DNA from: Aliivibrio sp. EL58
Lineage (GTDB): Bacteria; Pseudomonadota; Gammaproteobacteria; Enterobacterales; Vibrionaceae
Direction of reading: 5' to 3'
Assembly: GCF_900312675.1 (NCBI RefSeq)
Contig: NZ_OMPC01000001.1
Coordinates: forward strand, 789,633 to 853,632
DNA length: 64,000 bases
Positions 1-64,000 of this stretch are shown one piece after another. Under the pieces are notes generated by a model. It was given only the letters and a program-made list of their open reading frames with translations, did no database searches and was not told the origin of the DNA. The number at the start of each line of letters is the position of its first letter. Position 1 is the first letter of the stretch. The translations under genes were made by a program, and so were the position numbers.

Positions 1-1
1 A

Positions 2-169
2 GAACAAATTGACGTAGTGAGTGATAAAGACGGAAAGATCACCTTTACTCCTGAAACTGCGGGTCGTTACCTGATGAAATCAAATTACAAAGGTGAGCTG
101 AAAGACCACCCACTTGCAGAACAAGCCAGTGTAAATGTTCACTTAACGTTTGAAGCTCTACTTCAATAA
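2..169 (+). CDS. C-terminal end of a DUF4198-like periplasmic protein (partial)
   Basis: The open frame enters from the left edge and stops at TAA 167-169, leaving about 55 residues. They include a GRYLMKSNYKGE stretch and end in FEALLQ. This resembles the last beta-strands of DUF4198 proteins, periplasmic proteins often found near metal transport genes. It lies directly upstream of a metal ABC operon, which fits that setting. The start and most of the domain are outside the window, so the family call is tentative. Confidence 0.5.
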   Translation, partial: EQIDVVSDKDGKITFTPETAGRYLMKSNYKGELKDHPLAEQASVNVHLTFEALLQ

Positions 170-176
170 TGTAGTT

Positions 177-212
177 AGCACCACTTTCCATAAAAGTTTG
201 TGGTGCTTTTTT
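177..212 (+). terminator. Rho-independent terminator after the DUF4198-like gene
   Basis: An 8-bp perfect stem (AGCACCAC 177-184 with GTGGTGCT 200-207) encloses a 15-nt loop and runs into a T tract (206-212). It begins 8 bases after the upstream stop codon and ends just before the next gene, so the small gene at 227 probably depends on readthrough or on a promoter overlapping this site. Confidence 0.7.
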
Positions 213-226
213 ATCGAGATTTATCC

Positions 227-544
227 ATGACTAAAGTAAACCTGAAAACCCTTTTTGTTTCTTCTCTTCTTTTTTCTTCTGCGAGTTTTGCTCATTTTCC
301 ATTAATGAGCTGTTGGTTTGAATCGGATTTAGTATTGTGTGAAACAGGCTACAGTGATGGCAGTAAAGCCGTTGATTATGACGTAAATATGTATGATTAC
401 GATGATAATTTGATTGCAAAAGTCACCACTGATAAACGCTCAATTGCGGAATTTACAAATCCTGAAACAGATTTTTATTTGGTGTTTGATTCAGGACACG
501 AAAGCCCAGTGGAAGTCGATGTTGTCGAGATCTCAGAGAAATGA
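227..544 (+). CDS. Small secreted hypothetical protein
   Basis: A 105-residue protein beginning MTKVNLKTL with a clear Sec signal peptide (hydrophobic core LFVSSLLFSSASFA, probable cleavage after SFA) and a short acidic mature part rich in Asp, Tyr and Val. Two cysteines (SCWF and VLCE) could form a periplasmic disulfide. A start at GTG 200 would overlap the terminator stem, so ATG 227 is preferred, although no strong ribosome binding site precedes it. Its stop overlaps the next start (ATGA), implying translational coupling with the metal-transport operon. I do not recognise a characterised family. A periplasmic accessory role in metal uptake is inferred only from position. Confidence 0.65.
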   Translation: MTKVNLKTLFVSSLLFSSASFAHFPLMSCWFESDLVLCETGYSDGSKAVDYDVNMYDYDDNLIAKVTTDKRSIAEFTNPETDFYLVFDSGHESPVEVDVVEISEK

Positions 545-1104
545 TCATTCAATCAGTCATTCCAGATAATGGAAGCGCAGAAGGAAAATGGATAGCACTC
601 ATTATTGGGTGCATTTTGCTTATTGCGGTGGTCGCATTGCCATATCATCAATCGAACGATGAGGGCGTAAAGCTTGAATCACACCAAGTATTAATTACCG
701 ATTTAACGCAAGATGATTTAGCTATGATCGCTGAATTACGTTTAGCCTATGAAGAAATTTACGATATTCAGGCTGAATCAACAGAAGAAAATGCATGGCC
801 AGAGATTGCTTACCTAGCGGATGAATGGTTACCACCTTTTGTGCAAGACCAAAGCTGGGAGCGTCGCGGAAAACACCAATGGCAGCATTTAGGTTCTGGA
901 GTTTATTTGGGTTTAAAAGTGAAAAAAGAAGGCGCTGCGTCATTCATTTTTAATGTGAAAGGCGATGATATTGAGCTTTGGCTAAACTCTGAATTGATGT
1001 CGACAACCATCTCTCCTGCTCTAATCTCTTGGAATGAAAGCGAACTCATTCAACAGCACTGGGTACAAGTTATCTTTCCTACTCATGACTCTCATTTAAA
1101 TTGA
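541..1104 (+). CDS. Membrane-anchored DUF6162-like protein of the metal ABC operon
   Basis: 187 residues with one N-terminal membrane segment (about residues 17-34, WIALIIGCILLIAVVALP) followed by a soluble periplasmic domain rich in Glu and Trp. The start overlaps the preceding stop by 4 bases, and the next gene begins 22 bases after its stop, so it belongs to the operon. I recall similar proteins beside zinc-type ABC transporters in vibrios under the label DUF6162; that assignment is from memory. No catalytic motif is visible. A role as a periplasmic helper of the binding protein is inference from the operon. Confidence 0.6.
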   Translation: MIIQSVIPDNGSAEGKWIALIIGCILLIAVVALPYHQSNDEGVKLESHQVLITDLTQDDLAMIAELRLAYEEIYDIQAESTEENAWPEIAYLADEWLPPFVQDQSWERRGKHQWQHLGSGVYLGLKVKKEGAASFIFNVKGDDIELWLNSELMSTTISPALISWNESELIQQHWVQVIFPTHDSHLN

Positions 1105-1126
1105 TACCAATAAAAGATAAATAATA

Positions 1127-2050
1127 ATGATGAAATCTATTTTATACGTACGTTCTTTTGTTCTGCTTAGCTTACTCTCTTTGTTTTCTGCATCGGCGAT
1201 ATCGGCAACAAAACCTTTGGTGATTGGCATTACCTTACAACCTTACTACAGCTATGTAAAAGCGGTTGTGGGAGATAAAGCAGAAATCCTTCCTTTGGTT
1301 GATGCAGGGTTTAATCCACACAATTATTTACCCCAACCAAACGATTTAAAACGTTTAAATAAAATGGATGTGATTGTTGTTAATGGTATTGGTCATGATG
1401 ACTTTGCGTTAAAAGTAATTTCGGCAGCAAATAACAGCGAATTAATGGTATTAGAAGCCAATAAAGACGTTCCTTTGTTACCAGCGATGGGGCAATCGGT
1501 CGGTAAAGGGGCGGTGAATCCTCACACATTTGTTGGTCTATCTACAACAATTCAAAAGGTTTACACCATTGCCAATGAGCTATCTCGAATTGATCCTGAA
1601 AATGCCTCGTTCTACCGTAAAAATGCGCGTAAATACGCGAAAAAATTCCGATTAATGAAGCGTGATGCCATGCTCTCTCTGGGTGAATTAGACACTGCAG
1701 GAATGAAGGTAGCAACAACGCACAATGCGTATGGTTATATTCTTCAAGAGTTTGGTGTGGATGTGGCAGCTGTCATTGAACCCGCTCACGGTGTAGAACC
1801 AAGTGCGAGTCAACTGCAAGGGACGATTGAAAAGATCCGTGAATCCGACATTGATGTTTTATTTTATGAATTGAACATGCCAAACCGTTTTGTCGACACG
1901 ATTGAAGAGGCGACAGGCGTTCAGTTGTATCGCTTTTCGCACATGACGCACGGTCCTTATGAAGACAATAAAGTTGAAATTGAAATGAAATCAAATTTAG
2001 ACACTCTAATCGAAGCTATGAAATTTGCCGCTGATAAGGACGCTAAATAA
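1127..2050 (+). CDS. Metal (zinc/manganese-type) ABC transporter substrate-binding protein
   Basis: A 307-residue periplasmic binding protein of the ZnuA/TroA cluster. A signal peptide covers about residues 1-27 (cleavage near ISA). Three histidines sit at the positions where this family binds its metal: His65 (FNPHNY), His133 (NPHTF) and His199 (THNAYGY); an acidic residue near the C-terminus would complete the site. The central backbone helix and the VEPSASQL segment also fit the family. It lacks the long His-rich loop of many ZnuA proteins, so zinc versus manganese cannot be decided. ATG 1127 or ATG 1130 may be the start. Its stop overlaps the ATPase start by one base, which indicates coupled expression with the transporter core. 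Confidence 0.88.
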   Translation: MMKSILYVRSFVLLSLLSLFSASAISATKPLVIGITLQPYYSYVKAVVGDKAEILPLVDAGFNPHNYLPQPNDLKRLNKMDVIVVNGIGHDDFALKVISAANNSELMVLEANKDVPLLPAMGQSVGKGAVNPHTFVGLSTTIQKVYTIANELSRIDPENASFYRKNARKYAKKFRLMKRDAMLSLGELDTAGMKVATTHNAYGYILQEFGVDVAAVIEPAHGVEPSASQLQGTIEKIRESDIDVLFYELNMPNRFVDTIEEATGVQLYRFSHMTHGPYEDNKVEIEMKSNLDTLIEAMKFAADKDAK

Positions 2051-2814
2051 TGTCAGGACCAGCAATTTCGTTAACCAATGTTGGGCTTACTTATGGTGAA
2101 AATACCATTTTAGAAGGAGTTAACCAACGCTTTGAAGCCGGTCAATGCCATGTGGTGATGGGTCCTAATGGCGGTGGTAAAACCTCGTTATTGCGTTCAA
2201 TTTTAGGATTAACCGCGTTTCAGGGGGAAATTAATATTGAGTGGCCAGAGCAGAAAGGCGTGATTGGTTATGTACCACAAAAAGCCGTCTTTGAATCTAG
2301 CCTGCCGCTAACAGTGAAAGATTTCATTTTATTGAATCAAACGCGAGTGCCTCTGTTTTTAAGTGCGTTATGGCGTAAGAAAAGCAGCCAAGAAGCATTT
2401 GCAATGGCGCAGTTAGAGCGCGTTGGCATGTCTAACCGTGCCGATCGTCGAATGGGGCAACTTTCTGGTGGGGAGCAACAGCGCGTGTTATTCGCTCAAG
2501 CGCTATTGGATAACCCTGATCTACTCGTTCTTGATGAACCAACCACAGGCATGGATGAGCACGGGGTTCGTTATCTTGAATCCTTAATGCATGAATTTAT
2601 CGCGCAAGGTAAAACGGTATTAGCCGTTCACCACGATGTGACCGCTGTTCGCCGTCTTAAAGCACATGTTCATGTTATCAATCGTAATTTGGTTGATTCT
2701 GGTTGTTATTCAGAAGTATTAAAACCTGAGAAAATTGAGCGATTATTCAATCATTATACGGGTGCAAGTGCTCAGTACGATGCATCAAAAACCAACAATG
2801 GAGAGGCTGCGTAA
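2050..2814 (+). CDS. Metal ABC transporter ATP-binding protein
   Basis: A 254-residue nucleotide-binding subunit that powers metal import. It has Walker A GPNGGGKT (residues 38-45), the signature LSGGEQQR, Walker B LLVLDEPTTG and the switch histidine in AVHHDVT. Length and motifs match the ZnuC/MntA group. The gene overlaps the stop of the binding protein and its own stop overlaps the permease start (TAATGG), which is the standard tight arrangement of binding protein, ATPase and permease. The Q-loop region reads VPQKAVF. Confidence 0.92.
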   Translation: MSGPAISLTNVGLTYGENTILEGVNQRFEAGQCHVVMGPNGGGKTSLLRSILGLTAFQGEINIEWPEQKGVIGYVPQKAVFESSLPLTVKDFILLNQTRVPLFLSALWRKKSSQEAFAMAQLERVGMSNRADRRMGQLSGGEQQRVLFAQALLDNPDLLVLDEPTTGMDEHGVRYLESLMHEFIAQGKTVLAVHHDVTAVRRLKAHVHVINRNLVDSGCYSEVLKPEKIERLFNHYTGASAQYDASKTNNGEAA

Positions 2815-3689
2815 TGGAACTGTTTCGTCAGTGGGCGTTATATGGCGTCGAGCAAGGTTTCTTAAGTGACAGTTTTTCGTATGCCTTTATGGTTAATGCT
2901 ATTGTTGCCGCCATCCTCTTAGGGCCATTGTTAGGTGGTTTGGGGACGTTAGTGATTGCAAAGCGTTTGGCCTTTTTCTCTGAAGCCGTTGGTCACGCTG
3001 CCTTAACGGGTATCGCGTTAGGTGTGTTATTGGGAGAGCCCGCAGAGAATCCAATCATCGGCTTATTTAGTTTCTGTATGATCTTTGCTTTGTTGCTGCA
3101 TTTTGTAAGAAACCGAACTAACGTGCCTTACGATACGTTAGTTGGGGTTTTCCTTGCCTTGGCATTGGCTGTGGGCGCTGCATTACTGATGTACGTAGCA
3201 CGTAAAATTAATATTCACATGCTAGAGAACGTATTGTTCGGTTCTATCCTAACGGTTACGGACCAAGACATTGCGATTCTAGCAGGCAGTTGCTTATTGA
3301 TTGTGGTGGTATTAATTCCGACGTTTAATCGTATTTTATTAACTTGTATTAGCCCTGATATTGCCAGAGTTCGTGGCTACAAAACTAATTTTTATGATTA
3401 CCTTTTTGTGATGATGATTACCCTTGTGACGATTGCATCGGTAAAAATTGTCGGTGCGGTTTTAGTTGGCGCGTTATTGCTCATACCTGGTGCGACGGCT
3501 CGATTGTTAACTAAGAATATGGGCAGTTTTGTCTTGATGTCTGCGCTATTAGCGACAATATCGTGCTTGATTGGCACCGTATTACCGATGGAATTAGAAA
3601 TGCCAGTACCTTCTGGGGCTGCGATTATTATTGTTTCAGCTTTCTTCTTTTTACTTGCGACCACCTACCGAATTATTCGTAAGAATTAA
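2814..3689 (+). CDS. Metal ABC transporter permease (ZnuB/MntB family)
   Basis: A 291-residue integral membrane protein with about eight or nine hydrophobic segments and the family pattern FSEAVGHAALTGIALG near residue 57-72, which helps form the metal path. The C-terminal half carries VGALLLIPGATARLL, typical of the ABC-3 permease family. It directly follows and overlaps the ATPase gene, so the two form the inner-membrane transporter. The whole permease is intact, with no frameshift. Confidence 0.92.
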   Translation: MELFRQWALYGVEQGFLSDSFSYAFMVNAIVAAILLGPLLGGLGTLVIAKRLAFFSEAVGHAALTGIALGVLLGEPAENPIIGLFSFCMIFALLLHFVRNRTNVPYDTLVGVFLALALAVGAALLMYVARKINIHMLENVLFGSILTVTDQDIAILAGSCLLIVVVLIPTFNRILLTCISPDIARVRGYKTNFYDYLFVMMITLVTIASVKIVGAVLVGALLLIPGATARLLTKNMGSFVLMSALLATISCLIGTVLPMELEMPVPSGAAIIIVSAFFFLLATTYRIIRKN

Positions 3690-3741
3690 CAGAGTAGACC
3701 TCAATAATAATCGAAGAATATGGATATAGATAGGATAAGAA

Positions 3742-4626
3742 ATGAAACAGAATTCAATGAAATGGATAGTGATTGCTAGTGTATGTGTAGCCTCACTATT
3801 TAATATGAAAGCAGCAATCGCAGCAGATGTATTAACGGCAACCCCTGTGACGTATATGCTATCAAGCGAGTTATTAAAAGAGACCTCATTAACGACAAAA
3901 TATTTACCACCAAATCGTTATGGGATTGAGCGTTTACCCAATTGGTTTGCCAATAAAGGGGCTAAAACCGTTCAAGACTTGGCAAAAACAGCCCAAGTGG
4001 TGGTGACGATTGGGGCAGTATGGGCTGATGATCCTCTGTATGTGAACGCAAGATACAGCAATATTCAGATTATTGAGGTTGACGCCTCTCAAGCGATAAC
4101 GCCTCGAGCACAAGGTGTAGCAGCATTACGTTTATCTGATGGAACGACCTCAAAATACGCATGGTTAAATCCAACAAACTTAATCAGAATGGTAGCGATT
4201 GTTAGTGATGATTTTCAACGTATCTGGCCTGATAAATCAGAGCAGATCCAAAAAAACCAAGAGCAGTTTATGTTGTCGGTACGTCAATTAATCAACCAGC
4301 AGCAAAAAGTGATTTTAGAGAATGATATCGACTCGGTTATTTTGTTGTCTGAGCAGTTAGAAGACTTTGCTTCTGGCAATCAATTATTTGTGGTTGATCG
4401 TTTAACAAAACCTGCTCTTGAATGGACTGAAGATGATAAAGCACAGTTGAAAGTCTTAATTGAAGAAGATGAGTCAGTTTGGATTATCACAACTCAAAAA
4501 CCAAACAAGCAGATGCAAGCGTTGCTGCCAATGGAACGTGTATTAGTTGTTGATGCGGTTGATCGTTGGGGCAGAGCAGGAATAAACAGTAAAGCGCCAT
4601 TACAGAGATGGCAATTAGCGTTATAG
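3742..4626 (+). CDS. Second, histidine-free binding-protein-like periplasmic protein
   Basis: 294 residues with a signal peptide (cleavage near AIAAD, residue 28). Its general plan resembles metal-binding SBPs, including a YAWLNPTN segment that corresponds to the HxWLxP motif of ZnuA-like proteins, but with Ala where the metal-binding His is expected. The entire sequence contains no histidine. It is therefore unlikely to bind zinc in the usual way. It lies 52 bases after the permease and before a terminator, so it is the last gene of the metal operon. It could be a degenerate paralogue kept for another role, for example as a partner of the transporter or a chaperone; that is inference. Confidence 0.65.
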   Translation: MKQNSMKWIVIASVCVASLFNMKAAIAADVLTATPVTYMLSSELLKETSLTTKYLPPNRYGIERLPNWFANKGAKTVQDLAKTAQVVVTIGAVWADDPLYVNARYSNIQIIEVDASQAITPRAQGVAALRLSDGTTSKYAWLNPTNLIRMVAIVSDDFQRIWPDKSEQIQKNQEQFMLSVRQLINQQQKVILENDIDSVILLSEQLEDFASGNQLFVVDRLTKPALEWTEDDKAQLKVLIEEDESVWIITTQKPNKQMQALLPMERVLVVDAVDRWGRAGINSKAPLQRWQLAL

Positions 4627-4663
4627 CCTGGTCTAAATTTGGCGAGTTTACTCTAAACAGAAA

Positions 4664-4710
4664 AGCAGTAGGGGCCTATCGTTACGATCTAGCACCTACT
4701 GCTTTTTTTA
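4664..4710 (+). terminator. Terminator of the metal ABC operon
   Basis: The 9-bp stem AGCAGTAGG (4664-4672) pairs with CCTACTGCT (4695-4703) and is followed by a run of T. It lies 38 bases after the last operon gene and before the convergent gene ending at 4746. Confidence 0.85.
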
Positions 4711-4745
4711 TGGTTTTATTATGGTCATTTTATAAGGTAATACAT

Positions 4746-5225
4746 TTAATGGGGGGACATTAAACTTGGAGTGTTACTGCTATTTAACGATTCATTCCAA
4801 GAAAGGCTCGCCATTAATTTAACGTGCATTTCAATGAGTGAATGGGCTTTCTTATTCCATGTGGATTGATCTTGTTGTTGATTACAAAACTCCAAGCTGA
4901 GTACGGTGAGGTGTTGTAATCGTTTTAAGCACCAATCTTTAATATCAATATCCGCTGCAGAGTTAAAGGCGGCCACTTCTAACTTTGCACTGGCGTATTG
5001 TAATGTTTGGTATGCTTTTTTCGTATTATGATACTTAGTGTGCTCAAACACTCTTAAACATCCGTCTAACCAACAGGCTATCGCTTTACTTTGATCATCT
5101 GTCAATGCTGGTCCCCACACCGAATTAGGTGCAGAATATAAGAGTGTTTCAAGCGTTTCTATTTGGTCATATTGTTTTGCTTCATACCAATTAGAAATTG
5201 AAACTAACCAAGTATCTAATGTCAT
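4746..5225 (-). CDS. Hypothetical 159-residue protein downstream of the oligopeptide-type ATPases
   Basis: A soluble, probably all-helical protein without signal peptide or membrane segment, beginning MTLDTWLVSISNWYEAKQ. It contains several Trp and Leu residues spaced as in amphipathic helices. I do not recognise a named family. The gene overlaps the stop of the upstream ATPase gene by one base, so it is the third gene of that operon. A regulatory or stabilising role for the ATPases is possible but not shown by any motif. Confidence 0.65.
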   Translation of the reverse strand: MTLDTWLVSISNWYEAKQYDQIETLETLLYSAPNSVWGPALTDDQSKAIACWLDGCLRVFEHTKYHNTKKAYQTLQYASAKLEVAAFNSAADIDIKDWCLKRLQHLTVLSLEFCNQQQDQSTWNKKAHSLIEMHVKLMASLSWNESLNSSNTPSLMSPH

Positions 5226-6157
5226 TATGCTGCCTCATCCCAATGTTTAACAAAATGATTATCGCCGACCTGTTTACACCCTTCTATTACAATACTGCTG
5301 CGTTTTCTAATTTCATCAGCGTCTATAGAATAGTTTGGTTCACTTTCGACTAAATTGCCAAACGGTAAATCAGGATCAGGCACTGCTGAGATTAATAGCT
5401 TGGTGTAAGGGTGCTGAGGGTTACGTAAAATTGAGCGAGTGTCTCCCCATTCTACAATTTGGCCTTTGTACATCACGGCGGTTTCTTCGGCGATATAATG
5501 AGCAGTAGCGAGATCATGTGTGATATACAAAAAGCCAATACCGAGTTCTTTTTTCATGTTCTGCATTAGGTTAAGAACGCCTAATCGAATTGATACATCA
5601 AGCATCGAGGTAGGCTCATCAGCTAGAATGATCTTAGAACCAACCGCTAAAGCGCGGGCAAGATTGACTCTTTGACGCTGACCACCGCTGAGTTCATGAG
5701 GAAACTTAGCTAAAGTGTCGTGATCCAATTCAACCAAATCCAATAATTCAAGTAGGCGTGCAGGTATGTTTTTATCATTCGCTATTTGTTTATGAATTTT
5801 AAGTGGTCGAGTTAAATGATGTGCAATGGTATGCGTTGGGTTTAATGAACCAAATGGGTCTTGAAATATCATTTGTACTTGGCTGCGATACTTCAAGATC
5901 TCTTTTGATGATGTTATCTCATTGATATTTTTTCCATCAAACAGAATTTCCCCGTTCGTCGCAGGGTATACCTTAGTAATTAGGCGAGCACAGGTACTTT
6001 TGCCACAACCAGATTCTCCAACCAGGGCTAAGGTGCGTCCTGCATAGAGATCAAAACTGATCCCTTGTAATGCTTTAAAGGTATCTTCCTTTGCGAAGCC
6101 TCCACCAACAGTAAATTCTTTAACGATGTTCTTAACTTGAATAAGAGGCTTATCCAT
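5225..6157 (-). CDS. ABC transporter ATP-binding protein, oligopeptide/dipeptide type (DppF/OppF-like)
   Basis: 310 residues with Walker A GESGCGKS, a Q-loop in MIFQDPFGSLNP, signature LSGGQRQR and Walker B IILADEPTS, followed by the switch His in THDLATA. The C-terminal HPYTKLLISAVPDPD segment is the hallmark of peptide and oligosaccharide transporter ATPases. It would hydrolyse ATP to drive import through a pair of inner-membrane permeases. No permease or binding protein lies beside it. It overlaps the preceding ATPase by one base. The closest vibrio relatives I can recall include the chitooligosaccharide transporter ATPases, so substrate identity is open. Confidence 0.88.
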   Translation of the reverse strand: MDKPLIQVKNIVKEFTVGGGFAKEDTFKALQGISFDLYAGRTLALVGESGCGKSTCARLITKVYPATNGEILFDGKNINEITSSKEILKYRSQVQMIFQDPFGSLNPTHTIAHHLTRPLKIHKQIANDKNIPARLLELLDLVELDHDTLAKFPHELSGGQRQRVNLARALAVGSKIILADEPTSMLDVSIRLGVLNLMQNMKKELGIGFLYITHDLATAHYIAEETAVMYKGQIVEWGDTRSILRNPQHPYTKLLISAVPDPDLPFGNLVESEPNYSIDADEIRKRSSIVIEGCKQVGDNHFVKHWDEAA

Positions 6158-7011
6158 TATAAAACTCCTTCTAATGTTGGGGATTGACGTCTTTCTTCAT
6201 GAATATTTGGGAATGAAGCCCATAATTTCTGAGTGTAAGGGTGTTGTGGGTTATTTCTAATGTCTGATGATGTACCAACTTCAACAATTTCACCGTGGCG
6301 CATAATCGCAATACGATCACAAAGCTGACTCATTAGCGCTAAATCGTGGGTAATAAATAAGACTGAGAAGCCAAATTCTTGCTTTAATTGATAGATTTGT
6401 TGCAAGATTTCTCGTTGGACGACGACATCGAGAGCGGTTGTTGGTTCATCCATTATGATCAGTTTTGGGCTTAGAGAAAGTGCAATGGCAATGACTAGAC
6501 GTTGCCTCATCCCTCCACTAAATTGATGGGGATAATCGGCTAAGCGTTCACGAGGGATATTAACTAAATCCAATAGTTTCTCTGCTCTGTCTTTCGCTTG
6601 TTCGTTTGTCATGCCTTTGTGGTGGCGTAATACATCAGCAAATTGTTCCTGAATAGGAAGAACAGGATTCAGTGAGTTCATGGCACTTTGAAAAACCATT
6701 GCTATCTCACTCCATCGGATAACATTTAATTGTCCATCAGATAATCGGAGTAAGTCTTTATCTTGAAATAAAATACTCCCTCCAGAAATAAATGCCGGTG
6801 GCTTATGAAGGCGGTTAATAGCAAAGGCAATGGTACTTTTCCCACAACCAGATTCTCCCGCAAGACCAAATATTTCTCCTTTACCGACATCAAAGCTGAC
6901 GGACTTCACGGCATTGAAATCACCATTATCAGTGATGTAATCAACACAGAGTTCTTTTATTTGAATTAACGGTTCAGGGTGAGAGCCGTTAGTGATGTTT
7001 ATATTACTCAT
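6157..7011 (-). CDS. ABC transporter ATP-binding protein, oligopeptide/dipeptide type (DppD/OppD-like)
   Basis: 284 residues with Walker A GESGCGKS, Q-loop region MVFQSAMNSLNP, signature FSGGMRQR, Walker B LIIMDEPTTALD and switch FITHDLALM. The C-terminal HPYTQKLWASFP is again typical of the peptide/opine/nickel ATPase group. It is the first gene of a three-gene minus-strand operon and starts only 26 bases downstream of a Fur-box-like sequence. Such proteins normally work with two permeases and a binding protein, but none is encoded nearby, so the transporter it serves must be elsewhere or lost. Confidence 0.88.
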   Translation of the reverse strand: MSNINITNGSHPEPLIQIKELCVDYITDNGDFNAVKSVSFDVGKGEIFGLAGESGCGKSTIAFAINRLHKPPAFISGGSILFQDKDLLRLSDGQLNVIRWSEIAMVFQSAMNSLNPVLPIQEQFADVLRHHKGMTNEQAKDRAEKLLDLVNIPRERLADYPHQFSGGMRQRLVIAIALSLSPKLIIMDEPTTALDVVVQREILQQIYQLKQEFGFSVLFITHDLALMSQLCDRIAIMRHGEIVEVGTSSDIRNNPQHPYTQKLWASFPNIHEERRQSPTLEGVL

Positions 7012-7389
7012 GTAGTCACTCGTTAAAAACTTAAAAGATAATAATTATCATTAGTATTAACATGCGTTATTTAGGTAAGAAAGGAGTCTAAGGTTAATTA
7101 GTGAAGTGACTCGAAGTATGAATGCAATTTGTTGTTCGTTTCAATCGGAGTTGCCGGTGATATTGAACATATGAGAAAAATACAAAGAGGAGCATGATGC
7201 CATTTTTTAGCTGGTTTTCATTTTTTGTTTAAATTGCCAGGTATTTAACTGTTTCAAGTATAAGACTGAGTGTCGGAAATCTATTTTAGAGTATTGACTT
7301 TAATTTTTGCATGATTTTGTTACAGTGGGGGGGAAGGACAAATGTAAACGGATGTAAATAAATACAATAATTATAAAAAGGAATGCTGT
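7012..7389. other. Divergent intergenic region between the ATPase operon and the DUF3103-like gene
   Basis: 378 bases without a credible gene. It holds the Fur-like site at 7037-7055 near the left side. On the right, TTGACT at 7294-7299 could be a -35 element for the gene at 7390, but no convincing -10 follows at standard spacing. The AT-rich middle shows no strong hairpin or repeat. Confidence 0.5.
7037..7055 (-). promoter_or_regulatory. Probable Fur box upstream of the orphan ABC ATPases
   Basis: The 19-mer GATAATAATTATCATTAGT matches the classical Fur consensus GATAATGATAATCATTATC at about 15 of 19 positions, including both inner ATAAT and ATCATTA arms. It lies 26-44 bases upstream of the ATPase start codon, where binding would block RNA polymerase. 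Regulation by iron is an inference from this match. Confidence 0.55.
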
Positions 7390-8517
7390 ATGAACAAATT
7401 AACAGCGCTACTCGTACTTTGTTTGATGACTCCTGTTTCAGCGAATGCGCAAGATGAAGTGTCTAAACGTGACTTAGCTCAGGAACTGAGTCGCGCTTTT
7501 CTACAATTAGAGAAGAGTTTAAAAGGTACGATTAATCAGTACCAGTTAAGTGCCTCTTTATCTGATTTGCCTATTCAACCCAAACCTCAAGCTCGAACTT
7601 TTATGGCTGCAATGAGTGCGGCTAATGATACAGAGATCGAATCTCGTGGGTTACAGCACTATACTGATGAATTGTTGGAATTACGTCTTGCTGATCCAAG
7701 TATGCTTGCTCGTTGGCAGGCAGGGCAAAGTCCATTATTTGCTTTTGAACCTGAAGGGGCAGAAAGTGAATGGCAATATATTGAAGCATTTGATATTGAT
7801 GGCAACGTCCATTACCTAGATATTTATGATATTCCAGAGCGTCCTGTTTTAGTGGTTGATACCAATAACCGTGAAGAACTAAAAGCTGGCTTAGCGTTAA
7901 TGCGTGATGAGTTAAAAGCATTACAAGAGCAGCCGAAAGCAGAAAAAATGGCTCGTTACTCTATGAGCCAAAGTGCACCAGTAGAGCCAACTGAAATCAA
8001 TACGACTATATTGAAAAAAATTCAGCTAAAGGATGATCATGAACCATGGATCTCTGGTAAAGCAGAAGTGTATGCGATTGTTTCTGGTGTCAGCCCTGAT
8101 CGTGATGAACCAATGATCGATTTGATTGAAATGCCGTATCTTGATTACGCCGAGCAGTCTTACCCTGCAAATCAAATTATGATTTTCTGGCAACGTTATC
8201 GTTGGGGAGCTGCTGATATTATTTTGATGGAGCAAGATGATAAAACGGACTATAAAGAGCTAGCTCAAACGATTCTAAAAGCAGCAAGTGATTTTTTAGC
8301 GACTATTCCAGATAAAGAAGCACAGGCATATTTGATTATTCCTCAAATGACGAGTGCAATCATTGCTTTGCTTCCTGATGATTTATTTATTAATGATGAT
8401 GATTTCGTTGATGTGTTTTACACCATAATGAAGGATACGGAATACACTGATCATTCAGGTGCTGGTAATAATGCAGTAGCTGACTTTGCACCTTTGGTCA
8501 TTAAAAAAACAGAGTAA
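7390..8517 (+). CDS. Secreted DUF3103-like protein
   Basis: 375 residues with a Sec signal peptide (MNKLTALLVLCLMTPVSANAQ, cleavage after ANA) and no lipobox. The mature part has a helical N-terminal region, then a central segment with IEAFDIDGNVHYLDIYDIPERP, and an acidic C-terminal half with WQRYRWGAADIILMEQDD. The overall pattern resembles the DUF3103 family of secreted vibrio proteins of unknown function; the assignment is from memory. AAGGAATG upstream (about 7379-7386) provides the ribosome binding site. It stands alone, between a divergent ABC operon and a convergent CBS gene. No catalytic motif is evident. Confidence 0.65.
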   Translation: MNKLTALLVLCLMTPVSANAQDEVSKRDLAQELSRAFLQLEKSLKGTINQYQLSASLSDLPIQPKPQARTFMAAMSAANDTEIESRGLQHYTDELLELRLADPSMLARWQAGQSPLFAFEPEGAESEWQYIEAFDIDGNVHYLDIYDIPERPVLVVDTNNREELKAGLALMRDELKALQEQPKAEKMARYSMSQSAPVEPTEINTTILKKIQLKDDHEPWISGKAEVYAIVSGVSPDRDEPMIDLIEMPYLDYAEQSYPANQIMIFWQRYRWGAADIILMEQDDKTDYKELAQTILKAASDFLATIPDKEAQAYLIIPQMTSAIIALLPDDLFINDDDFVDVFYTIMKDTEYTDHSGAGNNAVADFAPLVIKKTE

Positions 8518-8590
8518 TTAAATCGGTGGCTTAGAGAGGTTTATGTTCTTGGGAACTAAGCTTTAAGTCACCGAAACTCGCATCTTTGGA

Positions 8591-8989
8591 CTAGGGGCTT
8601 ACGCCAGCCATCCCATTCAAAACAATGTTGTTATAACTGACCATTCCAACTATCTGACCATTTTTAATGACAGGTGCTCTGCTTATCCCAAAGCGTTCGA
8701 ATAATCGTGCACAGTACTTTACGTTCATATCAGGAGAGACAGAAAGCGCAGGTTTTGTCATGATCTCATAAATATTCGTTCTCTCTGTTGGACGGTTTTG
8801 TGCGAGTACTTTTTTAGCAATATCATTCATTAGGACAATGCCGTATTCATCATCATCATGGCGTTTTTTTACAATCAGTGCTTTTACTTGCTTCTGCTTA
8901 GCTAATTGAATTCCTTCGGCTACCGTCATTAATCCATCAACCATGACGTAGGTATTTGACATAACGTTTTCTACTTTTACTTTATTCAT
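8591..8989 (-). CDS. CBS-domain-pair protein of the DUF1538 operon
   Basis: 132 residues forming two tandem CBS domains: the first about residues 8-65 (VENVMSNTYVMVDGLMTVAEG), the second about 76-130 (EIMTKPALSVSPD, then GISRAPVIKNGQIVGMVS). Such pairs bind adenine nucleotides and act as energy sensors. The start overlaps the end of the PII-like gene (4 bases), making it the last gene of a four-gene operon with two DUF1538 membrane proteins. It most likely modulates that membrane system according to nucleotide status; this is inference from linkage. Confidence 0.85.
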   Translation of the reverse strand: MNKVKVENVMSNTYVMVDGLMTVAEGIQLAKQKQVKALIVKKRHDDDEYGIVLMNDIAKKVLAQNRPTERTNIYEIMTKPALSVSPDMNVKYCARLFERFGISRAPVIKNGQIVGMVSYNNIVLNGMAGVSP

Positions 8990-9336
8990 AGTTTTTCCTC
9001 TACAACCTTGGTTAATGTCTCAACTTGATGTGCGACTCCTACTGCATCTTCAATATCTATTTGAATGGCAATTCCTTGGCCTGATTCAGTATCAAACTCT
9101 CCGACATCATTGATGGTCTCTAAAATAGAGCGTGCAAGGTGCTCTTCAACCACGAATAATAAAACATCTTTTTGGACTTCGAGTGTTAGGCCAAAGAAAG
9201 TCTTTTTCTTATTGAGACCTTCACCGCGAGCATGATTAATAACTGTTGCTCCTGTTGCTCCTGCATTACGCGCAGCATCGAGAACCGCATCAGTTTTGGC
9301 TTCTTCTACAAAAGCGAGTAACAATTTAAAACGCAT
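8986..9336 (-). CDS. PII-like nitrogen-regulatory-family protein
   Basis: 116 residues with the ferredoxin-like PII fold pattern: MRFKLLLAFVEEAKTD at the N-terminus, GATGATVINHARGEG leading to the T-loop region, and a second half with DVLLFVVEEHLA and FDTESGQGIAIQIDIEDA. The T-loop (near GLNKKKTFFG) is short and has no tyrosine at the site that is uridylylated in GlnB/GlnK, so classical nitrogen control is unlikely. Encoded directly behind two DUF1538 membrane proteins and overlapping a CBS-domain gene, it probably binds a small effector and controls that transporter-like pair. Confidence 0.8.
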   Translation of the reverse strand: MRFKLLLAFVEEAKTDAVLDAARNAGATGATVINHARGEGLNKKKTFFGLTLEVQKDVLLFVVEEHLARSILETINDVGEFDTESGQGIAIQIDIEDAVGVAHQVETLTKVVEEKL

Positions 9337-9359
9337 CAGCTTTCTCCTAAATTCATCGA

Positions 9360-10151
9360 TTAATTCGTATTTTCTTGAGGACTAGATTTTGTTTTGGCTC
9401 TATAAGCACTGATCTGCGCATAAGCCATAACAGAAATAATGGGGAACAAGCTGGCAAAGGCAATTAATCCAAAGCCATCAATCATTGGGTTTCGACCGGG
9501 AATAGTTGAAGCAAGTCCCAACCCTAGTGCGGTTACCAAAGGTACGGTGACCGTTGAGGTTGTTACACCACCAGAATCGTAAGCCAGTGGAATGATCATT
9601 TTAGGGGCATAGAAGGTTTGAACAACCACAATGACATAGCCCACCATGATGTAATAATGAATGGGATCACCAACTACAATTCGATAACTTCCTAGCGAGA
9701 TACCAAAGGCAACACCTAAAGCAACGGTTATTCGTAATCCATTAATACTGATACTGCCGCCAGAAACCGCATTGGCTTTTATAGCAACAGCAATGAGTGA
9801 TGGCTCAGCAATAGTGGTACTAAAACCAATCGTCGCCGCAAAAATATAGACCCAATAGTAATCGACCCAATCAAAGGTTTGGATTAATAAATCTTTTCCT
9901 TCATAGATAAAATCAGGCGCGGTTAATTGTGCAGCCATCGATTCACCGAGTGGAAACAACGCGAGTTCTAATCCCATTAAAAAGAGGGACAATCCTAAAA
10001 TTACGTAGAAAAACCCTAGAATGACTTTAGGTAAATTGGTTATTGGTTTTTTTAATACCGCAAATTGGAAACCAAAAATAATAACGACAATCGGTAATAC
10101 ATCACGAATGGTTGATAAGAAGGTTTCAAAAAATAGAGTTAGACTGTTCAT
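9360..10151 (-). CDS. DUF1538 family membrane protein (second copy)
   Basis: 263 residues with about seven hydrophobic segments. Family signatures visible are SMAAQL after a short acidic loop, [12 protein letters not shown], and [11 protein letters not shown] followed by [13 protein letters not shown]. The same signatures occur in the adjacent gene, so the two are paralogues that may form a heteromeric channel or transporter in the inner membrane. The start overlaps the stop of the upstream paralogue by four bases. The substrate is unknown. Downstream PII-like and CBS genes suggest regulation by nucleotides. Confidence 0.85.
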
Positions 10152-10882
10152 GCTAATACCATCCCATAGAGCATGACAAAAATCATCGGAAGGAGGGAGG
10201 CGAAGGCGATTAAACCAAAACCATCAAGCATAGGATTTCGCCCTTTAATGGTAGAAGCAAGGCCGACACCAAGAGCGGTAACTAAGGGAACGGTAATGGT
10301 AGATGTCGTCACGCCACCAGAATCATAAGCAATCCCGATGATGTTCTCAGGTGCTAACCATGTAAGAGCGACCACGGTAATATAACCCCCGATGATCATG
10401 ATATGGATTGGCCAACCTTTTAAAATACGTAACACCCCAATCACAATGGCAAAACCAACAGAGAGTGCGACGGTTAAACGTAGTCCGTTGGCATAATCAT
10501 CCATATCGTTTTCTGTATGTGGGATCATTCCTCCTTCGGCGGCGACTTCAGCCGCCTCTGCCGCTACGGCTGTGAGTGCAGGCTCCGCAATAGTCGTTCC
10601 AAAACCCAAACAAAAAGAGAAAAGTAATAACCAAGCCACGCTGCCTTTTCTGGCAAAGGCTTGGGCCATCGACTCGCCAATAGGAAATAACCCCATCTCT
10701 AAACCAAAGATAAAAAAGGTCAAACCCAATACAACAAGTAGCAAGCCAAAGAGGATGGAACCAATGTTTGGTAATGGCTCTTGCAGTACTACGAGTTGAA
10801 AGAAAGCAATGACCAGAATAATAGGTAGGAGATCGCGAAAACTTCCAAACATGGCACTTAACATTGCTTTAATCGCGTTCAT
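10148..10882 (-). CDS. DUF1538 family membrane protein (first copy)
   Basis: 244 residues with about six or seven membrane segments. It shares with its neighbour the motifs [19 protein letters not shown] and [11 protein letters not shown], then [13 protein letters not shown], and ends [13 protein letters not shown] polar insert around residues 120-140 ([13 protein letters not shown]) differs from the other copy. It is the first gene of the operon DUF1538-DUF1538-PII-CBS; a GGAG-type binding site precedes the start. Function is unknown; transport is inferred from topology. Confidence 0.85.
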
Positions 10883-11064
10883 TTATTCTCCTTTTTAAGT
10901 TCGCATCTGTATATTCTTTATACTGTACGAATTAAAATGAGAGTGTGATCAAAGATAGATTTTCGTTTATTTACGAAGAGAATGTTTCAAAATGTTAATT
11001 GAATAGAAAGGTCATTATTTGTGGTGTGGTTCGAACGTGTTTATTTTGGTGTGGAATTCAATAT

Positions 11065-11090
11065 AAATTGGCTGCCGTAACAGCCAATTT
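11065..11090 (-). terminator. Hairpin that probably terminated the original fruR transcript
   Basis: A perfect 10-bp stem AAATTGGCTG (11065-11074) and CAGCCAATTT (11081-11090) with a 6-nt loop lies 5 bases beyond the fruR-fragment stop codon. On the minus strand the right arm is followed by a weak T-rich tail (TTTAT). It now sits behind only the fragment copy of fruR; the full-length fruR lost it. Confidence 0.6.
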
Positions 11091-11095
11091 AACGA

Positions 11096-11325
11096 CTAGC
11101 GAATAACAATTTTCCTAGGAATTAACTCTATTCCTGCTTGATAACGCTTTGCTGAAGCATTCAACCCTAATGCCAAGGCACTATCAGCAATCAGTTCGAA
11201 TTGCTGTGGTAGAGAGTTTACTTTGATAGGTAAAAAATCAAGCAAACGATTATCACCAAACGTACCTAATTTTATTTTGGTCATCAATTCAGGCTTTTCA
11301 ATTAGTACATCTAATAGAATATAAA
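11096..11325 (-). pseudogene. fruR (cra) 3'-end fragment
   Basis: About 230 bases duplicate the 3' end of the intact fruR at 16298-17275, in the same orientation. The first 165 bases from the stop codon are identical. Three later differences (11261, 11264, 11303) are all silent in the reading frame (GGC/GGT, ACT/ACG, CTC/CTA). Near the broken end, four codons (the EGIL residues) are missing in frame before homology fades. It encodes only the last ~70 residues of the effector domain and has no promoter or HTH, so it cannot act as a repressor. Together with the full copy it forms direct repeats around the peptide-export module. Confidence 0.85.
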
Positions 11326-11367
11326 ACGGAGGCTAGTTTTTCTTGGTTACTACAAATCACTCAAATG

Positions 11368-13488
11368 TTATTTTGTAATATCTATTACTCTATCTGCTGA
11401 TTCAATTGTTTCTTTTCGATGAGAAATAATAATTCTTGTTATATCTAATCTACTTATATGTTTATTTATTTTATATTCATTGTCACAGTCTAAATGGCTC
11501 GTTGATTCATCTAAGCAGAGAATGTCTGGTTTTTTATATAAGGCCCTTGCTAAAAAAATACGCTGTAATTGTCCACCAGAAAAATTATTACCCATATCCC
11601 CAACTAAAGAATGAAACCCCATAGGAAGTGATTGAATATCTTCTAAAATATTAGCATGTTTACAACATTGTATTAATCGCTTCTCATCATAACTTGAATC
11701 AAACATGGTAATGTTTTCTGAAAGGGTTCCTGAAAGTAATGTATCATCTTGCATGACACTGCCTAAATGTTTTCGATAGTCATTTAAAGAAATATCTTGA
11801 ATGTTTATATTATCAATATAAATATTTCCTGAAGTAGGTTTTAATAAACCGAGAAGTAACTTCATTAAGGTAGTTTTACCGCAGCCAGAAGAGCCTATGA
11901 TGGCAATACATTCACCAGGTTGAATTTCAAATGTTAGGTTGCTAAATAGCCATTCTGAATTGTCCGTATAACGAAAGCTTAAGTTTTCAACTCGTAGGTG
12001 AGCATTAAGCACGTTAGGAAGTTTATTATGCATTGAATGCTGCTCTCTTTGCTCCAACGTAATGTCTGATAAACGATTCAAATGTAAACTCAATAATTTA
12101 AAAGAGAACATGTTATCAATGAAAGCATATATATTTGTCGTAAACTGGTTTTTGTAAGCAATAAATGCTAATAACATTCCAATTGTAAGGTCTCCTTCTA
12201 TTACGGCTAAGGCACCAAAGAATACAACTAAAATGGTTTCTAAACTGTATATTAAATTATTCAGGCTATCTTCAGCTATCCTTAATTTACCTAAACGAAT
12301 ATCTATATTGATAACCTCAGAATATTGGTTTAACCACGTATTTTGTCTGCTCGTTTCATGATTAAATAATTTAATAGTTTGGATTGCTCTAATACTTTCT
12401 AAAAAGATAGAATCTTCTTTCGCATCTGCCAAAATTGCTTCTTCTGTTATTCGTCTATTAGGGAAATAAAATATAAGCTGTATGAGGAAAGAAACGAGAA
12501 CAACAAAGATCACTAGAAAGGTAAGCTTTTGACTATATAAAAACATCATGAGCAATACGACTGTTGCCATGAGACCGTCAATAATTGATTCAATGACCCC
12601 TGTAGTTAGTAATTCCTTGATAGAGCTCATTGAACTGAAACGAGAAATAACATCTCCAATATGACGTTTCTCAAAGTAATTCATGGGTAATCGGATTAAA
12701 TGATAAAATAAGTTTGATCCCATTTGGATGTTGATGGCACTACTAAATCGAATAATAAGCCAGTTTCGAAAAGCACTTACTACAACTTGAATTAGTGCTA
12801 ATAATCCAAATCCAATAGCTAATACAATTAAGAGAGGTTTATCATTACTCATTAGGACGTTATCTACTACCCATTGTATGTAATAAGGAGAGAATAATGC
12901 TGCTGATTGCATAATAGTAGACAAAAGGAACAAAGAAGTTAGAGATCGTTTTAATCCTGTTATTTTGTCCCAAAGTTGAGATATTTTCATAACAGTTCTT
13001 ACATCTTGTTTTTTAAAAGATGTTGTAGGTGTCAACTCTAAAGCTACACCTGTATAACACCTACTAAATTCAGTAAATGTAAGTTTACGTTTTCCAATCG
13101 ATGGGTCATTAATTAATATCCCTTTTTTTGATACCTCGGTTAACACTACAAAATGGTCTAAATTCCAATGAAGTATACAAGGTAAGGTTAATTGCTTAAT
13201 TTCATGTAATTCACACTGAATTGCACGAGAAGCTAATCCTAATTCACTCGCGATTTCCATAATCTGATTTAGATTCATTCCTTGGGTATCAATTGTTAGG
13301 AACTTTCTAAGAGAAGAAGTATTTATTTGATGACCGTGATATGATGAAACCATAGCTAGAGAAGCTAATCCACATTCCCCCGCTTCAGACTGTACGATTA
13401 AAGGGACTCTTTTTTTTCCTGAATACGATAATAGATCCAGAGGGTTTTGTACTTTTATTTTTTGTTTTAATGTTTGTAACCTTGTCAT
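11368..13488 (-). CDS. Peptidase-containing ABC exporter (C39 family, CvaB-like)
   Basis: 706 residues in the order C39 peptidase (about 28-150), ABC membrane domain (about 170-460) and ATPase (about 490-700). The peptidase triad looks intact: Cys39 in SEAGECG, His112 in LDHFVVL and Asp128 in INDPSIG, with Gln33 for the oxyanion hole. The ATPase has Walker A GSSGCGKT, signature FSGGQLQR and Walker B ILCLDES. Such proteins cut double-glycine leaders and export the mature peptide across the inner membrane, with an HlyD-type adaptor and TolC. The adaptor gene overlaps immediately upstream, and a divergent gene encodes a GG-leader peptide, the likely substrate. Its 3' end lies only about 40 bases from the fruR fragment. 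Confidence 0.93.
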   Translation of the reverse strand: MTRLQTLKQKIKVQNPLDLLSYSGKKRVPLIVQSEAGECGLASLAMVSSYHGHQINTSSLRKFLTIDTQGMNLNQIMEIASELGLASRAIQCELHEIKQLTLPCILHWNLDHFVVLTEVSKKGILINDPSIGKRKLTFTEFSRCYTGVALELTPTTSFKKQDVRTVMKISQLWDKITGLKRSLTSLFLLSTIMQSAALFSPYYIQWVVDNVLMSNDKPLLIVLAIGFGLLALIQVVVSAFRNWLIIRFSSAINIQMGSNLFYHLIRLPMNYFEKRHIGDVISRFSSMSSIKELLTTGVIESIIDGLMATVVLLMMFLYSQKLTFLVIFVVLVSFLIQLIFYFPNRRITEEAILADAKEDSIFLESIRAIQTIKLFNHETSRQNTWLNQYSEVINIDIRLGKLRIAEDSLNNLIYSLETILVVFFGALAVIEGDLTIGMLLAFIAYKNQFTTNIYAFIDNMFSFKLLSLHLNRLSDITLEQREQHSMHNKLPNVLNAHLRVENLSFRYTDNSEWLFSNLTFEIQPGECIAIIGSSGCGKTTLMKLLLGLLKPTSGNIYIDNINIQDISLNDYRKHLGSVMQDDTLLSGTLSENITMFDSSYDEKRLIQCCKHANILEDIQSLPMGFHSLVGDMGNNFSGGQLQRIFLARALYKKPDILCLDESTSHLDCDNEYKINKHISRLDITRIIISHRKETIESADRVIDITK

Positions 13489-14726
13489 TACATTTTCCCT
13501 TTTATTGCATAGATAGGGTCAAGTAACCATTCTAAAAGACTTCTTTTTTCCAAAATAATATCAGCATCGGCAATCATCCCTACTTTTAATGGAAATTTTT
13601 TCCCATAAGCTGAAATTATTTGATTAGTTAACTTAACTCGAACTCGATATATAGCTTCGTCCATTTTTATCGGGAGAATTTTGTCTGTTGGGAGAATTAA
13701 TGCTTTATCTATGTTTATAATAAACCCTTGAGATAAACCAAATTTTTGATAAGGAAAGGCATCAAATCTAATTTTTACTTCATCTCCTATTTGTACAAAT
13801 CCGGCAGAACTTGTGGGGAGTAGCAATTCAACTTCTAAGGGAGACCCCTCAGGTATAATACTTAAAATAGGTGAATCAGCATTAATTTGAGTACCTATTG
13901 AAGGTTGAATCGCAGTAACCATGCCTGATTCTGGCGCTTTTTTAATGAATTCATACGTATTATTGAGCTCGACCAGTTTAACTTGTAATTCAGAAATTTG
14001 TCGTTGAATTACTGCTTTTTTTAAAAGACGCTTTTCTGGCAAAGCTATATGCTCGGATTTCAAATTATCTATATCGACAGATACTGAAGCTATCTCTCTT
14101 TCTAATCTATTAGTGGCCTCTAAGGCTTCTAAATACAATTCTTGAATTGAAGAGAGTAGAGCAGACGAAAGAAATCCCTTTTGGTGCAAGCTTCTATTTT
14201 TATAAAATAGATTCTCCTTGAGTCGAAATCTTTGTTGACTGGTTTCTTTAGCTTTGTTCATTGCTTGTAAGCTCTTTTGTAATTGTACCAATTGTCGCTT
14301 TATACGTTGTTCATCTTTTTTAAATAAAATTTCTGTTACATTTTTCTCTTTTGTAAGAGCTTCAATTTGAATTTTAATTTCTTTACTCAAAGCTTCTGAT
14401 ACTTCCACACCATTCACTAAACTTTGACTATTTCGAATTTTAGCGATTAATTGTCCTTCTTCAACTATGTCTCCTTCATGGACAAATAATTCATCAAGAA
14501 TTCCAGTTCTACCTGAATAGACTTTAATTACTCCTTTTTGAGGTAATAAATAACCTTTAACCGTTTCTTTTCGTGAATATTTAGATTCGATTAAATAAAT
14601 TATTGAAATAACTAAAAATACGAATGTAACGATTGATATAACATAAAAGGAAGGAGGTTGAGTAAGAATCATCTTACCGGTAAGTCGATTTTGTTTAAGA
14701 TTAGTTACTTCTTTTCGGAATAACAT
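13488..14726 (-). CDS. HlyD/CvaA-type periplasmic adaptor of the peptide exporter
   Basis: 412 residues. A short cytoplasmic N-terminus precedes one membrane segment (VISIVTFVFLVISIIYLI), then a biotinyl-lipoyl half (SGRTGILDELFVHEGDIVEEG), a long coiled-coil region (about residues 105-260) and the returning lipoyl/beta-barrel part (ESGMVTAIQPSIG). This is the type I secretion adaptor plan that links an ABC exporter to TolC. I prefer ATG 14726 because AAAGAG lies just before it; a TTG at 14744 could extend it by six residues. It overlaps the exporter gene by one base, so the two form an operon, divergent from the peptide gene. No TolC gene is present here. Confidence 0.9.
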   Translation of the reverse strand: MLFRKEVTNLKQNRLTGKMILTQPPSFYVISIVTFVFLVISIIYLIESKYSRKETVKGYLLPQKGVIKVYSGRTGILDELFVHEGDIVEEGQLIAKIRNSQSLVNGVEVSEALSKEIKIQIEALTKEKNVTEILFKKDEQRIKRQLVQLQKSLQAMNKAKETSQQRFRLKENLFYKNRSLHQKGFLSSALLSSIQELYLEALEATNRLEREIASVSVDIDNLKSEHIALPEKRLLKKAVIQRQISELQVKLVELNNTYEFIKKAPESGMVTAIQPSIGTQINADSPILSIIPEGSPLEVELLLPTSSAGFVQIGDEVKIRFDAFPYQKFGLSQGFIINIDKALILPTDKILPIKMDEAIYRVRVKLTNQIISAYGKKFPLKVGMIADADIILEKRSLLEWLLDPIYAIKGKM

Positions 14727-14849
14727 GTGCTCTTTAATTGTCAATGAAATGTAGTAAATTTACTATGTATTTTTTGTAATTGTGAGTCACTTAATAAGTA
14801 TTTGTTATGTGATTGATGTCATTCATTTATAAAATATATGAAAATAAAC

Positions 14850-14870
14850 TTGAAAATTAAATATTTTCAA
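14850..14870. promoter_or_regulatory. Inverted repeat in the divergent control region of the peptide module
   Basis: Perfect 8-bp arms TTGAAAAT and ATTTTCAA are separated by 5 bases. The site lies between the divergent exporter and peptide genes, 76 bases before the peptide start and 124 before the adaptor start. It could be an operator for a regulator encoded elsewhere; in such AT-rich DNA it could also be chance. Confidence 0.3.
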
Positions 14871-14945
14871 TGGTATCTTTCGATTTGAAAAATACTTTTG
14901 TTGGTTAATGTTATACCTAAACTCATGTAAAATAAGGATAATATT

Positions 14946-15176
14946 GTGAAAGAAATAACTAGGGAAGATTTAGAACTTGTGATTGGCGGTAGACTAGAGC
15001 ACAGAGCTGGTGGCGGTGGGAATTTAAGCTCTTCTAGAGGAGGAAGTCGATCTCAAGATAGAAGAGAGCGGGGAAGAGATGCTCGAAATAATGGCCATAA
15101 GTCACATGAGGGTGGGAGACGTAAGGGTGGGGATCGCAGTAGAAGAGAAGGTGGCGGTCGTTCAACAGAGCGTTAA
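14946..15176 (+). CDS. Double-glycine-leader secreted peptide with Arg/Gly/Ser-rich mature part
   Basis: 76 residues from a GTG start preceded by AAGGAT at 14934-14939. The first 15 residues, MKEITREDLELVIGG, fit the GG-leader consensus (Ile-12, Thr-11, Asp-8, Leu-7, Val-4, Gly-2, Gly-1). The predicted mature part has 61 residues: 16 Arg, 15 Gly, 8 Ser, 2 Lys, 3 His, 8 acidic residues, no Cys and no aromatic residue, so a net charge near +10 and probably no fixed structure. RGG, GGR and RS-type clusters recur. It faces a C39 exporter and HlyD adaptor, which would cleave after Gly15 and export it. Class II microcins have such leaders but are usually Gly-rich and hydrophobic, so this mature composition is unusual. 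Antibacterial, nucleic-acid-binding or surface roles are all possible. Confidence 0.82.
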   Translation: MKEITREDLELVIGGRLEHRAGGGGNLSSSRGGSRSQDRRERGRDARNNGHKSHEGGRRKGGDRSRREGGGRSTER

Positions 15177-15240
15177 AAATAGTTAATGTGATATTTAAGT
15201 GTGGCTTCATGTGAGTGTAGCCATACAAATGGAGATAGAA

Positions 15241-15864
15241 GTGACAAGTAAATTATTACCTATATTTATTTCTCTGATATTAATAATTTTTAATTATGCC
15301 AAAGCAGAGTCACAACCAGACATTGGGTATTCTTTAGAAATTAATTATCAAACTTATAATGTAATAGGTGAAACTGAAACTGAAATTAATACTTCCTTTA
15401 ATAATAAAATTAAATTTATAGAAAATATAGATATTATATATATTGATGCTTATACACAGTGGAATTATAATATAATTAATGATGACACCACATGTGAAAT
15501 AAACAAGTTTTCTGTGAGTGTTACTTATATATTACCTCAGATTATAATCTCTGATTCAAATAAAGAGGTTGCGAATTTATTTAAATCATATTTAGAGCGT
15601 TTATACCGCCATGAAGAGACACATTGCGCTATATCTGTTAAGTTATTACATGATATTTATATAGCTATTGAGAAGGGACAATCTAGTAATTGTAATGATC
15701 AACGTGAAATTGCTGATAGACTAGAACAAGATATAAGCAAAAACCAAGAAGCATTTGATATGTATACCAATCATGGTGAAATAGAATTAGCTAATTCACC
15801 TTTTGGAGAAGAAAAGTATTTGGCTTACTGTAAGATTTCGTTGCCTGTGTTTAAAAATAATTAA
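15241..15864 (+). CDS. Secreted DUF922-like putative zinc protease of the peptide module
   Basis: 207 residues from GTG 15241, chosen because GGAG at 15231-15234 is ideally spaced and the following residues give a clean signal peptide (cleavage near AKAES). An ATG at 15229 would add four residues but overlaps that binding site. The mature protein has HEETH at residues 124-128 in LYRHEETHC, an HExxH zinc-binding motif, within a region resembling DUF922 proteins, predicted periplasmic metalloproteases. Two Cys near the C-terminal half may pair. It follows the peptide gene by about 64 bases with only a weak hairpin between, so the two are probably co-transcribed. It may process, activate or neutralise the peptide; no experimental role is known to me. 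Confidence 0.72.
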   Translation: MTSKLLPIFISLILIIFNYAKAESQPDIGYSLEINYQTYNVIGETETEINTSFNNKIKFIENIDIIYIDAYTQWNYNIINDDTTCEINKFSVSVTYILPQIIISDSNKEVANLFKSYLERLYRHEETHCAISVKLLHDIYIAIEKGQSSNCNDQREIADRLEQDISKNQEAFDMYTNHGEIELANSPFGEEKYLAYCKISLPVFKNN

Positions 15865-15979
15865 TAGGCACTAAGACTTATCATCATTCAATTCTTTCTA
15901 CTGCACTTAATAACATGACTGTCACTGAAAGTCGCAGTCGAAAGTTATTGTTTTGTGTATATCGGGCATAACTTTTTTC

Positions 15980-16297
15980 GGTTCTGTCGCACGGTAAGGA
16001 ACTAAAGTGACGTTGTAAGTTCAAAATAGTTATATTTAATATCATTTCGAGTCATTAATGGATTTCACTGACTACCAATACCCTTCAGATATCATTCTTC
16101 AAGCGGTACGTTATTACGTCTCATACAAACTCAGCACTCGTGATATCGAAGAGATTTTTACAGAACGTGGTAGCGCTATTGATCATTCTACAATTAACCG
16201 TTGGGTCATTACTTTTTCGCCAATGCTTGAGCACAAATCTCGTCAATTAAAACGTAAAGTATCATCATCGTGGCGTACTCCACCGTGCGACAGAACC
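15980..16297 (+). mobile_element. Internally deleted IS6-family insertion sequence
   Basis: Perfect 16-bp terminal inverted repeats, GGTTCTGTCGCACGGT at 15980-15995 and its complement at 16282-16297, enclose 318 bp. The GGTTCTGT start and transposase HTH fit the IS6/IS26 family, whose full elements are about 0.8 kb. Here the catalytic part is gone. The flanking octamers (CTTTTTTC left, CTAGCGAA right) differ, so there is no target duplication and a rearrangement must have involved one end. The right end abuts the last base of the fruR stop codon. Confidence 0.85.
16058..16297 (+). pseudogene. IS6-family transposase, N-terminal remnant
   Basis: From ATG 16058 the frame encodes about 73 residues with the helix-turn-helix region of IS6 transposases (VRYYVSYKLSTRDIEEIFTERG, then DHSTINRWV). 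It runs straight into the right terminal repeat and then out into fruR sequence, stopping at 16327. The DDE catalytic domain, about 150 residues in intact relatives, is missing, so it cannot transpose itself but could be moved by a related enzyme supplied in trans. Confidence 0.82.
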
Positions 16298-16539
16298 CTA
16301 GCGAATAACAATTTTCCTAGGAATTAACTCTATTCCTGCTTGATAACGCTTTGCTGAAGCATTCAACCCTAATGCCAAGGCACTATCAGCAATCAGTTCG
16401 AATTGCTGTGGTAGAGAGTTTACTTTGATAGGTAAAAAATCAAGCAAACGATTATCACCAAAAGTGCCTAATTTTATTTTGGTCATCAATTCAGGCTTTT
16501 CAATGAGTACATCCAAAATGCCTTCAAGTAGGATATAAG
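16298..16539 (-). repeat. Direct repeat shared with 11096-11325 (3' end of fruR)
   Basis: This part of the intact fruR corresponds to the fragment at 11096-11325. Identity is nearly complete over 215 bases with three silent differences, and then a 12-base gap. Both copies have the same orientation and enclose about 5 kb of the peptide module and IS remnant, so recombination between them would remove that segment and leave one intact fruR with its terminator. Confidence 0.85.
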
Positions 16540-17275
16540 AGGTTGTAATGATCGCATCTGGAATCGTCTCTTCTTTTATCCATTGTTCAAAAATTGCTTT
16601 GCCTGATTCACTGTTAAAGTGTTCGCCATAACCAGTGATACTCGCTAAACCTTTCTCTTTAGCTTTTGCTTTAAAGCCTAAATGACGCTGACGAGATATG
16701 TTGAGATCAGGTAATGCCCCAATTAAGCCGATCGATTTTACGTTTTCATTAACTACCGATTTGGTTAGCTCATAAGCCGCTTCAAAATCTTCACTGATCA
16801 CGCAACCAAAATGTTCATCATCCAAAGAGCGGTCAATCGCGATAATGGGTGTGCCTTTTTCTTGAATCGTTAAATAGTACTCACTGCCATCGGGCAAACA
16901 GCTTGCAACAAACAACGCGTCTATACGACGACTGATTAAAGCATGGGCTACGTTTTTTTCTGTTTCAGGATCATCATCAGAGCAACCAATTAAGATCTGA
17001 TAACCCGCTTTACGAGAGTTGTATTCTAAAAGTTTAGCCAGCTTGGCGTAACTGGTGTTTTCAAGATCAGGAATGATTAAACCAAACGAACGGCTACTGC
17101 CCGCACGTAATGCAGAAGCGGCATGGTCTGGACGATAATTATGCTCATCAACCACAGCCATGACTTTTAATTGGGTCTTTTCACTGATGCGATATTTCTG
17201 TGCTTTACCATTAATGACATAGCTTGCGGTGGTTTTAGAGACGCCAGCAAGTTTGGCAATTTCATCTAATGTCAT
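16298..17275 (-). CDS. fruR: Fructose repressor/catabolite regulator FruR (Cra)
   Basis: 325 residues of the LacI/GalR family. The N-terminal HTH reads LDEIAKLAGVSKTTASYVINGKA, followed by the hinge and a periplasmic-binding-like effector domain (FGLIIPDLENTSYAKLAKLLE). FruR binds operators in the divergent fru promoter and is released by fructose phosphates. It is divergent from fruBKA across a 293-bp region with three matching operators, the usual vibrio/enterobacterial layout. The gene is complete, but the IS remnant abuts its stop codon, so its natural terminator has been displaced to the fragment copy 5 kb away. Confidence 0.95.
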   Translation of the reverse strand: MTLDEIAKLAGVSKTTASYVINGKAQKYRISEKTQLKVMAVVDEHNYRPDHAASALRAGSSRSFGLIIPDLENTSYAKLAKLLEYNSRKAGYQILIGCSDDDPETEKNVAHALISRRIDALFVASCLPDGSEYYLTIQEKGTPIIAIDRSLDDEHFGCVISEDFEAAYELTKSVVNENVKSIGLIGALPDLNISRQRHLGFKAKAKEKGLASITGYGEHFNSESGKAIFEQWIKEETIPDAIITTSYILLEGILDVLIEKPELMTKIKLGTFGDNRLLDFLPIKVNSLPQQFELIADSALALGLNASAKRYQAGIELIPRKIVIR

Positions 17276-17348
17276 GGATAAGATCCTTAAATTCTGTGGG
17301 TCGGATCATATAAATTTAGATCCAATCATTTTATGAGTTGAATTATAT

Positions 17349-17363
17349 GCTGAATCGTTTCAG
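17349..17363. promoter_or_regulatory. Cra (FruR) operator 1
   Basis: GCTGAATCGTTTCAG matches the palindromic Cra consensus GCTGAAACGATTCAGC on the opposite strand. It lies 74 bases upstream of the fruR start, so it may mediate autoregulation. Confidence 0.85.
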
Positions 17364-17370
17364 TATAAAA

Positions 17371-17386
17371 GCTGAAACGATTCAGC
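17371..17386. promoter_or_regulatory. Cra (FruR) operator 2
   Basis: GCTGAAACGATTCAGC is a perfect Cra site. Its start is 22 bases from that of operator 1, about two helical turns, which would allow two tetramers or one looped complex to bind the same face. Confidence 0.92.
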
Positions 17387-17478
17387 AAATTTGAAAAACG
17401 TGATATTTACGTTGTTTTTACTTTTTATGAAGCGTATTAATAAGTAGAAAGCATTTGCTGAACTTTTTTAACTGTTTT

Positions 17479-17494
17479 GCTGAATCGATTAAGC
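17479..17494. promoter_or_regulatory. Cra (FruR) operator 3, fruB-proximal
   Basis: GCTGAATCGATTAAGC has near-consensus half-sites. It lies 75 bases before fruB, close to where its promoter should be, about 108 bases from operator 2, so looping between the two clusters is possible. Confidence 0.8.
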
Positions 17495-17568
17495 TTTACT
17501 CAAGCAACGCTTAAACGGTGATTTAGCAGAGCACAAATTACAGATAAACAAGCGAGAGGCTAAGACCC

Positions 17569-18705
17569 ATGCTGACATTGACAAAGAATGACATTACGTT
17601 GCAACAAGCAGCAACGGATAAGACAACAGCAATCAAAGCGATTGCAAAGCAACTGACAGAAAAAGGTTTAGTTGCAGAGAAGTACGTAGAAGGGATGTTA
17701 AATCGTGAGCAACAGAACTCAACGTTTTTAGGCAATGGTATTGCTATCCCACACGGTACAACAGATACTCGTGATTTAGTTAATAACACCGGCGTTGCTG
17801 TGCATCATTTCCCGCAAGGCGTTAACTGGGGTGATGGTAATGTGGTTTATGTAGCCATTGGTATTGCGGCTAAATCAGATGAGCACCTAGGTATTTTAAA
17901 ACAACTGACTAAAGTTCTTTCTGCTGATGGCGTAGAAGAGAAATTAAAACAAGCAAAAACAGAAGCTGACATTATTGCATTACTAAATGGTGAAGTGCAG
18001 TTTGAAGCCGATTTTGATGCATCACTAATCCAATTGCTTTTCCCTGCAAGCGATATGATCCAAATGAGTGCGGTTGCGGGCGGTTTACTAAAGAACAGTG
18101 GTAATGCAGAAAGCCAATTTGTTGCAGAGTTAGTCATTAAAGAGCCTACGCATCTAGGCAACGGTTTATGGTTGGTAAGTACTGACAAAGGCGTTAAACG
18201 CTCTGGTATGTCTATCGTAACGACAGCAAATGGGTGCGAGTTTAATGGCTTGCCTGTTAAAGGTTTGATTGCGATTGCTTCTTGTAACGCCTCTCATAAA
18301 TCGTTCTTAACAACGATCACCAAAGCAGTAGCTGGGCAAAAACAAGACTCGATTCTATCTGCAACTTCTGAGCAGTTACTTGCGATGTTCTCTACTTCTG
18401 CTGAAGAAACAACAGTAAGTGCTGATGCTGATAATACAGCAACCTTTAAAATTAAAAATGCACACGGTTTACACGCTCGCCCGGGTGCAATGCTTGTTGC
18501 TGAAGCGAAAAAATACGAATCAAAAATCACCGTATTAAACATAAATGGTGACGGTAAAGCGGTGAATGCGAAAAGCTTAATGAAAGTGATTGCGCTTGGC
18601 GTTAAACACGGTCATGAACTGCAATTTATTGCAGATGGCTCAGATGCAAAAAAAGCGCTTGCTGGCATTGGTGCTGCAATTGCTTCTGGTTTAGGCGAGG
18701 GTTAA
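17569..18705 (+). CDS. fruB: Fructose PTS diphosphoryl transfer protein (EIIA-HPr fusion)
   Basis: 378 residues. An N-terminal EIIA-Fru domain carries the phospho-histidine His62 (AIPHGT). A linker domain follows, and a C-terminal HPr-like domain has the active His near residue 302 (HGLHARPGAM). It passes phosphate from EI to FruA during fructose uptake. It is the first gene of fruBKA, controlled by Cra sites upstream. fruK starts four bases after its stop codon. Length matches Escherichia and Vibrio FruB. Confidence 0.95.
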   Translation: MLTLTKNDITLQQAATDKTTAIKAIAKQLTEKGLVAEKYVEGMLNREQQNSTFLGNGIAIPHGTTDTRDLVNNTGVAVHHFPQGVNWGDGNVVYVAIGIAAKSDEHLGILKQLTKVLSADGVEEKLKQAKTEADIIALLNGEVQFEADFDASLIQLLFPASDMIQMSAVAGGLLKNSGNAESQFVAELVIKEPTHLGNGLWLVSTDKGVKRSGMSIVTTANGCEFNGLPVKGLIAIASCNASHKSFLTTITKAVAGQKQDSILSATSEQLLAMFSTSAEETTVSADADNTATFKIKNAHGLHARPGAMLVAEAKKYESKITVLNINGDGKAVNAKSLMKVIALGVKHGHELQFIADGSDAKKALAGIGAAIASGLGEG

Positions 18706-18708
18706 TTG

Positions 18709-19692
18709 ATGAGTACTAATCCAAAAAGCAAAGTAGTTACTATCACGCTAAACCCTGCTTTAGATTTAACAGGCAGTTTAGATGCGTTATCGGTTGGCTC
18801 TGTGAGTTTAGTTAGTAAAGGCTCACTTCATGCGGCGGGTAAAGGCGTAAACGTTGCTAAAGTACTGTCTGACTTAGGTGCTGAAGTGACGGTTACCGGT
18901 TTTTTAGGTCGTGATAATGAAGAGCTGTTCTGTCAATTATTTGAAGAGATGAACGCTAACGATGAGTTTATCCGTGTCGATGGTGCTACTCGCATTAATG
19001 TGAAATTAGTAGAGCAAGATGGCCGAGTGAGTGACATCAACTTTCCGGGTGTTGATGTCTCTGAACAAGCGATTGCCGAGTTTGAAGTTCGTTTATTTGA
19101 ATTAGCTAAAACACATGATTTTTTCGTATTAGCAGGCAGTTTACCAAAAGGTATTTCTCCTGAGCTGTGTGCTGAGTGGATTGAAAAGCTGCATCAAATG
19201 GGTAAAAAAGTACTATTTGATAGCAGTCGTGCGGCATTGGCAGCAGGTTTAGAGGCTCACCCTTGGTTAATTAAACCAAACGATGAAGAGCTATCTGAAT
19301 TTGTTGGGCGTGAGTTAGAAACGCCAGAAGCGTGTCAGAAAGCGGCTCAAGATCTTGCACAAAAAGGCATTGAAAATATCGTCGTGTCATTAGGCTCAAA
19401 AGGCGTAATGTGGCTTGGCAATAATGAGCAAAACAAGACGGAATGGATCTACTCTCAACCGCCAAAAATGAACGTAGTAAGTACTGTAGGTGCTGGTGAT
19501 ACGTTAGTTGCTGGCCTATGTTGGGGTCACATGCAGAAAGATTGGGATCGTTCACAAATCTTATCTTTTGCTACCGCTTTATCTGCTTTAGCTGTATCGC
19601 AGGTTGGCGTTGGCGTACCAAATGTCGAAGACGTAAAAGAATTACAAAAACAAGTAACCCTACATAACCCTATTTCTACAAACGTGCAGTAA
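18709..19692 (+). CDS. fruK: 1-phosphofructokinase
   Basis: 327 residues of the PfkB/ribokinase family. N-terminal ITLNPALDLTG, the glycine pair in HAAGKGVNVAKVL, and the C-terminal anion-hole/catalytic motif VGAGDTLVAG (catalytic Asp) are all present. It phosphorylates fructose-1-phosphate to fructose-1,6-bisphosphate. ATG 18709 is preferred over TTG 18706 because the GAGG site at about 18695 is better placed. Its product also relieves Cra repression, closing the circuit with fruR. Confidence 0.95.
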   Translation: MSTNPKSKVVTITLNPALDLTGSLDALSVGSVSLVSKGSLHAAGKGVNVAKVLSDLGAEVTVTGFLGRDNEELFCQLFEEMNANDEFIRVDGATRINVKLVEQDGRVSDINFPGVDVSEQAIAEFEVRLFELAKTHDFFVLAGSLPKGISPELCAEWIEKLHQMGKKVLFDSSRAALAAGLEAHPWLIKPNDEELSEFVGRELETPEACQKAAQDLAQKGIENIVVSLGSKGVMWLGNNEQNKTEWIYSQPPKMNVVSTVGAGDTLVAGLCWGHMQKDWDRSQILSFATALSALAVSQVGVGVPNVEDVKELQKQVTLHNPISTNVQ

Positions 19693-19721
19693 TGCGTTTA
19701 GACTTAGTTTAAGGACAGATT

Positions 19722-21464
19722 ATGAAAAATATAGCTATCGTTACTGCATGCCCAAGTGGTGTAGCAAACAGCATTATTGCAGCAGGTTTATTAGAACAAG
19801 CAGCAACCAAACTAAATTGGAAAGCGACGATTGAATGTCAATCAAGCGTGTTACCCGTTGAGGTTTTAACTCAAGAAGTCATTGATACGGCGGATGCAAT
19901 TGTTATTGCCGCAAACTCGGTGGTTGATACATCTCGTTTTGTTGGTAAAAAAGTACACCAAGGTTCAATTTCTGAATGTGCAATTAATTCGGAAGTTTGG
20001 TTAGAAAATGCAGTAAATAATGCCAAAGAACTAACCGCTTCAGAAGTGACGGTTTCAGAGACAGTGGCATCGACTGACGCGACAGGACCTAAGAAAATCG
20101 TAGCGATTACGGCATGTCCAACGGGTGTTGCGCATACTTTCATGGCGGCAGAAGCGCTAGAAGAAGAAGGTAAACGCCAAGGCCACATTATTAAAGTAGA
20201 AACTCGTGGCTCTGTGGGTGCAAAAAATCAGTTAACGGACCAAGAAATTGCCGAGGCTGATTTAGTAATCATCGCAGCGGATATCGAAGTTGCACTTGAT
20301 CGCTTTAATGGTAAGCGCCTGTACAAAACAAGCACAGGTTTAGCGCTGAAGAAAACAGAACAAGAGATGAATAAAGCCTTCTCAGATGCGACGGTTTTCC
20401 AATCATCAGGTAAAGCGCAATCTTCTCAAACCGAAGAGAAAAAAGGAATGTACAAACACCTAATGACAGGGGTATCGCACATGCTTCCTGTTGTTATCGC
20501 GGGTGGTTTATTGATTGCATTGTCATTTGTATTTGGTATCGAAGCATTTAAAGAGCCGGGTACTATTGCAGCAACGCTGATGGACATTGGTGGCGGCGCG
20601 GCATTTGCGTTGATGATCCCTGTTCTTGCTGGTTTCATTGCATTCTCAATTGCTGACCGTCCTGGTTTAGCGCCAGGTTTAATTGGTGGTATGTTGGCGA
20701 GCTCAACTGGCGCAGGTTTCCTTGGTGGTATCGCGGCGGGTTTCATTGCGGGTTATTCTGCAAAATTCATCGCAGATAAAGTGTCTCTTCCTCAATCAAT
20801 GGAAGCGCTTAAACCAATCCTAATCATTCCATTTGTGGCGAGTTTGTTCACTGGTTTGGTAATGATTTATGTTGTTGGTGGTCCTGTATCAGGCATCATG
20901 TCTGCACTGACAGAGTTCCTAAACAACATGGGTTCAACTAACGCTGTATTACTGGGTGTGATTCTTGGTTGTATGATGTGTTTCGACTTAGGTGGTCCAG
21001 TAAACAAAGCAGCATATACATTTGGTGTTGGTCTTCTGGCTTCACAAACGTACGGTCCAATGGCGGCTATCATGGCGGCAGGTATGGTTCCTGCGCTAGG
21101 TATGGGTTTAGCGACATTCCTTGCTAAGAACAAGTTTGAAGCGGGTGAACGTGAAGCAGGTAAAGCATCATTTGTACTTGGCTTATGCTTTATCTCTGAA
21201 GGTGCGATTCCATTTGCAGCGAAAGACCCAATGCGTGTGATTCCAAGCTGTATGGCGGGTGGTGCATTAACGGGTGGTCTATCTATGCTATTTGGTGCTC
21301 AACTACTTGCTCCACACGGTGGTCTGTTCGTACTTCTTATTCCAAACGCGATTACGCCAGTGTTCATGTACTTAGTAGCAATTGCAGCAGGTACTGCGGT
21401 AACGGGTTTCACTTATGCTTTCTTGAAAAATAAAGCAGATGAGAAAGAAGCAGTAGCAGCTTAA
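19722..21464 (+). CDS. fruA: Fructose PTS EIIBC component
   Basis: 580 residues. An inactive-type IIB' domain (ACPSGVANS) is followed by the active IIB domain with phospho-cysteine Cys132 in ITACPTGVAHT, then an IIC membrane domain with about eight to ten segments (SHMLPVVIAGGLLIALSF onward, GGPVNKAAYTFG). It imports fructose as fructose-1-phosphate. Last gene of fruBKA, ending just before a strong terminator. Intact and typical length. Confidence 0.95.
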   Translation: MKNIAIVTACPSGVANSIIAAGLLEQAATKLNWKATIECQSSVLPVEVLTQEVIDTADAIVIAANSVVDTSRFVGKKVHQGSISECAINSEVWLENAVNNAKELTASEVTVSETVASTDATGPKKIVAITACPTGVAHTFMAAEALEEEGKRQGHIIKVETRGSVGAKNQLTDQEIAEADLVIIAADIEVALDRFNGKRLYKTSTGLALKKTEQEMNKAFSDATVFQSSGKAQSSQTEEKKGMYKHLMTGVSHMLPVVIAGGLLIALSFVFGIEAFKEPGTIAATLMDIGGGAAFALMIPVLAGFIAFSIADRPGLAPGLIGGMLASSTGAGFLGGIAAGFIAGYSAKFIADKVSLPQSMEALKPILIIPFVASLFTGLVMIYVVGGPVSGIMSALTEFLNNMGSTNAVLLGVILGCMMCFDLGGPVNKAAYTFGVGLLASQTYGPMAAIMAAGMVPALGMGLATFLAKNKFEAGEREAGKASFVLGLCFISEGAIPFAAKDPMRVIPSCMAGGALTGGLSMLFGAQLLAPHGGLFVLLIPNAITPVFMYLVAIAAGTAVTGFTYAFLKNKADEKEAVAA

Positions 21465-21488
21465 TAAGTGCAGATATACTGATATAAA

Positions 21489-21526
21489 AAGGGCGCTTCC
21501 AAGGTGATTGGAAGCGCCCTTTTTTA
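21489..21526 (+). terminator. Terminator of fruBKA (bidirectional)
   Basis: The stem AAGGGCGCTTCC / GGAAGCGCCCTT (12 bp, 9-nt loop) is followed by a T run on the plus strand and preceded by an A run. It can therefore also terminate the convergent barrel gene ending at 21540. Confidence 0.9.
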
Positions 21527-21539
21527 TGTTTTTTAAAAG

Positions 21540-22064
21540 TTAGAACATAAAGTTCACACCAGCACCAATTGAAGATATGTAATCGTCAGAAGCTAAAGGC
21601 ATATATTGGTATTCAAGATTGAAGCTTACAGAAGGAAACAGTTTCATTACCGTACCGACTGCAACGTAAGGCTTAGTTGATACCGCCTCTTGTTTTAAGG
21701 TTTGATTACCTTCGTTATATTTATATTCAACATTAGTGCGATTTAAACCGAACTTCCCATAGAAAGAGCCATAATAAGACATAGGGAAATACATTTTTGC
21801 TGCAATAGTCGCACCCGTAGCCGATGCTTTATCATTATCAATTGCGATATCATTCATTGATGCAGTCATGTAATAGCTTAGATCCATCGCTATCATCGGC
21901 GCGAAATGGTAGTTATATCCGACTTGGGTCATTAAACCACTACCATGTGAGTCATCAATTTTCAGGTTAGCAAAACTTGGCTGAATATAGATTTGGTGTA
22001 AAGTGTCTGTTGCTTGTGCAGATGCAGAAGCACCTAGCAACAAAAGTGGAAGTAACCTTTTCAT
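21540..22064 (-). CDS. Small outer-membrane beta-barrel protein
   Basis: 174 residues with a signal peptide (MKRLLPLLLLGASASAQA, cleavage near AQA) and alternating aromatic/polar strands ending in a C-terminal phenylalanine (VNFMF), the signature recognised by the BAM machinery. Strand-like segments such as QVGYNYHFAPMIAMDLSYY recur, suggesting an eight-stranded barrel like OmpA-type small porins. The ligand is unknown. It is monocistronic, convergent with fruA and divergent from the LysE gene. Confidence 0.82.
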   Translation of the reverse strand: MKRLLPLLLLGASASAQATDTLHQIYIQPSFANLKIDDSHGSGLMTQVGYNYHFAPMIAMDLSYYMTASMNDIAIDNDKASATGATIAAKMYFPMSYYGSFYGKFGLNRTNVEYKYNEGNQTLKQEAVSTKPYVAVGTVMKLFPSVSFNLEYQYMPLASDDYISSIGAGVNFMF

Positions 22065-22141
22065 TATAAACTCGTCTTTTTAACCTAATGCGCGATTTTA
22101 TTGTGAATGAGACAATGTTGTAAAGAGGAATTAAAGAAGAA

Positions 22142-22756
22142 ATGACATTAACTATTTGGTTTTCATTATTATTGGTATCAATGTTGGGAGCAATGTCGCC
22201 GGGGCCGAGTCTGGCAACTGTCGCAAAGCATACGTTATCTGGCCGCCGTATTAATGGCATTGCAGCGGCATGGGCACACTCCATTGGGATTGGTATCTAT
22301 GCATTTGTTACCGTTATTGGGTTAGCGGTCGTCTTACAGCAGTCACCGACAGTATTTAAAGCTATCAGCTATCTAGGTGCCGCCTATCTTGCTTATCTAG
22401 GATTTGGTGCATTGCGATCTACTGGGGGAATAGCAGCAAAGCTTGAATCTGGAGAACAAGTTTCTATTCTAGAATCAGCAAAAGAAGGTTTATTGATTTC
22501 ACTGTTAAACCCCAAAATTGCACTGTTCTTTTTAGCCCTATTTAGTCAATTTGTGGCTGTCGGTAACGATCCATTAGATAAAGCGATTATCGTGATTACG
22601 CCTATTATTATTGATGGTTTGTGGTACACCATTATTAGCTACTTATTGTCGGCTCCTAAGATTGTAGATAAGCTTCGAAATCAAGCCAAATGGATTGATC
22701 GCCTCTCTGGTGTCGTGCTTATTCTTCTTGCAATTCGAGTGGTGTTTTCTGCGTAG
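22142..22756 (+). CDS. LysE/RhtB family amino-acid exporter
   Basis: 204 residues, six hydrophobic segments, and the family motif SPGPSLATVAKH near residues 20-31, followed by GRRINGIAAAWAHSIGIGI. It matches the length of RhtB-type exporters, which expel amino acids or derivatives such as homoserine lactone precursors. The substrate cannot be named from sequence. It is monogenic with its own terminator; AGAGG and AAAGAAGAA precede the start. Confidence 0.88.
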   Translation: MTLTIWFSLLLVSMLGAMSPGPSLATVAKHTLSGRRINGIAAAWAHSIGIGIYAFVTVIGLAVVLQQSPTVFKAISYLGAAYLAYLGFGALRSTGGIAAKLESGEQVSILESAKEGLLISLLNPKIALFFLALFSQFVAVGNDPLDKAIIVITPIIIDGLWYTIISYLLSAPKIVDKLRNQAKWIDRLSGVVLILLAIRVVFSA

Positions 22757-22796
22757 TAAATTACTCTACAATCTTTATTTTGCTTAATTTAAAAGA

Positions 22797-22830
22797 GGAA
22801 GTGAGCTTAAAAGAAGAGTTCACTTTTTTA
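22797..22830 (+). terminator. Terminator after the LysE-family gene
   Basis: GTGAGCT pairs with AGTTCAC (one G-T wobble) around an A-rich loop, followed by seven T. It is the only hairpin between the LysE stop at 22756 and the HAD gene at 22932. Confidence 0.65.
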
Positions 22831-22931
22831 TCCAATAGTTTTGGCTTAGTATGAGCAGTCTCAAACGTATAGCATTGTCATTTTATACGTAAAGTTATTC
22901 TATTTTTTGTTATTAATACATAAGGTTTCTC

Positions 22932-23591
22932 ATGACATTTCAAGCTGCAATTTTCGATATGGATGGACTACTATTAGACACTGAACGTGTGTGTATGGGG
23001 ATCTTTAAAGAGGCATGTGAAGCTCAAAATGTCCCATTTATTGAAGAGCTGTATCTTTCTATTATTGGCTGTAATGCAAAGCGTATTGAACAACTGTTTC
23101 GCGAAGGTTATGGACCAAGTGTTGACTACCCAGCATTAAATCAAGAGTGGCGAGTGCGTTATACTGCTGTAGTTAAGCATCAAGCAATCCCAGTAAAAGA
23201 AGGGGTTATTGAGCTACTAGAGTGGCTAAAAGCAAATGAAATCCCAATGGCCGTTGCGACATCCACACAGCATGATATTGCGATTAAAAAATTGGAATTA
23301 GCAGGTCTTGATGGCTACTTTGATGTACTGGCAACAGGCTGTGAAGTTGAACATGGTAAACCGCACCCTGAGATCTACTTCTTAGCGGCAGAGCGTTTAG
23401 GTATTGCTGCTAATACTTGTCTTGCGTTTGAAGATTCAAATAACGGAACTCATGCTGCCGTTGCAGCAAATATGATCACTTATCAAATTCCAGATTTAGT
23501 AGAGCCAAGTGCAGAAGTTATTAAACTTGGTCATCAAATCCTACCTTCTATGATTGATGTGTTGGTTGATTTAAAAAACCGCAAAGCCTAG
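22932..23591 (+). CDS. HAD-family phosphatase (beta-phosphoglucomutase-like)
   Basis: 219 residues with HAD motif I DMDGLLLDTE (residues 9-18, nucleophile Asp9), motif II in AVATSTQ, motif III Lys in HGKPHPEIYFLA and motif IV FEDSNNGTHAAVAA. The cap insert between motifs I and II marks subclass I, as in sugar-phosphate phosphatases such as YniC and YfbT. It hydrolyses small phosphoesters in the cytoplasm. Its own promoter must lie in the 175 bases upstream; a strong terminator follows. Confidence 0.9.
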   Translation: MTFQAAIFDMDGLLLDTERVCMGIFKEACEAQNVPFIEELYLSIIGCNAKRIEQLFREGYGPSVDYPALNQEWRVRYTAVVKHQAIPVKEGVIELLEWLKANEIPMAVATSTQHDIAIKKLELAGLDGYFDVLATGCEVEHGKPHPEIYFLAAERLGIAANTCLAFEDSNNGTHAAVAANMITYQIPDLVEPSAEVIKLGHQILPSMIDVLVDLKNRKA

Positions 23592-23624
23592 CTTGTTTTG
23601 AACTCAATAATGTAGAAATAAAAG

Positions 23625-23658
23625 AAAGGCGGATCACTGTGTAGTGTCCGCCTTTTTT
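23625..23658 (+). terminator. Strong bidirectional terminator between HAD and SGNH genes
   Basis: A near-perfect stem AAAGGCGGATCACT / AGTGTCCGCCTTT with a tetraloop (GTGT) and a T run on the plus strand. It serves the HAD gene and, through the A-rich left side, the convergent SGNH gene. Confidence 0.9.
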
Positions 23659-23689
23659 GTTTAACGTGTATTAGTAGATATAGTTAGGA

Positions 23690-24520
23690 TTAAGATAATA
23701 GAGTTTCTAATTTAGGCTGAAGTACTTTAATCCAAGCAGAGTAGGCATTAGCGTTTAAATGAAGATCATCACAAGTAAAGTCATTCGATAAGAAGCTATT
23801 AGGGCTCAGGATCTGATTAACGTTCAAATAATGAATATTGTGCTGTTGACAATAAGATTCTAAACGAGAGTTTAACTCTGTCACTTTTGGGTTTAAATGA
23901 GCGAGTCTATTACCACAATATAAAGTGCTTTGAACCAATATAGAGCAGTCATTCTTTTGCCAATAAGTTAGCATTGCGATGTAATTATCAAAAACAGAAT
24001 CCACAGCAAAACCTTGAGATAAATCGTTGATCCCTGCCATGATTGAAATGAGTTTAGGTTTAACGGCTAGTGTCGTTTCTATTCGACGTAGCATGCCAAG
24101 CGTAGTGTCACCAGCAATTCCTCGGTTTACGTGAGGAATGTGAGTAAAAACATCTTGCCATGGTCCCCATTCCGTAATTGAGTCACCAAATAGAACCACA
24201 TCCACTTCCGGCGTAAATGTCTGATGTGAATCGACTAAATGAATATAACGGCTTATGCTATGTCCTCGTTGAGCTATATCTATTTCTTTGCAAAGAAACT
24301 TAACTTGTTGGGTTGGATCTTCGATGGCATCCAGTTTTGGCAATAATCCATCAATCTGAGAAACAAGAGCGCTGAGTTTGATAGAGAGCTGTAACTCTTC
24401 TTTTAAAGCATGTAGTTCATTGATTAATGTATACACTGAGATCGATTGAAATTGATGAAACAGATCATATAAATCGATAGCTTGATTATTAAGTAAATAG
24501 GTTCTTAGTTGTGCTTTCAT
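23690..24520 (-). CDS. SGNH/GDSL-family esterase-like hydrolase with N-terminal helical extension
   Basis: 276 residues. The catalytic domain begins near residue 105 with FGDSITEWG (block I, nucleophile Ser), then GIAGDTTLGML (block II Gly), MAGINDLSQG (block III Asn) and DDLHLNANAY (block V Asp/His). All four catalytic blocks are intact. The first ~100 residues are helical and not part of the usual domain. There is no signal peptide, so it acts in the cytoplasm, possibly as an acyl- or acetyl-esterase. It ends the minus-strand run YgbA-like, LysR, SGNH, 14 bases after the LysR stop, and so may be co-transcribed. Confidence 0.85.
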   Translation of the reverse strand: MKAQLRTYLLNNQAIDLYDLFHQFQSISVYTLINELHALKEELQLSIKLSALVSQIDGLLPKLDAIEDPTQQVKFLCKEIDIAQRGHSISRYIHLVDSHQTFTPEVDVVLFGDSITEWGPWQDVFTHIPHVNRGIAGDTTLGMLRRIETTLAVKPKLISIMAGINDLSQGFAVDSVFDNYIAMLTYWQKNDCSILVQSTLYCGNRLAHLNPKVTELNSRLESYCQQHNIHYLNVNQILSPNSFLSNDFTCDDLHLNANAYSAWIKVLQPKLETLLS

Positions 24521-24534
24521 TATTCATTCATCTT

Positions 24535-25416
24535 CTATAATTTTTCAAATGTATGTTCAATTTCATCAAGCATCCACTCCATGACATTCCCCATTCCACT
24601 GTCACGGCGCTTTACTACTCCTATCTCAATCTGTAATGCATCAGGAACATGAAAAGCCGACAGTCGGATAGTTTGATCTCGATACCAGTCTGATTCTAAT
24701 ACATGCTCAGGTACTAAAGCCCAACCAACATTGCGGATCACCAAGGCTGTAATGTAGTAATAACTGTCTATATACCAATGGTTGGCAGAAATGGCCTTTT
24801 CATGTGAATGACCAACACGGTCACGAATTACAAGTTGACGATGTTGATTTAAGTCTACTAACGTCGGTTTTCTTATTTTAGCCAATGGGTGTTTTGGAGA
24901 TACGATAAGTGCCTGATTAAAAAAGCCTAGCGAAAGATATTCTAAAGAATCAGATAAGGTATTTACGCGAAATAGAAAACCAAGATCTGCTTTTTTATCA
25001 TTGACCCATTCCGCAATATCAGCCTGAGAGCCATTAATGATCGTCAGTTTTAATAATGGAAATTTGATCGATAATTTTTGAAAGAAATCTTCAAATACAT
25101 CAATAGGCACTGCTTCATCGAGTGCAACCGTTAATGCTATCTCTTCACCTGTCGCAACGGTATCAGCTCTGGCTTGTAGGCGTTCACATTGCTCAAGAAT
25201 TGCCTGAGCCTCAATAAACATGTCTTCGCCATCTTGTGTTAAAACCGGTAAGCGGGCACTTCTATCAAAGAGATCAAACCCAAGATCTGCCTCTAGATTG
25301 GCAATTGCGGTACTAATTCGCGATTGCGCCTTCCCCATTTTGCGTGCTGCAGCAGAAAATGAACCACATTTTACGGAAGTAACAAAGGCATTGAGTTGAT
25401 CTAAAGTCCAATTCAT
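24535..25416 (-). CDS. LysR-family transcriptional regulator
   Basis: 293 residues. The winged HTH is at the N-terminus (LDQLNAFVTSVKCGSFSAAARKMG), and the effector domain starts near residue 90 (EIALTVALDEAVP). It overlaps the preceding YgbA-like gene by 4 bases and precedes the SGNH hydrolase gene by 14 bases, so those neighbours are possible targets or operon partners. The inducer is not recognisable. Confidence 0.92.
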   Translation of the reverse strand: MNWTLDQLNAFVTSVKCGSFSAAARKMGKAQSRISTAIANLEADLGFDLFDRSARLPVLTQDGEDMFIEAQAILEQCERLQARADTVATGEEIALTVALDEAVPIDVFEDFFQKLSIKFPLLKLTIINGSQADIAEWVNDKKADLGFLFRVNTLSDSLEYLSLGFFNQALIVSPKHPLAKIRKPTLVDLNQHRQLVIRDRVGHSHEKAISANHWYIDSYYYITALVIRNVGWALVPEHVLESDWYRDQTIRLSAFHVPDALQIEIGVVKRRDSGMGNVMEWMLDEIEHTFEKL

Positions 25417-25817
25417 TTTTTCTCACCTTTTTGTAAACGTATATGGCGGTTAGAGCAATTTGCTGAAGGCTTAGGGTTCACTGTTCGTTTTTCAGACAGT
25501 AAATGACGGATAGCTAAAATGGGATGTTTTAATAGCATTCGTGGACCAGAAAAGCGCATCACTAATCTCATCTGTTCTTTAGGTTCAGGCTTGTAGCAGT
25601 GGATAGGGCAGGTATTGCAAGTGGGTTTGTTTTCACCGTAAGGGCAGCGATCTAAGCGAACTTCAGCATAATCCATTAAGTTTTGGCATTCTTCACATAG
25701 TGATTGAGAGTGATGGTTTTTTTTACAATAAATCTCAATCATTGCTGATACGGTTTTGAACTCAGTATTGAGTTTACCAAGTAGAATATTACTGCTTTTC
25801 ATGTCTAACCCATGCAT
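25413..25817 (-). CDS. Nitrous-oxide-stimulated promoter family protein (YgbA-like)
   Basis: 134 residues (128 if ATG 25802 is used). A cysteine-rich centre reads CEECQNLMDYAEVRLDRCPYG, then TCNTCPIHCYKP, matching the YgbA family known from NsrR/nitric-oxide regulons. The Cys pattern suggests metal or Fe-S binding. The final 40 residues are basic. Its stop overlaps the LysR start. I see no clear NsrR site upstream. Confidence 0.85.
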   Translation of the reverse strand: MHGLDMKSSNILLGKLNTEFKTVSAMIEIYCKKNHHSQSLCEECQNLMDYAEVRLDRCPYGENKPTCNTCPIHCYKPEPKEQMRLVMRFSGPRMLLKHPILAIRHLLSEKRTVNPKPSANCSNRHIRLQKGEKK

Positions 25818-25944
25818 GTTAAATCCTAATCAAACCAGTATAAAGGGGAAATGATATTGGGTGAAGTGTTCACTTTTTCATAAATGAAATATGGCTTAGT
25901 ATTTAGTTATCCCCTAAAGCATATTGCTCCTAAGTGTATGCGCC

Positions 25945-25981
25945 AAAAGCCATTTAGCATCACGCTAAGTGGCTTTTTTTT
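25945..25981 (+). ncRNA. Orphan terminator, possible 3' end of a small RNA
   Basis: A 14-bp stem (AAAAGCCATTTAGC / GCTAAGTGGCTTTT, one G-T wobble) with a 5-nt loop and eight or more T on the plus strand lies between divergent genes starting at 25817 (minus) and 26038 (plus). No plus-strand protein gene lies upstream for it to terminate. It could end a small RNA of roughly 60-120 nt, or an antisense transcript from the YgbA-like gene. The coordinates mark only the terminator; the 5' end is unknown. Confidence 0.4.
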
Positions 25982-26037
25982 ATGATTATTAGTTATCATT
26001 AGGTATACTGTTAAAAAATGACTTAGGTATATAAATA

Positions 26038-26502
26038 ATGAATATTTTAAAAGTCTTAGGTGTCATACTTTCTACTGGGATATTGATGGGCTGCGATACT
26101 GAAGATGATAACGATATTGATTCAGTATTAGTAAAGCGTAATGAATATAAAGTGGTGGAATTTACGTTAAAGCCTGGGCAACAAGTGAATATTACAGTAA
26201 CTGATCTTAGTAGTGTTTTAGCTGAGACGTCGATAACTCATCCTGATTTGTACGATGACTGGGTGTCTGATACTCAAAATATTGGTTTTAAAGATGCTGA
26301 TATTTATGGTTATTACCACTTCCCCCCATTATCTGGAAAGCACTCATCGGGCTGGCAAGATTTACATTCCGCTATTACAGAAGAAACAACATACCTTTTA
26401 TTTTTTGAAAATACGGTTTCTGGACTTATTTCTCCTCCAACCGAAGGGCCGTCTGCTTCTTCGACGATGATGTACCACATTGATATTCGAAATAAGCCTT
26501 AA
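26038..26502 (+). CDS. Small lipoprotein of unknown function
   Basis: 154 residues with a lipoprotein signal (MNILKVLGVILSTGILMGC, lipobox LMGC with lipidated Cys19) followed by an acidic stretch (DTEDDNDIDS) that should favour export to the outer membrane. The mature part is beta-rich with YGYYHFPPLSG and a Ser/Thr-rich tail. I recognise no family. It is monocistronic, with its promoter in the AT-rich DNA after the orphan terminator. Confidence 0.7.
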   Translation: MNILKVLGVILSTGILMGCDTEDDNDIDSVLVKRNEYKVVEFTLKPGQQVNITVTDLSSVLAETSITHPDLYDDWVSDTQNIGFKDADIYGYYHFPPLSGKHSSGWQDLHSAITEETTYLLFFENTVSGLISPPTEGPSASSTMMYHIDIRNKP

Positions 26503-26584
26503 GAGTACCGTAAAGTATTAATGTGGAGTGGATCTCACTAATTATTAATATTTTACGGTAAATGAAAACGTTGAATAATAGGCT

Positions 26585-26800
26585 CTATTTATCTTCTGAT
26601 GTGTAACTAGAGTACGAGCAGTAATAGCAACCATTTGATTTTGGATATATTTCTTTAGCGGCATTTAGTGCTGTGCTACATGCAGTATGATAACCAAGAG
26701 GCTCGCACTTTGCGATCCCAGGACTGTGAGTGCATGTTGCAGTGTGAACTTCATGATCACCATTAGCTTGTTCGTTTTTATCTACATAAAATAAACTCAT
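26585..26800 (-). CDS. Small Cys/His-rich protein
   Basis: 71 residues from ATG 26800, preceded by AGAGG with good spacing; a GTG at 26806 could add two residues. It begins MSLFYVDKNEQANGDHEVH and contains six Cys and several His (TATCTHSPGIAKC, YHTACSTA, CYYCSY). The spacing suggests disulfides or metal binding. I have the impression of similar short proteins in other proteobacteria but no named function. It has no signal peptide. It ends in the intergenic region opposite the lipoprotein gene. Confidence 0.65.
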   Translation of the reverse strand: MSLFYVDKNEQANGDHEVHTATCTHSPGIAKCEPLGYHTACSTALNAAKEIYPKSNGCYYCSYSSYTSEDK

Positions 26801-27190
26801 AACCACCTCTAATCATTAATGTTTAATAGCAATATCGAATAATTACAATACGCCTATTAGAGGTAGTTGATAGCTAAAAAAATGAATAGTTAGATGTACA
26901 TCACTTGTAATCATTAAACTTGTGAGGCGTCTTTAATATCGTATTTTTTAGTATCTGTAATGCTATGTTAGCCCTTAGTTAATGAAGCGTATGAATACGT
27001 TTTGTTTCTATTTTAAACCCTTTAATTCAAATGAGTCATTAATTGTTTTGGTCTCTTAGGTTACTCAAAGTATCATTTATTGTTTTTTATAATCTCATAT
27101 TGAAACTTTTAGGTGATTTTGTTTTTGTGTGATCTTTAATATTGTTCCTGTACTTATTAAGATCCCCTATAAACAGTAAAGGAAATTATT
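26801..27190. other. Intergenic region with no recognised gene
   Basis: 390 AT-rich bases between the divergent small Cys-rich protein and the PEBP gene. I see no reading frame with a ribosome binding site, no strong hairpin and no clear repeat. It must hold two divergent promoters. Confidence 0.5.
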
Positions 27191-27709
27191 ATGAACAAAG
27201 CATTATTAGTGTTACTGACTCTTGCATCATTCTCTAGCCAGGCTTTTGAAGTATCGAGTAAGGATATTCACGAAGGTCAGTTGATGAGCAGTGAGTTTGT
27301 TTTCTCAGGCATGGGTTGTACTGGTGACAATATTTCACCACAACTAAGCTGGAAAGATGCACCAGAAGGAACAAAAAGCTTTGCTATTACGGTATTTGAT
27401 CCAGATGCTCCAACAGGTAGTGGTTGGTGGCATTGGTTAGCTCTTAACATTCCTGCTAATGTAAGCAGTGTTGCCCAAGGCTCTCCAATGAAAAATGTAC
27501 TACAGACTAAAAATGACTTTGGCACAATGAGCTACGGCGGTGCGTGTCCTCCTGCTGGTGATGGGATGCACAGATATCAATATACAGTGTGGGCATTACC
27601 ACAAGAGAAAATTGATTTACCAGCAGATATCTCACCAGCGGTAGTCGGTTATACTTTAAATAGCATGGCATTAGACAAAGCCGTATTAACAGCGACATAT
27701 GTACGTTAA
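27191..27709 (+). CDS. YbhB/YbcL-type phosphatidylethanolamine-binding-like protein (secreted)
   Basis: 172 residues with a signal peptide (MNKALLVLLTLASFSSQA). The PEBP fold motifs are clear: GCTGDNISPQLSW, FDPDAPTGSGWWHWLALNIP and YGGACPPAGDGMHRYQYTVWALP, which form the ligand pocket. Periplasmic members have no agreed function in bacteria. It is 34 bases upstream of an AraC regulator in the same direction, so the two may be co-transcribed. Binding site AAAGGA lies just before the start. Confidence 0.9.
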   Translation: MNKALLVLLTLASFSSQAFEVSSKDIHEGQLMSSEFVFSGMGCTGDNISPQLSWKDAPEGTKSFAITVFDPDAPTGSGWWHWLALNIPANVSSVAQGSPMKNVLQTKNDFGTMSYGGACPPAGDGMHRYQYTVWALPQEKIDLPADISPAVVGYTLNSMALDKAVLTATYVR

Positions 27710-27743
27710 TTACCATTTAAATATAAAAATATAGGGGTATAAA

Positions 27744-28544
27744 ATGGATAAAGTGATGTTGAACGAACCCATGTTCCGAGTTCAAACCTATTCAGGCCAG
27801 AGCGATCAACATTTACGTAATGTTCATATTTATGCCCCTAGTATTATTTGGGTTAAGTCTGGTGTAAAAACCGTCTTTCAAGAGAGTGAGCAATTTGATA
27901 TTGATGCACACTCTTGGTTGCTTACGTCAGCCAACCAAGGCTTAAACTTTATTAATAAAACGACAGAGGATAATTTTTATTCTATTCAGATCTGCTTTTT
28001 TTTAGCGCCCCCTAAGGAGATGCTAGAAGAAAGTCAAAGTAACGAAAGCACTCGCTTACATACTCATGCGGTCACTGTTTCATCATTGTTGGCTTATGGA
28101 TTCACATTCTTAACCGATACGAATACCCAAAAGCTAAGTTCTAAAACACAGCAATTTCACTTGTTGGCCTTATATCAGCAATTGGCAGAATTGGGTGTGC
28201 TGCATGTTTTATTCTCTCCAACGTTCACTTCTTTTCAAAATGAGTTGAGTGCGTACTTTTCTAAAGATCCAGCCGAACCTTATCATTTAGAAACGGTATG
28301 CGATGATTTTTCTATGAGTCGCGCAACGCTAATCCGTCGATTACAGCGAGATGGCACCAATTTTAGAACGGTATTATCGAACGTTCGAATGACTCATGCT
28401 CTGTCTTTAATGCAAGAGAAACGCCAAACCCAGTTAGACTTGGCGTTGCAGTGTGGTTATCAATCAGAAAGTCGTTTTAGCCAGCGTTTCCATCAGCAGT
28501 TTGGGATGACGCCAAAGCAGTATATGAAGACGGTGGCTTATTGA
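27744..28544 (+). CDS. AraC-family transcriptional regulator
   Basis: 266 residues. A cupin-like N-terminal part (about 1-150) is followed by two HTH motifs in the last ~90 residues: LETVCDDFSMSRATLIRRL and LALQCGYQSESRFSQRFHQQFG, then MTPKQY. It follows the PEBP gene closely and could control it. The inducer is unknown. Confidence 0.9.
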   Translation: MDKVMLNEPMFRVQTYSGQSDQHLRNVHIYAPSIIWVKSGVKTVFQESEQFDIDAHSWLLTSANQGLNFINKTTEDNFYSIQICFFLAPPKEMLEESQSNESTRLHTHAVTVSSLLAYGFTFLTDTNTQKLSSKTQQFHLLALYQQLAELGVLHVLFSPTFTSFQNELSAYFSKDPAEPYHLETVCDDFSMSRATLIRRLQRDGTNFRTVLSNVRMTHALSLMQEKRQTQLDLALQCGYQSESRFSQRFHQQFGMTPKQYMKTVAY

Positions 28545-28939
28545 TGTTTTTGCAATTTAATAATTACATACTTTGAGTTATTGAGAGCGGTGAAAATATA
28601 CTATGTGTAATTATTAAAATAGATCTTTGTCATGTTATTTTATTAATAGTATAAAATACCTAAAATAGAAAATATTTATAACATCTGATTGTTTCCTTAC
28701 TTACCTCTCCCTCCCGCTATTGATGTATATATCAATCCCCCTCTCAATTGTTGTGAAATTGTTTGTTTAATGATGTATTTTGGTGTTTATTTCTTTGTTT
28801 TTTATGGCTAATTACATGAATTAATCACATAATATATAAAATATGACATATCGTATTGCATTAAATTTAAGATATAGTATTCTGCATCTAGTTGGTGGAA
28901 CAGCATGTTCTAAAATTAATAATGATTGATGAGTGAATA
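28545..28939. other. AT-rich leader region of the lipoprotein/transglycosylase operon
   Basis: 395 bases with no credible gene. The DNA becomes strongly AT-rich toward the operon. TATAGT at 28873-28878 could be a -10 element, but no -35 at normal spacing is convincing. No terminator for the AraC gene is obvious. Confidence 0.45.
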
Positions 28940-29587
28940 ATGATGAAAAAGACAGTATTAGCAATGGTTTTAGCTGCAACAATGGTATCTGGTTGTTCAA
29001 TGATTGGTGGTTCTGAAACTACATCATATGCAGATCTTCGAGCTGAAGGTGATGCGTTATATGCAGAGTCAAAACCAGCAGTAAGAGATGACGAAGGAAA
29101 GATAATTGAAGAAGGTTACCAAGTATCTGATGTAGCTCAATTAGAAGCTATTCGTTTACTTGTTAATTCAGCATTTTTATCAGCGAAACCAGCTTATGAG
29201 CGTTACACGGATGAACTTCTTGCTACACCAGAACTAGGTAATTATTTTTCTGCAGTAGAAGCAAAAGATACTGAGGAAGAAAAACGTGCGGTATATGACT
29301 CTTTAAGTGATGAAATGAAAGTAAAAGTTGACGATTTTAATAAGTCATCAGTGAGTGATGAGATTATGTCTGGCCTAAAAGATGCAGCATTGGTTGCTCT
29401 AGAAAATTCAGCTGTATTCTTAAAAGCAGATACAACAGCAATGTTATCTGATGTTGATTTCTCAAAACTGATGGATGAAAAAGATGCAGTTTCTTTAACT
29501 GCTGAACAGGTTATTTATCTGGATAAGACTGTAGTTTCTGCATATGAAAACTACAAAATCATTTCTGCTTTTAGCTCAGCACAATAA
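28940..29587 (+). CDS. Lipoprotein, first gene of the envelope operon
   Basis: 215 residues (213-215 depending on which of two adjacent ATGs is used). Lipobox MVSGC with lipidated Cys near residue 19, then SMIGGSETTSYADL. The mature part is acidic and helical (AEGDALYAESKPAVR, MKVKVDDFNKSS). I recognise no family. A strong hairpin follows before the next gene, so this first product is probably made in excess over the rest of the operon. Confidence 0.75.
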   Translation: MMKKTVLAMVLAATMVSGCSMIGGSETTSYADLRAEGDALYAESKPAVRDDEGKIIEEGYQVSDVAQLEAIRLLVNSAFLSAKPAYERYTDELLATPELGNYFSAVEAKDTEEEKRAVYDSLSDEMKVKVDDFNKSSVSDEIMSGLKDAALVALENSAVFLKADTTAMLSDVDFSKLMDEKDAVSLTAEQVIYLDKTVVSAYENYKIISAFSSAQ

Positions 29588-29606
29588 TTTCAATTAAAAA
29601 CTTATT

Positions 29607-29637
29607 AAAGCCGGTGATTATTTACCGGCTTTTTTTT
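29607..29637 (+). terminator. Internal terminator after the first lipoprotein gene
   Basis: AAAGCCGGT pairs with ACCGGCTTT and is followed by a T run. The next gene starts only 12 bases later with its own GAGAGGA site, so downstream expression depends on partial readthrough; no room exists for a full promoter between. Confidence 0.85.
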
Positions 29638-29648
29638 GAGAGGATAAA

Positions 29649-30668
29649 ATGAAAAAGATCTCATATTTATTAGTCGTATCTTTATTTTTGGTTGGCTGCC
29701 AATCAACTAGTTTAAAAGTAAATTCTGAAGCTGATATTGAATCAAATTCTCAAATAGAGAAAGTCAGTAGAGACGCTTTATTCGAAAGTGAAAATATTGA
29801 ATTACCAAGCAATTACGATGTAAAAGCATTTAATAAAATGAGTATTGCAGCGTACGTAGATCATGTGCGTTTTGAAAAAGATGCTAAAAAGACTCAAATT
29901 GATAATGGGATTATCGCCAAATTATTAGAAAATGAGTTGGCAAGAACTAAGCGCTATGAAGTATTAACTCGTAATTGTGATGCTTGTGACTATGAAGTTG
30001 CTTTTCAAGCTGAAAATACCGTTGAAGAAGGATCTATTCAACTTGGTGAGCAATTAAATCCTGAATATGTTTTTGAGACTTCAATTGCATTGGGAACTGT
30101 GATTAAAAAAATGAGTGATCATAATGAGATCATCTTTAGAAGTTTAGTGACAACAAAAGTCGTTGACCCAACATCGGGCAAAATAATCCACTCATTTGAA
30201 CCAATTCGTCACAACATGCCAGCTAAACGATTTTTTGCAATGGAAGGAAAGTTTTTAGGTGGTTTTGATTACCGAAAACAAAATGAACTTCAAGAAGCTT
30301 ACAAAGAAGCTGCTCAAAAAGCAATTCAAGTATTAGTTAATAGAACAATGGATTACTACCCAGTTGGTGGTCGTGTAACAAACTTTAGAAATGGACGTTT
30401 TGCTATTGATGCCGGTATCGATCAAGGTTTTGCGACTAAGCAGCCAGTAGTTTTATTTTTAAGTGATGATGGTTTAGATATACCAATCGCCTCTGGTGAA
30501 GTAACACCAAAGACTAATGGTGGCTCAGGCGTTATGTTTATTTGGAAAGAAGATGACCTTGATGCTGATGATGTGAAGAAGAAACTAGAAGCGATGGGTA
30601 AAGATTACCTTAAGCGCAATAAAATCTATGCAGTATCAGTAGGTACGCCAGAAGACTGGAAACTATAA
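29649..30668 (+). CDS. CsgG/TolB-like lipoprotein
   Basis: 339 residues. Lipobox VGCQS places lipidated Cys near residue 17. The body begins with a domain like the CsgG/TolB-N type nucleotide-binding-like fold (FNKMSIAAYVDHVRF, then GIIAKLLENELARTKRYEVLTR) with a CDACD pair, then ALGTVIKK and VDPTSGKIIHSFEP. The last ~90 residues form a separate beta-rich domain (GGRVTNFRNGRFAIDAG). CsgG relatives form outer-membrane secretion channels; TolB-like relatives act in envelope assembly. Which applies here is unknown. It begins the main part of the operon; the next gene starts 3 bases after its stop. Confidence 0.65.
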   Translation: MKKISYLLVVSLFLVGCQSTSLKVNSEADIESNSQIEKVSRDALFESENIELPSNYDVKAFNKMSIAAYVDHVRFEKDAKKTQIDNGIIAKLLENELARTKRYEVLTRNCDACDYEVAFQAENTVEEGSIQLGEQLNPEYVFETSIALGTVIKKMSDHNEIIFRSLVTTKVVDPTSGKIIHSFEPIRHNMPAKRFFAMEGKFLGGFDYRKQNELQEAYKEAAQKAIQVLVNRTMDYYPVGGRVTNFRNGRFAIDAGIDQGFATKQPVVLFLSDDGLDIPIASGEVTPKTNGGSGVMFIWKEDDLDADDVKKKLEAMGKDYLKRNKIYAVSVGTPEDWKL

Positions 30669-30670
30669 TT

Positions 30671-32218
30671 ATGCTTAAACTACTACGTAATATTTATGCA
30701 GGTATCTTAATCACTGCAACAATAAATTTATTTACTATTGGTTCTTTATCTGCGGAACCAATGGATGATGTTTTCTCTATGTTAGAAGATGGAGGTGGAA
30801 CTCGTACTGGTAAAAATAAAATTGATGGTTATTACGTAGTAGCTATGGGTACATCAAGTCGTTCAAATGAAAATAAAGGCCTTGAAGAAGCAAGAATGGA
30901 GGCATTACGTCAATTATCTGAAATGATCAATGGCGTAACCATGAGCGGTAATACTAGTGCTTCAATGAAATATATTACAGTATCAGATGAAAATGGCACT
31001 CAAGAGTTTTCTCGAGAAAGTTTCGTTGATGTCGTTAATACTAGCTTCAAAGGTCAACTTTCTGCTGCTAAACAATTGAAATCAGGTAAATACGATGGTG
31101 ACTATTTTGTTGCAATTGTTATTACACAAACTGATCTTAAACAGGCAGCATCACTTCGCTCAACCGCTAATTCTGGTAATAGTCATTCAGGCAATACAAT
31201 TATCATTGCCACTGATGCAAGTAATCAATCTATTGCTCAAGTCAAACAAGGAGCTAAAACCGTAGAATCTAAAGGTTTAGCATCAATGAAGGTTGGTGAA
31301 ACAGAGGCTCGTAAAAAAGCATTAAATGATGCTATTCACAACGCTGTTCAACAAGCACAGGGCGTTATGATGCAGGGCAAGTCTGGCAAATTTAATGATG
31401 CAATTGCTGTTGCAATATCAACAAAAACAGAAGGCTATGTAAGTAGCTATGAAATGCTTGATGAAGATATTTCTCGTGGTCAATATTACGTGATTATTGA
31501 AGCAATTGTTGATGCAGGTAAATTATTAAATGATGTTAATTTTTATACTCAAGTACTAGGGCAACCTGTTTTTTCTATTAATTCTGAAAATGATAAGAAA
31601 TCAGATTGGGTGATTGATGAACTTGAGCGCCTTGGATTTACAATTAATGATGGTAAGAAAAAAGCAACGCATACTTTCTATTTAAAGCAAAGACAATCAA
31701 ATGTAGAAGACCATAAAGGGTCTAAAGGTATTGAAACGGTGCTGAGTATTGTCCTTAAAGATAATAACTCTGGAGACATATTATTTACGATAAATAATAA
31801 CCCGATGAAAACCCGTATTTATGTTCAGCCAGTATCAAGAGCTAAACAAGTTTCAGAGCATGTTGCTTATAAGCAAATGAAGAAAAAAATGGGTGTTGAA
31901 GTAATTCAATCTTTAGCACGTCATGCAGAAAAAGGCATTGTTTATCAAATTGTGTTAAAGAACGCAAAACGAACAGACGTTGATATTTTTAAACATGTTT
32001 TAAATAACGGCACAAGTGGAAATGTTGAAACCTGGAAATGGGATAAAAAACATAAAACGATGACATTAGATTACCGTTTTTCAGGACCGTTAAGTGAAGC
32101 TTTTGACCAAAGCCTGAAAGAAATATATTCCACATTTAAAAAAGAAGGCAAAGGCCGTAGACCACATATGAAAAAAGTGGAACGTGATGCTGCATACTTT
32201 GACATTGTGAGAAGCTAA
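30671..32218 (+). CDS. Large secreted LPP20-like repeat protein
   Basis: 515 residues with a signal peptide (ITATINLFTIGSLSAEP). Two segments resemble the LPP20 fold: residues about 50-150 (VVAMGTSSRSNENKGLEEARMEA, FVAIVITQTDLKQA) and about 205-290 (GETEARKKALNDAIHNAVQQ, YYVIIEAIVDAGKLL). A C-terminal half follows with beta-strand pattern and a basic end. LPP20-like domains occur in flagellar and outer-membrane proteins such as FlgP and FlgT. No enzyme motif. The stop overlaps the next start by one base. Confidence 0.6.
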   Translation: MLKLLRNIYAGILITATINLFTIGSLSAEPMDDVFSMLEDGGGTRTGKNKIDGYYVVAMGTSSRSNENKGLEEARMEALRQLSEMINGVTMSGNTSASMKYITVSDENGTQEFSRESFVDVVNTSFKGQLSAAKQLKSGKYDGDYFVAIVITQTDLKQAASLRSTANSGNSHSGNTIIIATDASNQSIAQVKQGAKTVESKGLASMKVGETEARKKALNDAIHNAVQQAQGVMMQGKSGKFNDAIAVAISTKTEGYVSSYEMLDEDISRGQYYVIIEAIVDAGKLLNDVNFYTQVLGQPVFSINSENDKKSDWVIDELERLGFTINDGKKKATHTFYLKQRQSNVEDHKGSKGIETVLSIVLKDNNSGDILFTINNNPMKTRIYVQPVSRAKQVSEHVAYKQMKKKMGVEVIQSLARHAEKGIVYQIVLKNAKRTDVDIFKHVLNNGTSGNVETWKWDKKHKTMTLDYRFSGPLSEAFDQSLKEIYSTFKKEGKGRRPHMKKVERDAAYFDIVRS

Positions 32219-33324
32219 TGAAATATATTTTACTATTGTTTTCATTGCTAGTTTCTTATTCATCATACGGAAATACCGTTTATGATGTTTATGAATCTAA
32301 ATTTAGTGAAAAAGAAACAGGTGTTTATGATGATGAGCAATGGGTATTCTTTGTCATTAAACAAGAATGCCTAACTCAAAAGAAATATGCAGGAACTCAA
32401 GAGTCAAAAGAAGCAGAGAAAACATTTTATAAACAGTTAGTTAGTGAAGTTGCAAAACGGAATGTATCATTTTCGAATGATATTTCAGGGATCTCAGAGC
32501 CATTAAGGACTGATGTTAAAAATGTAATTTCAGCTAATTATAATGTGGTATCAAATATACCGTATCAACTTGTTTTTGATAGGAATTCAAAGGTTTTCCC
32601 ATGTACTCAAGAGTATGTTGCAACTGTTAAAACTGATTTATTTAAGAATAACGGTATTAAAATTCCTAATGATGAAGTTGAAAATATAGTGGTAAAACTA
32701 TTGATTAACGTTTTATCTGAAGGGGACTATTCGACGTTATCAGTATATTTACATAGCTTAGAGCTGAGTAAGTTAGCTGCTATATATGAAATGTTAGTAC
32801 TTGAAGATGTAATATCAATCAATCTTAGAACAACAGACCGTAATCAAGTTTGCACTCAAACATATTGCCGATTAGCAAATAAGCCATTTTCTGAATTTGA
32901 TATCAACCATGTTGTATCTACCTCATTTCTAAATCAAGGCTTTGTAAAGTTTGAGAATAAAAACCCAAGTAATAAGTTAGCAGAGCACTTATATAAAAAA
33001 GCATCTATTAATTTTAATCATGGTAAGAATCCAGAAGAAATTATTAATGACTTAACTCTAGCTGTTAATTTAGAACCGAATAATAGTAAGTACTGGAAAA
33101 TGTTAGCGAATATATATAGAGCTCTAGGCAAAAACAAAGAAGCGTATGCAGCTACAGTTCAATATGTTTTGCAAAATCCAAACGATGCAGAAACTTGGGT
33201 TTATTTTTATTTAGCAGGGAAAAAAATACATACAGAATCATCTGAAGATCTTAACCATTGGTTAAGCCTTTTAAAAAATCATGTTCAATTTTCGTCATGG
33301 GCGAAGAAACAAATAGGTAATTAA
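32218..33324 (+). CDS. Secreted protein with C-terminal TPR repeats
   Basis: 368 residues; signal peptide MKYILLLFSLLVSYSSYG. The C-terminal third (about 265-345) has two tetratricopeptide units: AVNLEPNNSKYWKMLANIY and YVLQNPNDAETWVYFYLA. Cysteines in KQECLT, FPCTQEY and QVCTQTYCRLA suggest disulfide pairing in the periplasm. TPR proteins usually act as scaffolds, so it may hold other products of the operon together. The function is otherwise unknown. Confidence 0.65.
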   Translation: MKYILLLFSLLVSYSSYGNTVYDVYESKFSEKETGVYDDEQWVFFVIKQECLTQKKYAGTQESKEAEKTFYKQLVSEVAKRNVSFSNDISGISEPLRTDVKNVISANYNVVSNIPYQLVFDRNSKVFPCTQEYVATVKTDLFKNNGIKIPNDEVENIVVKLLINVLSEGDYSTLSVYLHSLELSKLAAIYEMLVLEDVISINLRTTDRNQVCTQTYCRLANKPFSEFDINHVVSTSFLNQGFVKFENKNPSNKLAEHLYKKASINFNHGKNPEEIINDLTLAVNLEPNNSKYWKMLANIYRALGKNKEAYAATVQYVLQNPNDAETWVYFYLAGKKIHTESSEDLNHWLSLLKNHVQFSSWAKKQIGN

Positions 33325-33325
33325 A

Positions 33326-34954
33326 ATGAAAAAAATTCTAACACCTTTGGCTATTGTAATTAGTTTAGCATTATCAAGTAATGTAATAGCGGAGGACTTT
33401 ATTCCGAAAGCTGACTCCTCTGCATTAGAAGCGGTATCAGCAATGGTAGAAGAACCCTTCGTTCAAGCTGAAATCAATGAGGAAACTTACGTTTCAGCAG
33501 AGCAGCAAATTTTAGATGAATTAAATAAAAAAGGTTGGAGTCAAGGTTGGGATGCTAATAAAAAGCGTCTGTTTGTAGTCAACACTGAGATGTTTGATTC
33601 TGAAGATCCGACTTATGATGATTCATTTATTACTAAACGCTCTCAATACGCAATGATGGCAACTATGGGCGCTAAAGCGAAGATGGTTGAATTCATGCGT
33701 ACCCAAATGAGTGCAGTTGACCAGCTAACTGCTCCCGGCACTGATGTTCACGCTGAATTGAATGCACAATATGTAAAATTAAACAAAAAAGTAGAAGCCC
33801 AACAGCGTACATTAGAGAAATTATTAGCAGAAGTTAATGCAACTGAAGCAGAAAAATTAAAAGGTGTAACTTGGCAAGATCGCCGTGATGCTTATATGGA
33901 TGCATTAATTAAAAAAATTGATGAATCATACAGTGCAGGAAAGATTGAAGAAAAAAAAGTTAAGAAGTATCAAAAGGCAAAACAGCGCTATGTTGAAGCA
34001 CAGACAGAAATGTCTGAGATCATGAAACAAGCTAGCGCAATTAAAGGTAAGACAAAACTAGAATCATCAAGTCGTGTTGAAACTTTAGCAAAAGCACCAA
34101 TCATGGGGGCATCTGTATTACTTCAAGCTGAATCTTGGGATTCTGAGGAAGAAAAATACGAAGTATCTACATTGATGGTTTGGAGCCCTAAATTAGAGAA
34201 AGCAGCTAAAGCAATTGTTACTGGTGAGAAGGCTACTTTAAAACCTAAAAAAGCTTTAACAGTGCAAAAGTGGTTACGTTCTCAAGAAGCAGCAACGTTA
34301 GTTGGACCTAGACAGTACGTTGATAAAAATGGGGACCGTTGGTTTATTGGTGCGTATTCAATGCCTGTTGAAGGTTCATCTTCATTAGTTCGTAAAAATA
34401 AAGGAATTGCAGACTTGATGGCTAAAAAAGAGGCTGCGATGGCATTATATGCTGATGTCGAAACTCAAAAGCAAGCTGAAATAGCGATGCAAACTCGTTC
34501 TGGTGACTTGAAAGGAAAAGATCATACCGCGATAGCAACAAGTTTTGCAGAAACAACGCGCCAATCAATAGAAAACCGTCAAGTAAATGGTTTATCACCC
34601 CTATTTACAAAAACAGTCTTACATCCAATATCTCAACAAAAGATTTATGTTGTAGCTTATGGTATTTCTTCAAGTAGTGCTTCAGAAGCATTAAAGATGG
34701 AGTATTCCGCTTATCAAGCCGCAAGTAGCGCAAATAAAAGTAATAAAGTAAGCCAAGCTGTTCATAAAACTTTAGAAACGCAACTTGAAACGTCAAAAAC
34801 ATCATCTGTATCGGTTAATGATGTAGAGCAAGAAATAGAAAATGTATCTAATTCGACGAGAAGTTCTGCATCTCATTCTACTTCATCAAGTAAGGTTAAA
34901 TCTAATAGTAGTTCGTTGTTGAATGCACCAACAATTGATGAAGATGATTTTTAA
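33326..34954 (+). CDS. Secreted 542-residue protein with coiled-coil and LPP20-like region
   Basis: Signal peptide (MKKILTPLAIVISLALSSNVIAED). After an ordered N-terminal region (WSQGWDANKKRLFVVNTE) comes a long charged helical section (about residues 150-235, VKLNKKVEAQQRTLEKLL), then VETLAKAPIMGASVLLQAESW and a domain with WFIGAYSMPVEGSS. The last ~60 residues are very rich in Ser, Thr and Asn. The plan suggests a periplasmic structural component. I do not recognise a characterised homologue. It is two bases from the preceding gene. Confidence 0.6.
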   Translation: MKKILTPLAIVISLALSSNVIAEDFIPKADSSALEAVSAMVEEPFVQAEINEETYVSAEQQILDELNKKGWSQGWDANKKRLFVVNTEMFDSEDPTYDDSFITKRSQYAMMATMGAKAKMVEFMRTQMSAVDQLTAPGTDVHAELNAQYVKLNKKVEAQQRTLEKLLAEVNATEAEKLKGVTWQDRRDAYMDALIKKIDESYSAGKIEEKKVKKYQKAKQRYVEAQTEMSEIMKQASAIKGKTKLESSSRVETLAKAPIMGASVLLQAESWDSEEEKYEVSTLMVWSPKLEKAAKAIVTGEKATLKPKKALTVQKWLRSQEAATLVGPRQYVDKNGDRWFIGAYSMPVEGSSSLVRKNKGIADLMAKKEAAMALYADVETQKQAEIAMQTRSGDLKGKDHTAIATSFAETTRQSIENRQVNGLSPLFTKTVLHPISQQKIYVVAYGISSSSASEALKMEYSAYQAASSANKSNKVSQAVHKTLETQLETSKTSSVSVNDVEQEIENVSNSTRSSASHSTSSSKVKSNSSSLLNAPTIDEDDF

Positions 34955-34977
34955 TCAAACAAATCATAAATTAAAAC

Positions 34978-34995
34978 AGGGAGTGAGAACTCCCT
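34978..34995 (+). other. Intercistronic hairpin within the envelope operon
   Basis: Perfect 7-bp stem AGGGAGT / ACTCCCT with loop GAGA, followed by A-rich rather than T-rich sequence. It is therefore more likely an mRNA-stabilising or processing hairpin than a terminator. Confidence 0.5.
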
Positions 34996-35022
34996 AAAAT
35001 TAAATAACCAAGAGATATTACA

Positions 35023-35637
35023 ATGAAAAAGATCTTAGCTTTATCGGTAGTGGCAATGGCTTTGGTTGGTTGCCAGTCAACACAACAAGAAAGCAAGCCA
35101 GTAGTAGAGAAATCTCCTGCATATTTAGAGTGTAATTTTGGTGGGGAATATTACGAAGTAGCAGCTCCAAAATGGAAATGTGAACCAAATACTAACCGCG
35201 AAATGTATGCAAAACAGGCGTCTGGTTCAAGTGCAAATAAATCAGGTGGAGTAGCTCATCAGCGTCAGTTAGCTATTTTAGATGCAAATAGAACACTTGC
35301 TGGTCAGTTTAAGACGGATGTAATTGCTACGATTAAATCATCGAGCGGGACGTTAGGTATTGATGGCGCAGCTGGTGGTGCTGGTGCAACTAAAGATGTT
35401 TCAGAAGCATTAGTTAATTTCGAACTAAAAGGAACTGAAATCATTCGTACGATGACAGGTCCAAATGGTCATGTTTATGTTCATGTAGGTATGCCACGTG
35501 CCGCGTTACAACAGAATATTGATTTAGCGCTTGAGGTTGTACAAGAGAAAGCACCAAACTCCTTACCTACTAATGTAACGCCTGCACAAAATAAGCAGTT
35601 ATCTGACGATATCGCTAAAGCACTAGAAGGTATGTAA
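35023..35637 (+). CDS. LPP20-family lipoprotein
   Basis: 204 residues with lipobox LVGCQS (lipidated Cys near 17). The mature part includes YLECNFGGEYYEVAAPKW with two Cys, then the LPP20-like core HQRQLAILDANRTLAGQFK and ends with an amphipathic helix. LPP20 proteins are outer-membrane-associated; FlgP of vibrios is a relative, but the two Cys and the genomic setting distinguish this one. It is followed 5 bases later by the transglycosylase gene. Confidence 0.75.
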   Translation: MKKILALSVVAMALVGCQSTQQESKPVVEKSPAYLECNFGGEYYEVAAPKWKCEPNTNREMYAKQASGSSANKSGGVAHQRQLAILDANRTLAGQFKTDVIATIKSSSGTLGIDGAAGGAGATKDVSEALVNFELKGTEIIRTMTGPNGHVYVHVGMPRAALQQNIDLALEVVQEKAPNSLPTNVTPAQNKQLSDDIAKALEGM

Positions 35638-35641
35638 TCCA

Positions 35642-36802
35642 ATGACTACGGCTAAATTTGTAAAATCACTTGTAATCGGTTTAAGTTGTTTTTCGAGCTT
35701 AGCCGTAGTGCATGCGTCTGATTCAGTTGATGCTTTTGAAAAGAAGAAAGCGAGTATGCTTTCTTCTTTTGAAAGCTCTAAAAAAGAGAATGTTGATAAA
35801 TTTGAACAGTCTAAGACTTCTTATTTATCTGCTTTTAATAAAGCAAAAGAAAAGTTAAGTAAAACATGGGATATTCCAGAACTGACGAATAAATCAAAGT
35901 GGGTTCAATATTCTAATAATGATCAAGTAAAACGTTCTGTAGATTTTGAAACCGGTAGTGTTGTGGTTGAGGTTGTTGGTAATGATCTTTCAGAAGAACA
36001 AATAAATAAAATCATTAAAGGCCAAGTTTCTGAGCTAGAAAATCAAACAACAACAAATGCCTATACTAAAGATAGTGTATTAGCAGCGACAAAAATAAAA
36101 CCTAATAAAATAGAATCAAAAGCGAAAGTGCTACCAGATGTCAGCTCTAAAGAATTATTGATGGCACAAACAAAGTCGAGTTACACGCAGAAAAATGGAT
36201 TGAAAGTAACTCGTGTTAGCATGGCCGTACCGCAGAATAAAGTTGCCAAACGAGCTATGATCTATCTGCCACATGTGAGTAAAACTTCGGAGAAGTGGGG
36301 GGTTGAACCTGAGTTAATCCTTGCGATTATGCATACCGAAAGTCACTTTAATCCAATGGCACAATCTCATATTCCTGCTTATGGTTTAATGCAAGTCGTC
36401 CCGACATCTGCGGGTAGAGATGTGACTAAGATCTATTTAGGGAAAGAACAATTACTTTCCCCTGAAATACTATTTAATCCAGAATTCAATATTGATATAG
36501 GTACTGCTTATCTAAATATTTTGGACACTCGTTATTTAAAACGAGTTGATAATAAACAGTCACGGTTGTATTTATCTATTATCTCATATAATGGTGGGAT
36601 TGGTGCAGCAGCAAAAGTAATTAATGGTAACCGAAATTCAAAATTATCATCATTAGCTGTTAATGCAAACAAACTAACCCCTGATGAGATTTATCATAAA
36701 TTATCTAAAGACCATCCTGCGAAAGAAGCACGAGATTACTTAAAAAAAGTAAATGATAAACGAGAGTATTACGCTAAAGTGCTGAATACAGGCAGTATGT
36801 AA
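35642..36802 (+). CDS. MltC-like lytic murein transglycosylase
   Basis: 386 residues. Signal peptide ends near VVHAS; the cysteine in LSCF does not make a good lipobox, so unlike MltC it is probably soluble in the periplasm. Residues about 75-125 (SKWVQYSNNDQVKRSVDFE) match the MltC N-terminal domain. From about 200 to the end lies a lysozyme-like SLT domain with catalytic Glu in AIMHTESHFNP, then YGLMQVVPTSAG and SIISYNGGIGAAAKV, the conserved SLT blocks. It cleaves peptidoglycan glycan strands to form anhydro-MurNAc ends. In this operon it probably opens the wall for an envelope-spanning assembly. Confidence 0.9.
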   Translation: MTTAKFVKSLVIGLSCFSSLAVVHASDSVDAFEKKKASMLSSFESSKKENVDKFEQSKTSYLSAFNKAKEKLSKTWDIPELTNKSKWVQYSNNDQVKRSVDFETGSVVVEVVGNDLSEEQINKIIKGQVSELENQTTTNAYTKDSVLAATKIKPNKIESKAKVLPDVSSKELLMAQTKSSYTQKNGLKVTRVSMAVPQNKVAKRAMIYLPHVSKTSEKWGVEPELILAIMHTESHFNPMAQSHIPAYGLMQVVPTSAGRDVTKIYLGKEQLLSPEILFNPEFNIDIGTAYLNILDTRYLKRVDNKQSRLYLSIISYNGGIGAAAKVINGNRNSKLSSLAVNANKLTPDEIYHKLSKDHPAKEARDYLKKVNDKREYYAKVLNTGSM

Positions 36803-36803
36803 A

Positions 36804-37757
36804 ATGAGAATTACATTCATTCTTTTAGGTTTATTACCTAGTCTAGTTATCGCTGCCCCATCTTGGTACGATAATCCAGAACTTAATTCTAACCAATATA
36901 TAGGTTCGGGTTTAGGTGAAAGTATTGGTTTAGCAAAACAAGAAGCTATAAAACAGATCTCATTTACTCTTTCTTCTACTATATCTAGCAGTCTAAACGA
37001 AACAATAAAAACCGTGGGTAACAGCGGAATAATGGAAACAAAATCATCTACGGAAATGGTAAATAAATCAATTTTATTGCCTAAAATCACATGGAAACAT
37101 ATAGAAGCAGAACATGGGATTTACTACACTCAAGGTAGTGTGGATAAAACTGAAGTTATTAAGTTGTATGAAAATACGCTTCGCTCTCAATCAAAACGAT
37201 TTGATTATTTATTAAGCGAAAAGGAAATTGATCTATCAGATTATCTAGCTATAACCCAATCATCTGAAGCTTTGCAAACACACCTCATTCAGTCGACAAT
37301 CATAATGTCAGGATCTGAAATTGCTAAAAATGAATACAATAAGGTAATGAGTATTCTAGATAAGAAAAATGCGTTTAAAAACAGTATGTGTATGACGGTA
37401 ACATATAAAGGGCATTCTTCTTTTGAAAGAAAAATGTTACAACCATCGATTGAAAGTGCGATTCAGAACTCTGGTTTAAAGCTAAAATCAGAGTCTTCAT
37501 GTGAATTAGTCACTTTCAATTCAAATAGTACAACAAGTAAAAATAATGGGATCCGAACTGAAAGTGTAAAAATACACATTAGTTTGGGAAGCCCTGCTAT
37601 TGCATCAAAAGTAATATCAGTTATTGGTAGTAGTTCGGGTTCAAAAAAAGCAGCAATGAGTGATGTTTCGAGTAAATTTTTATCTCATTTTGATCAACGT
37701 AATAATTTAGTACACTACCTTTTAGATTCAAATTTACCTGAGCTAACTATAAAATAA
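36804..37757 (+). CDS. Secreted LPP20-like protein
   Basis: 317 residues; signal peptide MRITFILLGLLPSLVIAAP. Immediately after it SWYDNPELNSNQYIGSGLGES is the typical start of an LPP20 domain, then KQEAIKQISFTLSSTIS. The second half is beta-rich with a Ser/Gly-rich end. It begins one base after the transglycosylase stop and its stop overlaps the next start. Fourth LPP20-like product of the operon; no known function. Confidence 0.65.
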   Translation: MRITFILLGLLPSLVIAAPSWYDNPELNSNQYIGSGLGESIGLAKQEAIKQISFTLSSTISSSLNETIKTVGNSGIMETKSSTEMVNKSILLPKITWKHIEAEHGIYYTQGSVDKTEVIKLYENTLRSQSKRFDYLLSEKEIDLSDYLAITQSSEALQTHLIQSTIIMSGSEIAKNEYNKVMSILDKKNAFKNSMCMTVTYKGHSSFERKMLQPSIESAIQNSGLKLKSESSCELVTFNSNSTTSKNNGIRTESVKIHISLGSPAIASKVISVIGSSSGSKKAAMSDVSSKFLSHFDQRNNLVHYLLDSNLPELTIK

Positions 37758-38527
37758 TGTCAATAATCATCGGATTGATGACTCTTTTCTTTCTTTTGTT
37801 CATTCAGAGGCAAGTTGAGTTATATACAACAGCAAAACTTACACGATTAGGTTATCCAAAACTTAGGTTTGCTACTGCATTTATTGGTGTACCTGCCCAT
37901 GAGATCTCACATGCCATTGCATGTTTGATATTCGGGCATAAAATCAATGAAATTAAGCTATTACAGTTTAATGGTACACCTACACTGGGTTATGTTAACC
38001 ATAGTTACTCTAAAAGGAATGTTTATCATAGAATAGGCAATTTATTTATTGGGCTAGCACCGATATATATAGGCTTAATATTGTGCGTTTTATTTACTAA
38101 ATTGCTATTTTCAGAAATAGATTTCGCCTCATTCAACAGACCTATTTATAATGATTTACTGGAAATCACAAGGTTTACAGACATCGTAGGGTTATTCATC
38201 AGTAATCTGTTTTCTAGTATAGATTTACACGTAATATTATTCACAGAAAGTAATGTCAAATATTTTATTTGGTTGTTTGTTATATCATCTATTATTACAC
38301 ACATAATACCTTCTTCATCAGATTTTGAAGGTGTTAAAGATGGACTAATATTTTTAATATTACTCGTTTCATTATTATTATTTACTTTTGGTGTCTCAGT
38401 AATAAGTTCAATGTTATTACCCGTAATTTTGAATTTGGTTTCAGTTCTATTATCGTTTTATATAGTGATTATTCTTACAAGTATCATTTTGATTTGTACT
38501 GCTAAATTATTTAACTCAATTTTATAG
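37757..38527 (+). CDS. Polytopic membrane protein with HExxH (M50-like)
   Basis: 256 residues, about six membrane segments. HEISH in VPAHEISHAIACLIFGHKI is an HExxH zinc motif at the end of a hydrophobic helix, as in site-2-type membrane proteases, but the second metal ligand motif (NxxPDG) is not visible. It could be a divergent M50 peptidase or a related membrane protein. It overlaps the preceding gene by one base. In this operon it might cleave membrane-associated components; this is inference from the motif only. Confidence 0.62.
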   Translation: MSIIIGLMTLFFLLFIQRQVELYTTAKLTRLGYPKLRFATAFIGVPAHEISHAIACLIFGHKINEIKLLQFNGTPTLGYVNHSYSKRNVYHRIGNLFIGLAPIYIGLILCVLFTKLLFSEIDFASFNRPIYNDLLEITRFTDIVGLFISNLFSSIDLHVILFTESNVKYFIWLFVISSIITHIIPSSSDFEGVKDGLIFLILLVSLLLFTFGVSVISSMLLPVILNLVSVLLSFYIVIILTSIILICTAKLFNSIL

Positions 38528-38559
38528 AGCTTTTTAAATTATTAATTAGAGGTTTTTTC

Positions 38560-38730
38560 ATGTTTAAAATTTTTGCACTTATATTTATCTGTGTCGGTAT
38601 TTACCTTGGAATGAACTATTCAGATGAAATTGAAAGTATTATGGATACTGATGTTTTTGAACAAGTTCAAGACAAGGTAGAAAATAGCAAAGACCTAGTT
38701 ATTGATAAGCTTGAAGAAGCTAAGAATTAA
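38560..38730 (+). CDS. 56-residue membrane-anchored small protein
   Basis: From ATG 38560 (preceded by AGAGG at 38548-38552), MFKIFALIFICVGIYLGMNY forms one membrane segment, followed by an acidic amphipathic helix (DEIESIMDTDVFEQVQDK) and a lysine-rich end. It closes the ten-gene operon, 32 bases after the membrane HExxH gene and 50 bases before a terminator. It is too short for common gene-finding thresholds, but start, spacing and composition are credible. Confidence 0.62.
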   Translation: MFKIFALIFICVGIYLGMNYSDEIESIMDTDVFEQVQDKVENSKDLVIDKLEEAKN

Positions 38731-38780
38731 TTAAATAACACGGTTTTTCAGTAGATTAGTGGCGTTCCCAACGAACATAA

Positions 38781-38812
38781 AAAACAGCGAGCACTTAGGC
38801 TCGCTGTTTTTA
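38781..38812 (+). terminator. Bidirectional terminator of the envelope operon and the M20 operon
   Basis: Perfect 12-bp stem AAAACAGCGAGC / GCTCGCTGTTTT with 6-nt loop; T run on both strands. It separates the convergent operons ending at 38730 and 38838. Confidence 0.92.
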
Positions 38813-38837
38813 TTTTTAACCCTGAATAAGTAGAGAT

Positions 38838-39962
38838 CTACTTCGCCAGTTTAGTCAGTACACTCATTAACAACTTGATACGTGGTTCGATTGATTCAAG
38901 TAGCAAGTACTCATCGGCACTGTGGAAGCCTGCACCGATTGGACCTAAACCATCTAATGTTGGAACACCTAAGATTGCGGTGTTGTTAGCATCAGAGCCG
39001 CCGCCTACTTCTTTCCAGTTGATATCAATGTTTAGCTCTTGAGCTGATTCTTCAATCATAGCCATTAATGATTCTGTTAAATCAGATGGCACCATTGATG
39101 GTTTGTACGCTTCACGCTCTAGAGTGATAGTGACACCGTCAACAAATGGCGTTTCAATCATGCCGTTTAGCGTAGTATCTACTTGATCGTATTCTGAGTT
39201 ATCCCAGAAACGAACATCCACAATCGCCGTTGCTAAATCAGGAACGATGTTTGCGCCAGCACCACCAGAAACTACACCAACATTTAATGTCGTGCCTGAT
39301 TCAAAGTCAGTCATCGCATTCGCCGCTAAGATCCAGTTGGCCATTTCAGTGATAGCACTGCGACCATTTTCTGGTTCGTTACCAGCATGAGCTGCTTTAC
39401 CATTGAAGGTCATTTTATAGCGAGCCATGCCTTTACGAGCTTTAACTAAGCCACCATCCGCACGAGCTGCTTCTGCGACTAATACGTTTTTCGCTTTCTT
39501 AGCTGTTTCTTGGATCCAATCAACTGAATCTAAAGAACCCGTCTCTTCATCTGGGTTCATGCAGACACAAATAGACAGTTTATCTAATACCGCTTGGTCT
39601 AGGTTACGCAGTGCATACACCACGTTTAATAGACCCGATTTCATATCAGAAACACCAGGGCCATACGCTTTTTCAGCATCCATAGACATTGGGCGCTCTG
39701 CCGCAGTACCTACAGGGAAAACCGTATCCATGTGACCAATCATCATTACATCAATATGTTCAGCATCTGGTTTGTTACGAACTTCAAGACCAACGCCTGC
39801 TTTACCACAATCAATGCGCTTAACAGACCAGCCGTTCATTGCTTCGTATTTTGCAGCCATATGATTCGCAATTACTTCGATGCCTTCAACGGTATACGTA
39901 CCGCAATCCACATCAATCAGTGGGCGTAGCTCTTCTAGATAATCGTTTAGAGAAAAATTCAT
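38838..39962 (-). CDS. M20-family metallopeptidase (carboxypeptidase G2-like)
   Basis: 374 residues. The zinc-binding blocks of M20 enzymes are visible: IGHMDTVFP near residue 77, the catalytic pair in NPDEETGSLDS, and FHSADEYLLLESIEP near the C-terminus. A dimerisation domain lies between (about 175-290). It removes C-terminal residues, often glutamate, from peptides or folate-like compounds. No signal peptide. It is the last gene of a three-gene operon after YjiH/YjiG-like membrane proteins, suggesting that the pair imports or exports a substrate or product of this peptidase. Confidence 0.9.
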   Translation of the reverse strand: MNFSLNDYLEELRPLIDVDCGTYTVEGIEVIANHMAAKYEAMNGWSVKRIDCGKAGVGLEVRNKPDAEHIDVMMIGHMDTVFPVGTAAERPMSMDAEKAYGPGVSDMKSGLLNVVYALRNLDQAVLDKLSICVCMNPDEETGSLDSVDWIQETAKKAKNVLVAEAARADGGLVKARKGMARYKMTFNGKAAHAGNEPENGRSAITEMANWILAANAMTDFESGTTLNVGVVSGGAGANIVPDLATAIVDVRFWDNSEYDQVDTTLNGMIETPFVDGVTITLEREAYKPSMVPSDLTESLMAMIEESAQELNIDINWKEVGGGSDANNTAILGVPTLDGLGPIGAGFHSADEYLLLESIEPRIKLLMSVLTKLAK

Positions 39963-39971
39963 CTTGAGTCC

Positions 39972-40439
39972 TTATAGAATCATGTTCATAACAAACATAG
40001 CACCGAATGCGTTCAATACTGAAATTGCAATCATTACTGGAATATAGCGGCCTTCAGTACCTATAGGACCCATGATGCGGCCCATATACTGTACTTGCGA
40101 GCCCATTAGGTAAATCGCAGGTGCAAGAATGGCAATGTGGTTACCATCTAAAATACCTTGGTCAAACAATGTGATAACTACACCAACCGCGCCACCCATT
40201 GACATCCATGCGCCAATTAATACTGCAGCAGCTTCACCCGGTAAACCAAAGACAGCCATGATAGGAGAGAACAGAGTTCCCATTAGTTCAAGAGCACCAG
40301 TGATCTGAAGTGCTTTAATGATAACAAACGCCATTAGTACGTTAGGAACCGTTGAAGTGGTTGCAATAACCCAGCCTTTTTTAGCGCCTTCAACGAAGAT
40401 GTCAGTCACCATTGGTTTTTTCGCTTTAACGTCGCTCAT
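39972..40439 (-). CDS. YjiG-family membrane protein (nucleoside-recognition/Gate domain)
   Basis: 155 residues with about four membrane segments and a Gate-type core (GAWMSMGGAVGVVITLFD). It matches YjiG of Escherichia in length. It forms a pair with the overlapping YjiH-like gene, whose stop shares a base with its start. In Escherichia such a pair lies beside the isoaspartyl dipeptidase gene iadA; here a peptidase of another family takes that position. The function of the pair is not established. Confidence 0.85.
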   Translation of the reverse strand: MSDVKAKKPMVTDIFVEGAKKGWVIATTSTVPNVLMAFVIIKALQITGALELMGTLFSPIMAVFGLPGEAAAVLIGAWMSMGGAVGVVITLFDQGILDGNHIAILAPAIYLMGSQVQYMGRIMGPIGTEGRYIPVMIAISVLNAFGAMFVMNMIL

Positions 40440-41176
40440 TATGCAGTCTCCTCAGTCATTTTCTTGTCTTGCTTATCGCTGTCTTGGCCTTCTTTACCTT
40501 CCGTAATGTTTAGGTAAATACGGAATAAGTTTGCACCAACAAATTTGAAAGCAAACATCACAACAACCGCTAGGCCGATAGAAGAAGGAACCGCCAAAGA
40601 ACCATCAGGATTTGTTAACGTAAATAGCACCGCCCCAGACGAGAAGAAGTTTACAATTGCTGCACCAGCAGTGAATTGGAACATAGTGAAGATGTCGGTT
40701 TCGCGTTTAGTTAAATGTTTTTCGTCTTTTAATTGACGAGTCATCGCCGCACCCGCATCGGTACTTTGTAATGAGGCGATTAAAGCCAAACCAGAGTTAC
40801 CAGGAATACCCATTAAAGGACGTAGAAGAGGAGTAAGCAGTTTACGAGCTGCGTTAAGTGCGCCGTAATGCTCAAGAACATTGATCATACCTAATGCAAA
40901 CATCACGGTAGGGATAAGAGTTAATGCAAAGATGAAACCGTCACGAGCACCACTACCGCCTTTACCGCGTAGTGAAGTTGTTGCTGCTTGAACACCATCC
41001 GCTGTTTCAGAAACAGAATAAGCGACTTGTCCAAAAGAGCCATTTAGCGTGGTGAAATCGAGAACACCATACCATTCGTTAGATTGCATTAAGCCAGAAA
41101 AGAACACAACAGCGAAGGCGAGAGCCACGTAGCTGCCAATACCGACTTTAGAATCTTTGTCAGTCGATTGAGTCAT
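40439..41176 (-). CDS. YjiH-family membrane protein (nucleoside-recognition/Gate domain)
   Basis: 245 residues with about six hydrophobic segments; conserved GNSGLALIASLQSTDAGAAM and FTAGAAIVNFFSSGA belong to the Gate/spore-maturation-like core. A hydrophilic C-terminal tail (GKEGQDSDKQDKKMT) lies in the cytoplasm. First gene of the operon YjiH-YjiG-M20, starting 85 bases downstream of a perfect FNR box. Confidence 0.87.
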   Translation of the reverse strand: MTQSTDKDSKVGIGSYVALAFAVVFFSGLMQSNEWYGVLDFTTLNGSFGQVAYSVSETADGVQAATTSLRGKGGSGARDGFIFALTLIPTVMFALGMINVLEHYGALNAARKLLTPLLRPLMGIPGNSGLALIASLQSTDAGAAMTRQLKDEKHLTKRETDIFTMFQFTAGAAIVNFFSSGAVLFTLTNPDGSLAVPSSIGLAVVVMFAFKFVGANLFRIYLNITEGKEGQDSDKQDKKMTEETA

Positions 41177-41493
41177 AATTACCTCGTTTAAAAGTTAAGA
41201 TTAGAAATTGTAAGTGGTTAACTATTTAGTGGTATTGTGCGTTAATCTGGCTTATGGGATTTGATACGTATCAATAACTATTTCTAAAAGTAATATTCTA
41301 TATATGAAGATTATTATTTTGTGATCTATCTGAAATTGTAGAGTTTTATGTTGATTTGTTGTTTAATTTTGTCTTTTGTTATTTTTAATAGAGGATTATA
41401 TATTGAGTCTTTTTATATCAAGATAGGCTTGTTCATCTTCCATTCAGAAATGAGGTGATAGAGTGAGACTTCATTTATAGAGAGAGTAAAAAT
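41177..41493. other. Intergenic region before the small membrane protein gene
   Basis: 317 bases holding the FNR box and the divergent start of the yjiH operon on the left. The rest is AT-rich, with no convincing gene, hairpin or repeat. A GAGAGAGT binding site just before 41494 belongs to the next gene. Confidence 0.5.
41261..41274 (-). promoter_or_regulatory. FNR box of the yjiH-yjiG-M20 peptidase operon
   Basis: TTGATACGTATCAA is a perfect match to the FNR consensus TTGAT-N4-ATCAA. On the minus strand a -10-like CACAAT at 41234-41239 lies where a class II FNR promoter (box centred near -41.5) would need it. It implies activation at low oxygen; the alternative CRP has a different consensus. 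Confidence 0.75.
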
Positions 41494-41688
41494 ATGAAAC
41501 AGTTATTTGCAACGATAGTCGCTTTGTTTGTTGGTTTTTTTGTTCTTGTTTCAAGCTTATTTTTTGCGATTGGATTGAGTATTGTTGGCTTTATTATGTC
41601 AAAAACACAGAGCAAGAGAATGAGTACTAAAGAAGACAGAGAAGCGAGAATTATTGAAGGTGAATACTCTGACGTGACGAATTATTAA
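41494..41688 (+). CDS. 64-residue small membrane protein
   Basis: MKQLFATIVALFVGFFVLVSS followed by LFFAIGLSIVGFIMS gives a long hydrophobic hairpin or one or two membrane segments, then a charged tail (KRMSTKEDREARIIEGEYSD). GAGAGAGT precedes the start. I recognise no family, but the start, composition and isolation make it a credible gene. Confidence 0.68.
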   Translation: MKQLFATIVALFVGFFVLVSSLFFAIGLSIVGFIMSKTQSKRMSTKEDREARIIEGEYSDVTNY

Positions 41689-41821
41689 TCAATTGAGAGC
41701 CATTGATTAGTATAAAGTGAATCAAGTTCGAGGAAATGGGGCGATAGGGATGAAATTATTGCTTACCTATGGGATATTTACCGTTGATTTTAGAAAGCAG
41801 CGGTAAATAGAAGAGGTGAGT

Positions 41822-42667
41822 GTGGATAGACTGTTATTAGTCATAGATTTTTTATTAACACATAAAATGATTTTTAGTGTGTTGATTATTAGCTTTATCT
41901 TTTTATTGCGTCATTATGCGGTCAAGAGGATTAGAGGGGATATTCCTTTTTTAACCGAAGATCAGCGAAAATGGATCTCCCGTACCAAAAACGGCTCATT
42001 CACCTTCATTGTTATTATTCTATTTATTCTTTGGCAATCAGAGATTAATGAATTTGCTTTATCTGTTACAGCGATCGCAGTGGCATTAGTAGTGGCCTCT
42101 AAAGAGATTATTCTTTGTTTTACTGGTTCAATTCAACGTGCGAGTTCACGTTCTTTTCGTATCGGTGATTGGATAGAAGTTGGTTCCTTGTGTGGTGAAG
42201 TGATTGAGCACAATATGATGGCAACTGTGATTCAAGAGATTGACTTGCATCATGGACAGTACGACTACACCGGAAAAACAGCAACCTTACCTAATAGTAT
42301 GTTCTTCACATACCCAGTCAAAAACCTTAACTTCATGAAGCGCTATGTTTATCATAACTTTTCTATTTGTGTAAAAGAGTTTGTAAACTTGTATCCAGTG
42401 CTTCCTGACTTATTACATAAAATTGATGTGCATTGTGAAGATTTTATTGATGTCGCTAGACGCTATAATAGTGTGATAGAAAAACATGCAGGGGTTGATT
42501 TACCAGGCTCTGAGCCTCATATCCACATCACGACAACGTCACTTGGGGATCAAAAAGTTCACTACATGATTTTTTGCCCAACAGAAAAAGCATCTCATTT
42601 GGAGCAACTTATTCGCCAAGATTTTATGGTGATGTATGAAGAGAAGTTTCCTCAGAAAGAGGGTTAA
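41822..42667 (+). CDS. MscS-type mechanosensitive channel family protein
   Basis: 281 residues from GTG 41822, preferred because AGAGG at 41812-41816 is correctly spaced; GTG 41816 would add two residues. Two or three N-terminal membrane segments are followed by the pore-lining segment and the MscS beta domain with FRIGDWIEVGSLCGEV and ATLPNSMFFTYPVKN, and a C-terminal alpha/beta domain. Such channels release solutes on osmotic downshock. The N-terminal part is shorter than in large YbdG-type relatives. It ends at a terminator facing luxR. Confidence 0.87.
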   Translation: MDRLLLVIDFLLTHKMIFSVLIISFIFLLRHYAVKRIRGDIPFLTEDQRKWISRTKNGSFTFIVIILFILWQSEINEFALSVTAIAVALVVASKEIILCFTGSIQRASSRSFRIGDWIEVGSLCGEVIEHNMMATVIQEIDLHHGQYDYTGKTATLPNSMFFTYPVKNLNFMKRYVYHNFSICVKEFVNLYPVLPDLLHKIDVHCEDFIDVARRYNSVIEKHAGVDLPGSEPHIHITTTSLGDQKVHYMIFCPTEKASHLEQLIRQDFMVMYEEKFPQKEG

Positions 42668-42706
42668 GTAACGTTTTTGTATTAGAGACAGGATTGAATT
42701 TTTATG

Positions 42707-42740
42707 TGAGCGCGATTTATTTAAGTCGCGCTCATTTTTT
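42707..42740 (+). terminator. Terminator of the MscS-type gene
   Basis: Stem TGAGCGCGA / TCGCGCTCA (9 bp) followed by six T. It lies between the MscS stop and the convergent luxR stop at 42759 and insulates the lux locus. Confidence 0.87.
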
Positions 42741-42758
42741 ATCCGTGTATAAAAGTGA

Positions 42759-43502
42759 TTAATATGAAGGATTGATAGCGCCAGTTAAGATGGCCTTTGA
42801 GACGCTTTGACAACGATTGTTCGTACCTAACTTCGTTTGTGAATTGGTGAGATGAAATGTAACTGTGCGTTCAGCACAACCTAGAATTTTAGATATTTCC
42901 CATGAGCTTTTCCCTTCACAAGCCCATGATAAGCATTCTTTCTCTCGCTTTGTTAAGTAGGTGCTTGATGTTGGTTTATTTTGATTAATTCTATGATAGC
43001 TGTCTAGCAAGGCTGGAATAATAGGAGGGATATTCATGCAAGCATTAGAATAGATATAATCTATATTCTTTTCTTTGTTTGAGTGAGCAAAGCTTATCAT
43101 TCCAAACCCCCCATTTATGGTATGAATAGGAAAACTAAATCCTGAATGTAATCCTGAGATCTTCGCTTCTTTAATTACATTAGGTTTGCTTTTTTTTTGT
43201 GTTTTTTGATCAAAGAGATTCCAAGATATTGGTGAGTGATTAGAGAAGCAATAATCGACAATTGGGTCATACTTTATTAAGTTTTCTTCATCATAATAGT
43301 CGCGCCATTGTTTTGGGTAATTGTCTAATATTAATACATCTGATTTGATCATCGACTTTGGGTTTATAATTGCGAAAAGATAATATTCGCAATGGATCAT
43401 ATCTGTAAGTTTTTCTAAATTATTATCTATATCCTGATATTTTTTAGATGTTTGAATACTATTAACTAATTCAAGTGTTGAATCTATATTCTCAATGTTC
43501 AT
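42759..43502 (-). CDS. luxR: Quorum-sensing transcriptional activator LuxR
   Basis: 247 residues. The N-terminal acyl-homoserine lactone domain keeps Trp66, Tyr70 and Asp79, numbered as in the A. fischeri protein. The C-terminal HTH reads LTKREKECLSWACEGKSSWEISKILGC in order, a typical LuxR/FixJ helix set. With autoinducer it binds the lux box and activates luxICDABEG. It is divergent from luxI, with a 241-bp control region. Compared from memory with A. fischeri LuxR it is clearly similar but has many substitutions and a slightly shorter C-terminus. GGGGA precedes the start. Confidence 0.96.
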   Translation of the reverse strand: MNIENIDSTLELVNSIQTSKKYQDIDNNLEKLTDMIHCEYYLFAIINPKSMIKSDVLILDNYPKQWRDYYDEENLIKYDPIVDYCFSNHSPISWNLFDQKTQKKSKPNVIKEAKISGLHSGFSFPIHTINGGFGMISFAHSNKEKNIDYIYSNACMNIPPIIPALLDSYHRINQNKPTSSTYLTKREKECLSWACEGKSSWEISKILGCAERTVTFHLTNSQTKLGTNNRCQSVSKAILTGAINPSY

Positions 43503-43674
43503 TTGTTAATCCCCTAGTTAGTCTGATTAAAGTTTAATATTTGTTACTTTTATAATTATATTTTTGCGTGTTATATATCATTAAAACAGGTGTTTAGTGA
43601 AAAATGTTTACTATAAACATAGCTTACATCACACAATGGTATAAGTAAGTTTAAATGTAGGTTTAATGTTAATC

Positions 43675-43694
43675 ACCTGTAGAGTTGTACAGGT
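43675..43694. promoter_or_regulatory. lux box (LuxR operator)
   Basis: ACCTGTAGAGTTGTACAGGT is a 20-bp imperfect palindrome with both outer ACCTGTA / TACAGGT arms matching the A. fischeri lux box. It lies just upstream of the luxI -35 region, so LuxR can contact RNA polymerase. It controls the rightward operon. Confidence 0.96.
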
Positions 43695-43715
43695 TTACGG
43701 ATGAGATTTGATTGT

Positions 43716-43721
43716 TATAGT
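43716..43721 (+). promoter_or_regulatory. -10 element of the luxI promoter
   Basis: TATAGT at 21 bases beyond the lux box, embedded in TTGTTATAGT as in A. fischeri. There is no good -35 hexamer because the lux box occupies that position, consistent with LuxR-dependent transcription. Confidence 0.8.
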
Positions 43722-43743
43722 GACCAAAACGAAGGAGTATATG

Positions 43744-44325
43744 ATGGCTATAATGATTAAAAATGCAGAATTTACTACAATCTCAAAAGGTGAGTATTTA
43801 GGGATATTAAGTCTTCGATATCAGGTTTTTAAGAAAAGATTACAATGGGATTTAGCATCTGAAAATGATTTAGAATCTGATCAGTATGACAATGACTCAG
43901 CAGAATATATTTATGCGTGTGATGACAGCCGAAATGTAAATGGATGTTGGAGGTTATTGCCGACTACTGGTGATTATATGTTAAAAAGCATATTTTCTGA
44001 ATTACTCGGCCATCATAAGGCACCCAGTGACCCTCAAGTGGTGGAATTAAGTCGTTTTGCGGTAGGAAAACGTACTTCAAAAATGAATGAATCTGTTAGT
44101 GAAATAACTATGAAGTTATTTGAAGCAATATATTTTCATGCAATTAAAAATGACATAAAAGAATACGTAACAGTTACATCTATTGCGATTGAACGACTTT
44201 TAAAACGTATGAATATTCCTTGTGAACGAATTGGAGACCAAAAGGTTCATTTATTAGGTGAAACCAAATCTATTGTATTATCAATGCCTATTAATAATAT
44301 GTTTAAAGAAGCAATAGCAAGTTGA
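43744..44325 (+). CDS. luxI: Acyl-homoserine lactone synthase LuxI
   Basis: 193 residues from ATG 43744 (AAGGAG at 43732-43737; MAIMIKN aligns with the start of A. fischeri LuxI, while the ATG at 43741 is too close). Arg25, Glu44, Asp46, Asp49 and Arg70, the conserved LuxI catalytic residues, are all present. It joins an acyl group to S-adenosylmethionine, by analogy giving 3-oxo-hexanoyl-homoserine lactone. It is first in the lux operon, so it creates positive feedback with LuxR. Confidence 0.96.
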   Translation: MAIMIKNAEFTTISKGEYLGILSLRYQVFKKRLQWDLASENDLESDQYDNDSAEYIYACDDSRNVNGCWRLLPTTGDYMLKSIFSELLGHHKAPSDPQVVELSRFAVGKRTSKMNESVSEITMKLFEAIYFHAIKNDIKEYVTVTSIAIERLLKRMNIPCERIGDQKVHLLGETKSIVLSMPINNMFKEAIAS

Positions 44326-44407
44326 TATATCTGTATTAAGAATGCAATGACCTGACGATATATTAACATCGTTAGTTGGCTATTTAATGATTGTGTATAG
44401 GATTATA

Positions 44408-45844
44408 ATGAAAAAAAATATCCCAATGATAATCTCTGGAATAATAAAAGAGAGTGAAAATACATACGCTAGGGAGGTGTTATTAAACGATAATACCTTA
44501 TTTATTACAATTCCAGATGAGGTAAATATAGATCTTGCTATAAATAATAACGTAAAGAATAAATTGACATTAAATCAGACCGTTAATTTTTTATATACTG
44601 TTGGACAGCGTTGGAAAAGTGAAGAATACACACGTCGCCGAGCTTATATTCGGGATTTAGAAAAATATCTTGGCTATTCGAGCGAAATGGCAAAGTTAGA
44701 AGCAAATTGGATTGCGATGCTATTGTGCTCAAAAAGTGCACTGTATGATATTGTAAAAAACGATTTAGGTTCACAGTATATTACTGATGAATGGCTACCT
44801 CAGGGAGATTGCTATGTAAAAGCGTTGCCTAAAGGTAAGTCTGTTCATTTACTCGCGGGTAATGTCCCCTTATCGGGCGTTACTTCTATTCTCCGAGCTA
44901 TTTTAACTAAAAATCAATGCATCATTAAAACCCCAGCAGCAGACCCATTTACTGCAAATGCCTTAGTTTCTAGTTTTATTGATGTTAATGCTGAACACCC
45001 AATCACAAGGTCTATGTCGGTCATGTATTGGTCGTATCATGAAGACATGAGCTTACCGCAAAGGATAATGGATAGTGCAGATGTTGTGGTTGCGTGGGGA
45101 GGTGAAGAGGCAATTAAGTGGGCGGTTAACCATACACCTCCTCATGTGAACATTTTAAAATTTGGTCCTAAGAAAAGCCTAACTATTGTTGATAATCCAG
45201 AAGATCTTATCGAATCGGCGACTGGCGTTGCGCATGATATTTGTTTCTATGATCAACAAGCGTGCTTTTCAACTCAAAATATTTACTACATTGGCGGTAG
45301 GTTAAACGAGTTCATTAATGAGCTTGAGAAACAACTAATGCTATATGCTCGAATTTTACCGAAAGGCGACCAAAGCTTCGATGAAAAAGCGGCATTCAGT
45401 TTAACAGAAAAAGAATGTTTGTTTTCCGGTTACCAAGTAAGAAAAGGAGAAAATCAGAGTTGGCTACTAATAGAATCACCATTAAATAGTTTTAATAATC
45501 AGCCACTGTCTCGCTCTGTTTATATCCACCAAATTTATAATATTGCAGACGTATACCCATTTATTAATAAAAATACGACTCAAACTGTTTCTATTACGCC
45601 ATGGGATTCTTCATTTAAATATAGAGATCAACTGGCTGAATGTGGGGCGGAACGAATTGTTGAATCGGGTATGAATAATATATTTCGTGTTGGAGGTTCT
45701 CATGATGGCATGCGACCACTTCAGCACCTCGTTAATTACATTTCACAAGAAAGACCCTCTACTTATACCACTAAGGATGTTGCAGTAGAGATAGAACAAA
45801 CCCGTTATTTAGAAGAAGACAAGTTTCTTGTTTTTGTTCCATAA
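44408..45844 (+). CDS. luxC: Acyl-CoA/fatty acid reductase LuxC
   Basis: 478 residues from ATG 44408. The catalytic cysteine is Cys286 in DQQACFSTQ. Conserved blocks such as [22 protein letters not shown] and KFGPKKSL match LuxC. With LuxD and LuxE it reduces fatty acid to the long-chain aldehyde burned by luciferase. The first ~45 residues differ strongly from the A. fischeri protein I recall. It is 82 bases after luxI; the region between has only a weak binding site (TAGG). Confidence 0.96.
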
Positions 45845-45859
45845 CCAAAAGGATATTAC

Positions 45860-46783
45860 ATGGAAAATACAGACACGTTCTCAACCATTGATCATGTTAT
45901 TACTCTTGTAAATGGTCAAACCATTAGGGTTTGGGAAACGTTGCCCAAAGAAAATACAAAGATAAAAAATAACACGATCCTCATTGCTTCTGGTTTTGCT
46001 CGACGAATGGATCATTTTGCTGGTCTTGCAGAATACCTATCAAGTAATGGATTCCATGTCATTCGTTATGATTCTCTTCATCATGTAGGTTTAAGCAGTG
46101 GTGATATTAATGAATTCTCCATGACGATCGGAAAGAATAGTTTATTGACGGTTATTGATTGGCTTAATGAACGCGGTATTAATAACTTGGGGCTTATTGC
46201 CGCCAGTTTATCTGCTCGAATTGCTTATGAGATAGCGAATGAAATAGACATTTCTTTCTTAGTGACTGCGGTTGGTGTTGTTAACTTGCGGGATACATTG
46301 GAACGAGCATTAAAGTATGATTATCTTCAATTAGCGATTCATGATTTACCCGAAGATTTAGATTTTGAGGGACATAATTTAGGTTCAGAGACTTTTGTTA
46401 CCGATTGCTTTAAGCATGAGTGGGACACGTTACATTCGACAATTAATAAGATGAAAAACAGCGATGTTCCATTTATTGCATTTACGGCTAACGATGATAA
46501 TTGGGTTAAACAAGATGAGGTTATTACATTAATTAATACGCTTGATCCTAAAAAGTGCAAACTGTATTCATTAATTGGTAGCTCACATGATTTAGGGGAA
46601 AACCTTGTTGTTTTAAGAAATTTTTATCAATCAGTAACGAAAGCCGCAATGGCTTTAGATAAAGGATCTTTAGATTTAGAGTTCAAAATCATCGAACCAA
46701 AATTTCAAGAGGTGACGAGTGTGACAGTAAAAGAACGTCGATTAAAAAGCCAAATTGAAAATGAATCTTTCATATTGGCCTAG
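45860..46783 (+). CDS. luxD: Acyl-transferase LuxD
   Basis: 307 residues of an alpha/beta-hydrolase thioesterase. The nucleophile Ser is in AASLSAR near residue 116, and the C-terminal His is in GSSHDLGEN. It releases myristate from acyl-ACP for the reductase LuxCE. It is 15 bases after luxC with AAAGGAT before the start, and has the same length as the A. fischeri protein. Confidence 0.96.
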   Translation: MENTDTFSTIDHVITLVNGQTIRVWETLPKENTKIKNNTILIASGFARRMDHFAGLAEYLSSNGFHVIRYDSLHHVGLSSGDINEFSMTIGKNSLLTVIDWLNERGINNLGLIAASLSARIAYEIANEIDISFLVTAVGVVNLRDTLERALKYDYLQLAIHDLPEDLDFEGHNLGSETFVTDCFKHEWDTLHSTINKMKNSDVPFIAFTANDDNWVKQDEVITLINTLDPKKCKLYSLIGSSHDLGENLVVLRNFYQSVTKAAMALDKGSLDLEFKIIEPKFQEVTSVTVKERRLKSQIENESFILA

Positions 46784-46824
46784 TTCGATAGCGTAAACGA
46801 CATATCACAATAAAGGAAGATATT

Positions 46825-47889
46825 ATGAAGTTCGGAAATATTTGTTTTTCATACCAACCACCTGATGAAAGTCATAAACAAGTAATGGACCGCTTTGTTC
46901 GGCTTGGCGTTGCATCTGAAGAACTGGGTTTTGATACTTATTGGACTCTTGAACACCATTTCACAGAATTTGGCCTTACAGGGAGTCTTTTTGTGTCAGC
47001 CGCGAATATACTGGGACGAACCAAAACTCTGAAAGTAGGAACAATGGGAGTGGTTATTCCAACTGCTCATCCAGTTCGTCAGGCAGAAGATGTTTTGTTA
47101 TTAGACCAACTGTCGAAAGGGCGTTTCAACTTTGGTGTTGTGAGAGGGTTGTATCATAAAGACTTCCGAGTGTTTGGGGCTAATATGGAAGAGTCTCGTG
47201 AAATAACACAAGATTTTCATAAGATGATTACTAATAGCTTTAAAACTGGAACCATTAGCACTGATGGTAAACATATTGATTTCCCTAGTGTTGAGATTTA
47301 TCCAACGACATATTCAAAAGAAATAGCAACGTGCATGACTGCAGAATCAGCTAGCACAACAGAATGGTTGGCGAGCCAAGGGCTTCCTATGGTTCTAAGT
47401 TGGATTATCGGAACGAATGAGAAGAAGGCACAAATGGAACTCTATAATGAGATCGCGACAGAGTATGGTCACGATATTACCAAGATTGATCATTCATTAA
47501 CCTACATTTGTTCTGTGGATTACGATAGAGAAAAAGCGCGCGAAATTTGTCGAAAATTCCTAGTAAATTGGTATGAGTCTTATGTTAATGCCACAAATAT
47601 CTTCAGTGATAGTAATCAGACTCGTGGTTATGATTACCATAAAGGACAGTGGCGAGATTTCGTTTTACAAGGTCACACAAATACAAATCGACGTGTTGAT
47701 TACAGCCATAATCTCAATCCGGTAGGAACGCCTGAAGATTGTATCGATATCATTCAGCGTGACATTGATGCTACAGGTATCACTAATATTACGTGTGGTT
47801 TTGAAGCTAACGGTACTGAAGATGAAATAATAGCATCCATGGAGCTTTTCATGACAGAAGTCGCCCCTTTCTTAAAAGACCCTAAGTGA
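46825..47889 (+). CDS. luxA: Luciferase alpha subunit LuxA
   Basis: 354 residues of the flavin-dependent monooxygenase TIM-barrel family. The N-terminal [16 protein letters not shown] and the catalytic-subunit segment EEHHFTEFG-like (LEHHFTEFG, containing His44-type residue) are present, as is the long mobile-loop region ([15 protein letters not shown]) that the beta subunit lacks. With LuxB it oxidises reduced FMN and aldehyde to emit light. AAGGAAG precedes the start. Confidence 0.97.
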
Positions 47890-47924
47890 TTATAAATACA
47901 TTTTAATAGCGTAAGGAATACATT

Positions 47925-48905
47925 ATGAAATTTGGATTATTTTTCCTCAACTTTCAAGTTGATGGATCTACCTCCGAAGAAACGCTCGATAATATGATAA
48001 ATACGGTAACGCTCATTGATTCTGAAAAATACCATTTTGACACCGTTTTTGTTCATGAGCATCATTTTTCGAAAAATGGCATTATAGGCGCTCCAATTAC
48101 CGCGGCTGGATTTTTACTTGGGTTAACAGATAAGTTGCACATTGGTTCATTAAATCAGGTGATAACAACCCATCATCCTGTTCGTATTGCTGAAGAAGTC
48201 AGTTTATTGGATCAAGTATCTGAAGGGCGTTTTATACTTGGTTTTAGTGATAGCGAAAATGACTTTGAAATGATATTTTTTAAACGTAATACCCTGTCTC
48301 AACACACACAATTTGAAGCTTGCTACGCCATTATTAATGAGGCATTAACTACAGGTTATTGTCACCCTCAAAATGATTTTTATGATTTTCCTAGAGTGTC
48401 AATTAACCCTCATTGTTATAGTGAAAATGGCCCTAAACAATACGTTGTTGCAAGCAGTGATGAAGTAGTCGCTTGGGCTGCGAGAAAGGGGTTACCGTTA
48501 ACCTTTAAATGGGATGACGATCTTAATATGAAAGAAGAGTACGCCTTACTTTATAATAAAATAGCGACACAATATTGCGTTGATACTTCAAAAATAGATC
48601 ACCAATTAACCGTTATTGTTAATCTAAATGCTGATGGTGACATAGCTCGTGAAGAGGTTAGGCAATATTTAGAAAGTTATATTATAGAAACTTGGCCAAA
48701 TATCGACCCAGCAGAAAAAATGAATAGGATCATTCAAGAGAATGCAGTGGGAACGGATAGTGATTATTATGAATCGACTAAATTAGCGATTGAAAAAACC
48801 GGCGCCTCGACTGTTCTTTTATCTTTTGAATCAATGAGAGATCAAAATAACATTGAGAATGTTATTAATATGGTCAATCAGAAAATTCATCAGAATCTTA
48901 CTTAA
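47925..48905 (+). CDS. luxB: Luciferase beta subunit LuxB
   Basis: 326 residues, homologous to LuxA (MKFGLFFLNFQVDGS, VHEHHFSKNGIIG, SLLDQVSEGRFILGF) but lacking the mobile loop, as expected for the beta subunit. It stabilises the catalytic alpha subunit. AAGGAAT precedes the start; 35 bases separate it from luxA. Confidence 0.97.
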   Translation: MKFGLFFLNFQVDGSTSEETLDNMINTVTLIDSEKYHFDTVFVHEHHFSKNGIIGAPITAAGFLLGLTDKLHIGSLNQVITTHHPVRIAEEVSLLDQVSEGRFILGFSDSENDFEMIFFKRNTLSQHTQFEACYAIINEALTTGYCHPQNDFYDFPRVSINPHCYSENGPKQYVVASSDEVVAWAARKGLPLTFKWDDDLNMKEEYALLYNKIATQYCVDTSKIDHQLTVIVNLNADGDIAREEVRQYLESYIIETWPNIDPAEKMNRIIQENAVGTDSDYYESTKLAIEKTGASTVLLSFESMRDQNNIENVINMVNQKIHQNLT

Positions 48906-48988
48906 TCATGATTAAATAATGGCAGATTTCTTCTGCCATTATCTATATCTTATAATGCTAATTATTACTTTAATAATTTGGAGTATAT

Positions 48989-50131
48989 ATGAGTATTCAG
49001 GTATCTGTTGAGAAGCATGAAATTATAGCAAGCTCAGAAATTGATGATCTTATTTTTATGAGTTCTCCGCAAGAATGGACATTTGAAGAGCAACAAAGAA
49101 TACAAGATAAACTAGTGAGAGAAGCGTTTCACTTTCACTATAATCGAAATGAAACTTACCGAAATTATTGTGTCACTCAACACGTTAGTGAAAACATTCA
49201 CACACTTGACGATATTCCTGTATTTCCAACCTCTGTTTTTAAGCAATTGAAAGTCCATACTGCAAGTGAAGCCGAAATAGAAAATTGGTATACCAGCAGC
49301 GGAACCAGTGGAGTCAAAAGTTATATTGGACGTGATCGTCTCAGTATTGAACGTTTATTAGGATCTGTAAATTTTGGAATGAAATATGTGGGAGATTGGT
49401 TTGATCACCAAATGGAGTTAGTCAATCTTGGGCCAGATCGATTTAATACCAATAATGTATGGTTTAAATATGTCATGAGCTTAGTTGAATTACTGTACCC
49501 GACAGAGTTCACTGTTAATGATGATGAGATTGATTTTGAAAGTACGATTGATCACCTATTTCGTATTTATTATTCTAAAAAGGACATGTGTTTAATCGGC
49601 CCTCCTTATTTTGTTTATCTGTTATGCCAATACATGAAAGAGCATGAAATTCAATTAAAAGCGGGAGATCGCTTGCATGTCATTACTGGAGGTGGCTGGA
49701 AATCAAATCAAAGTGAATCGTTAAATCGCAATGAGTTTAATGACATGGTGATGGATACTTTTCACTTATCTAATATCAATCAAATTCGTGACACTTTTAA
49801 TCAAGTTGAATTAAATACCTGTTTTTTTGAAGACAAGCAGCAACGAAAGCATGTACCTCCATGGGTATACGCACGTGCATTAGATCCAGAAACCTTACAA
49901 CCTGTTGATGAGGGGGAATTAGGCTTATTAAGCTATATGGATGCATCTGCAACAGGTTATCCCGCGTTTATTGTCACGGATGATATTGGCACGGTTCATC
50001 ATGTAAAAGCGCCTGATGCTTATCCAGGTACGACGGTGAATATTGTTCGACGGTTAAATACCCGAGCACAAAAAGGCTGTGCACTTTCTATGGCAAACAT
50101 AATGCAAGAAAGAATCGACAATCAGGAGTAG
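48989..50131 (+). CDS. luxE: Acyl-protein synthetase LuxE
   Basis: 380 residues. The adenylate-forming-like motif WYTSSGTSG occurs near residue 105, and [11 protein letters not shown] further on. It activates the fatty acid with ATP and passes it to LuxC. It is preceded by an 83-base gap with TTTGGAG before the start. The N-terminus ([12 protein letters not shown]) appears extended by a few residues relative to the A. fischeri protein as I remember it. Confidence 0.95.
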
Positions 50132-50134
50132 CGT

Positions 50135-50845
50135 ATGCGAGTTAAATGTAAGGTTTTAAAAATAGAGGCGGCTAAAAATCATATTTATAGAGTCTATATT
50201 ACGTCAAGTGAATCTATTGTGTTTAAAGCGGGGCAATATATCTTTGCCTATTTAGAAGACAACAAAAAACAGCCTTTTTCAATTGCGAGTTGCCCTACTG
50301 AGACAGGTGCAATTGAATTGCATATCGGCAGTTCTGACAAAGACAGTTCATTAGAGGCGATGGAGTATTTTGTGGATGCTTTACTTAAAAATTCTACGAT
50401 TGAAATTGATGCTCCTCATGGTGATGCTTGGTTGCGTGAAGACAGTCGAAAACCTTTATTATTAATCGCTGGTGGGACAGGATTATCTTATATCAACAGC
50501 ATTCTTAAAAATTGTTTAAATCGACGATTTACTCAGCCGATTTATGTGTATTGGGGAGTAAAGAACAGTGAATTTTTATATATAGATGAAGAACTGAAAC
50601 TGTTATCAATAAAATACACCAATTTATCTTATGTACCTGTTGTTATTGATGACGATTCAAATTTATGGTCAGGAAAGCGGGGAACGGTGCTTGATGCCAT
50701 TATGGAAGATTTTATAGATCTTACCTTATTTGATATTTATGTGTGCGGACCACCAATGATGGCAAAAGCAGTAAAAGAACAATTAGTGGCAAAAAAGAAG
50801 GCGCAACAAGAACGAATGTATGCAGATGCTTTTGCTTATTTGTAA
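50135..50845 (+). CDS. luxG: NAD(P)H-flavin reductase LuxG
   Basis: 236 residues of the ferredoxin-reductase family: flavin-binding QPFSIASCP, nucleotide-binding IAGGTGLSYI and CGPPMMAKAV near the C-terminus. It supplies reduced FMN to luciferase. It starts 3 bases after luxE, last gene of the operon, and ends at a strong hairpin. Confidence 0.95.
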   Translation: MRVKCKVLKIEAAKNHIYRVYITSSESIVFKAGQYIFAYLEDNKKQPFSIASCPTETGAIELHIGSSDKDSSLEAMEYFVDALLKNSTIEIDAPHGDAWLREDSRKPLLLIAGGTGLSYINSILKNCLNRRFTQPIYVYWGVKNSEFLYIDEELKLLSIKYTNLSYVPVVIDDDSNLWSGKRGTVLDAIMEDFIDLTLFDIYVCGPPMMAKAVKEQLVAKKKAQQERMYADAFAYL

Positions 50846-50848
50846 TAA

Positions 50849-50881
50849 TGTTGTGGTATTTATTATTTAATACCACAACAT
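50849..50881 (+). terminator. Hairpin ending the lux operon
   Basis: Perfect 13-bp stem ATGTTGTGGTATT / AATACCACAACAT with an 8-nt loop starts immediately after the luxG stop. It lacks a T run, so it may protect the 3' end or work with the next hairpin. Confidence 0.75.
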
Positions 50882-50883
50882 CA

Positions 50884-50917
50884 ATAGCCGGATTAATATT
50901 ATTCATTATCCGGTTAT
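50884..50917. terminator. Second hairpin between luxG and the deaminase gene
   Basis: ATAGCCGGAT pairs with ATCCGGTTAT (one G-T wobble) and is followed by four T on the plus strand. It overlaps the 3' end of the convergent deaminase gene, so it may also end that transcript. Confidence 0.6.
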
Positions 50918-51357
50918 TTTAATGTATCCAAAGGCAACCACGTCACCTCAACACCTGCTTGAGCAAACATATCTTGGCTGATCTGGATCTTCTCACCCCA
51001 ACGAGATAAGAAATCTTCGGTCTGCTCAGGGCAATATACTTTTGAAATATCGGTTTGAATGATCTTCGCCGCACAGTTAGGGCAAGGAAAATGAGTAACC
51101 CAAATATCACAGCCTTCTAAATCTCGCTTAGCAAATAAAATTGCGTTTTCTTCGGCGTGAAGTGTTTTTAAGTATTTAAGTTCACGATCATCGGTATCTG
51201 CGCTGTCGGATACCCCATGTGGATAGCCATTAAACCCAACTGATACAATACGGTTGTGTTTGGTTATGACGGCACCAACTTGTGTTGATGGGTCTTTACT
51301 CCACGAACCGACTAATTCAGCCATTTGGAAAAATCGTTTTGCCCATTTAGAAACCAT
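50914..51357 (-). CDS. dCMP/cytidine deaminase family protein
   Basis: 147 residues with the zinc-dependent deaminase motifs HAEENAI (His ligand and catalytic Glu) and PCPNCAAKII (two Cys ligands). Length and the SKDPSTQVGAVI start match deoxycytidylate deaminase (ComEB type), which makes dUMP for thymidylate synthesis. It is convergent with luxG and monocistronic. Confidence 0.9.
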   Translation of the reverse strand: MVSKWAKRFFQMAELVGSWSKDPSTQVGAVITKHNRIVSVGFNGYPHGVSDSADTDDRELKYLKTLHAEENAILFAKRDLEGCDIWVTHFPCPNCAAKIIQTDISKVYCPEQTEDFLSRWGEKIQISQDMFAQAGVEVTWLPLDTLK

Positions 51358-51562
51358 AATTCTGCCCTTTGTTACTGAATATATCGAATAATTATATCTA
51401 TTTCATAAGCTTATAACACAATTTGTGAGTGTCAATAAGCGCAAAGCAATAATCCGTTCTAATAACCACTCATCTATCTTAAAATCGGATGGATACTAAC
51501 TTTTTCAATCATTATTTCTGCCATATACTCGCCGCAATTCTTTGTTGTTACCGAGGTAAATT

Positions 51563-52933
51563 ATGACAACATTTCATGCAGAGTCATCCATCACACGTAC
51601 TTTTTGGCGTTATGCCATCCCTTCTATTGCAGCAATGGTGGTGAGTGGTCTGTATCAAATTATCGATGGGGTCTTTGTTGGCCATTATATTGGCTTTGAA
51701 GGTCTTGCGGGTATAAATATGGCATGGCCTGCTATTTGTGTGTTAGGCGCAATAGGCGTAATGATAGGCATGGGCACAGGCAGTGTAATGTCTATTTATC
51801 GTGGTGAAAATAAGTTAGAAAAAACTAAAGTCGCGCTTACTACGGGTTTTTGGCTATTAGCTATTTTAAGTGCGATAGCTATCTTCTTTATCGTTTTATT
51901 CGCTAAAGATATTTTGTCTGCACAAGGGGCTGAAGGCCAGAACTTTGCTTATGCAATGGATTACATCAATGTACTAATGTTTGGTGGTTTTTTTACTGCC
52001 TGTGCAACAGCATTGCCGATGTTAGTCAGAAATGATGAGTCGCCTAATGTAGCCACCTTTTTATTGATGCTTGGTGCTTTAATAAATATCGTATTGGATT
52101 ATTTGTTTATCGGTGTGATGGGCTTAGGGTTATCAGGTGCAGCGTTAGCGACATTAATTGCTCAGGCATTTGTAACTGTCTTTGGTATTGGTTACTTCTT
52201 TACTAAGCGCTCAAGTATTCAGATCACACTAAAAGACATTGTGTTCTCGTTAAATAAAGCTAAGCAGTCTTTAGCTTTGGGTTCGTCAGCACTAGTGATG
52301 TATTTATATGGTAGCTTTGTTGTGGCAATGCATAATGCGTTAATGATGCATTATGGCTCGGCAACGACAGTGGGGGCTTATGCCATTGTAGGTTACCTAT
52401 TTATGTTGTATTACCTTCTAGCGCAGGGCATTGCGGAAGGCGCACAACCACCAATTAGTTACTATTATGGCGCGAAAGAAAATAAGAAAGTGTACCAAAT
52501 CTTTAAACTGGCGCTTAAATGGGTAACTATTACCGGTATAGCTTGGGTTGCTATTTTAAATATTTCACCAGAGCTAACGACAGCCCTGTTTACTAACGGT
52601 GATCAGTCATTAATTGCTGAAACGATTGTTGGTATCCGCTATCACCTGTTTGCTATGTTCTTAGACGGTATTATTGTACTTGTTACTATCTACTTCTTAT
52701 CGGTGAATGAAGGCAAAAAAGCGATGGTGATCTCAATGAGTAATATCATTATTCAACTGCCTTTCTTGCTGATACTTCCAAAATGGTTTGGCATTGATGG
52801 GGTATGGCTAGCGATGCCTATCTCTAATATTGCCCTGATTATCTGTATTACACCAATGGTATGGAAGCATTTGAAAGCTCAGAAATTGATTAAACCATTA
52901 CCGATTGCATCGACATCAGTAATGAGTCATTAA
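51563..52933 (+). CDS. MATE-family efflux transporter
   Basis: 456 residues, twelve hydrophobic segments in two halves, with the MATE pattern IPSIAAMVVSGLYQIIDGVFVG at the N-terminus (conserved region around Asp) and EGAQPPISYYYGAKE in the second half. It exports drugs or other organic cations using Na+ or H+. Its own promoter must lie in the 205 bases upstream; a hairpin terminator follows. Substrate unknown. Confidence 0.92.
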   Translation: MTTFHAESSITRTFWRYAIPSIAAMVVSGLYQIIDGVFVGHYIGFEGLAGINMAWPAICVLGAIGVMIGMGTGSVMSIYRGENKLEKTKVALTTGFWLLAILSAIAIFFIVLFAKDILSAQGAEGQNFAYAMDYINVLMFGGFFTACATALPMLVRNDESPNVATFLLMLGALINIVLDYLFIGVMGLGLSGAALATLIAQAFVTVFGIGYFFTKRSSIQITLKDIVFSLNKAKQSLALGSSALVMYLYGSFVVAMHNALMMHYGSATTVGAYAIVGYLFMLYYLLAQGIAEGAQPPISYYYGAKENKKVYQIFKLALKWVTITGIAWVAILNISPELTTALFTNGDQSLIAETIVGIRYHLFAMFLDGIIVLVTIYFLSVNEGKKAMVISMSNIIIQLPFLLILPKWFGIDGVWLAMPISNIALIICITPMVWKHLKAQKLIKPLPIASTSVMSH

Positions 52934-52989
52934 GCCTCGCTAAAATAGGAAGTTTTTTAGACGAAGATTTACTCTTTTTTTATAAATTC

Positions 52990-53026
52990 AATCGAATAGA
53001 CTTTACTTGGTCTATTCGATTTTTGT
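52990..53026 (+). terminator. Terminator of the MATE gene
   Basis: Perfect 12-bp stem AATCGAATAGAC / GTCTATTCGATT with 8-nt loop and T-rich tail. The acetyltransferase gene starts only 18 bases later, so it may be partly read through. Confidence 0.87.
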
Positions 53027-53043
53027 TTTTTAGGGAGACGGTG

Positions 53044-53595
53044 ATGACAGAATTTGAAAAAATGAAAAGTGGGCAAGAATTTAATGGCGCCGATCCTGAG
53101 ATCGATACTATTCGTAATCAAACACAACAATACCTTAAAAAATTTAATCAGAGTGTTGAAACAGAAGAAAAGTTAACCATTTTACCCAGTGTATTTAGCG
53201 CATTTGGAAACAGTTTTATTCAGGCGCCTTTCTTTTGTGAATTTGGTAAAACGATTTCTATTGGTAATGAAACCTTCATTAATATGAACGTGACCATGCT
53301 TGATGGTGCTGAAATTACCATTGGCAATCATGTATTAATTGGCCCAAATGCTCAGTTTTACACGGCTTCACATTCATTGGATTATAAAAGTCGTCGTCGC
53401 TGGGAAACTTTCTGTAAGCCTATTGTCGTTGAAGATGATGTGTGGATAGGAGGAAGTGTAGTCATTAATCAAGGCGTAACTATTGGTGCTCGTTCTGTTA
53501 TTGCAGCAAACTCTGTCGTAAATCATGATGTGCCAACTGATTGTTTATATGGTGGAAGTCCTGCTAAATTTATTAAAAAACTAGACCAAAAATAG
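53044..53595 (+). CDS. Maltose/galactoside O-acetyltransferase-like protein
   Basis: 183 residues from ATG 53044, with AGGGAG at 53032-53037. The sequence follows the hexapeptide-repeat fold: a helical N-terminal Mac domain, then repeated left-handed beta-helix turns (ITIGNHVLIGPNAQF, VVIGGSVVINQGVTIG-like), and the catalytic His in TASHSLD. It transfers acetyl from acetyl-CoA to a sugar hydroxyl. Acceptor unknown. Confidence 0.9.
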   Translation: MTEFEKMKSGQEFNGADPEIDTIRNQTQQYLKKFNQSVETEEKLTILPSVFSAFGNSFIQAPFFCEFGKTISIGNETFINMNVTMLDGAEITIGNHVLIGPNAQFYTASHSLDYKSRRRWETFCKPIVVEDDVWIGGSVVINQGVTIGARSVIAANSVVNHDVPTDCLYGGSPAKFIKKLDQK

Positions 53596-53786
53596 CGATT
53601 AATATATAAAATAATGAACTATTAGCGACAAATTATTTCAGCTTATTTCTATATGTATATATTAAGCTTCTTGTTTAAAAATAGTTCAATATAATGATTG
53701 ACCTTCTTGTAAATCAGGCATATAAGTGTAGAAAATTTCAGCATACTTTATGTTGATTTTCATTATTTATTAATTCGAGGTTTACA

Positions 53787-55067
53787 TTGGATATTGCCAT
53801 TTTACTTTTTTTAATTGTGATTAATGGTGTGTTTGCTATGTCTGAAATTGCATTGATGACAGCAAAAAAGAGTCGATTACAAAAACTAGCAGCAGAAGGA
53901 AGTTCATCTGCGGCTAAAGCAATAAAACTGGCTGAAGAGCCGACACAGTTTTTATCTACTGTACAGATAGGCATTACCGTTATTGGTATTCTTAATGGTA
54001 TTTTAGGCGAAGCTGCACTTGCAGGACCAATATCAGAGTTGGTCATATCGTTAGGTGTCCCTGTAACGATAGCGCCGACCATATCAACTATCTCTACAGT
54101 TGTTGTTATTACCTACGTTTCTATTGTTGTTGGTGAATTAGTACCAAAACGTATAGCACAGTTCCATGCTGAGCGTATATCTACACTTATTGCACCATTA
54201 ATTAGTGTGCTAGCGTCTATTTCTAGACCTTTTGTTTTCTTACTCTCGATCTCTACGGATGCTTTGCTGCGTTTGCTTGGGCGTTCAAATCAAGATGGAG
54301 CTTCTATTACGGAAGATGATATTCATGCTCTGTTACATGAAGGCTCAGAGCAGGGTGTTATTGAGAAAAAAGAACACACAATGGTGCGTAATATTTTTCA
54401 GTTAGATGACCGAAAAGTCGCATCCTTAATGACACCAAGAAGTGAGCTTGTTTATTTTGATACTGAACAATCATGGGATGAAAACTTACCTAAATTATTA
54501 CGTTCAGATTATTCAATTTACCCTGTGACTCGTGGTGGAATGGATAATGTACTTGGGTTTACAACTGCTCGATTTTTATTGAAAGCAGCACATCAAGAGC
54601 ATAGAACTAAATGGTTAATGCGTAATTTATTGCCGTGTTTAACGATTTTAGAAAATAAGTTTGGTAGTGAACTGCTTGAGTTGTTGAAAACGACTGGTGA
54701 TGAAATCGTGCTGGTTGTTGATGAATACGGTGACGCTCAAGGTATTGTGACTCAAAAAGATTTACTTGAGGCACTAGCGGGTGAATTTAAATCTGAAAAC
54801 CCAAATGATTCATGGGCGGAAAAAGTATCTGAAACGGAATGGTTACTAGATGGTTCTATCCCCACAACGGTGTTAAAAGATACCTTAAGTTTAGATTCTT
54901 TACCTGAAGAGAAAGAAGCAGATTATCAAACGCTAACAGGAATGTTTATGTGGTTAACAACGAATGTTCCTATGGTAGGTGATTCTGTTCAGTATCAAGA
55001 TTGGAACTTTGAAGTACTTTCAATAGATAATAATAGAGCAAGTAAAGTACGAGTTACTCAGATTTAA
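53787..55067 (+). CDS. CNNM/CBS-domain membrane protein (CorC/hemolysin-like family)
   Basis: 426 residues from TTG 53787 with GAGG upstream. An N-terminal CNNM transmembrane domain (about 1-175, MSEIALMTAKKSRLQKLA) is followed by a CBS pair (about 200-330, VASLMTPRSELVYFD and VLVVDEYGDAQGIVT) and a C-terminal CorC-HlyC domain (WLLDGSIPTT). Members affect Mg/Co ion transport. No toxin activity is implied by the old name. Monocistronic with a terminator downstream. Confidence 0.92.
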   Translation: MDIAILLFLIVINGVFAMSEIALMTAKKSRLQKLAAEGSSSAAKAIKLAEEPTQFLSTVQIGITVIGILNGILGEAALAGPISELVISLGVPVTIAPTISTISTVVVITYVSIVVGELVPKRIAQFHAERISTLIAPLISVLASISRPFVFLLSISTDALLRLLGRSNQDGASITEDDIHALLHEGSEQGVIEKKEHTMVRNIFQLDDRKVASLMTPRSELVYFDTEQSWDENLPKLLRSDYSIYPVTRGGMDNVLGFTTARFLLKAAHQEHRTKWLMRNLLPCLTILENKFGSELLELLKTTGDEIVLVVDEYGDAQGIVTQKDLLEALAGEFKSENPNDSWAEKVSETEWLLDGSIPTTVLKDTLSLDSLPEEKEADYQTLTGMFMWLTTNVPMVGDSVQYQDWNFEVLSIDNNRASKVRVTQI

Positions 55068-55092
55068 GAAATAGAATAAAACCAGTAGCAAT

Positions 55093-55130
55093 AGAATCAC
55101 TACGATAATTATATCGTAGTGATTCTTTGA
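55093..55130 (+). terminator. Terminator after the CNNM/CBS gene
   Basis: Perfect 14-bp stem AGAATCACTACGAT / ATCGTAGTGATTCT with a 6-nt loop, 25 bases after the stop; a short T-rich tail follows. Confidence 0.8.
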
Positions 55131-55284
55131 TCGTGCTGTCGACTAAAGATTTTTTTAAACAAAAATAAAGGACATATTGAAAGCGATGAGGGATCTTATT
55201 AATGCTTTCATTTGTAGTGCATCACACTGTTTTAGTAAGAGTGCATTTTAGTCATATATGATTAGTGATAAATAATTAAGCGCT

Positions 55285-56616
55285 ATGAATAATATAAAAA
55301 GATTATGGTTTTTTAAACCTTGTTTGTTTTTTGTGTTGTTTTCTGGAATATACTCATCATTGTTTTATTATAATGTATTATCGATTCCAATTTTAGAAAA
55401 GAAAATTAATATAAAATATCAAGAGATTGTGGATATAACAAAACGATTTCATGGTTATTACATTAACTCTAATACAGTAGAGCTTGAAGAGGGGATCCAC
55501 AATTTTAATAATGTTGGTATTATTGTTAATAAAACAGGACCCGTCAAAGTATTATCACCAGCGATAAACTTACTTTCGCAAAGTCTTTTAAAGGCGATAG
55601 ATAAAAAATATATATGGACTATTGCAGTTATTGAAAAGTTGCATGGCGAGAATACAGGTAATTCCTATTTCTTACCTTTAAGAGATATCTATATAAAATT
55701 TAATGATAAAACACTGCATGACTCATTAATGTTAGATCGAATTGTTAAATTAGAAGGTTTAGATAAAACGTATAAAGGCTTTCATAATTATGATATAAGA
55801 ATCACAGAGGTGTATACAGAAGATTCATCGAATGAAAGAATACATTCTGTTATATATCCTATTTATTTAAAATCAAAATTAGTGTCAGTTATCATTGTTG
55901 ATATTAAAGAAGGTTGGAATGATTCATTAGTTAGTGACCTGAGTAATAAAAGATGGATATTTATTACTAGAAATAAAGGTTTTGACTGGGCTACATTTAA
56001 TATAAAAGTCCCATATACATTAAATGCGCCATCATTAATGGTTAGTATTGATATATTTAAATTGTTAAGTGTTAGTTTTTATTTATCTTCTGCAATTTAT
56101 TTATTTTCGATATTCTTGTATTGCTTTTATCTAAAAATTAACAATATTCGATGCAATGATCGGATGACTGGTTTTTTTCGTCGAGATTTTATTGAAAGTA
56201 AACTGAAGCGGGTTGAAGGCGCTTCCTTTCTTATTATTGATATAGACCATTTTAAGCAAGTAAATGATAACTATGGTCATGATGTTGGTGACAAAGTTAT
56301 CAAAGTGGTAACCCAACGTATAAAAGAGAGTATTAGAGAAGATGACATTGCGATCCGCTGGGGTGGTGAAGAGTTTGTTATTGTTTTCTATCATATGAGG
56401 CATGATTTCTTTCATCAAAAAGCAGAAATGATTCGAGCAAGAATAGAAAGAGAGAGGATAGAAAATATGCATATTACCATTTCTATTGGGGGCTCTAAAC
56501 AGCAACACTCTGAATTGGCTTTTGATGCAATAAAAAGGGCAGATATAGCTCTTTATCAATCAAAAAATACGGGGCGTAACCGCGTGACTTTAGATAAGAA
56601 TGAAGATGATGCGTGA
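55285..56616 (+). CDS. Membrane diguanylate cyclase (GGDEF), first paralogue
   Basis: 443 residues. One N-terminal membrane segment (about 10-28), a periplasmic sensor region of about 220 residues, a second segment near 255-280, then a GGDEF domain (about 290-440). The active-site signature is GGEEF in IRWGGEEFVIV, and an I-site RxxD (REDD) lies five residues before it, so both catalysis and product inhibition look intact. It makes c-di-GMP. Sensor domain resembles that of the next gene, with which it overlaps by 17 bases. The ligand sensed is unknown. Confidence 0.9.
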   Translation: MNNIKRLWFFKPCLFFVLFSGIYSSLFYYNVLSIPILEKKINIKYQEIVDITKRFHGYYINSNTVELEEGIHNFNNVGIIVNKTGPVKVLSPAINLLSQSLLKAIDKKYIWTIAVIEKLHGENTGNSYFLPLRDIYIKFNDKTLHDSLMLDRIVKLEGLDKTYKGFHNYDIRITEVYTEDSSNERIHSVIYPIYLKSKLVSVIIVDIKEGWNDSLVSDLSNKRWIFITRNKGFDWATFNIKVPYTLNAPSLMVSIDIFKLLSVSFYLSSAIYLFSIFLYCFYLKINNIRCNDRMTGFFRRDFIESKLKRVEGASFLIIDIDHFKQVNDNYGHDVGDKVIKVVTQRIKESIREDDIAIRWGGEEFVIVFYHMRHDFFHQKAEMIRARIERERIENMHITISIGGSKQQHSELAFDAIKRADIALYQSKNTGRNRVTLDKNEDDA

Positions 56617-57931
56617 AATAATTAGTATTAATAATGCGTATTTGAAGACATTCTCATTCTTGTTCCTATTGTCTTTTTATATGCTATATCAATATAACAA
56701 GTTAGAAGCTAATTCATTTAGAATGGAGTTTCATGAAAAAATAACAAAGTTATATGATACTGTTAGAAAGATTACGCCTTTTTATTTAAATACAACAACA
56801 GTAGTTCTTAGTAAGGGAACTCATGAACGTGATGATGTTTCTATTATGGTTGATGAGGATAGCAAGGTCAAAAATTTGTCTTGCGGTATTAATTTATTAG
56901 AAGACGAGTTGAAGATTTATATAAATGATGATTATTGGAGTCTAGCTATTCTAGAGAAGTTAGAATCTAATGTTAATATCGGTCATTTTAAACCATTACA
57001 TGAAGTGCATGAGAAATTGAACTCTAAGGAAGCATCAGGTTCCAGTTGGATTGATCGGATTGTAGATAACGAAAAAATGTCAAAAAGTTATCAAGCATTT
57101 GCTCAATGTGATCTTAAATTAACAGAGCCTTATGTAGAACCGCTTACAGGTAAAAATGTTAGAAGTATATTCTATCCAATTTATGAAAATAAACAGTTAA
57201 GAGCTATGTTTATTTTAGATATGAAAGTAAGTGTATTTTCAAATTGGTTGAATGATTTCAATAAAAAGAGATATAGCTTTCTGAATTACGGTGGTGATCA
57301 TACATTATCCTTATCAAGTGGTTTAATTGAGATCCCTTGTACACCGGTAAGTAAAAAACTAAATCTATCTATAAATATGGTTGATTTGTTTATGCTAAGT
57401 TCAGGCATTGCATTGATGATGACATTTCTATTGTTTTCAATTAATAGGTCACTATATCGGTTTCTTTCATATTGTCGATTAGATCATATGACTGGCTTAT
57501 ATCGTCGTGATTTTTATGAATTAAAACTAAACTTAACGTTTGGGAGAGCTGTTATCGTGATTGATATCGATGAATTTAAACGTATTAATGATCAGTATGG
57601 GCACCAGAAAGGTGATGTAGTGATAAAAGAAGTGTGTCATCGAATAAAACAGCATATGAGAAGAGATGATATGGCCATTCGATGGGGTGGTGAAGAATTT
57701 ATTATCGTTCTTAATCATATATCGGATAGTGAGTTACTAAAACGATCTGAGGCTATTCGAAGAGCAATCTGCGCAGAGCCTATAGCGGAGATCTGTGTGT
57801 CAGTTTCTATTGGTGCAACAACGGGTAAAAAAATGTCTTTTAAAAAAGCATTTAAACTGGCAGATACTGCATTATATCAATCAAAAAACTCTGGTAGAAA
57901 CAGAGTTACTGTATTAGAAGACGTAATCTAA
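56600..57931 (+). CDS. Membrane diguanylate cyclase (GGDEF), second paralogue
   Basis: 443 residues with the same architecture: membrane segment about 13-30, periplasmic region, segment about 262-282, GGDEF domain to the end. GGEEF in IRWGGEEFIIV and I-site RRDD are intact. Its sensor domain shares with the first copy the INLL and FYPIYENK-like blocks (YPIYLKSK in the first), but overall identity looks low, so the duplication is old. Start could be ATG 56600, 56606 or 56609. It overlaps the first paralogue and directly adjoins the EAL gene (no gap). Confidence 0.9.
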   Translation: MKMMREIISINNAYLKTFSFLFLLSFYMLYQYNKLEANSFRMEFHEKITKLYDTVRKITPFYLNTTTVVLSKGTHERDDVSIMVDEDSKVKNLSCGINLLEDELKIYINDDYWSLAILEKLESNVNIGHFKPLHEVHEKLNSKEASGSSWIDRIVDNEKMSKSYQAFAQCDLKLTEPYVEPLTGKNVRSIFYPIYENKQLRAMFILDMKVSVFSNWLNDFNKKRYSFLNYGGDHTLSLSSGLIEIPCTPVSKKLNLSINMVDLFMLSSGIALMMTFLLFSINRSLYRFLSYCRLDHMTGLYRRDFYELKLNLTFGRAVIVIDIDEFKRINDQYGHQKGDVVIKEVCHRIKQHMRRDDMAIRWGGEEFIIVLNHISDSELLKRSEAIRRAICAEPIAEICVSVSIGATTGKKMSFKKAFKLADTALYQSKNSGRNRVTVLEDVI

Positions 57932-59365
57932 ATGAAATTTATTGTTAATAAATATATAGTTGGCGTTGTTATCCTATTTATTTTGTTTGAGTATGCTATC
58001 TGTACCGATTATCAACGCTATGTTGAATCAAATATCCAGAAAACGGTTAAAAATATAGAATTGAAATTTGATAAAGTGGCAGTGTTAGTCGATGAGTTCA
58101 CTTACCTAAAAGGCAAAACTTGCCAAGAGATGATGTTACCATTGCAAAAACAGGTAGCAGACTCTCCATCTATCAATAGTATCTCAGTGATCCAAGATGG
58201 CCAGTATTTTTGTAGCTCGATTGTTGGTAGCAACATATCGAAAAAAAGCATACCTGAAAAAGAGATATACATAAAAGAAAAGAACCTATTAACGGGTAAG
58301 CCAAGCATTTCATACTATCACCGTTATGATGATAGTAATGGTATTCAATTTTTCATGAAAGAAATACCAATGGAGTTAGAGGATTCTCGACTTGGCCAGA
58401 TGTCACTATCAAACTCACAATATGTGATATCGAAAGGAAATCAATTTAGTATCCATATTCTAAACGGTGAGAAAATATATTCATCAGATAAGTATGATTT
58501 TCATTTGTTACTTAAATACGATAGATGGAGTTCAATTAAAGCTTATATTGTTGATAATCGAATCCTTATTGTCATCTTGCTGTTAATGTCGATATTGTTA
58601 CGTGTTTTACCAAGCACAAGTACGCGATTAAATTTTGATTTTTATAAACTAAGAAAAGCAATTAGAAAAAATCAAATAACACCGTATGTTCAGCCAATAG
58701 TTAATGAGAAAGAAAAAATCATTGGGGGGGAAGTATTGGCTCGCTGGATTAAGCCGTGTGGTACCATCATTTCACCTCTGGATTTTATCCCTCAAATGGA
58801 AAAATTTGGATTGATTGGTGCAATGACAAAATCGATATTGTGCCAACTTAATGATGGTTATAAAGATTTGAACGGTACTGATTTAAAAATAAGCGTGAAC
58901 CTGACGGAAAGTTGTCTTTATGATGATGAAATTTATACATTATGTGAGCAGTTATCTAAAAAACTTACGTTAGTATTAGAATTTACAGAATCAACTGAGT
59001 TTGAAAATAGAGAAAAAATAACAAGTTATATGCAAAAATTTCGAGCGATTGGAGTGAAGTTTGCTTTGGATGATTACGGTACTGGTTATTCTTCTTTGCG
59101 GTATCTAAATTATTATCAGTTTGATTTTATTAAGATTGATAAATCATTTATTGATGACATTGAAACTAATTCACAGTCACTTAAGATACTGGAAAATATT
59201 ATTTTACTGGCAAACAATCTAGATATTAAATTGATTGCAGAAGGGGTAGAAAATAAGAATCAACAAGAGATGCTGAATGAGTTACAGATCTCATCGCATC
59301 AAGGCTTCTTGTACTTTAAGCCAATGTCACTTAAAGATTTTAATATAGTAGTTAAAGATAAGTAG
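57932..59365 (+). CDS. CSS-motif EAL-domain c-di-GMP phosphodiesterase
   Basis: 477 residues. Membrane segments at about 6-24 and 208-228 enclose a periplasmic domain with a CSS motif (YFCSSIVG) and another Cys in GKTCQEM, typical of the CSS-motif sensor (PdeB/PdeC class) whose disulfide state controls activity. The EAL domain (about 245-475) has EVL in place of EAL (GGEVLARW) and keeps NLTES, EFTES, DDYGTGYSS, KIDKSF and AEGVE, so it looks catalytically competent and should degrade c-di-GMP. It ends the operon before a strong terminator. Confidence 0.92.
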   Translation: MKFIVNKYIVGVVILFILFEYAICTDYQRYVESNIQKTVKNIELKFDKVAVLVDEFTYLKGKTCQEMMLPLQKQVADSPSINSISVIQDGQYFCSSIVGSNISKKSIPEKEIYIKEKNLLTGKPSISYYHRYDDSNGIQFFMKEIPMELEDSRLGQMSLSNSQYVISKGNQFSIHILNGEKIYSSDKYDFHLLLKYDRWSSIKAYIVDNRILIVILLLMSILLRVLPSTSTRLNFDFYKLRKAIRKNQITPYVQPIVNEKEKIIGGEVLARWIKPCGTIISPLDFIPQMEKFGLIGAMTKSILCQLNDGYKDLNGTDLKISVNLTESCLYDDEIYTLCEQLSKKLTLVLEFTESTEFENREKITSYMQKFRAIGVKFALDDYGTGYSSLRYLNYYQFDFIKIDKSFIDDIETNSQSLKILENIILLANNLDIKLIAEGVENKNQQEMLNELQISSHQGFLYFKPMSLKDFNIVVKDK

Positions 59366-59379
59366 TAACTAACAAGAGT

Positions 59380-59415
59380 AAGGGAGAGGTCAGTTTATGC
59401 GCCTCTCCCTTTTTA
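59380..59415. terminator. Bidirectional terminator between the c-di-GMP operon and ABC exporter genes
   Basis: Stem AAGGGAGAGG / CCTCTCCCTT (10 bp, 12-nt loop) with T run on the plus strand. It ends 1 base before the convergent ABC permease stop at 59417. Confidence 0.9.
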
Positions 59416-59416
59416 T

Positions 59417-60289
59417 TTACTTATTAAACAACCAACGTGGGTTTAGTGATTGCCAAGAGATCTCTGTGGTTCGATACAAAGAGATACTAACGAACAATGA
59501 AATAGCGCCAAGTAAACTATACAAGCTTAAGAATCCAATCCCAGCTTGTGAAAAACTCATCAAAGGATTTGAAGAGAGCAAGATCGTTGTTGGGATCTTA
59601 TACATATGAGTTAGAAATACGGCAATACCATCCCAGTTTAGCACCCAAGTTGAAAGCAGTTTCAGTGCATAACCACCTAATAGTAAGATGATTAAAGGGG
59701 AATTACTGACTTGAGATATAGCTAAAACTAATCCTGCAATAGGTAACATAACCACGCTAACCAGCAGCATTCTTCCCATAAACTGCAGCCAATTGGTAAT
59801 TACTGACATAAACGAGGTGTGTTCATGAAGCATCACTAATACAGTGTCGCTTGATAGGCTCATTATCCAGAAAAATAGATTGGCGATAAGTACTAATGCA
59901 GAAAAAATCAATGGAATTACAATTAAACCAAAAGCCAGTTTTACCACGTGTGTATATTGGCTGGATACTGGCATGCTGCGCCAAAATGCAGAGCTGCCTT
60001 CATTACGCTCTTTACGTAATGTTTTTGAAAGGTAAGTCGTTGTTAGAGCTAATGATAAAATACCAACGATAAAGCTTAATGCGAGTTGTAGATCGTTTGA
60101 AAACTCAGAGCTAAACGGAGTGAAGTTACCTTGAGTCTCGACGGAAATAAATAAATTATCTTGTAGGCTAGTGTTCATCATTAAGCTAATAAAAAGTACC
60201 GCACCGCAAAGAAGAATAAACAGAGGGACACGAGTAATCGTTTTGTGTTCAATAAGCTCTTTTTCAAGCATATATAATGATGGACGCAT
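59417..60289 (-). CDS. ABC-2 type exporter permease
   Basis: 290 residues with six membrane segments, the first at about 20-40 (VPLFILLCGAVLFISLMM) and cytoplasmic loop with KTLRKERNEGSSAFWRSMPVS, a motif common to ABC-2 permeases of YhaP/BcrB type. Substrate unknown; drug or lipid export is common. It overlaps the ATPase gene by one base and forms the exporter with it. Confidence 0.87.
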   Translation of the reverse strand: MRPSLYMLEKELIEHKTITRVPLFILLCGAVLFISLMMNTSLQDNLFISVETQGNFTPFSSEFSNDLQLALSFIVGILSLALTTTYLSKTLRKERNEGSSAFWRSMPVSSQYTHVVKLAFGLIVIPLIFSALVLIANLFFWIMSLSSDTVLVMLHEHTSFMSVITNWLQFMGRMLLVSVVMLPIAGLVLAISQVSNSPLIILLLGGYALKLLSTWVLNWDGIAVFLTHMYKIPTTILLSSNPLMSFSQAGIGFLSLYSLLGAISLFVSISLYRTTEISWQSLNPRWLFNK

Positions 60290-61005
60290 TAAATAGATTC
60301 CTTTTGAAGAGCAATAAAGAGTTCAGCTAATGTACCTTGAGGTATGTTATCCATAGTATCTTTCTTCACACATTTACCTTGTTTTAAGATCAATACATCC
60401 GTCAATAGATGCTCAATTTCAGCCACTTCATGGCTTGCAATAATTAAACAGCGCTCTCCTGCATTAAACCAAGTTGTTAAGTGCTGATAAAACGTGTCGC
60501 GATATAATAAATCTAACCCTAAGGTTGGTTCATCTAAAATCAGAACTTTAGTATCGGTTGCTATGACTATCGCTAAATGGACTTGTACCTTCATGCCTTT
60601 TGATAGTGAGCTTATCTTGCTATTTAATTTGATATTGGTATTACTCAATACAGAAGTCGCTTTATTAATATCAAAGCTTGGGTGTATTCCTGAGGTATAT
60701 TTTAAAAGTTGTTTCACACTCATCCATTCAGGTAACACATTCACATCAGAAATGTACGCTAAATGCTGCATTAATTTGGCGTGCTGATCGATAGGATGCA
60801 GACCATTAATACTGATCTCACCATCATAACGATGGGTTCCCAATAAGGCATTAATTAGTGTCGATTTTCCCGCGCCGTTGTGCCCAAGCAAACCGAGAAC
60901 TTGCCCTGCTTTTAAATCAAAACTGATATCGCTTAATGCTTGTTGATTTTTATTAGAGTCTGAATAGTGTTTTGAGACATTTCTTACATGGACAAGAGAA
61001 GTCAT
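60289..61005 (-). CDS. ABC exporter ATP-binding protein
   Basis: 238 residues. Walker A LLGHNGAGKST, signature LSKGMKVQVHLA (variant of LSGGQ), Walker B VLILDEPTLGLD and switch SHEVAEIE. The variant signature with GMK is seen in YtrB-like ABC-2 ATPases, often controlled by GntR-type YtrA regulators; none is adjacent here. First gene of the two-gene minus operon. Confidence 0.9.
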   Translation of the reverse strand: MTSLVHVRNVSKHYSDSNKNQQALSDISFDLKAGQVLGLLGHNGAGKSTLINALLGTHRYDGEISINGLHPIDQHAKLMQHLAYISDVNVLPEWMSVKQLLKYTSGIHPSFDINKATSVLSNTNIKLNSKISSLSKGMKVQVHLAIVIATDTKVLILDEPTLGLDLLYRDTFYQHLTTWFNAGERCLIIASHEVAEIEHLLTDVLILKQGKCVKKDTMDNIPQGTLAELFIALQKESI

Positions 61006-61120
61006 CCTATACCTTATCGATTATAAATTGCATATTGTATGTTGAGTAGCAATATCACGATAAGTTCATTAAAGAAAGAATAATCATTAATTGTGCATTT
61101 TAAAATAAATTTAAGTTTAG

Positions 61121-61453
61121 ATGCTAAATGAATACCCCCCTCTAATTGGTAAGCTAAAGGCGACTTTAAAATTAGAGGCCCTACATGTGAGTAAGAAAGG
61201 TTTGAGAATAAAAAGATTTGAACAGCGGTTACAAAAAACTCATGAAAGGTTTGGCTATATATCTTTAGAAGCTATTGCAAGTAGCTATTTTTTCTATAGA
61301 AAAGAGCCTAATGATTTTGAACCAATTAAGTGTGCTGATTTACAACCTTTCACCACTTATACGCAAAATATACCTTTAGATCGTTTAGAACAGATGCGTA
61401 AAGCGTTACATAAAGCAAATAAAGTGCAGAAATTAAAGCGTGAAGCTGCTTAA
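61121..61453 (+). CDS. Hypothetical 110-residue basic protein
   Basis: Begins MLNEYPPLIGKLKAT and is rich in Lys, Arg and Leu; predicted helical and soluble, with an aromatic centre (SYFFYRKEP) and a basic helical tail (RKALHKANKVQKLKREA). No strong ribosome binding site precedes ATG 61121, so the true start could be downstream. No family recognised. It lies alone between the divergent ABC operon and the convergent EamA gene. Confidence 0.5.
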   Translation: MLNEYPPLIGKLKATLKLEALHVSKKGLRIKRFEQRLQKTHERFGYISLEAIASSYFFYRKEPNDFEPIKCADLQPFTTYTQNIPLDRLEQMRKALHKANKVQKLKREAA

Positions 61454-61501
61454 ATTCTGCACTTATCACATGAGTGAAAATGAGAGGGTAATCTGGTGAA
61501 A

Positions 61502-62392
61502 CTATGTATTAAGTTCTTTAATTAATAATGGTTTAGGCTTTCTTATTACTAAGTAAACCGCAATAGCCGCAAGAGCAAAGCCCAGAGCACCTTGGGTATC
61601 AAAGTGTTCACCAAATACTATCCATGCTTGAAATGCAGTCATTGGCGGTATGAGATAAAAAGTAGAAGCCACGCTAGAAGAGTCGCCTTTTTTTATCATA
61701 TAAAGCAGTAATGAAATAGCAGTAACAGAGACAACCAAAACTAACCATGATAAACCAAAAATAAATTCAGCATTCCATGTCACCACCATGGTTTCATTTA
61801 ATAAAGCGACAGGTAAAAAGACCAAAGAAGCGGCACTGTATTGCCAAACCATGCTACCGACTAAATCTACGTTCTGGCAGTATCTTTTTTGGTATAAAGT
61901 GCCAAAGGTAATGCCAATTAATGCGATAAACGCAAACAAGTATGCGGTGTATTGATTACTGGTGTCCTGCCATTCGATATTACCTTGTAATACTAAGGTT
62001 ATCCCTATTAAACCAAGCGCTAAGCCTACCCATTGCACAGGTTTTAGGCGTTGGTTGCCAAAGTTAACCAATAATACCGCAGTAAGAATCGGTTGAACCC
62101 CGACAAGTAACGCACACAAGCCCGATGACATTCCAAGAGCAATAGCTTGATAAGTCCCTCCTAGATAGAATCCATGAATCAATACACCGGCAATCAAAGA
62201 GTGAATTGCATCTTTACCTTTTGGAAGATGAGCTTTGAATATAAATAACAATAAAATAAAAACGACAATATTCCCAACCATTCTAATCAATAAAAAAGTG
62301 GCAGGCTCAGCAAATTGCAATCCATATTGAGCACCGATAAAGCCAGAACTCCATAAAGCGACGAAGATAAAAGGGATGAATTTAGTTAGCAT
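61502..62392 (-). CDS. EamA/DMT-family transporter
   Basis: 296 residues, ten hydrophobic segments in two EamA repeats (first with SSGFIGAQYGLQFAEPATFLL-like start, second with FIALIGITFGTLYQKRY). Such proteins move metabolites or amino acids across the inner membrane. Divergent from a MocR-type regulator across 101 bases, a common regulator-target layout in this family. Confidence 0.9.
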   Translation of the reverse strand: MLTKFIPFIFVALWSSGFIGAQYGLQFAEPATFLLIRMVGNIVVFILLLFIFKAHLPKGKDAIHSLIAGVLIHGFYLGGTYQAIALGMSSGLCALLVGVQPILTAVLLVNFGNQRLKPVQWVGLALGLIGITLVLQGNIEWQDTSNQYTAYLFAFIALIGITFGTLYQKRYCQNVDLVGSMVWQYSAASLVFLPVALLNETMVVTWNAEFIFGLSWLVLVVSVTAISLLLYMIKKGDSSSVASTFYLIPPMTAFQAWIVFGEHFDTQGALGFALAAIAVYLVIRKPKPLLIKELNT

Positions 62393-62443
62393 GAGAATTC
62401 CTGTGTATTGTTTTATATTGTTGTCTTTCGCGTACTTTAACTA

Positions 62444-62493
62444 GGTACAGCTATTGAGGTAAGAGACAGTTTTCGTTATTTTATTGGGTACAG
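62444..62493. promoter_or_regulatory. Paired direct repeats, probable MocR operator
   Basis: GGTACAG occurs at 62444-62450 and 62487-62493, 43 bases apart start to start, about four helical turns. MocR/PdxR-type regulators bind direct repeats in divergent promoters. The second repeat touches the ATG at 62494. Confidence 0.45.
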
Positions 62494-63951
62494 ATGATAA
62501 CTGTTGATAATTGGGTTAGGGTGATGAAGAAATATCAACAAATAAAGGAACATATACAACAAGGGATTGAGCGTGGCTTGTATCTAAAAGGAGATAAGCT
62601 GCCTTCGATCCGAGAGTTAAGCGATTCTTTATCGGTAGGAAAAAATACGGTTATTCGTGCTTATGAAGAGCTTGAAGCAAAACAAATCGTGGTTGCCCAT
62701 GATCGTTCGGGCTACCGAGTTGGAAGTAAAAATATTCATCTAAATAACATGAATGAATACTTGAACGAGCCTTGTGATATTGATTTACTGTCGCTCAGCA
62801 AAGCCATTTTACGCCAACCAAATCACCAGAACTTATTGCCAATGGGATCGGCTCACCCTGATATTGATTTTCCAGCCATACGCAGTCTATACGCAGAAAT
62901 TGGTCGCCATAGTCGTCAGCAAATCAATATACCTAGTTGTTATCAATTACCACCGGGTAATGCTTCTTTACTGAAATACATCGCAAACATTACACAAGAG
63001 CTAGGCGTTTCAGTTTCTTCGAATGAGGTATTGATAACTCATGGAGCACAGCAAGCCATCAGTTTAAGTTTGCAGGCGTTAACCAAACCTGGAGATATTG
63101 TCCTGGTTGATTCCCCTTGTTATTTTGGCTCTTTGTTATTACTTGAATCCCTGAATTTAAAAGTAATTGAGATCCCAAATCATTTTACCTATGGATTGGA
63201 CATTGATGCAGTAAAGCAGGCGATAGAAACTTGGGATGTGAAAGCTATATTAGTTAATCCCACTCATAATAATCCAACCGGTTACACTCAATCTGAATCA
63301 GCACGTTTGGCTTTACTGAAGGCCACATCAGGTATTCCATTTATCGAAGAAGATATCTTTGGAGGCCTTACCTACGAAGGGACGCAGAAAACCTTTAAAG
63401 CGTTAGATACTGAAGATAGGGTGATCTATTGCAGTTCACTTTCAAAAACCTTAGATTCGCGTTTACGGATAGGCTGGATCCTTGCTGGAAAATATCAAAC
63501 TCAAATAGAAAAACGCTTAATGTCAGAAAATATGGGTAGCGTTAACCTTATTCAATCGGCGGTGAGTGATTTCTTAAAAAAAGGTAAATATAAACAGCAT
63601 ATTCATAAGGCTCAACGTAGTTATAAAAACAATCAAAAACGACTATTTCAGCAATTAACAGAAGCACTAGATAACTATGAACATATGAAGGGGCGCTATT
63701 ATCTTTCTCAGCCTGAGGGCGGCTTTTTATGTTGGCTAACCTTACCTTTAGGCACTGATGGTACAGAGATTTATAAAAGAGCGTTAGAAGAGAACATCAG
63801 TGTGTTACCTGGCTCGATGTTTTGTACTCAAGATCAATATAAACACTGTATTCGAATTAGTTTTGCCTCTTATCGAGAGAACGATAAATGGAGAAAGGGC
63901 ATAGAAAGTCTAGCGAGTATTGTTGCAAATCAATGCCTTTCGTGTGATTAA
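62494..63951 (+). CDS. MocR-type GntR/aminotransferase transcriptional regulator
   Basis: 485 residues (475 if ATG 62524 is used). An N-terminal GntR winged HTH (KGDKLPSIRELSDSLSVGKNTVIRAYEEL) is fused to a fold-I aminotransferase domain (about 120-480) with NPTHNNPTG and the PLP lysine in SSLSKTLDSRLRIG. Such regulators sense pyridoxal phosphate or amino-acid derivatives. It is divergent from the EamA transporter, its most likely target. It may be PdxR-like or control amino-acid export; the sequence does not decide. Confidence 0.9.
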   Translation: MITVDNWVRVMKKYQQIKEHIQQGIERGLYLKGDKLPSIRELSDSLSVGKNTVIRAYEELEAKQIVVAHDRSGYRVGSKNIHLNNMNEYLNEPCDIDLLSLSKAILRQPNHQNLLPMGSAHPDIDFPAIRSLYAEIGRHSRQQINIPSCYQLPPGNASLLKYIANITQELGVSVSSNEVLITHGAQQAISLSLQALTKPGDIVLVDSPCYFGSLLLLESLNLKVIEIPNHFTYGLDIDAVKQAIETWDVKAILVNPTHNNPTGYTQSESARLALLKATSGIPFIEEDIFGGLTYEGTQKTFKALDTEDRVIYCSSLSKTLDSRLRIGWILAGKYQTQIEKRLMSENMGSVNLIQSAVSDFLKKGKYKQHIHKAQRSYKNNQKRLFQQLTEALDNYEHMKGRYYLSQPEGGFLCWLTLPLGTDGTEIYKRALEENISVLPGSMFCTQDQYKHCIRISFASYRENDKWRKGIESLASIVANQCLSCD

Positions 63952-64000
63952 GTCATCAACTTATTACGGGATTAATCATATTTTCTAGATGCGAGTGTTG

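What the first reader, a model, noticed from the sequence alone, without database searches (positions are those of the whole stretch)
14946..15176. GG-leader peptide with an Arg/Gly-rich, cysteine-free mature part
The leader fits the double-glycine consensus and a C39 exporter with intact Cys/His/Asp is encoded next door, so secretion is well supported. The 61-residue mature part (16 Arg, 15 Gly, 8 Ser, no Cys, no aromatics, net charge about +10) does not look like known class II microcins, which are mostly hydrophobic. It resembles disordered RGG-type nucleic-acid-binding tails. It could be a new kind of bacteriocin, a DNA/RNA- or polyanion-binding secreted peptide, or a biofilm or host-interaction factor.
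Basis: partly seen in the sequence, partly recalled or inferred. Interest (0 to 1): 0.8.

Follow-up and report, generated by a model that had tools for sequence, protein, structure and literature searches.

The report
Secreted arginine-glycine peptide with protease partner
An Aliivibrio genome carries a small mobile gene set for exporting an unusual arginine- and glycine-rich peptide, probably a weapon against rival bacteria, next to a protease that probably protects the producer; related but highly varied sets occur elsewhere in the Vibrio family.

Summary
In detail: 14946-15176 encodes MKEITREDLELVIGG plus a 61-residue mature part (16 Arg, 15 Gly, 8 Ser, no Cys, no aromatics, net +10) beside a C39 exporter and HlyD adaptor. 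It is not a chance frame: another Vibrionaceae genome (G020) has the same four genes in the same order, with a homologous peptide (mature parts 8.4 SD above shuffles in the coding frame) and a homologous downstream gene. That gene, not mentioned in the finding, is a DUF922 zincin-type metalloprotease with a signal-peptide-like start. The exporter belongs to a Vibrionaceae clade whose double-glycine cargo is mostly strongly cationic and hydrophilic, unlike that of sister exporters. In all nine clade cassettes without a glycosyltransferase, the next gene downstream is protease-like (DUF922, Rce1/CPBP or S26; one weak ClpP-like). In G096, a DUF922 and an Rce1-like gene of the G020 locus remain while peptides and exporter are absent, the pattern of orphan immunity genes. 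Best reading: a mobile, microcin-like module exporting a disordered Arg/Gly peptide, with DUF922 as periplasmic immunity protease. Export, killing and immunity are inferred, not shown. Novelty: a new variant of double-glycine bacteriocin systems.

The parts
14946..14990 (+). Double-glycine leader MKEITREDLELVIGG (GTG start), predicted C39 cleavage after Gly15
   Evidence: fits the leader pattern. All 19 clade ORFs fit it by construction; 17 of them are R/K-rich in the mature part, 2 are hydrophobic
14991..15176 (+). 61-aa mature Arg/Gly/Ser-rich part and stop; C-terminal GGRSTER fits a tail GGRx[TI]E[RHN] shared by four peptides
14934..14938 (+). Shine-Dalgarno-like AAGGA
   Evidence: Read
15241..15864 (+). 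DUF922 (PF06037) zincin-type metalloprotease with HExxH (HEETH) and a signal-peptide-like N-terminus; likely GTG start at 15241 (longest ORF starts at 15199)
   Evidence: Pfam E 1.3e-19; HExxH in 21 of 21 aligned sequences, window included; start and signal peptide judged by eye
13488..14744 (-). HlyD-family periplasmic adaptor (divergent from the peptide)
   Evidence: Pfam HlyD_3 and HlyD_D23
11368..13488 (-). C39 peptidase-containing ABC exporter
15980..16297 (.). IS6-family remnant with both terminal inverted repeats (15980-15992, 16285-16297)
16058..16327 (+). Truncated IS6 transposase reading frame
   Evidence: 86% identity over 73 aa to the annotated IS6 transposase AWOD_p920_67
11096..11314 (.). 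Left copy of a 219-bp direct repeat of the 3' end of a lacI-type gene
   Evidence: 98% identical to 16298-16516; one copy in 12 of 13 other genus genomes in the stretches fetched, G002 has one full and three partial copies
16298..16516 (.). Right copy of the 219-bp repeat, 3' end of the intact lacI-type gene 16298-17275 (-)

Best explanation
This is a horizontally acquired, microcin-like secretion module. The C39 domain of the ABC exporter removes the 15-residue leader while the peptide passes through the ABC-HlyD channel, presumably with a TolC-type outer-membrane protein. What leaves the cell is a 61-residue, probably unmodified, disordered, strongly cationic Arg/Gly peptide that inhibits competing bacteria, probably by binding an anionic target after crossing or disturbing their outer membrane. 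The DUF922 zincin, sent to the producer's periplasm, destroys or neutralises peptide that comes back and so gives immunity. Shown here: the genes, homology, gene order, exporter clade, charge shift of its cargo, protease neighbours and the insertion. Inferred: cleavage, export, killing, target and immunity.
For: (1) Double-glycine leader beside an exporter with C39 motifs. (2) The same four genes in the same order in G020, with a homologous peptide and another DUF922. (3) The window's exporter falls in a group of 17 (support 0.98), all from Vibrionaceae; with one leader filter the cargo near clade exporters has R+K median 0.24 against 0.06 and net charge +7 against -1 for outgroups, p<1e-5. 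(4) In 9 of 9 clade cassettes without a glycosyltransferase the next gene downstream is protease-like: DUF922 2, Rce1-like 4, S26 2, weak ClpP-like 1. (5) G096 keeps DUF922 (87% nt identity) and the short Rce1-like gene (74%) of the G020 locus, has another full-length Rce1-like gene, and 95 bp that in G020 lie at and upstream of the HlyD start, but no exporter and no R/K-rich double-glycine ORF in the fetched stretch. (6) 16 of the 18 DUF922 loci found in 296 Vibrionaceae genomes stand without such a peptide, five of them among integron-type repeats. (7) The module lies between 219-bp repeats of a lacI-type 3' end; no exporter of this kind is at that site in 13 of 13 other genus genomes. (8) Tested precedent for a HlyD-C39-peptide-immunity locus: mcbABCI of Moraxella catarrhalis (abstract).
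Against: No killing, secretion or immunity data. The window and G020 DUF922s are not sisters in the tree, so joint descent with the peptide is not shown. Because 16 of 18 DUF922 loci lack such a peptide, DUF922 may have a general role. The short Rce1-like gene (163 aa in G020, 168 aa in G096) lacks the EExxxR motif, so for that one proteolysis is unlikely, whatever its role. The AlphaFold model of DUF922 was poor (mean pLDDT 41). Only one homologue with the same partner is known. The G096 pattern could also arise by gain in G020. One outgroup peptide (L117, Gly/Lys) is as cationic as clade cargo, and two filter hits in the clade (L089) are hydrophobic.
Confidence: 0.5

Rival explanations
1. 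Maturation: DUF922 and the analogous Rce1-like, S26 or ClpP-like partners trim or activate the exported peptide instead of giving immunity.
For: Protease families of several types sit next to the peptide gene. A CAAX protease, SilX, is needed for bacteriocin activity and is not immunity in Streptococcus anginosus (abstract). The shared tail GGRx[TI]E[RHN] could be a recognition site.
Against: Protease-like genes are present where peptide and exporter are absent (G096) and DUF922 occurs alone in integron-type arrays; a dedicated maturase has no use there. The short Rce1-like gene lacks EExxxR.
Confidence: 0.2
2. Not a bacteriocin: the peptide is a secreted polyanion-binding factor acting on eDNA, capsule, biofilm or host surfaces.
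For: Composition: 26% Arg, 25% Gly, GRAVY -2.19, so disordered by composition; no disorder predictor was run.
Against: Patchy distribution (the four-peptide profile finds no Vibrionaceae genome of 296 beyond those it was built from), variable cargo, protease partners with an orphan pattern.
Confidence: 0.2
3. DUF922 is an unrelated neighbour and the peptide's true immunity gene, if any, lies elsewhere.
For: The two paired DUF922s are not sisters; the window one groups with solitary homologues (support 0.99).
Against: Homologous peptides are followed by DUF922 in two different genomic settings; DUF922 of this kind is rare (17 of 296 family genomes).
Confidence: 0.15
4. Signalling peptide: the product is a cell-cell signal like competence pheromones exported by C39 transporters.
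For: C39 exporters also export signals in Gram-positives (recalled; ComA paper seen only as listing and abstract start).
Against: No sensor kinase or response regulator seen among the ORFs of the module (read by eye); sequence very variable.
Confidence: 0.05
5. Chance reading frame.
For: Low-complexity purine-rich DNA (68% purine).
Against: Homologue in G020 with similarity strongest in the coding frame and the same gene order.
Confidence: 0.02

Closest known systems
Class II microcins of Enterobacterales (surveyed in PMC9746304, passages read)
   Same: Double-glycine leader, C39 ABC exporter, HlyD adaptor, a small neighbour as candidate immunity gene
   Different: Mature part Arg/Gly-rich and very hydrophilic (GRAVY -2.19); no described family matched; partner is a zincin, not a small membrane protein.
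mcbABCI of Moraxella catarrhalis (PMC2761928, abstract read)
   Same: Two secretion genes, a double-glycine peptide and an immunity gene directly downstream
   Different: All four transcriptionally linked there; here the peptide pair diverges from the exporter pair, and the downstream gene is a DUF922 protease, whereas McbI had no database similarity
Aliivibrio wodanis pAWOD920 bacteriocin locus p920_61-66 (PMC4462113, passages read)
   Same: Aliivibrio, C39/HlyD, double-glycine peptide, IS6 transposase nearby, CAAX/Abi gene reported; locus up-regulated 1.4-2.1 fold in co-infection and proposed as likely cause of growth inhibition
   Different: Its peptide p920_63 is Gly/Ser-rich with net charge -1 and has MceI/MceJ-like genes. 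The exporter nearest to ours on that plasmid is another set, p920_36-37
Abi/CAAX-protease bacteriocin immunity (Kjos 2010, not held; known from citation in PMC4462113)
   Same: Membrane protease beside a double-glycine peptide; full-length Rce1-like partners in relatives keep EExxxR
   Different: The window's own partner is DUF922, a different protease class
Orphan immunity arrays of V. cholerae T6SS (PMC5361080, abstract and start of introduction read)
   Same: Immunity genes kept after loss of the effector, as proposed for G096
   Different: Injected T6SS effectors, not secreted peptides

Membership tests
Double-glycine (C39-processed) secreted peptides | Leader with -12/-7/-4 hydrophobic positions and GG | tested here: met
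   pattern (positions recalled)
Double-glycine (C39-processed) secreted peptides | C39 ABC exporter with catalytic motifs and HlyD adaptor nearby | tested here: met
Double-glycine (C39-processed) secreted peptides | Cleavage after GG and secretion | not testable with these tools
   Needs mass spectrometry
Class II microcins | Sequence similarity to a verified microcin | tested here: inconclusive
   No Pfam or NCBIfam family for the peptide; direct comparison with the verified microcins was not made
Class II microcins | Antibacterial activity and cognate immunity | not testable with these tools
   No assay
DUF922 (PF06037) zincin-type proteases | Pfam score above cut-off | tested here: met
   71.3 bits against 27
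DUF922 (PF06037) zincin-type proteases | HExxH motif | tested here: met
   HEETH; 21 of 21 aligned sequences. Zincin fold predicted for the family in PMC3650047 (passages)
DUF922 (PF06037) zincin-type proteases | Zincin fold of this protein | tested here: inconclusive
   AlphaFold with 2 sequences, pLDDT 41; no fold search was run
Glycocins / glycosylated bacteriocins | Glycosyltransferase in the cluster | tested here: not met
   None seen between 11.3 and 16.3 kb; present in several relatives
RGG/RG nucleic-acid-binding proteins | Nucleic-acid binding | not testable with these tools
   Composition only

The most novel reading that the evidence does not exclude
A Vibrionaceae superfamily of disordered, Arg-rich exported antibacterial peptides whose producers protect themselves by proteolysis. 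Interchangeable envelope-side proteases of at least three catalytic types (DUF922 zincin, S26 serine, Rce1/CPBP) are paired with swapping peptide cassettes behind a common exporter, and a sister branch carries Cys-containing peptides with GT2 or TcdA/TcdB-domain glycosyltransferases, possibly a Gram-negative glycocin-like class.
Probability: 0.4. Interest if true: 0.85.

Novelty: new variant of a known kind. Interest (0 to 1): 0.68.

Why it matters
If true, small double-glycine toxins of Gram-negatives are not limited to hydrophobic membrane-active peptides, and immunity can consist of a periplasmic protease, for which a disordered Arg/Gly peptide is an easy substrate. It would give DUF922 a testable function, explain why DUF922 travels in integron-type arrays, and supply peptide-protease pairs from several protease families. 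Surveys that start from known microcin sequences may miss such cargo.

Tried and rejected
Searching the peptide directly: genome contigs, plasmids and viral contigs with the four-peptide alignment gave nothing; relatives came from whole-genome search and through the HlyD and DUF922 neighbours. DUF922 on plasmids: none at E<=1e-5. HlyD in viral contigs: none. The V. harveyi peptide on plasmids finds only itself, the L083 peptide nothing. DUF922 in solved structures by sequence: best E 0.67. The ClpP-like assignment of the L085 partner is weak (NCBIfam E 0.0059, 16.6 bits against a cut-off of 120; no Pfam; nothing convincing in PDB). Promoter scan: 9 sites against 8.2 +/- 2.8 expected, uninformative; no terminator.

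Considered and rejected: a simple DNA repeat (codon diversity); DUF922 and peptide as a pair inherited together in window and G020 (not supported by the tree). A first comparison with hand-picked cargo (20 clade and 18 outgroup peptides) was repeated with one filter to limit selection bias: 19 ORFs from 14 of 19 clade loci and 24 ORFs from 16 of 24 outgroup loci. That filter returned two hydrophobic ORFs in L089, missed the peptides of L083, L093 and L103 listed by hand, and found none in L082 and L090, where I found none by hand either. The script cut one outgroup leader (L114) at the wrong place. L104 (near copy of L103), L102 (same plasmid as L086), L097 (same flank as L096) and L107 (broken exporter) were left out of these counts. 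L083, L098, L099 and L112 fell out of the exporter tree (no intact match to both proteins), and L097, L102 and L107 were not entered. The cassettes of L083, L084, L089 and L099 are homologous and not independent. In the Cys/glycosyltransferase table L103 was left unclassified; later showed a glycosyltransferase upstream of its Cys-containing peptide, which would only strengthen the association.

Full report
The reading frame and its composition are as described. 14946-15176 starts with GTG behind AAGGA and encodes 76 residues; after the 15-residue double-glycine leader come 61 residues with 16 Arg, 15 Gly, 8 Ser, net charge +10, no Cys and no aromatic residue. Arg is written with six codons and Gly with four. 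To the left, on the opposite strand, lie a HlyD-type adaptor and an ABC exporter with a C39 peptidase domain with its Cys and His motifs. To the right, 64 bases after the peptide's stop if the GTG at 15241 is the start, lies a gene that the finding does not mention: a DUF922 protein (Pfam E 1.3e-19) with HEETH and, by eye, a signal peptide. DUF922 has been predicted to be a zincin-type metalloprotease family (PMC3650047, passages).

The peptide is real by comparison. One of the 60 other genomes first searched, G020, has a match, and its locus shows the same four genes in the same order and orientation. Its peptide MKELNLNEMNNVAGG... is again Arg/Gly-rich, ends in GGRHTER (window GGRSTER), and is followed by DUF922. 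The mature parts align with score 122 against 55.9 +/- 7.9 for composition-preserving shuffles, 0 of 2000; the similarity is strongest in the coding frame (z 8.4 against at most 3.9 elsewhere). A V. harveyi plasmid and genome G228 carry peptides with the related tails GGRAIEH and GGRLIEN. Those two are similar to each other (0 of 2000 shuffles); window against harveyi is weaker (fraction 0.0095), window against G228 not significant (0.07), G020 against harveyi not at all (0.60), G020 against G228 borderline (0.02). A profile of the four matches 3 of 296 Vibrionaceae genomes at E<=0.01, and these three supplied rows of the profile, so no new genome was found.

The exporter explains the wider picture. 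HlyD searches found matches at E<=1e-60 in 28 of 296 Vibrionaceae genomes and 10 of 369 of the class, the window's own included in both. A FastTree of joined C39 and HlyD proteins of 40 loci, rooted at the midpoint, puts the window in a group of 17 with support 0.98. Double-glycine cargo near these exporters is mostly cationic and hydrophilic: with one leader filter, R+K median 0.24 against 0.06, net charge +7 against -1, GRAVY -1.53 against -0.25, for 19 ORFs from 14 of 19 clade loci and 24 ORFs from 16 of 24 outgroup loci (p from 2.8e-6 to 2.6e-7; loci are related, so p values are indicative). Against the trend, two of the 19 clade ORFs are hydrophobic and one outgroup peptide (L117, Gly/Lys) has net +7; several outgroup peptides are acidic, not hydrophobic. 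Three peptides listed by hand were missed by the filter, and none was found in L082 and L090. The window's exporter pairs with L085 (support 0.66; 0.81 with L087), G020's with L090, L086 and L082, although window and G020 peptides are homologous; with these modest supports this suggests that peptide cassettes are exchanged between exporters.

Partners follow two patterns. In the nine cassettes without a glycosyltransferase the next gene downstream is protease-like: DUF922 (window, G020), S26 signal-peptidase type (V. harveyi plasmid, G228, both with SMxP and KR motifs), Rce1/CPBP (L083, L084, L089, L099, all with EExxxR), and in L085 a protein with only a weak ClpP-type match. V. lentus plasmid p1, with a broken exporter, adds another Rce1 case. 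In the other group glycosyltransferases of family 2 or with a TcdA/TcdB-type domain stand next to Cys-containing peptides; Cys is present in 10 of 10 there against 2 of 9 in the first group (Fisher p 0.0007; not independent). The window peptide has neither Cys nor a glycosyltransferase neighbour, so it is probably unmodified.

Immunity or maturation. G020 and G096 share flanks around this locus. G096 keeps DUF922 (87% nucleotide identity) and the short Rce1-like gene (74%), has another, full-length Rce1-like gene after DUF922, and retains 95 bp that in G020 lie at and upstream of the HlyD start, but has no exporter there and no R/K-rich double-glycine ORF in the 16.5 kb fetched. Loss of toxin and exporter with retention of protection is the simple reading; gain in G020 is not excluded, and the short Rce1-like gene lacks EExxxR, so it cannot be counted as an active protease. 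DUF922 stands without such a peptide at 16 of the 18 Vibrionaceae loci (one borderline, chance-looking ORF in L022), at five of them among integron-type repeats (L023, L024, L025, L033, L035; the type is judged from the repeat sequences by recall). Orphan immunity arrays are known from V. cholerae T6SS loci (PMC5361080, abstract). Against: the two paired DUF922s are not sisters, and SilX shows that a bacteriocin-linked CAAX protease can serve production rather than immunity (PMC9298176, abstract).

Mobility. The module sits between two 219-bp copies (98%) of the 3' end of a lacI-type gene. In the other 13 genus genomes the lacI-type gene is present. Stretches reaching 2.6 to 11 kb beyond its end show no such exporter at the site (only two weak generic ABC-ATPase matches) and one copy of the 219-bp segment in 12 of 13; G002 has one full and three partial copies of 94-115 bp, all beginning at the same base. 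The window's left-flank genes lie within about 0.1 kb of the segment in G008 and G009, the empty site, and about 7 kb away in G005, which therefore has another insert; in the remaining 10 the left flank is not found beyond short pieces in the stretch read. So the 3' end of this gene looks like a repeated insertion site. At the right end of the module is an IS6 remnant with both inverted repeats, abutting the second copy; its frame is 86% identical over 73 residues to an IS6 transposase on pAWOD920 of Aliivibrio wodanis. That plasmid's length equals that of contig C3 of G002 (91,951 bases), so G002 is taken to be A. wodanis and the window's genus Aliivibrio.

Relation to known systems. The arrangement works like microcin and mcbABCI loci (PMC2761928, abstract), but no described family matched the peptide. 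Hjerde et al. (PMC4462113, passages) describe a bacteriocin locus on pAWOD920 whose peptide is Gly/Ser-rich, not Arg-rich; [quoted passage not shown] In the held open-access library, searches listed no title or abstract start that describes Arg/Gly-rich double-glycine peptides of Vibrionaceae (80 and 81 listed 12 of 55 and 12 of 25 papers); most subscription papers are not held.

Verdict. Observation confirmed; interpretation partly supported; most likely a mobile microcin-like module with a proteolytic immunity partner. Export is likely; activity and immunity are inferred.

Noticed in passing
L086:11150-13623, L087:9022-11296, L088, L089, L091, L092, L094, L098, L103: Cys-containing, Arg/Lys-rich double-glycine peptides next to stand-alone glycosyltransferases (GT2 or TcdA/TcdB-type domain) and in several loci a ~165-aa protein with signal-like start and no Pfam match, or an M12-like protein; a possible Gram-negative glycocin-like class.
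   Followed up: partly
L100:892-1368, L101:4774-5031, L120:4396-4653, L121:4452-4769, L122:6056-6295: Sister exporters have acidic double-glycine peptides with one or more copies of a K[ASH]PSDDDEG unit, possibly multi-core precursors.
   Followed up: no
L117:1665-2015: A Gly/Lys repeat peptide (GGKGGGGKGG...) behind a double-glycine leader near a more distant exporter.
   Followed up: no
L023, L024, L025, L033, L035: DUF922 genes lie among integron-type repeats; genome G035 holds two copies.
   Followed up: partly
L147:7399-9791: G096 carries a short Rce1-like gene, DUF922 and a full-length Rce1-like gene side by side without peptide or exporter.
   Followed up: yes
L141:2111-7958 and L102:9001-14957: pAWOD920 of A. 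wodanis carries two separate C39/HlyD exporter sets; the passages I read of PMC4462113 describe one.
   Followed up: partly
L088:8710-9375, L103:8313-8888: Two clade peptides continue into a similar further domain of about 100 residues (RVICT.FY.KGML...VWRADL).
   Followed up: no
L149 (G002), window 11096-11314 and 16298-16516: The 3' end of a lacI-type gene is duplicated in the window (219 bp) and three more times in part in G002 (94-115 bp), all copies starting at the same base; G005 has a different insert of about 7 kb there. It looks like an insertion hot spot.
   Followed up: partly
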